Source: Nitrospirota bacterium (GTDB lineage: Bacteria; Nitrospirota; Leptospirillia; Leptospirillales; Leptospirillaceae). From it: a stretch of 37,543 nt of DNA. A program made the translations under genes and the position numbers. Shown here piece by piece: positions 1 to 37,543 of this stretch (its first letter is position 1; each line of letters begins with the position of its first letter). The stretch covers positions 1-37,543 of the forward strand of contig JAKAYF010000013.1 in assembly GCA_021816465.1 (NCBI GenBank), written 5' to 3'. Below the pieces are notes generated by a model, which saw only the letters and a program-made list of their open reading frames with translations, did not search any database and was not told where the DNA came from.

Positions 1-63
1 CGGAAAATTCTACTTGCTACTAACAGGGAGAGAGAGGAAAAAGCTTCAGGAAATCTCCTGTTA

Positions 64-93
64 TTGCCGTATCAGACCTGTTTGGCGTATAAT
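64..93 (+). promoter_or_regulatory. Sigma-70-type promoter before the ABC-F gene
   Basis: A TTGCCG hexamer at 64-69 is followed after 18 bases by a perfect TATAAT at 88-93. Transcription would start near 100, about 140 bases upstream of the ABC-F start codon, leaving a long leader. Assigned by sequence match only. Confidence 0.55.
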
Positions 94-107
94 GGAGCAG
101 TGATTCC

Positions 108-230
108 ATGGGAGCTTTTCTTGACTTCGCCGGCCACCAAAAAAGCACGGCAGAATATCTGGTGTTTGCCTTTTTCGTGAATTCCTGGCTCCTCTCCGAT
201 TCCCTCAAACAGACCTACAAGGACCCCTGA
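108..230 (+). CDS. Possible 40-residue leader ORF upstream of the ABC-F gene
   Basis: An ATG at 108 opens a 40-codon frame that ends in TGA at 228-230, seven bases before the ABC-F start codon. The predicted product has a hydrophobic middle (around residues 18-30) and no family that I recognise. If the promoter at 64-93 is used, transcription begins about eight bases before this ATG, so its upstream GGAG would not be in the mRNA and translation would be nearly leaderless. Some ABC-F antibiotic-resistance genes are controlled by leader peptides, which is why it is listed. It may equally be a chance frame. Confidence 0.2.
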
Positions 231-237
231 AAAACTC

Positions 238-2199
238 ATGATCAGTCTTGTCAATCTTTCAAAGCACTATCCGACCCGCACACTCTTCGACAATCTCTCA
301 CTCAAGATCAGCCTTCGGGAACGGATGGCCATTGTAGGGCCCAACGGAGCCGGAAAGTCCTCTCTTCTGAAGATGATCGCAGGCCAGCTCGAACCCGACT
401 CCGGCCAGGTCATCCTCCCTGTCTCAGCCAGGATAGGCTATCTTCCGCAGGACCTTGAAATCGTATCCGACCGGACGGCGGTCGGCGAGGTCGTTGGGGG
501 GGATGCGACACTCATGGAGGTCGAAGATGAGATGAAGCGCATTGAGACCAGACTGTCGGACCCGGACTTCCAGGGTGACTCGGGATACGAAAAGATGCTT
601 GTCCGCTACGGAGACCTCCAGACCCGCTTCGGAGCCCTCGGTGGGTTCGAGCAGGAAGCCCGCGCCCGAAAGATTCTCAATGGTCTGAATTTTTCTTCCC
701 GGCAGATGGACATGCGGGTGGAAGAGCTCTCCGGAGGTTGGCGAATGAGGGTTGCCTTGGCCAAAACGCTCATCACCGACCCGGACATTCTTCTTCTTGA
801 CGAACCGACCAACCACCTTGATATTCCCTCCATCGAATGGCTCGAAGGTTTTCTCAATGAGTTCTCTGGATCGGTTCTCCTGATCTCCCATGACAGGACC
901 TTCATGAACAACGTCATCAACGGGGTGATTGAGCTTTCAAGCGGGCGCGCAACCGTCTACTCGGGCCACTACGACAGCTATCTCGAGGAAAAAGCCGCCA
1001 GACAGGAAGCACTCGAGACAGCCTACGAACGCCAGCAGGGAGAAATTGCCCGGATAGAATCCTTTGTCGAGCGTTTTCGGGCAAAGGCATCCAAGGCCAC
1101 CCAGGCACAGTCGCGGCTCAAGGCCCTCGAAAAGATGGAGAGGATCGAGCTTGATTCCCAGGAAAAGACCGTAAAATTCAAGTTTCCACAGCCACAGCGA
1201 TCGGGAAATATCGTTGTTTCACTGAAAGGGGTCACCAAGGGTTTTGAAGGCCGGACCATCATCCCCCCCCTCGACCTTGTCATCCACAGAAGCGTCAAGG
1301 TTGCTCTCGTAGGACCAAACGGAGCGGGCAAATCAACGCTTTTGAGAATGCTTGCAGGGGTCATGCATCCTGACCAGGGATCGATCATTCCCGGAGCCAA
1401 TGTCACCATCACCTATTTTGCCCAGCATCAGCTTGAAACGCTCGACCCCCATCATACGGTTCTTGAGTCCATGGAATCCCAGGCTCCCGACTCGGAAACA
1501 CAGACCAAGATCAGAAGCCTTCTCGGAGCCTTTCTCTTCCGAAAAGACGAGGTCACCAAAAAGGTCGGAGTCCTTTCCGGAGGAGAAAAAAGCCGTCTGG
1601 CCCTGGCGAGGATGCTTCTCGTCCCGGCAAATTTCATCCTGCTCGACGAACCGACCAACCATCTTGACATCGCCTCCCGGGAATGTCTCGAGTTTGCACT
1701 CCAGGCCTATGGAGGGACGCTCATCTTCATCACCCATGACCGCCATCTCATCGAAACGGTCGCAACGGACATCATCGAAGTCCTTCCCGGGAAAGTCACC
1801 CCCCTGTGGAATACCCCCTATGAAGCTTATGTCGCAAAAAGGCGGCTCGAAGCCGCTGGACAGCAAACGACACCAGCACTGACGCGGGAATCAGAGCAAC
1901 CGGGAAAGCCCCAAAGCGCCAAAAGCAGCCATCAACAGAAATCGGCGACAAACAGTTCAACGGGCCACGAACGGGAACTTCTGAAAATCCGGCTATCGAG
2001 GATCGAAGAGGAGATGGAAACCATCACCCGGAAGATCACCGCTTATGAAGAAGAAATTGCCGCACGCGTTTCGGGCCAAATGGATTACAAGGCCAAAAGC
2101 GATGTCAAAAAGATCGAGGTCAAGATCAATGAATCCAGAAAGTCCCTTGACGCCCTGACCTTGGAATGGGACAAGCTTGCCGAGATGATTTCGCAATAA
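238..2199 (+). CDS. ABC-F family ATP-binding protein (Uup/YheS-like)
   Basis: A 653-residue soluble twin-ATPase of the ABC-F class, whose members bind the ribosomal E site and act on stalled or difficult translation rather than in transport. Two nucleotide-binding domains are visible: Walker A at residues 34-41 and 359-367, signature LSGG at 164-167 and 446-449, and DEPTNHLD after each Walker B (188-195 and 470-477). The linker between them (about 245-320) is charged and helical, as in the family's P-site tRNA interaction motif. A basic stretch and a C-terminal coiled coil (about 585-653) resemble Uup. There are no membrane segments. ATG at 238 is chosen; the only purine-rich match, AAGGA, lies 14 bases upstream, rather far. 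The specific subfamily is not settled from sequence alone. Confidence 0.93.
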
Positions 2200-2220
2200 C
2201 AAGCCAACGGGAGAAAGAAC

Positions 2221-3111
2221 ATGCCAACGGATCAGAAAAAATCTTCCCTCGAACAAGCTCCTGTCGTTGTTTTTTACCACCAGGACTGCTCCGACGGTTT
2301 TGGGGCCGCCCTTTCTGCATGGCTCCGGCATGAGGGGAAAAAGCCGATCACACTGACTCCCCTGTCTTACGGAGATCCTCTTCCCAGCCTCCCATCAGGA
2401 TCAGACGTCTACATTCTCGACTTTTCGCTTCCGGTCCCGGTGTTCCTTGAACTCAGGAAAAACAACCTCCGGGTTTCCATGATCGACCACCATCAAACAG
2501 CCCAGGAAAATTACGGAAAAACCTTTGAAGAAGATCCCGACATCATCTTCGACATGAACCATTCGGGAGCCGCCCTGGCCTGGCTTCACTTTCACCCGGG
2601 AACCGAGCTGCCGGCACTGATCCGCTATATCGAAGACAAGGATCTCTGGAGATGGAATCTCCCGGGAAGTCTTGAAATCAATTCGGCACTGGCATCCTAT
2701 CCAATGGATTTTGCCCTCTGGAACCGTTTTCTTGTCGAGCTTGAAAGCAGCCCCCCCGAAAACACCGATCTTTACAAGGAAGGCTCCGCCATATTGCGCT
2801 ATCAGGGAAGGCTGCTTGACCAGGCAATCAGGAACACAGGCACACTCGGAAGACTTGATGGCGGAGAGGTTGGTTTTTTTGTGAACAGCCCGATTCTGAA
2901 CTCTGAAATTGGAGGAAGGGCCAAGACACTCAACAGCATGGTCGGAATCTGGTCGGTCAAACCCGACGGACGCGTCTCGTACAGTCTCAGGTCAAGTGAG
3001 TCAGGCCCGGATGTCTCCCGGATCGCCCAGCGCTTCGGGGGAGGTGGCCATAAAAGGGCCGCAGGGTTCATCGTCGACCGGATCATTCACACACCGATCC
3101 CACCAAAATAA
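2221..3111 (+). CDS. DHH/DHHA1-family phosphoesterase
   Basis: A 296-residue protein of the DHH superfamily, which holds NrnA-type oligoribonucleases, c-di-AMP/pAp phosphodiesterases and RecJ-like nucleases. Metal-binding motifs are in order: HQDCSDG at 20-26, LDFS with D67, and the DHH motif at 89-91. The C-terminal DHHA1 substrate-binding domain ends with GGGGHKRAAGF from about 273. The ATG at 2221 has GGGAGAAAG just upstream. It follows the ABC-F gene by 21 bases and probably shares its transcript. Substrate cannot be told from sequence; the N-terminal HxDCSDG form is typical of the wider DHH phosphoesterases that act on short RNA or nucleotides. Confidence 0.88.
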   Translation: MPTDQKKSSLEQAPVVVFYHQDCSDGFGAALSAWLRHEGKKPITLTPLSYGDPLPSLPSGSDVYILDFSLPVPVFLELRKNNLRVSMIDHHQTAQENYGKTFEEDPDIIFDMNHSGAALAWLHFHPGTELPALIRYIEDKDLWRWNLPGSLEINSALASYPMDFALWNRFLVELESSPPENTDLYKEGSAILRYQGRLLDQAIRNTGTLGRLDGGEVGFFVNSPILNSEIGGRAKTLNSMVGIWSVKPDGRVSYSLRSSESGPDVSRIAQRFGGGGHKRAAGFIVDRIIHTPIPPK

Positions 3112-3140
3112 AAAAAGGGGGAGCATCGCCCCCCCCTTTT
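3112..3140. terminator. Bidirectional rho-independent terminator
   Basis: An A-tract and five Gs (3113-3121) pair with five or more Cs and a T-tract (3131-3140) around a short loop. It lies between the stop of the plus-strand DHH gene and the stop of the minus-strand hsp20 gene, so it can serve both. Confidence 0.8.
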
Positions 3141-3166
3141 CTGCAACCGCTCAAACCCTCTTTCGA

Positions 3167-3640
3167 TCAGCCGACCTGAATCTCGACAATCTTCGGCTTG
3201 GCCTCCGCCCGCTTTCCGATCCGGACATTTAAAACACCGTCCTGCATCTGGGCTGAAACCGAAGCACCGTCAGCATCATCCGGCATGACAAAAGACCGGT
3301 AGAACTTCCCGGTAATCCGCTCGATCCGGTGATAGGTCTTCCCGTCTCCTTCTTCCGTCTTCCGGTTACGCTCACCGGAAATGACGAGAACCCCATTCTC
3401 GATAACAACCTTCACGTCCTCCTTCTTGACGTCAGGGATCTCGGCGACCACATGATAAGCGGAATCATCCTCCGAGATATCAACGACCGGTGCCCAATTC
3501 GCCACCGAGATCTCCGGCTTTTTCAATTCGCCGCTTTCCCTTCTCTCGAACGGACGGGCAAAAACCGGAGTCAAACGACGTCCAAGTGCCTCAAGTTCCC
3601 TGACAGGATCCCAACGGAGCGTACCATTTAGCGTGTTCAT
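3167..3640 (-). CDS. Small heat-shock protein, Hsp20/alpha-crystallin family
   Basis: A 157-residue ATP-independent holdase chaperone that binds unfolding proteins in the cytoplasm as a large oligomer. The N-terminal arm (1-45) is variable. The alpha-crystallin domain runs from about 47 to 148, with the conserved AEIPDVKKEDVKV-type strand (66-78), ENGVLVISGER (81-91) and the GVLNVRI strand (135-141). The C-terminal IVEI at about 151-154 is the I-x-I oligomerisation motif. ATG at 3640 has GGAGG seven bases upstream. The leader holds a short GGCCC/GGGCC stem, which could affect translation. Convergent with the DHH gene; downstream of the pseudouridine synthase on the same strand, 60 bases away. 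Confidence 0.93.
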   Translation of the reverse strand: MNTLNGTLRWDPVRELEALGRRLTPVFARPFERRESGELKKPEISVANWAPVVDISEDDSAYHVVAEIPDVKKEDVKVVIENGVLVISGERNRKTEEGDGKTYHRIERITGKFYRSFVMPDDADGASVSAQMQDGVLNVRIGKRAEAKPKIVEIQVG

Positions 3641-3700
3641 CTGAAACCTCCAATCAATCAGGCCCCAACACCGGGCCGCTGTTTAATCTTATAGGGGCAA

Positions 3701-4573
3701 TCAACTCATCTGCCCGCCACCTTTGGGGAGATCCCCCGCTTCTTTCACCCCTATTATATCCCCTCTTTTTATTCTGTCAAGGATTATGTCAAGAACAAAA
3801 CCCTCCCCGCCAACAAAGTGCGATGTCACATCCCAGAGTCCACCAATCTGCCTCATCCCTTCTTCCCCCAGACAAAGATCCCCAAAACGGATCCTGATCA
3901 GATGGAGAACCGTATAGCCAAGAGACGAGAGTATTTTTCGGATTTCCCTGTTTTTCCCTTCGCAAAGGGTTATCTCGAGCCAGGTTGTCCTCTCGTTGTT
4001 CCTTGTGACCTCGACCGTCGGAGCCATGAACCCCCAAGGTCTGCCTGCATCCCCTCTTCTCAGAATCTCAAGGTCTTTTTCTTTCAGTGCCGGCCTGACC
4101 TGAACACGGTAGGTTTTAGGAATCTCCATCGCGGGATCAAGAAGCGCGGAGAGGATTCCCGGGCGAGTCGTCAAAAGAATCAGTCCGGAAGAAGCCATAT
4201 CAAGCCGCCCAACTGGAGAGAGCTTTCCCTCAAATCCGCTCTCCTGCCCCCACCTGCTTTTTTCGATCAGACGGTCCAGTTCCCTCTCCCTTCTGGACGG
4301 ATCCTGACCAACGAGGATTCCTCTGGGCTTATTCATGGCCAGAACTAAAAAAGGCGAGGAAGAAAAGGGTTTCCCGTCGAGCAGGATCGCAGGAAGTTCC
4401 CCCGGGGGAGCCGATAGCGTCACATCAGGAGAAGAAACAGGTCGGCCATTAACCGATACCCTCCCCTCCTTAATCATTCTGGCCGCTTCTGATCGGGTAG
4501 CGACCCCCGATTTGGAAAACCACCGATCGATCGTATGCGCAATTTTTTGAGCCTGGGACTTTGGCCGGTTCAA
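3701..4573 (-). CDS. RsuA/RluB-family pseudouridine synthase
   Basis: A 290-residue enzyme that isomerises uridine to pseudouridine in rRNA (16S by RsuA or 23S by RluB/E/F relatives). An S4 RNA-binding domain lies at about 14-70 (SKSGVATRSEAARMI... VNGRPV). The catalytic motif is GRLDMASSGLILLT at 122-135 with nucleophile D125; most homologues have T or S then GL, so AS-S here is a mild variant. The C-terminal half carries the EGKNREIRKI motif. About 45 residues extend beyond the usual core end. The start is TTG at 4573, supported by GAGAGG six bases upstream; no ATG is available nearby. The target base cannot be predicted. Confidence 0.88.
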   Translation of the reverse strand: MNRPKSQAQKIAHTIDRWFSKSGVATRSEAARMIKEGRVSVNGRPVSSPDVTLSAPPGELPAILLDGKPFSSSPFLVLAMNKPRGILVGQDPSRRERELDRLIEKSRWGQESGFEGKLSPVGRLDMASSGLILLTTRPGILSALLDPAMEIPKTYRVQVRPALKEKDLEILRRGDAGRPWGFMAPTVEVTRNNERTTWLEITLCEGKNREIRKILSSLGYTVLHLIRIRFGDLCLGEEGMRQIGGLWDVTSHFVGGEGFVLDIILDRIKRGDIIGVKEAGDLPKGGGQMS

Positions 4574-4642
4574 TCAAAACCTCTCTTTTTAAAATTCATA
4601 CATCAAGCATCAATCTTCTAAAAAACCTGAAAAAGACTGTTT

Positions 4643-4660
4643 TAAGTCAAATAAGTCAAA
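4643..4660 (+). repeat. Tandem 9-bp direct repeat (TAAGTCAAA x2)
   Basis: Two exact back-to-back copies at 4643-4651 and 4652-4660 in the AT-rich divergent region between the pseudouridine synthase and the transglycosylase. Read on the minus strand each copy is TTTGACTTA, containing a TTGACT that resembles a -35 box for the pseudouridine synthase gene. Could be a -35 region or a binding site for a regulator. Confidence 0.4.
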
Positions 4661-4704
4661 TTTTCTCTTTAATCAAGCACCAGATCGAATAATCTCGCTT
4701 TTTC

Positions 4705-4734
4705 TTGACCAGGCTCAACAGATCGAATTATAAT
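4705..4734 (+). promoter_or_regulatory. Sigma-70-type promoter for the transglycosylase gene
   Basis: TTGACC at 4705-4710 and TATAAT at 4729-4734, separated by 18 bases. The predicted start of transcription is about 60 bases before the ATG at 4802. Confidence 0.7.
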
Positions 4735-4801
4735 GGAGGAACCTAAGAGATAAAATTTTGGATTCCCTGTGGAATTCGTTCGAAAAACCGAAAGGAATAC
4801 C

Positions 4802-5416
4802 ATGAGCTGGCTTATAACCCAGTCCGTGTCCTGGTGTATTGGGGCACATCTTCTGACATCATCAGTTCCCTATCAGGCAACCATTACAAAAATCGCCTGT
4901 ACGCATCACGTGAATCCAACACTGGTCGCCGCCATTATCCAGAAAGAATCCGGGTTCCATCGGCGAAAAAGACGGGTTGAGCCCGCCATTCACGACATTT
5001 CAAGGGGACTTATGCAGATCACCCTCGGAACAGCAAGAATGATGGGTTTCCGGGGAAACCCCCGCAAGCTTTATTCCCCATTGGTCAATATCCGGTATGG
5101 AGTCCGTTATCTGGCTTATTTGCTGAAACGATACCCTTCGGGAGAGGATGCTATTGCGGCCTATAATGATGGACACCCCCACTTCAGGCGGGGACACTAT
5201 GTCAACTCAAGAGGGGGATATTCTGTCCAGCGCTACGTCAGCGATGTCCTCAGGAACACCAAAAATCTCATGATCGCATCTGTCGAGAACTGGGATCTGG
5301 GAAACCATCTGGGATTCATGGGGGAACGCCCACCCTCACTTAACTCCAGATGGCTTCTGGCCGATATTGGTCTTTCCGGGAATAACCATCCTGGGAGTGG
5401 CAGGACGGGTTTTTAG
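4802..5416 (+). CDS. Lytic transglycosylase (SLT domain)
   Basis: A 204-residue peptidoglycan-cleaving enzyme. A hydrophobic N-terminus (about 1-26) suggests export to the periplasm, though it lacks the usual basic start. The SLT fold shows catalytic E49 in QKESGF, GLMQITLGTA (69-78), the NIRYGVRYLAYL helix (96-107) and AAYNDG (119-124). The ATG at 4802 is preferred over a GTG at 4769 because AAAGGA sits five bases before it and the short extension has no such site. Its promoter is directly upstream. The last 81 bases overlap the tail of a small membrane-protein gene on the other strand. Confidence 0.85.
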   Translation: MSWLITQSVSWCIGAHLLTSSVPYQATITKIACTHHVNPTLVAAIIQKESGFHRRKRRVEPAIHDISRGLMQITLGTARMMGFRGNPRKLYSPLVNIRYGVRYLAYLLKRYPSGEDAIAAYNDGHPHFRRGHYVNSRGGYSVQRYVSDVLRNTKNLMIASVENWDLGNHLGFMGERPPSLNSRWLLADIGLSGNNHPGSGRTGF

Positions 5417-5659
5417 GTGGGTATTCCTGTAGTTGAAATAGGCGCCGGCGTTGGCGATAAATGCGTCGGCACCTGATTCCATCTTTCGGTGCTCCATCGA
5501 TTCGTAAAAAAGAACAAGACCGGCCAGCATCACGGTTCCGCCGAGTGTCAGGGCAACGACTGAACGTATTTGATGGCGGATCCCAAGGCCTATGACAAGA
5601 GAAACCACTCCCAGAGCGATTATCAGAGTCGAAAGGCTTAAAAACAGAAGCATTGTCAT
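5336..5659 (-). CDS. Small membrane protein of unknown function, two TM helices
   Basis: A 107-residue protein not assigned to any family. Two hydrophobic helices, about 3-26 and 33-52, are followed by a polar C-terminal half rich in basic residues. ATG at 5659 is preceded by GAGGGGG at good spacing. The 3' end overlaps the transglycosylase gene by 81 bases in convergent orientation. An overlapping reading frame in the same place lacks hydrophobic segments and a ribosome site, so this frame is preferred. A possible promoter upstream on the minus strand has TTGCTA and TAGATT 17 bases apart. Confidence 0.6.
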   Translation of the reverse strand: MTMLLFLSLSTLIIALGVVSLVIGLGIRHQIRSVVALTLGGTVMLAGLVLFYESMEHRKMESGADAFIANAGAYFNYRNTHLKTRPATPRMVIPGKTNIGQKPSGVK

Positions 5660-5750
5660 CTTTTTCCCCCTCGTCCATCGGGTTTTCTTCCTGAATTCTC
5701 CACCTTCTCCAATCTAGCGTGTTAATAGAGTATTAGCAAGGGCAGGAGCA

Positions 5751-7172
5751 TCACCCAAGGTTCTCCAATGACTCTTTTACAACAAGATTCAGATGCCCGC
5801 TTCCAGAGGAAGACCCTTCTCGTCTCTGGATAAAAGCCCTGACCATCACCCGCCTGACCGGAAGAGAAAGGAGAAGATCTACCATCGGGTCGCTCGAAAG
5901 CGTCTTTAAAAGCGGATCCCAAACCAGAAGGCCCCTCTTCTGAAAGTCAGAAGGATTTTCAGGGCGGGTATCCCTTGAGGCAATATCAATTCTCAAGTCT
6001 CCTTCAGACAACCCCAGCGACAAGCAAATCTCTTTTTCCCGGGAACTGACTGAAAGCTCTTCAGGAAAGAGCGTCTGGACCCTCTCTGCCCGCCACTCAG
6101 ACTCATAGACAAGCTCCCACTGTTTCTTTCTCGAAAGAAACGACGACCACTTCTCCCCCAGAGCTTTCCTGAGCGGGTTGGGATCCTTCCTCCAGAGACG
6201 GACCGACTCAATCAGAAAGTGATCGGTAAGACACAAATAATCATCCAGATGCTCAAGAGGATTCCCCGGAGACAGAAGGTCGACCGTCTCCCCCAGCACC
6301 CCCTCGAGAGACATGTCGAACAGCCTGGTAGTCCGGTGAAAGTAGATCTGCTGATACATGAAAGAGCGGATCACGAGGAATATCTCAAGGGCACCTAACC
6401 CCGCACGGTGAAAAGAAAGGTACTTTTCCTCAAATCGGGTATAAAAAAGGATCCGATCAAGATCGATCGGCCCAATGGAAACGCCGCACATGTATGAGTC
6501 CCGGAGGATGTAATCAAGGTTGTCGACCGTAAACAGACCGGAAAAAAGTGGCTTCAGCCGCTTGATGAATTCTGGTGGCTCAGGAATGGAAAGATCCTGT
6601 CGGCTCCCCTTTCCGACAAGGTAGGCCACCCAATCGGCAGAGAGGCTCTCACCGGACAAGAAGTGCCCCGATGGAGACCGGTCAAGATTTTCAATCACCC
6701 CTCTCATCGGCCCCCGGATAATCTCCTGACTCAGCCGTTCATGAGAGATTCCGAAGCGATCCTTGAGAACATGGTCATCATAAAAATGGCAGAATGGACC
6801 ATGGCCACTATCATGGAAAAGTGCCGATACACGGAGAAGGGATTCAAACAGGGAGGGGGAGAGCACGTCCGGGAAACTTTCATTGAATCCGGGATACAGA
6901 TGCGCGGCGAAGCGCCCGGCAATGTGCATCGCCCCCAGGGAATGAACGAACCGGCTGTGTTCCGCCGATGGAAAAACCAGCCTTGCGCTTTGAAGCTGCA
7001 GGATCGAACGAAGACGCTGTATCCAGTCGGAATCGATCAGATCCCTTTCAGAAGAGCGATCAGGTCGAACCGGCTTGGATACAAAGGGAATATAACCGTG
7101 TATCGGATCGGAAAAAAGAGAAACATCCGAAAGATGGGAAAGATTGGGGTGGAGGCCCTCGTTCCTGGACAT
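5751..7172 (-). CDS. HD-domain phosphohydrolase (dNTPase/SAMHD1-like)
   Basis: A 473-residue metal-dependent phosphohydrolase related to dGTP triphosphohydrolases. The N-terminus has SDPIHGYI (21-28), typical of this subgroup, then the first metal His in EHSRFVHSLG (H72, H77), and the HD pair in LFHDSGHGPF (H120, D121, H124). A second conserved stretch, DNLDYILRDSYMCG, lies further on. Substrate is likely a deoxynucleotide but this is family inference. ATG at 7172 is chosen because GGGGAGG lies five bases upstream; an in-frame ATG at 7250 would lie inside the RNase P RNA and is rejected. The start is only 16 bases after the RNase P RNA 3' end, so the two are probably transcribed together. Confidence 0.86.
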   Translation of the reverse strand: MSRNEGLHPNLSHLSDVSLFSDPIHGYIPFVSKPVRPDRSSERDLIDSDWIQRLRSILQLQSARLVFPSAEHSRFVHSLGAMHIAGRFAAHLYPGFNESFPDVLSPSLFESLLRVSALFHDSGHGPFCHFYDDHVLKDRFGISHERLSQEIIRGPMRGVIENLDRSPSGHFLSGESLSADWVAYLVGKGSRQDLSIPEPPEFIKRLKPLFSGLFTVDNLDYILRDSYMCGVSIGPIDLDRILFYTRFEEKYLSFHRAGLGALEIFLVIRSFMYQQIYFHRTTRLFDMSLEGVLGETVDLLSPGNPLEHLDDYLCLTDHFLIESVRLWRKDPNPLRKALGEKWSSFLSRKKQWELVYESEWRAERVQTLFPEELSVSSREKEICLSLGLSEGDLRIDIASRDTRPENPSDFQKRGLLVWDPLLKTLSSDPMVDLLLSLPVRRVMVRAFIQRREGSSSGSGHLNLVVKESLENLG

Positions 7173-7188
7173 AAACCTCCCCGGGTCC

Positions 7189-7565
7189 GTGAAAGATGTT
7201 CGTAAGCCGAGTTCTGTCATACCTCCCCCGAAAGGAAGGTGGGTGACCATTACTCTAGGCGAAAAGTTACCCTTTCGCTCAAGCGACCTTACCCGGGAGC
7301 ATAGACCGGGCCAATCTTATCCCTTGCGGGAGCGCCCCCCTATTTGGTCTTGCACCAGGCGGGGTTTACCATGCCGTCCCTGTCACCAGGTCCGCGGTGA
7401 GCTCTTACCTCGCCTTTTCACCCTTACCCGGACGAATCCGGGCGGTATTTTTTCTGTGGCACTTTCCTTCCCGTCACCGGGACTGGGAGTTACCCAGCGC
7501 CTCGCCCTGTGGTGCTCGGACTTTCCTCCCGGACGAATCCGGGCGGCCACCTGAACATCTTTCAC
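7189..7565 (-). ncRNA. rnpB: RNase P RNA, bacterial type A
   Basis: The catalytic RNA that trims tRNA 5' leaders. On the minus strand the hallmark GAGGAAAGUCC-type core (here GGAGGAAAGTCCGAGC, near 7515-7531), the later GGGTAAGGGTGAAAAGG segment (around 7412-7428) and the 3' CAGAACTCGGCTTACG (around 7200) are present in order. The ends are set by the P1 helix: a 13-base arm at 7553-7565 is perfectly complementary to 7189-7201. Helices P3 and P12 appear to be capped by identical 19-base UUCG hairpins (7528-7546 and 7427-7445). Ends are inferred from P1 and may be off by a few bases. It lies 26 bases after the RNase HI-like gene. Confidence 0.96.
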
Positions 7566-7591
7566 TGGACCCGGAGAAGAAATCCGGAAAA

Positions 7592-7996
7592 CTACCGGGA
7601 GGGGAATGCCTGGTCAAGAGCCATGTTGGCCAGTGCATCCGCCCGTTTGTTCTGCTCCCGTGGGACATGTTCAAAAGAAATCCGGTCAAATCGGCCGGAC
7701 AGTTCCATCACTTTCTGGTACAGGGGAAAAAGCCCGGGACTTTTGACCTTGTAACGCCCTGTTACCTGCCGGATCACAAGCTCGGAGTCAGCCCGGACCA
7801 CCAGCTGCCGCACACCCAGCTCAAGTGCTGCGCCCAAACCCGCAACCATCGCTTGATACTCAGCGACATTGTTCGTACCGTCAGGAAGCCTTTTCCCCTC
7901 TTCCCCGATACATTTTCCCGACTCGTCCACAAGAGTCCAGCCAAAAGACGATGGTCCGGGATTTCCTCGGGAGGCACCATCGCAGTAGAGGATCAA
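7592..7996 (-). CDS. RNase HI-like protein
   Basis: A 134-residue RNase H-fold protein that probably cleaves RNA in RNA-DNA hybrids. The four acidic catalytic positions are present: D6 in YCDGASRGNPG, E46 in NNVAEYQA, D70 in VRADSEL and D120 in NKRADALAN. It matches the short RNase HI type, without the basic handle of the E. coli enzyme, and is close to the RNase H-like domain found in many non-enteric bacteria. The start is TTG at 7996, which overlaps the TGA of the upstream zinc-ribbon gene (TTGA) and has GGGAAGG just before it; the frame stays open further upstream but that part lies inside the other gene. Translational coupling is likely. Confidence 0.87.
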   Translation of the reverse strand: MILYCDGASRGNPGPSSFGWTLVDESGKCIGEEGKRLPDGTNNVAEYQAMVAGLGAALELGVRQLVVRADSELVIRQVTGRYKVKSPGLFPLYQKVMELSGRFDRISFEHVPREQNKRADALANMALDQAFPSR

Positions 7997-8730
7997 GAGA
8001 CCTTCCCATCCTCGATATAGAGCCAGCGCTGACAATACTGGCAGCTCATGATCCGCTTTCTCTTCTTAACTTCGGTGACGGTTCTCGGCGGAAGGGTGAT
8101 ACGGCATGATTCACAGGCACCATCGATCACGCGGGTGATGACCTGACCGTTTTTCTGGGAAGACCTGAGACGCTGATAAGTTTCAAGGAGATCTTCATCA
8201 AAGCTCTTTTCAAGATCCTTTCTGGCCGTTTCGATCTCCTCAATGCGAAGCTTGCGCTCTTCGTTCTGAGCAGAGACACGAGCCGCCTCTTCCCGGTACA
8301 GCTCTTTTTTACGGAGCAGATCTTCTTGCAGAAGCTCGATCTTTTTTGCCAGACTGGCCTGAGCTTCCAGATTGGCAAGAATCTCTTCCTCCATCCGGTC
8401 CTTCTCATCCCGACGAAACTCCGCTTCAGCCAAAAAGGCCTGAATATCACGGGCATGCTTTAAATCCTTCTGCCTCTTCTTTCCTTCCAGAAGAAGCATT
8501 TCCGTATCCTTCAGGTCCATCTCGATCTTTTGGTGGCTGGCCTCAAGCCCGATCAACTCCTCCTTCGAGCTGTCAAGACTTTTCTCAAGGGACTCAAGAT
8601 TGGCCTTTTCCGTTTGAATCGCAGCCAAAGCAACTTCTGTCTGGGCTCTTAGCCTTTGGCCTTCAAGGTCCATGGATTGCAAACGATAAATCAGAGACAA
8701 TGTCTCTTGGAGTGACTGGTCCCCTGACAA
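7993..8730 (-). CDS. Zinc-ribbon protein with long coiled coil (C4-type, zf-RING_7 family)
   Basis: A 245-residue protein. Residues about 10-190 form a heptad-rich, highly charged coiled coil; the C-terminus holds a C4 zinc ribbon with C206, C209, C230 and C233 (CESC ... CQYC). This is the architecture of the widespread bacterial family whose members are often next to RNase H-like genes, as here; its role is poorly defined. The start is TTG at 8730, with AAGGGGG four bases upstream; no ATG occurs until residue 16. It lies 42 bases after the tRNA gene and overlaps the RNase HI-like gene by four bases. Confidence 0.82.
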   Translation of the reverse strand: MSGDQSLQETLSLIYRLQSMDLEGQRLRAQTEVALAAIQTEKANLESLEKSLDSSKEELIGLEASHQKIEMDLKDTEMLLLEGKKRQKDLKHARDIQAFLAEAEFRRDEKDRMEEEILANLEAQASLAKKIELLQEDLLRKKELYREEAARVSAQNEERKLRIEEIETARKDLEKSFDEDLLETYQRLRSSQKNGQVITRVIDGACESCRITLPPRTVTEVKKRKRIMSCQYCQRWLYIEDGKVS

Positions 8731-8772
8731 CCGACCCCCTTTCCCGAACCTCCGGGCGATTATTTATTTATA

Positions 8773-8848
8773 TGGTGGGCCCACCAGGACTCGAACCTGG
8801 AACCAACCGGTTATGAGCCGGTAGCTCTGCCCATTGAGCTATAGGCCC
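8773..8848 (-). tRNA. tRNA with anticodon CAT, probably tRNA-Ile2 (lysidine target)
   Basis: A complete 76-base cloverleaf with encoded CCA. The acceptor stem GGGCCTA pairs with TGGGCCC, the anticodon stem ACCGG/CCGGT holds the loop CTCATAA, and the T arm CCAGG/CCTGG holds TTCGAGT. The anticodon CAT could be elongator Met or Ile2; base pairs C4-G69 and C5-G68, which TilS uses to recognise Ile2 in E. coli, are both present here and favour Ile2. The D loop is not initiator-like and the first acceptor pair is matched, so it is not initiator Met. It starts 10 bases after the rpoD stop codon and is probably cut out of a longer transcript. Confidence 0.95.
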
Positions 8849-8858
8849 CCGCTTATCC

Positions 8859-10661
8859 CTACCAGTCCACAAAGCTCTTAAGCTGCTTGCTTCTGGCGGG
8901 ATGACGAAGCTTTCTGAGTGCTTTGGCCTCAATTTGCCGGATTCTTTCCCGGGTCACATCAAAGTCCTGACCGACCTCTTCAAGAGTATGATCCGTCGAC
9001 TCGCCGATTCCGAACCGTAAACGTATAACTCTTTCCTCGCGATCAGTCAAGGTTCCAAGCGCTTTCCCGATTTTCCGGACAAGATCGTACCGGACAGCGG
9101 AGTCAATCGGCGAGATTGATTTCTTGTCCTCGATGAAGTCTCCGAGATGGCTATCTTCCTCCTCGCCGATCGGCGTTTCAAGAGATATCGGCTCCCTTGC
9201 AATTTTCAAGACTCTCCGGACCTTCTCAACCGGCATCTGCATCTCTTTGGCCAGCTCTTCCGGAAGCGGCTCCCGGCCATACTGCTGGACAAGCTGACGA
9301 GTTGTCCTGATCAGTTTGTTGATCGTCTCGATCATGTGGACAGGAATACGGATCGTCCTTGCCTGATCTGCGATGGCCCTTGTAATCGCCTGCCTGATCC
9401 ACCATGTCGCATACGTGGAGAACTTGAAGCCTCTTCGGTACTCAAACTTGTCGACCGCTTTCATCAGGCCGATATTCCCTTCCTGGATCAGGTCAAGGAA
9501 CTGCAATCCCCTGTTGGTGTAGCGTTTGGCAATGGAGACGACAAGCCGCAGGTTGGCCTTGATCAACTCAGCCTTGGCCTCCCTGACCTTTTCTTCGCCA
9601 ATTTCAAGCTGCTTGGCCCTTTCTCCAATCTCATCCGCCGAGAGAAGGGCATCAGCCTCGGCACTTCGAACCTTTTCCAGCGACTCCCGATAACGCAGGA
9701 GAAGCTCCTGGCGATCGGGATCGGAAAATTTCTCGGGAGCAGCACCGTCGGGACCCATGGCTTCGATCGCCTTGAGAATCTCTTCCCTGGGAACAGCAAG
9801 CTTTCGGCGAATCTGGTCCATTTGCCTGGTCGACTTCTCTATGAGCGAAACGACCTCATGGAGCTGGCGAATCATGAGCTCAACCTGTTTCCGGTGAAGC
9901 TTCATTTCCATGATCAGCTCGACAATATCGGACTTGACCTTGTTGATCTGGTCACGCCCGGCTCTCCGGCGGGAAGAGGTCTTGGGGAGGGAATGCCAGT
10001 TTTCAGCCAGCTCGTTCATCTTTGCAAAATGGGCAGCGAGTTTCTCAGACTGGAGCATGAACTGATCCCGGGCTTCCCTGACGGCGGAAGAGGTCTCTCC
10101 TTCCTCAGAATCCTCAGACTCTTCCTCTTCGAAAACATCGACGATCTCCCTGATCCCCACAACTCCTGTCTCAAATCGCTCTCTCAACAGAAGAATCGTC
10201 TTGATGGTAAAAGGCATTCCAAAGAGAATTCCTGAAACCTCTTTTTGCCCCTCTTCGATTCGCTGGGCAATGGCAATCTCTCCCTCCCTCGTCAAAAGGG
10301 GAACAGCTCCCATTTCCTTTAAATAGAGGCGAACAGGATCATCGATTTTGGAGAGGGCTCCCGGCGTCATATCCATTCCCTCATCGGGATCGTCGTCGCC
10401 TTCCACGATAGCGTGGGGATCCACCTCGTCGAAACCTTCCTCGTCTTCGGAATCAACATCCCCGAAGGCTCCGGCACCACCATCCTCCTCGACGATGTCA
10501 ATATTCATGTCCCCGAAATAGCTCATCAGGTGATCGAGCTGGTCGGAACCGATCGCTTCCGGAGGCAGGACATTGTTCAACTCATCATATGTGAGGTATC
10601 CCCGCTCTTTGCCGAGGCTTATCAGGTCTTTCATTTCATTGAGTTTTTCGCCTTTGCTCAT
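8859..10661 (-). CDS. rpoD: RNA polymerase primary sigma factor RpoD (sigma-70)
   Basis: A 600-residue housekeeping sigma factor. Region 1.1 is about 1-95 and ends in a very acidic stretch; region 1.2 is about 107-140 ([20 protein letters not shown]); a non-conserved segment follows to about 360; region 2 spans about 365-440 with [20 protein letters not shown] and the -10 reading helix [17 protein letters not shown]; region 3 is about 448-520; region 4 is about 525-590 with the -35 reading helix-turn-helix (559-585). ATG at 10661 has GAGAGGAG four bases upstream. It is 132 bases downstream of dnaG; that gap contains GC-rich inverted segments and no clear promoter that I can assign. Third gene of the rpsU-dnaG-rpoD cluster. 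Confidence 0.98.
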
Positions 10662-10793
10662 TCCACTCCTCTCAATATCCGGTATTCAGGACTGAACTCT
10701 ATAGGAACCGCACAAAAAACCACACACGAAATCTGCTGCACTCACCAGCAGCTGCCTGGAAAGGGGGCCGCCCTTCCCTTTGGCCTTACGGCA

Positions 10794-12476
10794 TCACAAA
10801 AGCCCCAGGTTCTGTCCAGCGCGCTTTCGCGCCTGAAGACCAAGGCGCCGAACCATCATGACAAGGTCCCCCAAACGCTCATCCCGCCCTTCCGTTCCTG
10901 GCGGAAGAGCCAGCCATGAGGAAATAAGGGGCGGCGAAGCAGAGATCAGCTGCTGTATTTCAAGGTGGGAAGCCCGTGGATTTTCCCAGAGGCTTCCCAG
11001 AATCTCCAGGTAATCTTTTCTTTCCAGAAAAGAGAAATCCCCAAGAGACAAGACTTCGGAAGGATGAGGATCACAACCATCCCCCCACAGCCGGAAAAGC
11101 TCCACAAGGAGATTTTGCTCCTTGAGCTCTCCGTTTGTGATCCGGGATTTCTTGTCCGGCCCGGAAGAAGGGCCGGAGGGCTTTCTCTCTCCTCCCTGAA
11201 GGATCCTTAAAGCCAGAAGGCTTTTGTCGATACCGAAAATACCGGCACCCATCGAAAGAAGGTGATCCTGCTCGACAGGGTCGGGGACCCGCCTCACCAG
11301 CACCTCGAAGCCGGAAAGGATTTCTTCCTTGCCATCACTTGAAAGAGCAAGGACCTGCTTCATCTGCTCGACAACATAAGTCGAAAGAAGCGGAGCTGAG
11401 GAGATCCTGTTTCTCACCGCCTCAAGCCCGTCCCTCCTGACCCACTCGTCAGGGTCAAGCCCATCCGGGATGCCTGCGGCACGAACGGAAATTCTTGAAT
11501 CAAAAACCGTTTTTTCAAGAAGACGGGCCATTGCATCTCTTCCGGCACGATCTCCGTCAAACATCAGGACGACCTCATCAACCATCCGGGACAGATGGAT
11601 GAAGTGGGAGGAGGTCAGTGCCGTTCCCAGCGGGGCTACAACATTGACGAGACCGCACTCCGAGAGGACAATCACGTCAAAATAACCTTCCACCACAACA
11701 GCCTGCCGGGTCTTCTCAAGAGACTCCCTGGCCTGGTCCAGACCAAAAAGAACATCTTTTTTCCGGTAAAAGGCATGCTCTGGAGAGTTCATGTACTTTG
11801 GACCGGCTCCGTCGGAAAGGATCCTGCCACCAAAAGCCACCGTCGCCCCATTCTCTGTCCGGATGGGAATAATCAGACGGCCGTTCATGAAGTCTCTCGC
11901 CCCACCACCTCTCATCGGTCGAATGAGTCCAAACAATTCCATTTCCTTCAACCGTTGGGAGCTGGCATCACGAAGCAACGGGGAAGAACCCTGGGGAGAA
12001 AAGCCCAACCCGAAACGTTCCGCAGTTTTTTTGGAAATTTGACGTTTTTCGAAAAGATATTCCCTGGCAGGTCCTCCGTCAGGAGAAAAAAGGGATTTAC
12101 GGTAGTGCGCCTCAAACTCTCGATAAAGCCCCAGACAAACCTTCCTCCGATCGGAAGCCTCGGAAGAACCGGCACGATCCGGAGGCTGAATGCCGGCCCG
12201 GTCAGCAAGATACTGCAGTGCCTCAGGAAAGCTCTTGTGCTCGAGTTTCTCAACGAAACGAAAAACATCCCCACCGGACTGGCAACCGAAGCAATAGAAA
12301 AGCTGCCGCTCCGGATCGATCTGGAAAGACGGAGTTTTTTCCTCGTGAAACGGGCAAAGAGCCACCCATACCCGGCCCCGCTTTCGCAGAGAAAGACGTC
12401 CTCCCGCTATTGCAAGGAGATCCGATGCCTTCCGAACTCTTTCAAGGTAATCCTTCCGGTCAGAAAAATCTCCCAG
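10794..12476 (-). CDS. dnaG: DNA primase DnaG
   Basis: Makes RNA primers at the replication fork. With the start proposed here it has 560 residues. The CHC2 zinc site is C41, H44, C62 and C65; the TOPRIM centre is E263 (VVVEGYFD) and D307/D309 (MFDGDRAG); the last 140 residues match the helicase-binding end. Conserved primase N-terminal sequence (DYLERVRKASDLLAIAG ... KRGRVW) lies upstream of the first GTG (12365), in the same open frame, so translation must start earlier. The only recognised candidate after the yqeY stop is CTG at 12476, nine bases downstream of that TAA. Seven Gs straddling the yqeY end may act as ribosome site. The exact start codon is uncertain; the upstream extension is not. 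Confidence 0.93.
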   Translation of the reverse strand: MGDFSDRKDYLERVRKASDLLAIAGGRLSLRKRGRVWVALCPFHEEKTPSFQIDPERQLFYCFGCQSGGDVFRFVEKLEHKSFPEALQYLADRAGIQPPDRAGSSEASDRRKVCLGLYREFEAHYRKSLFSPDGGPAREYLFEKRQISKKTAERFGLGFSPQGSSPLLRDASSQRLKEMELFGLIRPMRGGGARDFMNGRLIIPIRTENGATVAFGGRILSDGAGPKYMNSPEHAFYRKKDVLFGLDQARESLEKTRQAVVVEGYFDVIVLSECGLVNVVAPLGTALTSSHFIHLSRMVDEVVLMFDGDRAGRDAMARLLEKTVFDSRISVRAAGIPDGLDPDEWVRRDGLEAVRNRISSAPLLSTYVVEQMKQVLALSSDGKEEILSGFEVLVRRVPDPVEQDHLLSMGAGIFGIDKSLLALRILQGGERKPSGPSSGPDKKSRITNGELKEQNLLVELFRLWGDGCDPHPSEVLSLGDFSFLERKDYLEILGSLWENPRASHLEIQQLISASPPLISSWLALPPGTEGRDERLGDLVMMVRRLGLQARKRAGQNLGLL

Positions 12477-12485
12477 AACCGTAGC

Positions 12486-12944
12486 TTACCCCCCCAGCAG
12501 CGCTTTCACCTTTTGACTGACAATCCGGTTGTCCGCTCGACCCATCGTCCGGGGGGTCAGCCACTTCATGACAGCCCCCATCTCCTTCGCTGACGTGGCA
12601 TGCGTCTCCCTGATCGCTTCGGCGACCAGAGCATCGATCTGCTCACCGGAAAGAGGCTCCGGCATGAACTCCCGGATAATGAGCATCTCGGACTTTTCCT
12701 TTTCGGCGAGATCTTCCCGGCCACCGGCAGTGAACTGGGCAACCGACTCTTCCATCCTCCGCAGCATCCCCGAGAGGAGATCCACAATCTCTTCCTCCGT
12801 CAGCTGCGCATCCCGGCCTTTCTCGATCGCCTTGTTCTTGATCTGGGCCATCACCATCCGCAGAATGGACAACCGCTCTTTCTGACCTGAACGAAGACTG
12901 TCCTTGATATCAGCCTGGATTCTTTCAAGGAGAGAAACAGACAT
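12486..12944 (-). CDS. yqeY: GatB/YqeY-domain protein
   Basis: A 152-residue, helix-rich protein of the YqeY family, which resembles the tRNA-binding tail of the GatB subunit of Asp/Glu-tRNA amidotransferase. The family signature is clear: LLERIQADIKDSLRSGQKER near the N-terminus, LSILRMVMAQIKNK (26-39), and the C-terminal KEMGAVMKWLTPRTMGRAD. A role in tRNA-dependent amidation or in translation is assumed for the family but not proved. ATG at 12944 begins three bases after the rpsU TAG stop, so it is likely translationally coupled. It ends in seven Gs before TAA, in the same frame as dnaG. Its place between rpsU and dnaG is common in many bacterial phyla. Confidence 0.92.
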   Translation of the reverse strand: MSVSLLERIQADIKDSLRSGQKERLSILRMVMAQIKNKAIEKGRDAQLTEEEIVDLLSGMLRRMEESVAQFTAGGREDLAEKEKSEMLIIREFMPEPLSGEQIDALVAEAIRETHATSAKEMGAVMKWLTPRTMGRADNRIVSQKVKALLGG

Positions 12945-12947
12945 AAA

Positions 12948-13145
12948 CTACCGAACCGCCATGCGAGCGCGCTTCAAAGCTTTCTTCCTGGCAGAAAGGG
13001 CCTTCTTCTTTAACCGCACGCTTGGCTTTTCGTAATGTTCCCGCTTCTTGATCTCAGAGAGGATCCCAGCTTTCTCACACTGTTTCTTAAACCGTTTCAA
13101 AGCACTCTCAAAGGACTCATTTTCCTTGATGCGAACACCTGTCAT
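12948..13145 (-). CDS. rpsU: Ribosomal protein S21
   Basis: A 65-residue, very basic small-subunit protein that sits near the 3' end of 16S rRNA and aids mRNA recognition. The sequence has the typical [18 protein letters not shown]-terminus and an arginine/lysine-rich C-terminal helix. ATG at 13145 is preceded by GGAGAG at five bases. First gene of the macromolecular synthesis operon; a sigma-70-like promoter lies at 13201-13229. The stop codon is three bases from the yqeY start. Confidence 0.96.
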
Positions 13146-13200
13146 AAACTCTCCTTCGTTTTTATCTGACCCCCAATTTCAAAAAAATGGACATTTGTTT

Positions 13201-13229
13201 AGTTTAACTCCTGGAGGAACTTCTGTCAA
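13201..13229 (-). promoter_or_regulatory. Sigma-70-type promoter of the rpsU-yqeY-dnaG-rpoD operon
   Basis: On the minus strand a perfect TTGACA (13224-13229) is followed after 17 bases by TAAACT (13201-13206), about 55 bases before the rpsU start codon. The spacer carries CCTCCAGGAG, a small inverted repeat. Confidence 0.7.
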
Positions 13230-13347
13230 AGAGTCTTTTTCTATCGCCACCTGATACGGTGACAGAAGCCATGCTGGAAGACTGATGGCATATCCGCTTT
13301 TATCGTCATGTCAAAATATGGCTCTGGTGCAGGGAATGTCGAGCATT

Positions 13348-13563
13348 TCAGATTTCCTCACCCATAGTTTTCATGAACGAAAAGAACCCGTGGCCTGTTT
13401 TTTCCAATGAATTGTTGTCCTCAAGCATCCACAGGATTTGCGAAATCTTTTTTTGTCTGATAGCATCGCACCGATATGCCGGCAATATCTCAGGAAGCAT
13501 GGGCTTCAGAACGGCATAAACAGGCCCCAATCCTAATCGGGGTTCACCTTCATGAGCCATCAT
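13348..13563 (-). CDS. Doubtful 71-residue ORF or gene remnant
   Basis: An open frame of 71 codons lies in the 13146-13601 region between rpsU and the HU gene, which is otherwise without a convincing gene. The predicted protein has a balanced composition and no family I recognise. No ribosome-binding site precedes its two ATG codons, and an in-frame stop sits just upstream near 13580. It may be the tail of a decayed gene or a chance frame. Confidence 0.2.
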   Translation of the reverse strand: MMAHEGEPRLGLGPVYAVLKPMLPEILPAYRCDAIRQKKISQILWMLEDNNSLEKTGHGFFSFMKTMGEEI

Positions 13564-13570
13564 CCATAAG

Positions 13571-13582
13571 ATGAGATCTCAT
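13571..13582. repeat. 12-bp perfect palindrome before the HU gene
   Basis: ATGAGATCTCAT reads the same on both strands and lies 19 bases upstream of the HU start codon, just ahead of its ribosome site. Its position would suit an operator, but a 12-base palindrome can arise by chance. Confidence 0.35.
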
Positions 13583-13601
13583 TCGAACAAAGGAGCCTTC
13601 C

Positions 13602-13901
13602 ATGGCCAAATCCACCATGACCAAGTCCGACCTGATCGATGCTATCGCAGCCAAAAGCCCAACCTTGACCAAAAAAGCTGTTGGCGAAGTGGTAGATCAT
13701 CTGTTCAAGACCGTTACGGAAAGTGTTGCCAAAGGGAACGAAGTCAGCGTCGTAGGCTTCGGAAAGTTTCACTCCGTCAAGAGGAAAGCAAGAATGGGCA
13801 GAAACCCGGCAACGGGCGCAGCCATCAAGATTGCGGCAACAACGTCTCCACGTTTTTCAGCTGGAAAAGCCTTCAAGGATGCAGTCGCCAAAAAGAAGTA
13901 A
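13602..13901 (+). CDS. HU/IHF-family histone-like DNA-binding protein
   Basis: A 99-residue nucleoid protein that bends DNA as a dimer. N-terminal helices (MTKSDLIDAIAAKSP ... KKAVGEVVDHLFKTV) are followed by GFGKFHSVKRKARMGRNP (52-69). The intercalating proline lies in NPATG (68-72). The end, FSAGKAFKDAVAKKK, is typical of HU rather than IHF. ATG at 13602 has AGGAG six bases upstream. It is a single-gene unit with its own strong terminator at 13924-13959. HU and IHF cannot always be separated by sequence, so no gene symbol is given. Confidence 0.93.
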   Translation: MAKSTMTKSDLIDAIAAKSPTLTKKAVGEVVDHLFKTVTESVAKGNEVSVVGFGKFHSVKRKARMGRNPATGAAIKIAATTSPRFSAGKAFKDAVAKKK

Positions 13902-13923
13902 TCATTCTACGTTATCATAATGC

Positions 13924-13959
13924 CATCGGGCCTCCCAGCCGGGGTCCGATGTTTTTTTT
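13924..13959 (+). terminator. Rho-independent terminator of the HU gene
   Basis: CATCGGGCC and GGTCCGATG form a nine-pair stem with one G-T pair, around a 10-base loop, followed directly by eight Ts. Confidence 0.9.
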
Positions 13960-14010
13960 CAAACGCCTGCCGCCAGACTCCCCTTCCAAACGAGAAATCC
14001 GATCTCCAAA

Positions 14011-14361
14011 CTATCCCGGTGGCCAGGAAAATGGCCGTCCACCCAAAAGGTGCAAGTGGAGATGATCGACCGTCTGCCCTCCATGGCCTCCCGTGTTGAT
14101 GACCAGGCGAAATCCGTCCCCCATCAGATTTGACCCGGTGGCCGCCTGGACGGAAAGGGCCATCACTTCCCCCCACTCGGACAGGGGTCCTTCAAGGGAC
14201 CATGAAACCATGTCCTTTGCGTGTCTCCTCGGAATGACAAGAAGGTGAACTGGCGCCTTGGGAGCAATATCCCTGATGACGATGGCCGAATCATTCTGAA
14301 AAACAGGGGTTACCGCAATTTCACCCCGAACCATCTTGCAAAACAGACAATCAGCTTCCAC
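14011..14361 (-). CDS. HIT-family nucleotide-binding protein (HINT-like)
   Basis: A 116-residue histidine-triad protein, a class that hydrolyses nucleoside phosphoramidates or adenylylated lysine. The N-terminal CLFCKMVRGEI (5-15) is the Hint form with a CxxC, and the catalytic triad is H100, H102 and H104 in VDHLHLHLLGG. The frame is open further upstream to 14427, but GTG at 14361 is chosen because it has GGGGGAG four bases before it and gives the standard Hint N-terminus. It overlaps the end of hisIE by 11 bases. Last gene of the long run that starts at rho; why a HIT gene follows his genes is unknown, but this neighbour is found elsewhere too. Confidence 0.88.
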   Translation of the reverse strand: MEADCLFCKMVRGEIAVTPVFQNDSAIVIRDIAPKAPVHLLVIPRRHAKDMVSWSLEGPLSEWGEVMALSVQAATGSNLMGDGFRLVINTGGHGGQTVDHLHLHLLGGRPFSWPPG

Positions 14362-15019
14362 CGCTCTCCCCCTTCTTCTCTCTTGAAGCTTTTTCTGCAA
14401 TGCCACCCTTTCCTGTCCGGCGGTCAAGAACGTCCATCACCTCATCGAAAGAGACATGGCTCCGCTCCATCGCAACCCTGACATGAAAAAGGAGGTCGGC
14501 CCACTCTCCCCGGAGGGCCGAGACATTGTCGGACTTGAGCATCTCCACCAGAACCTCGCAGGACTCCTCCACCACTTTTCTTGCCGACTTTTCAGGGAGA
14601 GCCTTCAGGAGGGAAGCCACGTAAGATTCAGCCGGCGAGGCATCCCACCGCGTCTTGACCGTTTTTCCGAGATTGGCCCATACCTCGAAGGACGGACGGG
14701 AACCGCGGAAACTGGCCGTATCAAAACAGCTTTCAAGACCGGTATGACAGGTTGGCCCCTGAGGAGAGGTCAGAAGAAGGATCGCATCCCCGTCACAATC
14801 GACCCTCAGATCCTCCAGAAGAAGTCCGTTTCCCGATGTCTCCCCTTTTTCCCACAACCTGTTGCGGCTTCTGCTCCAGAATACGACTCTGCCTCTTGCG
14901 AGGGTCTCCCGAAGAGATTCTTCATTCATGTACCCCAGCATCAGAACCCGACCGGTCGACTTGTCCTGGACAATTGCCGGAAGAAGTCCGTCCGGGGGAA
15001 AGCAAATTTCCGGAATCAT
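14351..15019 (-). CDS. hisIE: Bifunctional phosphoribosyl-AMP cyclohydrolase / phosphoribosyl-ATP pyrophosphatase HisIE
   Basis: A 222-residue fusion performing steps two and three of histidine synthesis. The HisI part (about 1-115) has [10 protein letters not shown] (27-36), [18 protein letters not shown] (47-64), the metal motif DCDGD (74-78) and Cys residues 91 and 98 of the zinc site. The HisE part (about 127-205) is an all-helical pyrophosphatase domain with KVVEESCEV and EWADLLFHV, matching the usual EE...E and E..D metal positions. ATG at 15019 overlaps the hisF stop as ATGA. Confidence 0.95.
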
Positions 15020-15813
15020 CTCAACTCACCAGAAAGATTGATCGTTTCCGCCGGTTCGGGCAGGGCACGAACAAGCGACCCTTGTTTTGAAAGATATTTT
15101 TTCAGCTCCGGAAGGGAAATCTCGCCGAAATGAAACAGGCTTGCAGCCAGTGCCGCATCGGCGCCAGACTCAAATGCCTTTTGAAAATCTTCCATACTGC
15201 CCGCACCACCGCTTGCGATGATTGGAACATTCACCCTTTGGGAAACGCGACGAATCAGGTCCAGATCATATCCTGACTTAGTTCCGTCACGATCGATCGC
15301 AGTCAGGAGGATCTCCCCCGCACCCCGGGAGACCCCCTGGGAGATCCATTCGAACACATCGATGCCAGTATCCCTGGTCCCTCCATGGGTGAAGACGCGG
15401 TAGCCCGCCCCCGCTTTTTTGGCATCCACCGCAAGAACGACACACTGGCTCCCAAAACGTCGGGCGCAATCGGACAGGAGGGATGGGTCGGAGATCGCCG
15501 CCGAGTTGACGGAAACCTTGTCCGCTCCGGCAAGAAGCAGCCTTCTCATATCTTCGACCTGCCGGACTCCCCCTCCAACCGTAAGAGGGAGAAAAACCTT
15601 TGCAGCGGTTCGGTGCACGACATCCCAGAGGGCTTCCCTGTCCTCAAGCGTCGCCGTAATATCCAGAAGACAAATTTCGTCCGCTCCCATCCGGTCATAG
15701 AGCGAAGCGGTCTCGACAGGATCTCCCGCATCGCGAAGATCCGCAAACATGACACCCTTCACCACCCTTCCCGCCTTCATGTCCAGACAGGGAATGATTC
15801 TCTTGAGGAGCAC
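15016..15813 (-). CDS. hisF: Imidazole glycerol phosphate synthase cyclase subunit HisF
   Basis: A 265-residue (beta-alpha)8 barrel that uses ammonia from HisH to form imidazole glycerol phosphate and AICAR. The chosen GTG start (15813) gives the standard [21 protein letters not shown]-terminus and places the two catalytic aspartates at D11 and D130, exactly as in the Thermotoga enzyme. AAGGAG lies six bases upstream. The frame extends to 15852, inside hisA, but that is rejected. The start is two bases after the hisA stop. Confidence 0.97.
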
Positions 15814-15815
15814 GG

Positions 15816-16538
15816 CTAACTCCTTCCCTGCAAGACGGAAAGCGCTTCGCAAAGATCCATGTCTCCCGTGTAGAGGGCACGGCCAACGATCGCGCCGTCA
15901 ATGCCTCTTTCCCGCAGCTGCTGGAGATCCATCAGGGATGTGACCCCTCCGCTTGCGATGACCGGGACGCGAACCGAGTGCTTGACCTCTTCGGTCCGGT
16001 CAAAGTTCGGCCCCGACAAGAGCCCGTCCCGTGAAATATCCGTATAGACAAATCCCCGGACCCCTTCCTCGACAAGCCGCACCATGACCTCAAGCGGATC
16101 CCGGGTATCAACCGACAGCCACCCTCTCAAGGCAATCGCGCCTTCCTTGACATCAACTCCCACATAAAAGCAGTCCTGATGCTTCTCAACCATTTTTTTC
16201 AGGAAGAACGGATCGGTCAGGGCGGAGGTCCCCAGAATCAGGCGGGAAACGCCGGCATCCAGGTAATTTTGGGCAATTTCCGGCGACCGGATCCCTCCCC
16301 CTGTCTGGACAAAGCCGTCAAAAACCCGAACGATGGAGGAAATGATTCCGATATTGACAGGGTTTCCCTCCCGTGCGCCGTCAAGATCCACAACATGCAG
16401 GTGGGTCGCCCCGGCGGACTTGAACTGGATAGCCATCTGGACAGGGTCTTCCGCGTAGATCGTCTCTTTCGAAAAGTCCCCCTGGGTCAAGCGGACGACA
16501 TGTCCATTCCTGATATCAATTGCTGGATAAAGTTTCAT
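15816..16538 (-). CDS. hisA: Phosphoribosyl formimino-AICAR ribonucleotide isomerase HisA
   Basis: A 240-residue (beta-alpha)8 barrel carrying out the Amadori rearrangement of ProFAR to PRFAR. Catalytic aspartates are D8 (YPAIDIRNG) and D129 (VGVDVKEG), and the phosphate loops VQTGGGIR (77-84) and ASGGV are present. ATG at 16538 overlaps the hisH stop as ATGA, with AGGTGAGAG before it. Confidence 0.97.
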
Positions 16539-17173
16539 CTCTCACCTTTTTGGCATCGGGCAAAATTACTCAGGATGGCAAGGCCTGCAGTCTGGCTTTT
16601 TTCAGGATGAAACTGAACGCCAAAAACAGATCCGCTTGCAACGATCGAAGTGAATTTCCCCTGATAATCGGTTATTCCTGCAATATCCTCTTCTCTCCCC
16701 GGAACCACATGAAACGAGTGGACAAAATAGGCCTCAAAAAGGTCCGGCAACCCGTTCAGCAGGACTGTCTCCCTTTTTTTCTCGATCTGGTTCCACCCCA
16801 TGTGAGGAATCTTTCCTTTTAAGGGGTCAAAACCGACCACCGATCCCCGGAAGACCCCCAGCCCGCGGAAATGTCCAAATTCATAACTCTCTTCGAAGAG
16901 AAGCTGCATCCCAAGACATATCCCCAGAAACGGCCTTCCCGAGGAGACCCAGTCAAGGATAATACGGTCGAAACCCCGAGAGACAAGACTTTCCATCCCT
17001 TGGGCAAAAGCACCGACTCCCGGGAGAACCAGATGCGTCACACCTTCTGACGGAGAGCCGGAAGAGACCATCTCCACCTCATGCCCGGAACACTCAAGCG
17101 CCTTGGCGACGGAAAACAGATTCCCCATCCCGTAATCGAGAACAGCTGTCAGCACTTTTTTTTCCGGCTTCAC
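16535..17173 (-). CDS. hisH: Imidazole glycerol phosphate synthase glutaminase subunit HisH
   Basis: A 212-residue class I glutamine amidotransferase that feeds ammonia to HisF. The catalytic triad is C86 in GICLGMQLLF, H189 and E191 in VQFHPEKSQ. LDYGMGNL (12-19) is the family's N-terminal signature. The start is GTG at 17173, directly after the hisB TAG; GGGGA lies about eight bases upstream, inside hisB. Translational coupling with hisB is likely. Confidence 0.96.
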   Translation of the reverse strand: MKPEKKVLTAVLDYGMGNLFSVAKALECSGHEVEMVSSGSPSEGVTHLVLPGVGAFAQGMESLVSRGFDRIILDWVSSGRPFLGICLGMQLLFEESYEFGHFRGLGVFRGSVVGFDPLKGKIPHMGWNQIEKKRETVLLNGLPDLFEAYFVHSFHVVPGREEDIAGITDYQGKFTSIVASGSVFGVQFHPEKSQTAGLAILSNFARCQKGER

Positions 17174-17788
17174 CTACAGCGTCCCCTTGGTTGACGGAAT
17201 GCTCTTCTGGCGTGGATCAAGCGCCACCGCCATCTGGAGACATCTTGCGAACGCCTTGAAAATCGCCTCTATCTTGTGATGCAGGTTTCTGCCATAAAGA
17301 ATGCGCCCATGGATCGTCGACCGCGAGGAAACAGCCACCGCCTGAAAAAAGTCCATGATCAGATCCGGGTCCATGTTCCCGACCCGCTCTCCTCGTTCAA
17401 ATGGCAGGTCCCAGACGAGGTAGGGGCGACCGGAAAGATCGATAACCACATGGGCAAGCGACTCATCAAGCGGCGTAAAAAAGTGTCCAAAACGGGTGAT
17501 CCCGACCCGATCTCCAAGACATCGGTCGACAAGCTCCCCAAAAACAAGGCCGGCGTCCTCCACGGAATGATGGAGATCAACCTCGAGGTCTCCCTTCACA
17601 GACATTTCGATATCCATATGGCCATGGCGTGCGATCTGGTCGATCATATGGTCAAGGAAGGGAATCCCCGTATTCACACTGGACTGCCCCGAACCGTCCA
17701 GATTCAGTGAGGCGACAATCTGTGTTTCCCTTGTCCTTCTTTCAAGCGAAAACCTTCTGTTGCCCAACACTTCTGTTTGTATGCTCAT
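17174..17788 (-). CDS. hisB: Imidazoleglycerol-phosphate dehydratase HisB
   Basis: A 204-residue manganese enzyme making imidazole acetol phosphate. Family motifs are TGIPFLDHMIDQIARHGHMD (41-60), LHHSVEDAG with its metal histidines, and HGRILYGRNLHHKIEAIFKAF. It is the stand-alone dehydratase; the histidinol-phosphate phosphatase domain fused to it in enteric bacteria is absent. ATG at 17788 overlaps the hisC stop as ATGA. Confidence 0.97.
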   Translation of the reverse strand: MSIQTEVLGNRRFSLERRTRETQIVASLNLDGSGQSSVNTGIPFLDHMIDQIARHGHMDIEMSVKGDLEVDLHHSVEDAGLVFGELVDRCLGDRVGITRFGHFFTPLDESLAHVVIDLSGRPYLVWDLPFERGERVGNMDPDLIMDFFQAVAVSSRSTIHGRILYGRNLHHKIEAIFKAFARCLQMAVALDPRQKSIPSTKGTL

Positions 17789-18867
17789 GACCTTGCCCCT
17801 TCAGAAAAATGTCTCAAGATGGTTCCAATCGTCCGGATATCCTCACGCGACCCCGCAGAGATACGAATACAATCCTCCAGAAAAGGATGGTGGGAAGAAA
17901 CATCCCGGACCATGATCCTGTTCTCCAGAAGCTTCGAAGAAACCAAAGGCACCGATCCCGGCCAGAGCCTGAGGAGAAGAAAATTCGTCCGGGATGGAAA
18001 AAATACAATTCCAGGAATTTCTGAAAGCTCTCTTTCCATCTCTTCCCGCAAGCGGACGATCTTTGAAGTCGCCTCCGAAAGAAGGTCGAAGTGGTCCCTT
18101 ATGAGAAAAAGGGCCGCCTCCTGAGTCAGGGAATTCAGATTGTAGGGAAGCCGGACTTTTTCGACCTCGCGGATCACAGCCTCCCCGGCAAGAAGAACCC
18201 CAAGGCGGATCGCCGCAAGCCCCATCTTGGAGAAGGTCCTGAGCACCAGAAGATTTTCGGATTCATCAAGCGCATCAAGAACGCTTTCCTGATGGTATGG
18301 AAAATACGCTTCATCCACCAGAAGGGAAAATCCTCTCCTCCCCGCAATTTGAAGAAGCTGGAACAGCTCGTCGAAAGAGCAGGCCCTTCCGGTCGGATTA
18401 TTGGGGGATGCCACAACAAGAATGCCCGGAGCACACTGGGAGGCAACCACCCTTTCGATCGCATCAACGTCAATCGTCAGATCCGGAGTCATGTCGACAG
18501 GAATGAAAGACTTGCCCGCGACATGCGCAATAACCTCATACATGGAGAACGATGGCACAGGACAGACTACCGGGCCGCCAGTCGCCAGAAAGAGGTTCAG
18601 AAGAATCTCGTCGGATCCGTTTCCAAGATGGATGCTCCCGGAAGAGACGCCCCAAAGCCCGGAAAGGGCTTCGACAAGGTCACCCGCCTTGTGATCCGGG
18701 TATCGGTTCAGGGAAACTCCTGAAATTTTCAACGACAGGGCGCTTCTTACCTCGGGAGAAAGCAGGAAAGGCCCTTCTGCTGAATCAGTGCCGGCCGCAA
18801 AGGAAGAGGAGTCTGCAAGAAACGCATTTTTCATGGTCCGGATATCTTCCCGGATCCAGGAGGTCAT
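17785..18867 (-). CDS. hisC: Histidinol-phosphate aminotransferase HisC
   Basis: A 360-residue fold-type I PLP enzyme moving an amino group from glutamate to imidazole acetol phosphate. Cofactor residues are N157 (SPNNPTG), D185 and Y188 (LVDEAYF), and Schiff-base K214 in TFSKMGLAAIRLG. LGNGSDEI (81-88) holds the phosphate of PLP. The ATG at 18867 shares its A with the hisD TGA (TGATG). Close aminotransferases exist, but the place within a his run makes the assignment firm. Confidence 0.94.
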   Translation of the reverse strand: MTSWIREDIRTMKNAFLADSSSFAAGTDSAEGPFLLSPEVRSALSLKISGVSLNRYPDHKAGDLVEALSGLWGVSSGSIHLGNGSDEILLNLFLATGGPVVCPVPSFSMYEVIAHVAGKSFIPVDMTPDLTIDVDAIERVVASQCAPGILVVASPNNPTGRACSFDELFQLLQIAGRRGFSLLVDEAYFPYHQESVLDALDESENLLVLRTFSKMGLAAIRLGVLLAGEAVIREVEKVRLPYNLNSLTQEAALFLIRDHFDLLSEATSKIVRLREEMERELSEIPGIVFFPSRTNFLLLRLWPGSVPLVSSKLLENRIMVRDVSSHHPFLEDCIRISAGSREDIRTIGTILRHFSEGARS

Positions 18868-20219
18868 CAGATGATCTCTTTTCCGCAGGACTCCGACCGT
18901 TGAAGTGCTGATCTCGCATGCCCCTCAAGACCTTCAAGCCTGGCAAGAACGGCGGTCATCCTGACCATCGCCTCCTGTTCCTCCCTGCTCCCGAATCCCC
19001 TGATCAGACTCGTTCTTTTCAAAAAAGTCTCAACCGACACCGGAGATGAAAATCGCGCTGATCCTGAGGTCGGGAGAACATGGCTTGGCCCGTACATATA
19101 GTCCCCAAAAACCTCTGCACTGTTTTCGCCGATAAAAATAGCTCCTGCATGGGCCAGCCGAGGCACAAGAGAAACGGGATCAGCAACATGAAGCTCAAGG
19201 TGCTCCGGAGCAATCCGGTCCGATATCCTCAGCGCTTCGTCCATCTCCCGAACAACCAGAAGATACCCGTAACGTCCAACAGACTCCGCGGCGATCGCCG
19301 ACCTTGGCAGCGTCCCGAGCATCTCGTCCATCTCCCGCGCCGTCTCCTGCGCCAATGCCAATGAGTCGGTCAGAAGAATCGCAGACGACCGGGTATCGTG
19401 TTCGGCCTGGGCCAGGAGATCCGCGGCAATCCATCGCGGATTGGCCGTCTTGTCCGCAATGACCACGACCTCTGTCGGGCCGGCGATCATGTCAATATCC
19501 ACAAGCCCGAACACCTGTCGCTTGGCCTCGGCCACAAATCGGTTGCCTGGCCCCGCAATCTTGTCCACACGCATGATACTCTCTGTCCCGTAAGCCAGTG
19601 CTCCAATCCCCTGGACTCCGCCGACTCCGATCACTTCCGTCACTCCGGACAGATGAAAGGCAGCAAGAATCGATTCAGGAACATGTCCGTTTTTGGCGGG
19701 CGTCACGCCGACAATATTTTTCACACCGGCCACCCTGGCGACAAGGGCGGTCATCAGAACAGTGGAAGGGTAAGCTGCCGTCCCACCGGGAACATAGATG
19801 CCAACGCGGTCGAGAGGAGTCAGGCGGAACCCGGCCTGTCCGGGAGCAGGAAGCTGGTCATGCAAAAGGGACAAGGCGGAAAGATGGTAGTCGCAGATTC
19901 TTTTCTTCGCTTCCTGAAAGGCTTCCCGTACAGGAGATGAAAGACTGTTCCATGCCAGGGGAAGCTTTTCCTGATCGATTCTGAAATCCTTCGCATCCCC
20001 GGAAAATCCGTCAAGGGACCGCGCCCACTTCAGAACACCCGCGTCACCCTTTGTCCGGACATCAAGAAGGATTTCCCGAACAGACTCCCTGACCTCCTGC
20101 GCATCGGCATCTTCTGAGCGCTCAAAAATTGGACGAAGGAGCTCTGCCGCCTCGGTCTCCGACCTGGGAGAAAAAATACGGCTTTTTGCGGAAAAGATGG
20201 ATGAATCACTCATGGGCAA
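18867..20219 (-). CDS. hisD: Histidinol dehydrogenase HisD
   Basis: A 450-residue zinc and NAD enzyme doing the last two oxidations to histidine. Motifs seen are VPGGTAAYPSTVLM, GPGNRFVAEAKRQVFG, DMIAGPTEVVVIAD, AEHDTRSSAILLTD, APEHLELH and the C-terminal PTSGSARF. The start is taken as TTG at 20219 with GAGGAG five bases before it; an ATG two codons later (20213) is the alternative, at a longer spacing of 11. It follows hisG by 28 bases and overlaps hisC by one base. Confidence 0.96.
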   Translation of the reverse strand: MPMSDSSIFSAKSRIFSPRSETEAAELLRPIFERSEDADAQEVRESVREILLDVRTKGDAGVLKWARSLDGFSGDAKDFRIDQEKLPLAWNSLSSPVREAFQEAKKRICDYHLSALSLLHDQLPAPGQAGFRLTPLDRVGIYVPGGTAAYPSTVLMTALVARVAGVKNIVGVTPAKNGHVPESILAAFHLSGVTEVIGVGGVQGIGALAYGTESIMRVDKIAGPGNRFVAEAKRQVFGLVDIDMIAGPTEVVVIADKTANPRWIAADLLAQAEHDTRSSAILLTDSLALAQETAREMDEMLGTLPRSAIAAESVGRYGYLLVVREMDEALRISDRIAPEHLELHVADPVSLVPRLAHAGAIFIGENSAEVFGDYMYGPSHVLPTSGSARFSSPVSVETFLKRTSLIRGFGSREEQEAMVRMTAVLARLEGLEGHARSALQRSESCGKEII

Positions 20220-20247
20220 GAAGACTCCTCGAAGAAAGGATCATCGT

Positions 20248-20943
20248 TCAGGAAGATATGACCGGATCTTTCGGAATATGGGGGGAGATGCGCTCCAGAA
20301 AGGACCTGATCGCCTGATTCCTTTGAGGCCATGCCGACCGGCTGACGACGATCCGTCCAGTCGATACAAGGATCTCGTCCACAATCTCAAGATGATTTTC
20401 CCGGATTGTTTTGCCGGTGGCGACAAGATCAACGATACGGTCGGACAGTCCCACCTTTGGTGCGAGCTCAAGAGATCCGTGAAGTTTCAGGATTTCGACG
20501 GAAACCCCCCTTGAAACATAGTATTTTTCTGCAAGCCTTGGGTATTTTGTCGCGACCCTGATCGGACGTCCAAGCGGGGGAGGCTCCTCCTGCCCGATAG
20601 GGGCAGCCACAACAAGACGGCAAAGACCAATTTTCAGATCCAGCGGCTCAAGCACAGGCCTGTCCTCCTCCAGGATCAGGTCCAGCCCCACAACCCCCAT
20701 ATGGGCCCCACCATATTCAACATACGACAGGACATCGGATCCCCTCACCATCAGGATCTCAATGCTTCCGTCCCCGGATTGGAACCGGAGCTTCCTGCTC
20801 CCCGGAGAAAAACCGGGGAAACGGTAGCCGGAACGTTCCAAGATCTCCATCGTATCAGTCAGGAGCTTGCCTTTCGCCAAAGCCAGGGACAGGGGTAGCA
20901 CACCCTGTCCGGGTGGATTCGGGGGACATTCCGCCTTCTTCAA
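20248..20943 (-). CDS. hisG: ATP phosphoribosyltransferase HisG, short form
   Basis: First enzyme of histidine synthesis. The catalytic core from LALAKGKLLTDTMEIL through GADVL-like GSDVLSYVEYGGAHMGVVG to LVATGKTIRENHL is of the short HisG type, which lacks the C-terminal histidine-binding domain and needs HisZ as regulatory partner. No hisZ lies in this window. The frame is open upstream into murA, but that part is rejected. TTG at 20943, 14 bases after the murA stop, gives 231 residues; GTG at 20901 (217 residues) is a good alternative. Neither has a strong ribosome site, so the start is uncertain. A four-codon ORF just before has a TGA overlapping the TTG, which may allow re-initiation. 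Confidence 0.9.
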   Translation of the reverse strand: MKKAECPPNPPGQGVLPLSLALAKGKLLTDTMEILERSGYRFPGFSPGSRKLRFQSGDGSIEILMVRGSDVLSYVEYGGAHMGVVGLDLILEEDRPVLEPLDLKIGLCRLVVAAPIGQEEPPPLGRPIRVATKYPRLAEKYYVSRGVSVEILKLHGSLELAPKVGLSDRIVDLVATGKTIRENHLEIVDEILVSTGRIVVSRSAWPQRNQAIRSFLERISPHIPKDPVISS

Positions 20944-20959
20944 GGAAACACCATCGCTG

Positions 20960-22234
20960 TCAAACCTCTTCACTTTCGCGCCAGATTCTTCCGCCAACTC
21001 CCGATAACTTTTCCTCGATCCTCTCATATCCCCGGTCAATATGGTAGACCCGCTGGACAACGGTCTCTCCATGAGCCACGAGTCCAGCAAGAACCAATCC
21101 CGCAGAGGCCCGGAGATCAGACGCCATCACGCACGCTCCCTCAAGGGAACACTCTCCCCTGACAAAGGCATGGGAACCCCGAACTTCAATATTGGCTCCC
21201 ATACGATTCATTTCCATGACATGGGTGAACCGGCTTTCAAAGACCGTTTCAATCAGCGTCGATGGACCGGTCGCCGTTGCCATCAGGGGAAGAATCTGAG
21301 CCTGCATGTCCGTCGGAAAGCCGGGATAGGGATCGGTCATCACCGTCGCACCCTGCGGGGAAACAACTCTGGAAAGGGTGATCCGGTCTCCCATGATCTC
21401 AATTTCGGCTCCCATCTCTCCAAGCGTTGCGAGAATCGAGGACATCTGTTCCGGAACAACCCCCGAAACAGTCAGGGGATCTCCCATGAGAGCTCCCGCA
21501 ACAAGGAATGTCCCTGCCTCGATCCTGTCGAACATAACGTCATAACTGGCATCCCTGAGTTCAGCGACACCCGATATCTCCAGCACAGATGATCCAATCC
21601 CCGAAATTTTTGCGCCCCTGGCCACCAGGCAGTTGGCCAGATCAGCAATCTCGGGCTCCTGTGCGGCATTCGAAATCCTGGTTGTCCCGGAAGCAAGGAC
21701 CGCTGCCATGAGAATATTTTCGGTGCCGGTCACCGTCGGGTAGGACAAGTGAATGTCGCAACCCACCAAACCATCGGTTGAAGCATCAATATAGCCATGG
21801 TCAATCGAGATGCGGGCCCCCATTTTCTGGAGAGCATGGAGGTGCAGGTCGACCGGCCGAGCCCCGATCAGACACCCGCCAGGAAGCGACACCCGGGCTC
21901 TCCGGCGTCTGGACAAAAGGGGACCAAGACAGAGGATTGAGGCTCGCATGACCCTGACAAGATCATACGGAGCCTCAGTCGGAGAAAGATCCATTTCCGA
22001 AAAAGAGACGGAACCGGTCCAGTCAGCCGGAGAGGCAATGGACTCTGCCTGAACTCCCAGCTGGACCAGGAGTTTGATGGCGGTTGTAATATCTCTCAAA
22101 TGCGGGATGTTCCCGACTCTGAGGTTCCCTCCCAGCAATGTGGAAAACAAAATGGGCAAAGCTGCGTTTTTTGATCCCGATACAGGGATCATTCCGTTTA
22201 GCAACTGCCGGCCCTCGATACGGAAGCGGTCCAA
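20960..22234 (-). CDS. murA: UDP-N-acetylglucosamine 1-carboxyvinyltransferase MurA
   Basis: A 424-residue enzyme making the first committed step of peptidoglycan precursor synthesis, adding enolpyruvyl to UDP-GlcNAc. K22/N23 lie in PVSGSKNAALPI, and the active-site cysteine is C121 in SLPGGCLIGARPVDLHL, so fosfomycin sensitivity is expected. The late FPTDMQAQILPLM and DLRASAGLVLAGL motifs are present. The start is TTG at 22234, three bases after the prmC stop, with AAAGGA six bases before it. Confidence 0.97.
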   Translation of the reverse strand: MDRFRIEGRQLLNGMIPVSGSKNAALPILFSTLLGGNLRVGNIPHLRDITTAIKLLVQLGVQAESIASPADWTGSVSFSEMDLSPTEAPYDLVRVMRASILCLGPLLSRRRRARVSLPGGCLIGARPVDLHLHALQKMGARISIDHGYIDASTDGLVGCDIHLSYPTVTGTENILMAAVLASGTTRISNAAQEPEIADLANCLVARGAKISGIGSSVLEISGVAELRDASYDVMFDRIEAGTFLVAGALMGDPLTVSGVVPEQMSSILATLGEMGAEIEIMGDRITLSRVVSPQGATVMTDPYPGFPTDMQAQILPLMATATGPSTLIETVFESRFTHVMEMNRMGANIEVRGSHAFVRGECSLEGACVMASDLRASAGLVLAGLVAHGETVVQRVYHIDRGYERIEEKLSGVGGRIWRESEEV

Positions 22235-22237
22235 TTT

Positions 22238-23128
22238 CTATCCTTTCCTTTTCCAGATCACAACCCGCCCATGCCCTGCCCAATCGGAGACGACTTCAGC
22301 CGGATCGAAACCCTCCAGCTCAAAAAAAGGACCGGATCGCTCAAAGGCCCATCGTTGCCCCGCACCGATCTCCATGACCATCAGTCCCCCCGGCATTACC
22401 CGGGAGTCAATATTTGAGCCCAGTATTTCCCGGTAGCAGTCCAGACCGTCCACCCCGCCGTCCAGAGCCCGATGCGGTTCATATTGAACGACTTCCGCCA
22501 TCAGACCGTCGATCTCTGCCGAGGCGATATAGGGGGGATTGGAAACAAGCAGGTCGAAACAAAGACCACCCGCGATCGAATCGTCCCAGTTTCCCCTCAG
22601 GAGATGCAACCGGGAATCCAGCGATAGCCTTTTCCTGTTTTCCAACATGCACCGAATCGGATCCGGCTCGATGTCGACGGCCACACCGCTTGCCCCGGGA
22701 TAAAGCAAAAGAAGGGAGCAGATGATGGCACCCGAGCCGCCCCCCAGTTCAAGAATACTCTGGGGAGGGCAGGACTTTGTACGGACAGACACCTGCTCTA
22801 CCAGAAGCTCTGTCTCCGGCCTCGGGATCAAGACACCGGAACGGACAGAAAAAAGATTCCCGAAAAAAGGCACCTCTCCGGTAATGAGGTGAAATGGCTC
22901 CCTCTTCTGGCGTCTTTCCACCCATTCAACGTAACGATCGGCCAGTTCAGGCGGCAAGGGAGAAGCTCCACGGGTCACAACGGAAGCAGCACTCCCCAGA
23001 AGGGATGCCATCAACCCTCTCGCTTCCCGTCCGGCCGGATCGTCAAGATCCAGAAGCATACGAGTCGCCCAGACCAGCCAGGAATCAACTGTTATGGGGC
23101 GTTCATGGGCAGAAGGATGCTCTACCAT
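22238..23128 (-). CDS. prmC: Peptide chain release factor N5-glutamine methyltransferase PrmC
   Basis: A 296-residue SAM-dependent enzyme that methylates the glutamine of the GGQ motif in RF1 and RF2. The N-terminal helical domain is about 1-90; IPRPETELLVE (101-111), SAM motif ELGGGSG (127-133) and the substrate-binding NPPY (197-200) follow. ATG at 23128 has GGGG five bases upstream. It lies 64 bases downstream of prfA, which encodes its substrate, a common pairing. Confidence 0.95.
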   Translation of the reverse strand: MVEHPSAHERPITVDSWLVWATRMLLDLDDPAGREARGLMASLLGSAASVVTRGASPLPPELADRYVEWVERRQKREPFHLITGEVPFFGNLFSVRSGVLIPRPETELLVEQVSVRTKSCPPQSILELGGGSGAIICSLLLLYPGASGVAVDIEPDPIRCMLENRKRLSLDSRLHLLRGNWDDSIAGGLCFDLLVSNPPYIASAEIDGLMAEVVQYEPHRALDGGVDGLDCYREILGSNIDSRVMPGGLMVMEIGAGQRWAFERSGPFFELEGFDPAEVVSDWAGHGRVVIWKRKG

Positions 23129-23192
23129 GAACGCCCCTTTTGTGGAAACAGCACGAAGTCATCAAACATGAGAGATCGGAAAGAGAAAGCCC

Positions 23193-24278
23193 TCAACCAA
23201 ACTGCTCAATCTCCCGGGCCCGTTCCTGTGCCCTGAGGGCTGCAATAAATGGGTCGATCTCCCCTTCCATCACCTGGTCCAGCTGATAGAGGGTCAGCCC
23301 TATCCTGTGGTCCGTCACGCGATTCTGGGGAAAATTGTAGGTACGAATTCTCTCGGAGCGATCGCCGCTTCCAACCTGGCTTTTCCGATCGGAAGCGATA
23401 ATCTCGTTCTGGCGGCTCATCTCCCTTTCAAGAAGCCGGGATCGGAGAACTTTCATGGCCTTGGCCCGGTTTTTAAGCTGGGAGCGTTCATCCTGGCAGG
23501 ACACCACGATGTTGCTGGGGATATGGGTGATACGAACAGCAGAATAGGTTGTGTTGACACTCTGTCCTCCGGCGGAGGATGCGCAAAACGTATCGATTCT
23601 CAAATCCTTGGCGTCAATCTGGACGTCGACCTCATCAGCCTCCGGCATGACAGCAACCGTCACCGTCGAAGTATGAATCCGGCCCCCGGCTTCGGTCACC
23701 GGAACACGCTGGACCCGATGGACCCCGCTTTCAAACTTGAGCAAGCTGTAGGCACCCCGACCCTGGACATGGATAACGATTTCCTTCGATCCACCGATTT
23801 CGGTGTCGCTCGTTTCCATGATTTCCGCCTTCAGGTGGTGACGATCCATGAATCTCATATAAAGGCGGCCCAGCTCCCGGGCAAAAAGACCCGCTTCATC
23901 GCCACCGGCCCCGGCCCGGATCTCGAGATAAAGATTTTTCTGGTCAAAGGGATCCGGCGGAAAGATCGAATCGAGGAGCTTTCCCTCAAGAGAAGTGATC
24001 TCCCTGGAAATACGCTCTTCTTCTGCACCGATAAGATCGGCCATTGAAGGATCGTTCCGGATTTCATCAAGGTCGGACCGCTCTTTTTCCATCTGGCAAA
24101 AACGTTCGTAGGCCTCAACAATCGAAGAAAGCTCCGACTGGTCCTTCGCAAGCTTCATGTAGAGGACATGATCCTTTGAAACAGAAGGATCCCCCATCTT
24201 GCCGGTAATCTCCCTGTATCGCTCGATCATGGCCTCGATACGAGGACGTACCTTTTCAATCATGCCAGAGGGGGGCAA
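23193..24278 (-). CDS. prfA: Peptide chain release factor 1 (RF1)
   Basis: A 361-residue factor that ends translation at UAA and UAG. GGQ is at 237-239 in SSAGGQSVNTTYSAVRI, the codon-reading tripeptide is PVT at 193-195 (the P-x-T form that marks RF1 rather than RF2), and the RAGAGGDEAG segment (121-130) is typical. The start is TTG at 24278, with AAGGGA six bases before it; an ATG five codons later has no ribosome site. It is 21 bases after rpmE. Confidence 0.96.
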   Translation of the reverse strand: MPPSGMIEKVRPRIEAMIERYREITGKMGDPSVSKDHVLYMKLAKDQSELSSIVEAYERFCQMEKERSDLDEIRNDPSMADLIGAEEERISREITSLEGKLLDSIFPPDPFDQKNLYLEIRAGAGGDEAGLFARELGRLYMRFMDRHHLKAEIMETSDTEIGGSKEIVIHVQGRGAYSLLKFESGVHRVQRVPVTEAGGRIHTSTVTVAVMPEADEVDVQIDAKDLRIDTFCASSAGGQSVNTTYSAVRITHIPSNIVVSCQDERSQLKNRAKAMKVLRSRLLEREMSRQNEIIASDRKSQVGSGDRSERIRTYNFPQNRVTDHRIGLTLYQLDQVMEGEIDPFIAALRAQERAREIEQFG

Positions 24279-24299
24279 TCCTGATCCCTTCTTCTCGGA

Positions 24300-24506
24300 T
24301 TACTTGCCAGCCTGACGATATCTCTTGTTGAAGCGATCAACACGACCTTCAGCGTCAATGATTTTCATCGTACCGGTAAAGAAAGGATGACAGAGGTTGC
24401 AGATTTCGATCTTCAGATCGCCAATCGTATTTCTTGTCTCGAATGTATTCCCGCACGCACAGCTTACCGTTGCAACTTCATACTCGGGATGGATTCCTTG
24501 CTTCAT
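24300..24506 (-). CDS. rpmE: Ribosomal protein L31, zinc-binding type
   Basis: A 68-residue large-subunit protein. The zinc site is C16, C18, C36 and C39, so it is the zinc-containing form rather than the zinc-independent paralogue used during zinc shortage. MKQGIHPEY and HPFFTGT are family signatures. ATG at 24506; it lies 47 bases after rho, a very common neighbour. Confidence 0.97.
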
Positions 24507-24553
24507 CGTATTCTCCTAACCAGGTTGATGTTTTAATGGACAACGAAAGGGAC

Positions 24554-25804
24554 TCAGCCCTTCATCATCCGTTCCAGAAACTCCTTGTTGCCCTTGGTCC
24601 CCTTCATGTTACCCAACAGATATTCCATGTCATCCTGTGGGTTGTTCGAATTCAGGGCCTTTCTCAATATCCACATCTTGTTGAGTTCGTCCTTGTCGAG
24701 GAGAAGCTCTTCCTTGCGCGTTCCCGAACGTGTCGGATCGATTGCGGGGAAAATTCTCCGGTCGGCAAGATGCCGGTCCAGATGAAGCTCCATGTTGCCC
24801 GTTCCCTTGAACTCCTCAAAGATGACATCGTCCATACGGCTTCCGGTATCGACAAGTGCCGTGGCAATAATCGTGATGCTGCCGCCTTCCTCAATATTCC
24901 TGGCTGATCCGAAAAACCTTTTCGGACGCTGGAGGGCATTGGAATCAAGACCGCCAGAAAGGACCTTTCCCGAGGGAGGTGCCACGGTATTGAAAGCCCT
25001 TGCAAGACGGGTGATGCTGTCCAGCAGGATAACAACGTCCTTCTGGGACTCCGCAAGTCGCTTGGCTTTTTCCAAAACCATTTCAGCCACCTGGATATGT
25101 CGCTGCGGAGGCTCGTCAAAAGTACTGCTGACAACCTCGCCCTTGACCTGGCGCAACATGTCGGTCACCTCTTCGGGACGCTCGTCGATCAGCAAAACGA
25201 TCAGGACAATCTCGGGATGATTCCGTGCAATAGCCTTTGCGATTCCCTGAAGCAGGACCGTCTTTCCCGTACGGGGAGGCGCAACGATCAATCCACGCTG
25301 GCCTTTTCCGATTGGAGTGGCAAGATCCATGACCCTCATCGACAGATCATCCGGTGTTGTCTCAAGACGGATCCGCTCCATCGGATAAAGCGGAGTCAGA
25401 TTGTCGAAGAGGATTTTTTCCCGACCGGTATCCGAATCTTCAAGGTTGACCTTTTCCACCTTGAGCATTGCAAAATATCGCTCACCTTCCTTCGGCGGAC
25501 GGATCTGCCCCCAGACGGTATCGCCAGTCCGCAGATTGAAACGGCGGATCTGCGACGGAGACACATAGATATCATCCGGACCTGGAAGGTAATTATAAAG
25601 TGGAGAACGGAGAAAACCAAAACCGTCCTGAAGGATCTCGAGGACCCCTTCACCATAGATGGTTCCATTTTTCTCGGCTTGCGCCTGAAGAAGGGCGAAA
25701 ATCAAGTCCTGTTTCCGGAGATTGACCGCGCCTTCGATATGGAGTTCCTTGGCGAGATCCGTCAAATCGGCAATGCTTTTTTCTTTTAGTTCCGCAAGAT
25801 TCAT
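24554..25804 (-). CDS. rho: Transcription termination factor Rho
   Basis: A 416-residue hexameric RNA helicase. The N-terminal Rho-N helical domain (1-45) is followed by the RNA-binding cold-shock-like domain (about 50-120, [15 protein letters not shown]), the P-loop APPRTGKT (175-182) and the [13 protein letters not shown] Walker B region. ATG at 25804 is chosen because GAGAGG lies five bases before it and it gives the usual N-terminus; a TTG at 25831 would add nine residues. First gene of the minus-strand run reaching 14011. A 490-base leader/intergenic region with hairpins precedes it, in keeping with possible self-control by attenuation, which is known for rho in E. coli. Confidence 0.97.
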
Positions 25805-25920
25805 GAATGCCTCTCGCCTGTCAGAGCTCAACGTTAAGCTTCCTTCATTTAACAGACGTCAGATCGGGTGATGGTTGTCCAGCGATGTTCCACAAAACAA
25901 AGGCGATCGCCAGTCTAAAA

Positions 25921-25949
25921 CCGTTATTTGTCATGGACATGAATAACGG
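25921..25949. repeat. Long hairpin upstream of rho
   Basis: CCGTTATT at 25921-25928 pairs exactly with AATAACGG at 25942-25949, and inside it TGTC pairs with GACA, giving 12 pairs with a two-base bulge. On the minus strand it is followed by TTTT, so it could be a terminator of upstream transcription or a structure in the rho leader. Confidence 0.5.
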
Positions 25950-26019
25950 CACACAAGTCCTAAAAACCTGAGGATACCCTCTCATCGGGTGACCACCGGA
26001 ATACGGCAAAAATTCCCTG

Positions 26020-26048
26020 GAAAAAGATCTTTCAACAGAAGGTCTTTT
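26020..26048 (-). terminator. Candidate terminator downstream of the cytochrome gene
   Basis: On the minus strand AAAAGACCTT and AAGATCTTTT form a 10-position stem (one mismatch) around CTGTTGA and end in a T-tract. It is about 250 bases beyond the cytochrome stop codon, so the link to that gene is uncertain. Confidence 0.4.
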
Positions 26049-26294
26049 GGGTCATCTTGGGCGACTTCTCAGAATTTTTGAGGGATATTGGAATGTTCCT
26101 ATATAAAGTGGACCCGGGATCAGGGGGAAAATTCGGTTGCGAACCTCGAAATAATACTCTATCAACCATTCAGGAGAAACTGACAAAAGAATACTTCAGG
26201 AAAAGTACAGCAACATATGCCCCGTGTCAAGGCCAAGAGCAGGAGGGCAGAAGGAGATCCACCCACCCCCCCGTTCACAAGAACAAATTCTCTA

Positions 26295-26849
26295 TTACCT
26301 GGCGCTCAGGTTCAAAAGCTCTGGCTTGAGGTTTCCGGCGGCCTCTTCCTTGACCGGCTGCTTGGCAACCCAGCTGGCGCTTCCGGCAACACAGTCCATA
26401 TCACTGCCACATCCGAGACTTCTCTCATAGAGGGCTGCTTCCCAGGCCTGCTTTTCGGTGATCTGTCCGGCGCTCACGAAGCCGACCATGGCGGGCTGGA
26501 GCGGGGAACCGTTGGCGATAACCCAAAACATTTCGCCAGCTGTTCTCACCTGAACAAACTGCTTGTTGGTGAAATTGCGGGGAGCAGGATCCATTCCGGC
26601 GGCGCCAGGGCCGTTTCCGTCACCGGCAACACCATGACATGTATAGCAAGTACCGGCACCATTGAAAACTTCCTTGCCCTTCGCAATTGCATCAGCAGTC
26701 ACGGGGAAAGGGGGATTCATTGCCTTTGCAGCTGCAAGCTGGTCAGCGGGAACACGGGGTTTCAAAATGTCGAGTTCACCAGCAAACGCCTGAGCTGAAG
26801 CGAAACCGATCACGGCTGCACCCATAACAGCCATTGTCCAAATCCTCAT
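26295..26849 (-). CDS. Exported c-type cytochrome, single haem
   Basis: A 184-residue periplasmic electron carrier. The signal peptide spans about 1-23 (basic start, hydrophobic core, cleavage near AQAFAG). The one haem-attachment motif is CYTCH at 68-72 within KGKEVFNGAGTCYTCHG; M121 in SPLQPAMVGF is the best candidate for the second axial ligand. Two extra cysteines, C147 and C153, near the C-terminus may form a disulfide. ATG at 26849 has GGAGGG nine bases upstream. It is a single-gene unit; its redox partner is not visible in this window. In chemolithotrophs such proteins serve respiration on iron or sulfur, but that role is only a guess here. Confidence 0.92.
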   Translation of the reverse strand: MRIWTMAVMGAAVIGFASAQAFAGELDILKPRVPADQLAAAKAMNPPFPVTADAIAKGKEVFNGAGTCYTCHGVAGDGNGPGAAGMDPAPRNFTNKQFVQVRTAGEMFWVIANGSPLQPAMVGFVSAGQITEKQAWEAALYERSLGCGSDMDCVAGSASWVAKQPVKEEAAGNLKPELLNLSAR

Positions 26850-27206
26850 GAATTGAGCCCTCCAAAAAATAATAGTGATAGAATGTCACCCTAATGGTCC
26901 GATTGAAACATGAGCCAAAGGCTCACACCCTTCACAGGAATGTCCTGCCTCAATACGATGAAATAAGGCAAAGGCGGACAATCCCCGAGGGGACATGGCT
27001 GATGGCACACATTTTCGTCAGGATCCCAGAACATTCAACCATTCCCTCAAGTTGATGTCAAGCGCTTTGATCACATCGTTTGGGAAAAATACAAACCGTT
27101 GACGCTGCCAGTTTTCCTGTTTCACATTGCAAAGCGGATTTATCCATGCGTATAAGGCAAACGGGGCCTCCCCCAAAAAGATCTTAACCAATCCACGGAG
27201 TCGAAA
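26850..27206. other. 357-bp intergenic region between cytochrome and deacetylase-like genes
   Basis: Divergent region that must hold both promoters. An exact inverted repeat, TGAGCC-AAA-GGCTCA, lies at 26911-26925, about 60 bases upstream of the cytochrome start, where an operator would fit. I could not assign -35/-10 boxes with confidence. A minus-strand open frame at 27018-27263 was judged too weak to annotate. Confidence 0.5.
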
Positions 27207-28127
27207 ATGATCAAATCCTATTTCGTCAGGGAATCCCTTTTGCATGACTCCGGTCCGTCCCATCCGGAATCAGCCGAGAGGGCAAGAACGCTCAGGGCCC
27301 TCCTGACCGGGATGGAAAAAGAGGGAACGGCCAAAATGATTGAGCCTCATCCATCCAGAGACCTTTCCCTTTTTCGACTGGCCCATGATCCGGCCTACAT
27401 TGATTTTCTCGAGCGGCACGACAACAGGCTTCCAATCGATCTCGACCCGGATACCAGGCTTTCCAGTGGCTCCCTCGATGCCATGCGGGGAATCGCCGGA
27501 GCGATCAACATGATCAATCTCGAAAAAGACAGATCCCAACCAGTCTTTCTTGTCGCAAGACCACCCGGCCACCACGCAAGGCGAAGGGCTGGAATGGGGT
27601 TTTGCCTGGTCAATACCGCCGCCACGCAGGCGATGTCCCTTCTGCAGTCAGATCCCACATTGCGCATAGCCATCTATGACTTTGACGTTCACCACGGAAA
27701 CGGAACAGAAGAAATTCTCGGAGCCCTACCCGGCACACTGTATATCAGCACCCATCAGTACCCGTTTTATCCTGGCACGGGAAGCGGCCGGGAGAATCGT
27801 ACCGGCCCGGATGGGGACGGCATCCTGGATATTCCCCTGCCCCAGGGAACAAACGATGATGTCTACTCAAGAACCCTGCAAGAGACGATCCTGCCACGCC
27901 TCGCCTCTTTTGCTCCGGATATCCTTCTCGTTTCAGCAGGCTTCGACGGTCACAGGGATGATCCTCTCGGAGGATTCCTTCTCACGGAAAAGATCTACCG
28001 CCATATTGGAGAGCAGATCGCTTTAACGCTCCCGGGGGTTTTTATTGTCTCGATCCTCGAAGGCGGGTATAATCTTCTGGCGCTGAAAAAAAGTGTCCGA
28101 TCTTACATGGAGGGATTAAACCGTTGA
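27207..28127 (+). CDS. Histone-deacetylase-family hydrolase (AcuC/HdaH-like)
   Basis: A 306-residue zinc deacetylase of the arginase/deacetylase fold. The tandem histidines are H122 and H123 (RPPGHHA), zinc ligands are D160, H162 (YDFDVHHGNG) and D247 (SAGFDGH), and the transition-state tyrosine lies in EGGYNL near the end. In bacteria such enzymes act on acetyl-lysine, acetylated polyamines or other amides; the substrate is unknown. ATG at 27207 has GGAG six bases upstream. First gene of a four-gene plus-strand operon ending with fbp; its TGA overlaps the next start codon. Confidence 0.9.
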   Translation: MIKSYFVRESLLHDSGPSHPESAERARTLRALLTGMEKEGTAKMIEPHPSRDLSLFRLAHDPAYIDFLERHDNRLPIDLDPDTRLSSGSLDAMRGIAGAINMINLEKDRSQPVFLVARPPGHHARRRAGMGFCLVNTAATQAMSLLQSDPTLRIAIYDFDVHHGNGTEEILGALPGTLYISTHQYPFYPGTGSGRENRTGPDGDGILDIPLPQGTNDDVYSRTLQETILPRLASFAPDILLVSAGFDGHRDDPLGGFLLTEKIYRHIGEQIALTLPGVFIVSILEGGYNLLALKKSVRSYMEGLNR

Positions 28128-28591
28128 CCACAAAAAATCCGGCCGATCCCCGCGACTTCGACCACATCCTGCAGACGACCCTGCAAGGCTGGAAAGTCAT
28201 CTCCAACAGTATCCCCCTTGTCAGGAAAGATCTGCCCGGAGCCCCGGGGGAATGGTGTTTCAGTCCCAGGGAAGAAGACAGCGCCGGCATTCGCACCCTG
28301 ATTTCCCATTGGGACAAAATGGAAGAGAACCTTCTCCCGATCCTGTCCTCGGCCAATCCGCTCCTGGGCGGTGAAATGAGGGAGCTTTTGCGCATTGTAA
28401 GGGCCAAGATTCTTTTCAACGAACGGAATCACCATTTCGTCGGATACGCCCTCGCCAACGATCCGACAGGACAAGGCAGCCGATCCCGCTTCATCGAGTC
28501 CATGGAACGCACTATCGCCCATATTGAAAAGAGACTTCAGGAAGCATTCCCGACCCTATCAGAACCAAATGACAAGAGGCCATCAACTTGA
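28124..28591 (+). CDS. Protein of unknown function (155 residues)
   Basis: I do not recognise this protein. It is soluble and mostly helical by composition, with no signal peptide or membrane segment, and one patch of conserved-looking residues around NERNHHFVGYALANDP. The start is TTG at 28124, overlapping the TGA of the deacetylase-like gene (TTGA), with GGAGGG nine bases upstream. It is followed by another TTGA overlap, so the three genes are translationally coupled and their products are probably made in fixed proportion. Confidence 0.75.
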   Translation: MTTKNPADPRDFDHILQTTLQGWKVISNSIPLVRKDLPGAPGEWCFSPREEDSAGIRTLISHWDKMEENLLPILSSANPLLGGEMRELLRIVRAKILFNERNHHFVGYALANDPTGQGSRSRFIESMERTIAHIEKRLQEAFPTLSEPNDKRPST

Positions 28592-29049
28592 GCGACGATG
28601 ACCATCCATCCCATCAGGACCATCCACCCATCCCCGCCAGCCCGCAAGTTCTTTCAGGAATATGCGATGCCTGCGGAAAAGAGGGGGTGGACCTTTACAA
28701 GGTGAGCCTGGGAAAAGACTTTTTTAATCGAACCTATGACCGCCTGTCACATACCGAAGACCTCCATCCCAAGTGGTTCTGCTCTCCCTGCTCCCTGGAG
28801 AAAGGGTACCAGAGGGACGTCAGAAGCATTCATCAGGAACTTGAGAAGCTTGTGGCAAACGGTTCATCGTTGCTCTCCGAGGAAACAACACTCCTCCATG
28901 CAATCAGCCATGTCGAAAAAATCGAAAAATACGTCAAAAAGGGAAGAAAGATCCATGTTCTTCTCCCCCCTCGGGAGGTCGGACTTCTTCTCATCGAGTT
29001 GCAGCAAGTTCTGGCCGCAAGGCTTCCGACTGAAGACACTCAACACTGA
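28588..29049 (+). CDS. Putative zinc-binding protein of unknown function (153 residues)
   Basis: Two cysteine pairs, C26/C29 (CDACG) and C65/C68 (CSPCS), 35 residues apart, suggest one structural zinc site in the N-terminal half; the C-terminal half (about 75-145) is helical and charged. No known family is recognised. The start is TTG at 28588, overlapping the previous TGA, with AAGAGG eight bases upstream. It lies between an unknown gene and fbp in the same operon. Confidence 0.72.
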   Translation: MSDDDHPSHQDHPPIPASPQVLSGICDACGKEGVDLYKVSLGKDFFNRTYDRLSHTEDLHPKWFCSPCSLEKGYQRDVRSIHQELEKLVANGSSLLSEETTLLHAISHVEKIEKYVKKGRKIHVLLPPREVGLLLIELQQVLAARLPTEDTQH

Positions 29050-29071
29050 TATGAAGAAAGAGGCTCATAGC

Positions 29072-30088
29072 ATGCATCAGGAACCCAAATCCGGAACCCG
29101 CCTGAAAACGCCTGAAGAAGTCATTCTGGGAACCCCGGGACTTTCCTCCGACCTCAGGCAAAAACTTGTCCCGATCATCTCCGCCCTGACCAGAGGCGGC
29201 AAGATTATGGCCTCCCTGATCTCAAGGGGTCCGCTTCTGGGCATAACCGGATCCGCCGGAAAGGAAAACATCCAGGGAGAAGAGGTCCAGACCCTCGACA
29301 GAATCGGGCAAGATACATTCTGTCAGGCTCTCGGACAGACTCAAAAAGTGAGGGAGCTCCTTTCGGAAGAGGAACCCCTTCCGACCTTCTTTCCGGAATC
29401 CGACCCCGATGGACTTCTCGTCGCCATGGACCCTCTCGATGGATCATCGAACATCTCAGTCAATGCTTCGATCGGGTCCATCTTTGCCATCTTCCGCCGA
29501 TCCCGGACACAGGAGCCGGAAGATCTGTTTGGAGGAGACCGGAGGGAGATTCTGGCCGGAGCCTACATCCTCTACAGCGCCTCCACATCATTTGTCATGG
29601 CCATCGACCAAAAGACCTATCTTTTCACGATGGACCCCTCTTTTGGAGGCGAGTTTCTCGGAACAGGAGAGCCGGTATTCTTTCCCTCCGGAGGGAAAAT
29701 CTACAGCACCAACGAGTCCTACGCCCCGCTCTGGGAACAAGGGATCCAGGACTACATCACCTGGGTCAAGACAGCAAGGCAACCTGTGATGACGAGCCGT
29801 TACATCGGCGCCCTCGTGGGAGATCTTCATCGCAATCTGCTCAAGGGAGGAATCTATCTTTACCCCGCTGAAGGGGTTCCGGGAAAAGGCCACGGGAAAC
29901 TGCGACTTCTCTACGAGGCTTATCCCATGGCCCTGATCTGCCAGTTTTCCGGAGGTATCGCAACGGATGGGGTCAACCCTATTTTATCGATCAAGCCAGG
30001 ATCAGACCTTCATGCAAGGGTGCCACTCATCGCCGGACCAATGGATCTGGTTTCAGAATTTCACAAAAGGACAGGGCATCCTCTATAA
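29072..30088 (+). CDS. fbp: Fructose-1,6-bisphosphatase, class I
   Basis: A 338-residue enzyme removing the 1-phosphate of fructose 1,6-bisphosphate in gluconeogenesis or the Calvin cycle. Metal site motif DPLDGSSNI lies at 120-128; GKIYSTNES, SRYIGALVGDLHRNLLKGGIYLYP and KLRLLYEAYPMA mark the sugar-phosphate site. ATG at 29072 is chosen because AGAGG lies eight bases before it; an earlier ATG at 29051 lacks one, and the frame is open far upstream only because it crosses the preceding gene. Last gene of the deacetylase-like operon; convergent with the outer-membrane protein gene 19 bases away. Confidence 0.95.
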   Translation: MHQEPKSGTRLKTPEEVILGTPGLSSDLRQKLVPIISALTRGGKIMASLISRGPLLGITGSAGKENIQGEEVQTLDRIGQDTFCQALGQTQKVRELLSEEEPLPTFFPESDPDGLLVAMDPLDGSSNISVNASIGSIFAIFRRSRTQEPEDLFGGDRREILAGAYILYSASTSFVMAIDQKTYLFTMDPSFGGEFLGTGEPVFFPSGGKIYSTNESYAPLWEQGIQDYITWVKTARQPVMTSRYIGALVGDLHRNLLKGGIYLYPAEGVPGKGHGKLRLLYEAYPMALICQFSGGIATDGVNPILSIKPGSDLHARVPLIAGPMDLVSEFHKRTGHPL

Positions 30089-30107
30089 TCGATCTGATAT
30101 CTTCCGC

Positions 30108-30824
30108 TCAAAGATGAAGGCCAATCGTTACAGGGACGAAAAAAAACGGACTTCCACCCTGTGGGAGCCCGCCGGGAGAAAAGAGGGCAACGTAGTCGAC
30201 CTCGACTGTGACAAAGGAAATATTCATTCCCAGCCCCACATCAAGGTAGGCAGAGGAAGCCGTCCCGGAAAAGGCGTTTGTCACATCAAGACCGCTCAGG
30301 GCGGAACCTCCGTCAATCGCCAGGTAAAGAAAGCTTGTCTGACTCCCTAAAAGCTTCAGAACCGTCCCCAAGGTCACTTCCCCAACCTGAAAAGACATTC
30401 CTCCTGTCTGTTTCGGAAAATCCTCTATCCCCATATTCAATCGAAAGCCAATGTCCTGATTGATCCAGCTGTTGATGGACAGCCCACCCTCGTAACCATT
30501 CCTGACAAATGAATTGATTCTTGGATTCCCTGAGGGTACCGGCACCCCGAACAGATCATCGAGCGTAGGAACGGTCATTCCCCCGTAAAGGGTCACCCCT
30601 ACTCCGTTAAAGGCAGGGGAGGATTCGGCGGAAGGTGGTGGTGGACAGGCATCCGTGACCCATTGCCAGTCGGTCGTGGGAGGATAGCCGACCTCTTCGT
30701 CAGCCAATGGGTCACACCCATCTCCATAAGCATCTTTCGGCATTTTTTGAACGCTCAGGCAACAAAAGAGAGCAAAGACGGCAGAAAGGATGACCCATTT
30801 TCGGAGCCCTGATTTTTCTCTCAT
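30108..30824 (-). CDS. Predicted outer-membrane beta-barrel protein, unknown function
   Basis: A 238-residue protein with a signal peptide (MREKSGLRKW then a hydrophobic stretch to about residue 27; the CC before the likely cleavage could also be a lipobox-like site). After a proline-rich linker, alternating polar/hydrophobic strands rich in glycine and aromatic residues run to a C-terminus of FFFVPVTIGLHL, like that of small porin-type barrels (8-10 strands by length). ATG at 30824 has GGAGG five bases upstream; an earlier in-frame ATG at 30869 has none. No family name is assigned. Confidence 0.7.
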   Translation of the reverse strand: MREKSGLRKWVILSAVFALFCCLSVQKMPKDAYGDGCDPLADEEVGYPPTTDWQWVTDACPPPPSAESSPAFNGVGVTLYGGMTVPTLDDLFGVPVPSGNPRINSFVRNGYEGGLSINSWINQDIGFRLNMGIEDFPKQTGGMSFQVGEVTLGTVLKLLGSQTSFLYLAIDGGSALSGLDVTNAFSGTASSAYLDVGLGMNISFVTVEVDYVALFSPGGLPQGGSPFFFVPVTIGLHL

Positions 30825-30978
30825 CACCGCCTCCACCAAAGGAATCGTGAATATCGGGCATTTTTGCATCTTGTCATCTGATCTTGATTATCAAGTCATA
30901 TTGGTGTGAGAATCTACAGTTGGCAAAAGACGAAAGAAAAATCATCCTGCGGATAGTCCGCAGTTCAAGGAGAACACA

Positions 30979-31173
30979 ATGCAAAAAATTCAGCCATCCA
31001 ATGAGTCCGTTCCTGTCCTGAACAAATCCACCATCATCGTCGAATGCGAGCTTTGCGATGCTCCACAGATCATCCTTTCGGATCGCTCCGATGGCATCAT
31101 GATCTGCCGAAGCTGCCGGGAAGAAATTGCCCGGGACGATTTTCACGGTTCAGACGATTCCAGAATCGCCTGA
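30979..31173 (+). CDS. Small zinc-ribbon protein (64 residues)
   Basis: Two CxxC pairs, C23/C26 and C43/C46, separated by 16 residues form a compact zinc ribbon; the rest is short and acidic at the end. Function unknown. ATG at 30979 is preceded by AAGGAG at six bases, one of the best ribosome sites in the window, which supports expression. It stands alone between the outer-membrane protein gene, which is divergent, and the aldehyde dehydrogenase gene, which is convergent 42 bases away. An inverted repeat CTTGA-TTA-TCAAG near 30883-30895 lies in the shared upstream region. Confidence 0.7.
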   Translation: MQKIQPSNESVPVLNKSTIIVECELCDAPQIILSDRSDGIMICRSCREEIARDDFHGSDDSRIA

Positions 31174-31215
31174 ACCATCAAGCGCCCGGGAGATTCCTGA
31201 ACAGGTCGTCCCCGA

Positions 31216-32697
31216 TCATCCATGAAGACGGTACGCCAGAAGTCTGGGACGGGTCATCTCTTCCATTGCATAGGCAACACCCTCCCATCCCTTGCCCGAC
31301 TCTTTCACTCCTCCATAAGGCCAGTGATCGAGCCGGAATGTCGGGATTTCATTAACAAGAACCCCGCCCGTCTCAATCGCACCGGCCATCAGTATCCCTT
31401 TTTCCAATGAACCGGTCATGATCGACGCCTGGATCCCGAATCGTGAATGATTGACCCTTTGAACCGCCTCTTCGGGAGAATCAAAAGGATTCACTGTCAC
31501 CACCGGTCCAAAAATCTCATCTTGCTCAATGGGATCATCGGCATCGGTCCCGCTCAGGATCACCGGATCGAGAAGGGATTCCCTGCGTGTCACCGGAAGG
31601 GAGGATGATGCTCCTCTCGCCATTGCGGACAGGACTTTTTCATGAACCCGCCGGGCATGAGCCTCCGAAATCAGTGGCCCCATCAAGGTTCCCTGTGCGC
31701 CCGGATCTCCGACCCCCCCATCCTTCACCATCTTCTCCACACGCCGGACAAAGCCGTCAAGGAAGCGGTCATAACGCGAACGATCAACCAGAATCCGCTG
31801 AATCGAGATACAGACCTGACCGGAGTAGGCGAATGCACCGGCCATCAGACGATCGAACAGTCCTTCTTCCGGAGCATCGTTTAGAACCATGACCGCTGCG
31901 TTTCCCCCAAGCTCGAGAAGAACCTGCTTTCTTGGGGCACGGTCCCTCAGGGACCAGCCGACATCCGCCGATCCGGTAAAAGAAACCACAGGGATTTGAG
32001 GAGCATCCACCATCGCGAGGATTTCCGGAATATCACATGGAACAATCGACAGGGCTTCAGGAGGAAGACCGGCCGAAAGAAGGATCTTTCCCAGCGCCAG
32101 GGCCGAGAGAACTCCCTTCGGAGCCGGCTTGACAATGACAGGACATCCTGAAGCCAAAGCCGGAGCAACCTTGTGCGCCAGAAGATTCAACGGAAAATTG
32201 TAGGGGGTGATGGCAAGAACCGGACCGATCGGGACCCGCTCAACCATACCGGTCATACGCACCCCCTGGGGCACGATATCTCCGGGAAGCAGCCGGCTCC
32301 CGAAATCTCCCGCCAACCGGGAAGCAAGCAGAAAGGTCGTTGCTGCCCGCTCAACTTCGAACCGGGAAGCCGCGATCGGTTTTCCGACTTCGCAGACAAG
32401 AAGGTTTGCCAGAGCATCCCTGTTGATCTCGAGGAGCCTTGCTGTCTCCGCCAAAATGGCGGAGCGGCGGTTACGGGTCATTGCCCCCATCACCCTGGAA
32501 GCTTGAGGAAGCCCCTCAAGAACCGATGAAACGGTCTGAGTGTCCCCAAGTGCATATCGCCATGGATCGCTTCCCTCAGGGCCAGCAATCAAACGCGTCA
32601 GCGGCATTCCGGATTCCTGCTTCCGGCCACTTTCCCATCTTCCCCATAACAGCAGCGGAAATTGCCCATCCTTTTTTTCTGGCAAAATCGACAACAT
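31216..32697 (-). CDS. NAD(P)-dependent aldehyde dehydrogenase
   Basis: A 493-residue member of the ALDH superfamily, oxidising an aldehyde to its acid. Catalytic and cofactor residues are N167 (TPYNFPLN), K190 (VIVKPAPKG), E262 (LLELGGNA) and nucleophile C296 (YSGQVCISIQRI). The SGQVCISIQR form is close to lactaldehyde, phosphonoacetaldehyde and non-phosphorylating glyceraldehyde-3-phosphate dehydrogenases, so substrate is open. ATG at 32697 is chosen because GGGAGAG lies six bases upstream and the length matches the family; the open frame extends 36 codons further without one. No pathway neighbour is adjacent. Confidence 0.92.
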   Translation of the reverse strand: MLSILPEKKDGQFPLLLWGRWESGRKQESGMPLTRLIAGPEGSDPWRYALGDTQTVSSVLEGLPQASRVMGAMTRNRRSAILAETARLLEINRDALANLLVCEVGKPIAASRFEVERAATTFLLASRLAGDFGSRLLPGDIVPQGVRMTGMVERVPIGPVLAITPYNFPLNLLAHKVAPALASGCPVIVKPAPKGVLSALALGKILLSAGLPPEALSIVPCDIPEILAMVDAPQIPVVSFTGSADVGWSLRDRAPRKQVLLELGGNAAVMVLNDAPEEGLFDRLMAGAFAYSGQVCISIQRILVDRSRYDRFLDGFVRRVEKMVKDGGVGDPGAQGTLMGPLISEAHARRVHEKVLSAMARGASSSLPVTRRESLLDPVILSGTDADDPIEQDEIFGPVVTVNPFDSPEEAVQRVNHSRFGIQASIMTGSLEKGILMAGAIETGGVLVNEIPTFRLDHWPYGGVKESGKGWEGVAYAMEEMTRPRLLAYRLHG

Positions 32698-33500
32698 ATT
32701 CAGCTCTCCCGATTTTTTGCCCCGGAGCGCCCCAACGGCTTCTCGAAGGCCAACGATACGTGTGACAAACTGTGCCCGCAGAAACTTTCCGTTTCCCAGG
32801 AACAAAAATACGTCGAAAAGGATACAGATCGCTACTTTACCACGAATCGAAAGACAGATCGCCGTCCAGGACGGGCAAGATCAGCGCGGACGGAACGGTC
32901 GTTCCTCATATTCCCCCTTTTCGGCATCTTGTAAGTGAGGAAGCACTACAACAGAGCCTGCCACCCTCGGGGGGAGTTGGATCAAGAGATGCAGCTCGCG
33001 TCACAAAGACCAAGTGGAAAAGCAATATCTTCCGCGCCTGAGTTCGATTGACTTTTCCCTGAGGCCAATGATAATTTCCGGCGTAAACAACCCGCCATGA
33101 AGCTGGCGTTGCAATTTGGACCTTTGCGTTTTATCGGGATCGCAGGAGGCGTTGACCCAGGACCGTTCCTGCCCTCTGTGGACCCGGCAGTGAGCACTCA
33201 AGTTTCCAGAGAACGGATCCAGCCTCTCGCAGGGACATGTTCTCCGGCACATAAACCCAACCGGCTCCGCCTGCGATTATTAAGGAGAACGCCGACACCA
33301 ATGCCGAAAAGAGTACTCTCAGGACTGGGCAAGCCCGCAGCGACTCTCCGGAGGCGAAAAAGTCCCTTCGGCGGTCTGACCTTTCAGGCCCCTCGATCCA
33401 TCCCCTTCTCCAAAAGGGGAGTCGTCAGGAAGAGAATTCAAACTTCTCCGACAACAGAAAACATGGCCATCTTGCAAGGATCTAGACAGGAGAAACAGAC
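32698..33500. other. 803-bp region without a convincing gene
   Basis: Several medium frames exist on both strands (the longest on plus is 33097-33504), but none has both a good ribosome site and a recognisable product. A small hairpin CCCCTT-loop-AAGGGG lies at 33402-33419. An AAGGAG at about 33281-33286 precedes no good in-frame start. The plus-strand frame ending at 33504 has a TGA overlapping the TTG of the next gene, like real overlaps elsewhere in the window, so a poorly conserved or decayed gene is possible. Confidence 0.5.
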
Positions 33501-34733
33501 TTGAGACCTCCGGCTGGCTTTGGGTGGAACACCAGAAAACGTCCACTCACCTTGAACTCCTTTCGTGGACTGTTTTCTGTCTTCGTCGGACTTTTCCTTA
33601 TCATATCCCTCTCGGCATTCATGGTTCCCGTTCCCAAAGACAAAAAATACTTTCTGACGCTTCCACTACCGCCAGGGACCCATATTCAGGACAGCTTTCT
33701 CTTCGCATCCAGGGATGCCAGGCGATTTCTCTTTTTCAACCCGGAAGGCCCGGCTGTCCTTCACATGTTCACGCTTGACCATCCGATGGGATCTTCCCAT
33801 TTTTTTCATGAGCAGTGGGTCGACATCCCGCTTCCGGCACCAGAAACCCTCTCACGGATCTCGTCGATCGCACTTGGAAACCATCTGGCCTACCTTTCTG
33901 GCCTCAGCCCGTCAGGAGAGCCAATTCTGAGAGTCCTGAAACTCTCTCCAGACCAGAAACAGATTGCAGGCTATACGGATTTCATGCCAAAAAGCGGACG
34001 AACCCCGATCCGGGAGATGACCCTCGACAAGGCGAATGAAACCCTGTGGATTTCATTCAACAACGGAGAGGTCTTAAACGGACATAGCCTCCTCTTCACC
34101 CCGGGAACCATTATTTCAACATCCCCGGTCGAGGCCCTGACAGAAAAACTCTCAACGGGATCTCCGGAGGGACCGGAGACCTTGCCGGCCATTCGAAGAA
34201 GCCGGGTCGAAAAAAACGACTGCCTCTCCTGCAGGCTATTCCTGCTCAAACGGGAAAGACCGACCGAAAAGTCGGTCTCGAATCTCCCCATCAGGATACC
34301 CGGGACCGTCGACGTCTCCATGGGGATGATTCCGATAGGACAGACCGGAGTCCTTTTTGCGGGAGACCCGTCCGTTGTCTGCCAGATCCCTTCCGGAGAG
34401 ATCTCATCGAAGATCGGGCCATGCCACCCGGTCGATACCGCTACATTGCCGGCAGACGGCATCCTTTCAGGGACCCGGGAGACATTCCTTCTGCACCTCA
34501 AAAGAAACGGGAGCTGGACCCTCGCAACGATCAACCGGGCCTATCTTGAAGATGTCATCTCCCACAGACGCCCTCTCGCAAGAAATTTCCCGGAAACACT
34601 CCTCCTGAAAAAAGCCATCATCATAAGCCTTCCGGACAATGCACGCCCCATCCCGGGATTCTGGTCAACGGACCAAAAGAAGCTGGCCATTTTTGGCCAT
34701 AAACATCTTTACCTTCTTCTCTACAAGAACTGA
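33501..34733 (+). CDS. Membrane-anchored exported protein of unknown function (410 residues)
   Basis: An N-terminal hydrophobic helix (about 24-44), preceded by arginines and lysines, would anchor or export it. The rest has regular short strand-rich blocks with repeated G-x-x/L-x-V patterns, possibly beta-propeller-like, and one CLSC pair (about residue 239). No family recognised. The start is TTG at 33501 with AGGAG eight bases upstream. It ends 11 bases from the convergent diguanylate cyclase gene. Confidence 0.65.
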   Translation: MRPPAGFGWNTRKRPLTLNSFRGLFSVFVGLFLIISLSAFMVPVPKDKKYFLTLPLPPGTHIQDSFLFASRDARRFLFFNPEGPAVLHMFTLDHPMGSSHFFHEQWVDIPLPAPETLSRISSIALGNHLAYLSGLSPSGEPILRVLKLSPDQKQIAGYTDFMPKSGRTPIREMTLDKANETLWISFNNGEVLNGHSLLFTPGTIISTSPVEALTEKLSTGSPEGPETLPAIRRSRVEKNDCLSCRLFLLKRERPTEKSVSNLPIRIPGTVDVSMGMIPIGQTGVLFAGDPSVVCQIPSGEISSKIGPCHPVDTATLPADGILSGTRETFLLHLKRNGSWTLATINRAYLEDVISHRRPLARNFPETLLLKKAIIISLPDNARPIPGFWSTDQKKLAIFGHKHLYLLLYKN

Positions 34734-34744
34734 AGGAGATTTTC

Positions 34745-36472
34745 TCAGTCGGGCCCCTTGCTTTCCCCCGAAATCACGGTCCTGTTCCGGCCCTCTTTCT
34801 TCGCCCGATAAAGGGCCTCGTCCGCCTCTTTCATCACACCTGACAGGACACTGTCGGGGGCAAACTCCGAAATCCCTGCAGATATGCTGACATTGAGCCC
34901 CCGGGATGGTCCCCAGTTCTCAGAAACCTTTTTCCGGATCTTCTCCGCCACAACAAAAGCCTGCTCCCGCCCGCCATGAACAATCAGCGCAAACTCTTCC
35001 CCACCGATCCTTGCTGGCATGTCTTCCCCCTGCCGCATGCTTCCCCGGATAATATCCGACACCTCCTTCAGAACCTTGTCTCCTGTTTCATGGCCATGGG
35101 CGTCATTGATTTCCTTGAAGTGGTCGATGTCCAGCATGATAAAGCTATGGGTCTTCCCGTGCCGTCTCATGAGAGAAGAAACCCTCTGAAAGAAATCCTC
35201 CAGATATCTCCTGTTGTACAAGCCGGTCAGAGGATCGAGGATCGCCTCATTCCTGTGACGGTGCAAAAGCCTGAGCTTTGAAAGCGCCATGCCGACATGA
35301 GCCGCAACATCCCGGAGAAAGGTTCGATCTTCGTCCGTCCAGTCGATCCGGGTACCCGATCTCAAGGTAATGGTTCCCAGCGTTTCTTCCGCAGACTGAA
35401 TGGGAGAGCACAAATAGGTCCGGCCTTCCTGGGCATGCTCGCATTGATGACAGCGGACCAGACCGCTCCAGTCCTGATCGCTGATCAGACCTCCTTTCCT
35501 GATCGCCCAGCATTCGTCGATCCCTTCCTCTTTCCGGAGATTGAAATGGATTTCGACCGTCTCGTCTTCGAACACCGTCATCAGTGCCTGACGGGAGACA
35601 TCGATGACATCCTGTTCCCTGGACATAAATCCTGATGCCTGGATAATCATCGACAACAGTTCGTTATGCTGGAGCTTTCGACGGGTTTGTCCCAACGCCA
35701 TGACAAGCGAGTCCTTCATCATGTTGATCGACTCGACCAGATCCCTCATCTCCGCATCTTTGGGTATCGATTCCGGTGAAAAAGAGTCGGGAGAATCGCC
35801 CTTTGCCACAGACAAAGCCCAGACCGCGAGACGTTCCAGCGGTTTCAGGACCGCATTCTCCATCAGCTCCTTCAGGAGACCCTCAAGCCACAAAAACAAA
35901 ACAATCTCGGAAACAAAAAACAGGAGATTAAAGAAAATCACCAGAATGATCCGGTGGATGGTCCGGCGCTCACTGGCCCTCAGGTGGCGAAGGAACGGAT
36001 GGATATCGTTGTGCACGGCCTCAAAAAGGAGGTTCGTCAGAGAAAGAGTCAGCTGTTGCCGCTCTCCGGGTGTAATCCCGGGAACGAACAGGGCATTTCC
36101 AAGCGCCTGCACCTGGAAAAGCATTCCCCTGACCCGTTCGGCAAACAAACGGGAACGACTTTCCGCCAGGATGCCCGAACCAGCAGGCATTCTGGCAAGA
36201 GTCTCCTGAAGGATGGTGTCAAACCGGATTTTCTGGGAGGGACTTTGTGTTTCAAGGTAGACAATCAGTGGCTCCTGAAGGGAGAGGAAGCTGTTTTCAA
36301 TCTTTTCAGTGGTCCGGATCCTGTCTTCTTCTTGCAGAATGCTCTGCCCTGTGAAAACGTACAAAAGGACAAAGCCTGCCCAGACGATAAAAAAAGCCCC
36401 CGCCCCCAGACGAAGTCGCCTGAGAAGCGAGTGGAGCCGATCACGAATGGTCTGGTCTCTCATCGATTCCAT
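34745..36472 (-). CDS. Membrane-bound diguanylate cyclase (GGEEF) with sensor and GAF-like domains
   Basis: A 575-residue enzyme making c-di-GMP from two GTP. TM1 is about 22-43, a periplasmic sensor loop about 44-170, TM2 about 172-196, a HAMP-like linker to about 260, a GAF-like domain about 285-405 (with a C-x-x-C pair near 341-344), and the catalytic GGDEF domain about 412-570. DPLTGLYNRRYL begins it and GGEEF is at 490-494. The inhibitory I-site normally RxxD five residues ahead reads QGED here, so product inhibition is probably lost. ATG at 36472 overlaps the upstream HD-GYP stop (TGATG); a GTG one codon earlier is the alternative. Confidence 0.92.
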   Translation of the reverse strand: MESMRDQTIRDRLHSLLRRLRLGAGAFFIVWAGFVLLYVFTGQSILQEEDRIRTTEKIENSFLSLQEPLIVYLETQSPSQKIRFDTILQETLARMPAGSGILAESRSRLFAERVRGMLFQVQALGNALFVPGITPGERQQLTLSLTNLLFEAVHNDIHPFLRHLRASERRTIHRIILVIFFNLLFFVSEIVLFLWLEGLLKELMENAVLKPLERLAVWALSVAKGDSPDSFSPESIPKDAEMRDLVESINMMKDSLVMALGQTRRKLQHNELLSMIIQASGFMSREQDVIDVSRQALMTVFEDETVEIHFNLRKEEGIDECWAIRKGGLISDQDWSGLVRCHQCEHAQEGRTYLCSPIQSAEETLGTITLRSGTRIDWTDEDRTFLRDVAAHVGMALSKLRLLHRHRNEAILDPLTGLYNRRYLEDFFQRVSSLMRRHGKTHSFIMLDIDHFKEINDAHGHETGDKVLKEVSDIIRGSMRQGEDMPARIGGEEFALIVHGGREQAFVVAEKIRKKVSENWGPSRGLNVSISAGISEFAPDSVLSGVMKEADEALYRAKKEGRNRTVISGESKGPD

Positions 36473-37209
36473 CACGTCCCTTTCGACTTTTGTCCCAAAG
36501 GAATCAGGAGCGAAAGATACTCCGCCGGATCAAATGAGTCCTGAATAAAACGCGTATGGCTATGAACAGATTCCAGCTGATCGAAAAAGGACTTCGGAAT
36601 CTCGAGGAATCCGTCAACAACATCCGGATCAAAAAGGACTCCAGCGTTTTGACGGATCTCGTCGATCGCCTCATCATGGGACTTCGGAACATTGTAAGAC
36701 CTGCGAGAAACCATCGCATCGTAACTGTCAACCACTCCAAAAACCCGGGACTCAATCAGGATATCCGAAGACTTGAGGCCATGAGGATATCCTGACCCGT
36801 TCCATCTCTCGTGGTGCTGACAGACGACATCCCCGGCAAAGGAAAGCGTCGGTATCCTTGAAAGAATGGCGCGGCCATGGAGTGGATGTTCTTTCATCGC
36901 TGTCCATTCAGCCGCATCGAGCGGACCCGACTTGTTGAGAAGTTCCTGCGGCACCCTGATTTTCCCGACATCGTGGAGAAGCGCTCCCGCCCTGAGTGTC
37001 ATCAGACGGTTCGCTGGCAGGGAAATTCTCTTGCCGACCTCAATCGCCAGCAGACTGACCCGGTAAGAATGGAACCGGCGCTCATATGTCCACCGGTCGA
37101 GCTGGTCCATCATCTCCTCAAGAAAAACCAACGTTGTCCGATGGAGGATTTCAAAAAGAGATGTACCCGGATCGCCTGAAATCGGTCCGCTCCCCTCGAC
37201 CAGATTCAT
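36472..37209 (-). CDS. HD-GYP domain c-di-GMP phosphodiesterase
   Basis: A 245-residue cytoplasmic protein that should hydrolyse c-di-GMP. The HD pair is H79/D80 in ALLHDVGKIRVP, followed by KEHPLHGRAIL and the family-defining HHERWNGSGYP (132-142) with GYP intact. No sensor domain is present apart from a short N-terminus of about 20 residues. ATG at 37209 has AGGAG five bases upstream; a TTG at 37227 is rejected. Its stop overlaps the start of the diguanylate cyclase gene, so the making and breaking enzymes are coupled. The tnpB element end lies about 200 bases upstream. Confidence 0.92.
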   Translation of the reverse strand: MNLVEGSGPISGDPGTSLFEILHRTTLVFLEEMMDQLDRWTYERRFHSYRVSLLAIEVGKRISLPANRLMTLRAGALLHDVGKIRVPQELLNKSGPLDAAEWTAMKEHPLHGRAILSRIPTLSFAGDVVCQHHERWNGSGYPHGLKSSDILIESRVFGVVDSYDAMVSRRSYNVPKSHDEAIDEIRQNAGVLFDPDVVDGFLEIPKSFFDQLESVHSHTRFIQDSFDPAEYLSLLIPLGQKSKGT

Positions 37210-37254
37210 GTCTTCTCCTGCACGCAATTGATGATGGATCGATCCTCATACTAA

Positions 37255-37271
37255 GGACGGCTCTGCCGTCC
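37255..37271. repeat. Perfect inverted repeat upstream of the HD-GYP gene
   Basis: GGACGGC and GCCGTCC, seven bases each, around a three-base loop. It lies 46 bases upstream of the HD-GYP start codon and 11 bases from the next hairpin. It could be an RNA structure in the leader or part of a mobile-element end. Confidence 0.5.
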
Positions 37272-37282
37272 GCGCTATCCTT

Positions 37283-37302
37283 CCCCGCCCTGAAGGACGA
37301 GG
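37283..37302 (-). repeat. Hairpin resembling an IS605-type subterminal structure
   Basis: On the minus strand CCTCGTCC-TTCA-GGGCGGGG forms eight pairs (three of them G-T) around TTCA, followed by AAGGATAGCG. Hairpins of this look are familiar near the ends of IS200/IS605-type elements, but it lies about 100 bases beyond the tnpB right end at 37406, so it may be a relic of another copy. Confidence 0.4.
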
Positions 37303-37352
37303 TTTGCCGCGCATCTGATCAAGAATACATGACCTTGTCCCCCGAAAGAAAG

Positions 37353-37367
37353 TACATTTAAAATGTA
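37353..37367. repeat. AT-rich palindrome
   Basis: TACATTT-A-AAATGTA, seven bases each side of a central base. On the plus strand it is followed by a T-rich tract. It lies between the tnpB right end and the HD-GYP gene and could be a weak terminator or a regulator site. Confidence 0.35.
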
Positions 37368-37405
37368 TTTTTTATGTTTTTTCAAAAGCTCCGGGCATCG
37401 TCGCA

Positions 37406-37543
37406 GTGACTGCTCCCGCCACTAAACCATGAAATGGTTGTCGTGGGGGCTTCTCGGGGCTAACCCGGAGACTCCAGCCCGAGTCTCAAAATATTCAGGG
37501 AGGCGTTGTGGTCCCGATCCTTTTCCATTCCACAGCACGGACA
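37406..37543 (-). mobile_element. IS200/IS605-family element, right end (partial)
   Basis: The element runs off the window to the right. On the minus strand the last part of tnpB is followed by a strong imperfect hairpin (37415-37450: CCCCCAC pairs with the GTGGCGGG arm, and inside AACCAT-TTC-ATGGTT), then AGCAGTCAC ending at 37406. A hairpin followed by such a GTCAC-type end is typical of right ends of these elements, which have no inverted-repeat ends or target duplication. The left end, tnpA if any, and the upper part of tnpB are outside the window. The exact right boundary is inferred. Confidence 0.75.
37460..37543 (-). CDS. tnpB: TnpB RNA-guided nuclease, C-terminal fragment
   Basis: Only the last 27 codons and the TAG stop lie in the window. 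They encode the end of the zinc finger (CPCCG) and the last RuvC segment with its aspartate (KDRDHNASLNIL), a signature of TnpB/OrfB of IS200/IS605 elements. There is no stop or frameshift in this part. Whether the full gene is intact cannot be judged here. The frame ends just before the right-end hairpin. Confidence 0.85.
   Translation of the reverse strand, partial: CPCCGMEKDRDHNASLNILRLGLESPG

What the first reader, a model, noticed from the sequence alone, without database searches (positions are those of the whole stretch)
37386..37543. TnpB right end with a readable candidate guide, just upstream of c-di-GMP genes
The tnpB end, its terminal hairpin and the GTCAC-type boundary are all visible, so the flanking guide of a possible RNA-guided nuclease can be read: about 20 bases on the minus strand from 37405. 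The insertion sits about 200 bases upstream of the HD-GYP/GGEEF genes and on the same strand, so readthrough from the element may feed c-di-GMP genes. Sequence shows the tnpB end and hairpin; the guide role is family knowledge; any effect on expression is inference.
Basis: partly seen in the sequence, partly recalled or inferred. Interest (0 to 1): 0.6.

Follow-up and report, generated by a model that had tools for sequence, protein, structure and literature searches.

The report
Ordinary TnpB transposon end with guide
The contig runs into the right end of a common, many-copy "jumping gene" whose TnpB protein belongs to an RNA-guided DNA-cutting family; the end and its 20-base candidate guide are real and correctly read, but this is a known kind of element and nothing shows that it controls the c-di-GMP genes next to it.

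Summary
The last 138 bases of the window (37406-37543, minus strand) are the right end of a tnpB element: the last 27 TnpB codons, a stop, a covarying terminal hairpin, and the boundary ...GAGCAGTCAC at 37405/37406. Nine copies in the same genome and eleven in relatives stop at that position, each followed by different DNA, so the outside 16-20 bases (37405 down to 37386) are the correct candidate guide. Relatives carry full-length TnpB of the same family, under purifying selection (dN/dS about 0.1) and aligning end to end with ISDra2 TnpB, a proven RNA-guided nuclease. Complete copies have tnpB alone (IS1341-type). Two things were missed. A same-genus genome has the same HD-GYP/GGDEF locus without the insertion. 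Also, a roughly 75-bp left-end remnant of a second IS605-type family (target TTGAT, as in ISDra2) lies between the tnpB end and the HD-GYP gene, and is absent from that relative too. Whether this copy's tnpB is intact cannot be told, because the contig ends inside it. Feeding of c-di-GMP genes by readthrough is possible but unsupported. This is a new member of a known kind, of low interest.

The parts
37463..37543 (-). tnpB, last 27 codons (zinc-ribbon half and DRD motif of RuvC-III); runs off the contig
37460..37462 (-). tnpB stop codon TAG
37406..37459 (-). right end of the element after tnpB, inferred 3' part of the omegaRNA scaffold, ending GAGCAGTCAC
   Evidence: boundary shared by 20 copies
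37415..37449 (-). terminal hairpin of the right end
37386..37405 (-). flank next to the right end: candidate guide TGCGACGATGCCCGGAGCTT (the first 16 nt, 37405-37390, by the ISDra2 rule)
   Evidence: position; role inferred from PMC8612924
37322..37386 (.). AT-rich block conserved (82%) in the insertion-free same-genus genome G002; presumed regulatory DNA
37245..37322 (-). left-end remnant of a second, ISDra2-like IS605 element, with its TTGAT target at 37318-37322
36472..37227 (-). HD-GYP domain protein gene (neighbour)
34745..36475 (-). GGDEF (GGEEF) diguanylate cyclase gene with HAMP and GAF (neighbour)

Best explanation
This is the right end of a tnpB-only (IS1341-like) IS200/IS605-superfamily element in a bacterium that is probably a Leptospirillum relative. 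SHOWN: the end, its boundary, its hairpin, its multicopy nature, and the locus without it in a same-genus genome. INFERRED from the proven ISDra2 and AmaTnpB systems: the tnpB mRNA, read past the right end, is processed to an omegaRNA whose 3' guide is the flanking TGCGACGATGCCCGGAGC. TnpB would use it with a TTTA(T/A)C-type TAM to cut the empty donor site left after excision, so that repair restores the element. The TAM is read from the left-end flanks of other copies. Any effect on the neighbouring c-di-GMP genes is incidental.
For: Copies and boundary. TnpB C-terminus. Full-length relatives in G012 and G005 with D/E/D motifs, 366 aa, dN/dS 0.08-0.14, full-length alignment to ISDra2 TnpB 8bf8, E=4e-62. 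Left end lies directly before tnpB with no tnpA between. TTTATC/TTTAAC flank at left ends. Locus without the insertion in G002 and no copies of the family there. Guide mechanism and the proposed copy-restoring role: PMC8612924; mRNA processing: PMC10278001.
Against: The contig ends 81 bp into tnpB, so this copy may be truncated. Several other copies in the genome are remnants or carry stops, and no intact tnpB of this family is assembled here. The exact TAM at this insertion is unknown because its left end is missing. The right-end scaffold matches no Rfam family and no RNA data exist.
Confidence: 0.88

Rival explanations
1. The window copy is a dead remnant: only a 3' piece of the element is left, with no working TnpB and no guide function of its own.
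For: Contigs C15 and C50 hold copies that keep only the 3' part, others carry stops or internal deletions; no full-length copy of this family is assembled in the genome.
Against: The 27 codons present are intact and 96% identical to a full-length relative; the contig end itself suggests a repeat that the assembler could not cross, which fits a longer copy. An RNA from this end could also be used by TnpB from another copy.
Confidence: 0.4
2. The insertion changes expression of the c-di-GMP genes: transcription from the element runs through the right end into HD-GYP and GGDEF.
For: Same strand, 178-196 bp away, no terminator-like site found between; guide formation itself needs transcription past the right end.
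Against: A 65-bp block conserved in the insertion-free relative lies between and may carry the native promoter; the second element's left end folds strongly; no expression data.
Confidence: 0.15
3. A domesticated, nuclease-dead TnpB (TldR-like) uses this guide to repress a target.
For: TnpB-derived RNA-guided repressors exist (PMC13418256).
Against: Many dispersed copies, a different flank at each, intact DRD motif here and intact D/E/D in relatives; the guide has no second perfect site.
Confidence: 0.01

Closest known systems
ISDra2 TnpB (Deinococcus radiodurans, IS200/IS605; PDB 8bf8, 8ex9, 8exa)
   Same: Full-length TnpB alignment of the relative G012 protein (E=4e-62), RuvC D/E/D motifs, guide position outside a hairpin-bearing right end
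   Different: Complete copies here have no tnpA next to tnpB; the left-end flank is TTTA(T/A)C, not TTGAT; the right end finishes in GCAGTCAC
IS1341-type (tnpB-only) members of IS200/IS605
   Same: Left end, tnpB alone, right end; dispersed copies; Y1 tnpA genes elsewhere in the genome could act in trans
   Different: No difference found; not compared with named ISfinder entries, which were not available
ISDra2-like left end with TTGAT target (second element, 37245-37322)
   Same: TTGAT next to the end, hairpins, and in other copies an adjacent Y1 tnpA or tnpB
   Different: Only the left end remains in the window

Membership tests
IS200/IS605 TnpB element | TnpB with RuvC-like and zinc-ribbon (TNB) domains | tested here: met
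   Window: C-terminal part of the TNB domain, PF07282 E=3.7e-5, just under its curated cut-off because only 27 aa are present; the full-length relative has PF12323, PF01385 and PF07282 above cut-off
IS200/IS605 TnpB element | Subterminal hairpin and sharp right boundary | tested here: met
   Boundary in 20 copies, covarying hairpin; absence of a target duplication could not be tested for this copy
IS200/IS605 TnpB element | Intact catalytic triad in this copy | tested here: inconclusive
   Only the last motif (DRD) lies inside the window; the contig ends at 37543
IS200/IS605 TnpB element | omegaRNA with 3' guide from the flank | not testable with these tools
   Needs RNA data; position follows PMC8612924 and PMC10278001
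IS200/IS605 TnpB element | Conserved TAM/target next to the left end | tested here: inconclusive
   TTTAAC, TTTATC or a close variant next to left ends of seven copies in this genome and two in relatives; the left end of this copy is missing
IS1341-type (tnpB-only) | No tnpA inside the element | tested here: met
   In complete relatives (G012, G005) and at left ends in this genome, tnpB starts about 75-110 bp inside the left end with nothing between; not seen directly for this copy
TldR (nuclease-dead TnpB repressor) | Degenerate RuvC active site in a non-mobile locus with a fixed guide | tested here: not met
   DRD motif intact; many dispersed copies with a different flank at each

The most novel reading that the evidence does not exclude
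Two unrelated IS605-type insertions have rewired one c-di-GMP locus: the tnpB element supplies transcription from upstream, and the second element's left end forms a folded leader before the HD-GYP start.
Probability: 0.08. Interest if true: 0.4.

Novelty: new member of a known kind. Interest (0 to 1): 0.17.

Why it matters
It gives a compact TnpB family (366 aa in complete relatives) with a well-defined right end, natural guides at many sites and a likely TTTA(T/A)C TAM, probably in acid-loving iron oxidisers. It also shows that two elements landed independently upstream of one c-di-GMP gene pair. Neither point changes what is known about TnpB.

Tried and rejected
Rfam search of the region: nothing. 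Guide as an exact match in viral contigs: none. Guide elsewhere in the genome: only hits with 2-3 mismatches, without a TTTA-type TAM directly before them. Partner contig via thyX, the upstream neighbour in G002: thyX is not in this 80%-complete genome. Partner via synteny with contig C7: the match is a PstS-family protein and its tnpB fragment points the wrong way, so rejected. Named relatives via the HD-GYP protein in genome contigs: only distant bacteria. Reading the exact TAM from the G002 locus: the 20 bases at the junction are too diverged to align. Reading it from the insertion in a PstS-family gene on C57: paralogues too diverged. TldR-like repressor: rejected on copy number, intact DRD and variable flanks.

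Full report
Observation. The window is the whole of contig C71 of a 104-contig, about 80%-complete genome, so it ends inside the element. On the minus strand the last 81 bases read CPCCGMEKDRDHNASLNILRLGLESPG and then TAG (37460-37462). This is the end of a TnpB zinc-ribbon/RuvC-III region (PF07282, E=3.7e-5 on 18 residues). Between the stop and 37406 lies a stem-loop (37415-37449), then GAGCAGTCAC.

Boundary. A search of the own genome with 37300-37543 gave eleven further matches; most of those that reach the right end start at the same place, 37404-37406. Nine copies, this one included, show the end GAGCAGTCAC (one has GAGCCGTCAC) followed by different DNA. Eleven copies in relatives end the same way. 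A shared end with unrelated outsides at 20 places is not chance and fixes the boundary at 37405/37406.

Hairpin. The copies have two hairpin forms. In the short form, 93% of cells pair against 48-63% for slid controls, with two pairs changed on both sides. In the long form, 95% pair against 31-51%, again with two pairs changed on both sides. The numbers of sequences are small (7 and 8), but the direction is clear. The window's 50-nt end folds better than 199 of 200 shuffles; the whole 138 nt does not fold unusually well (z -0.6).

The element. Full-length TnpB of this family exists in relatives G012 and G005 (366 aa, no stops). Five sequences compared pairwise give dN/dS 0.08-0.14, so the protein is kept by selection as the family spreads. 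The G012 protein aligns over residues 3-364 with ISDra2 TnpB (8bf8), E=4e-62, and keeps GIDVG, FVEDI and DRD. In complete copies the left end carries a hairpin and tnpB follows with no tnpA between: tnpB-only, IS1341-like. Left ends in this genome are preceded by TTTAAC, TTTATC or close variants, and those in G012 and G005 by TTTATC. That is the likely TAM/target. Y1 tnpA genes are present elsewhere in the genome and could act in trans; this is inference.

Guide. In ISDra2 the reRNA covers the tnpB 3' end and the right end and finishes with about 16 nt of flank (PMC8612924); in general the scaffold/guide border is the right end (PMC10278001). It has no second perfect site in the genome and none in viral contigs, as expected if its target is the element's own empty site.

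Empty locus and second element. A same-genus complete genome, G002 (2,559,538 bp, one contig), has the GGDEF and HD-GYP genes at 75% DNA identity and then a 65-bp block matching window 37322-37386 at 82%. It has neither the tnpB end nor the stretch of about 37245-37321. That missing stretch is a dispersed repeat. In other copies it is preceded by TTGAT and followed either by a Y1 tnpA in reverse or directly by a tnpB start (the flanking gene starts were read by eye). It is therefore the left end of a second, ISDra2-like family, here as a remnant. It lies between the conserved block and the HD-GYP start and folds strongly (z -3.3). In G002 the upstream neighbour is a divergent thyX-like gene (identified by reading its protein, no profile search done on it); thyX was not found in this genome, so the contig beyond 37543 could not be identified. 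The size of G002 matches Leptospirillum ferrooxidans C2-3 from my memory, and a paper gives 2.5 Mb for that strain; the genus Leptospirillum is therefore an inference.

Effect on c-di-GMP genes. The distance is 178-196 bp on the same strand. No terminator-like site was found between them, so readthrough is possible. But a block conserved in the insertion-free relative lies in between, and no expression data exist. The claim stays open and unsupported.

Verdict. A correctly read right end of a common kind of element, with a correct candidate guide; intactness of this copy unknown; new member of a known kind; low interest.

Noticed in passing
window 37245-37322 (-): Left-end remnant of a second IS605-type family next to TTGAT, in the presumed leader of the HD-GYP gene; many copies in the family, absent at this locus in G002.
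   Followed up: yes
G000:C26:1-203 (L020) and G000:C27:15654-15993 (L019): tnpB copies with an internal deletion joining about codon 102 to the last 25 or so codons at the same point; either a non-autonomous derivative or one locus split between two contig ends.
   Followed up: partly
G000:C57:42543 (L026): A copy of the same element lies inside a PstS-family gene.
   Followed up: partly
window 34745-36475 (-): The diguanylate cyclase has GGEEF but QGED rather than RxxD at the usual inhibitory-site position, so it may lack product inhibition; read by eye.
   Followed up: no
G005:C38 (L102) and G005:C30 (L103): Two right ends with a shortened scaffold (53 instead of 64 nt) but the same GAGCAGTCAC boundary.
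   Followed up: no
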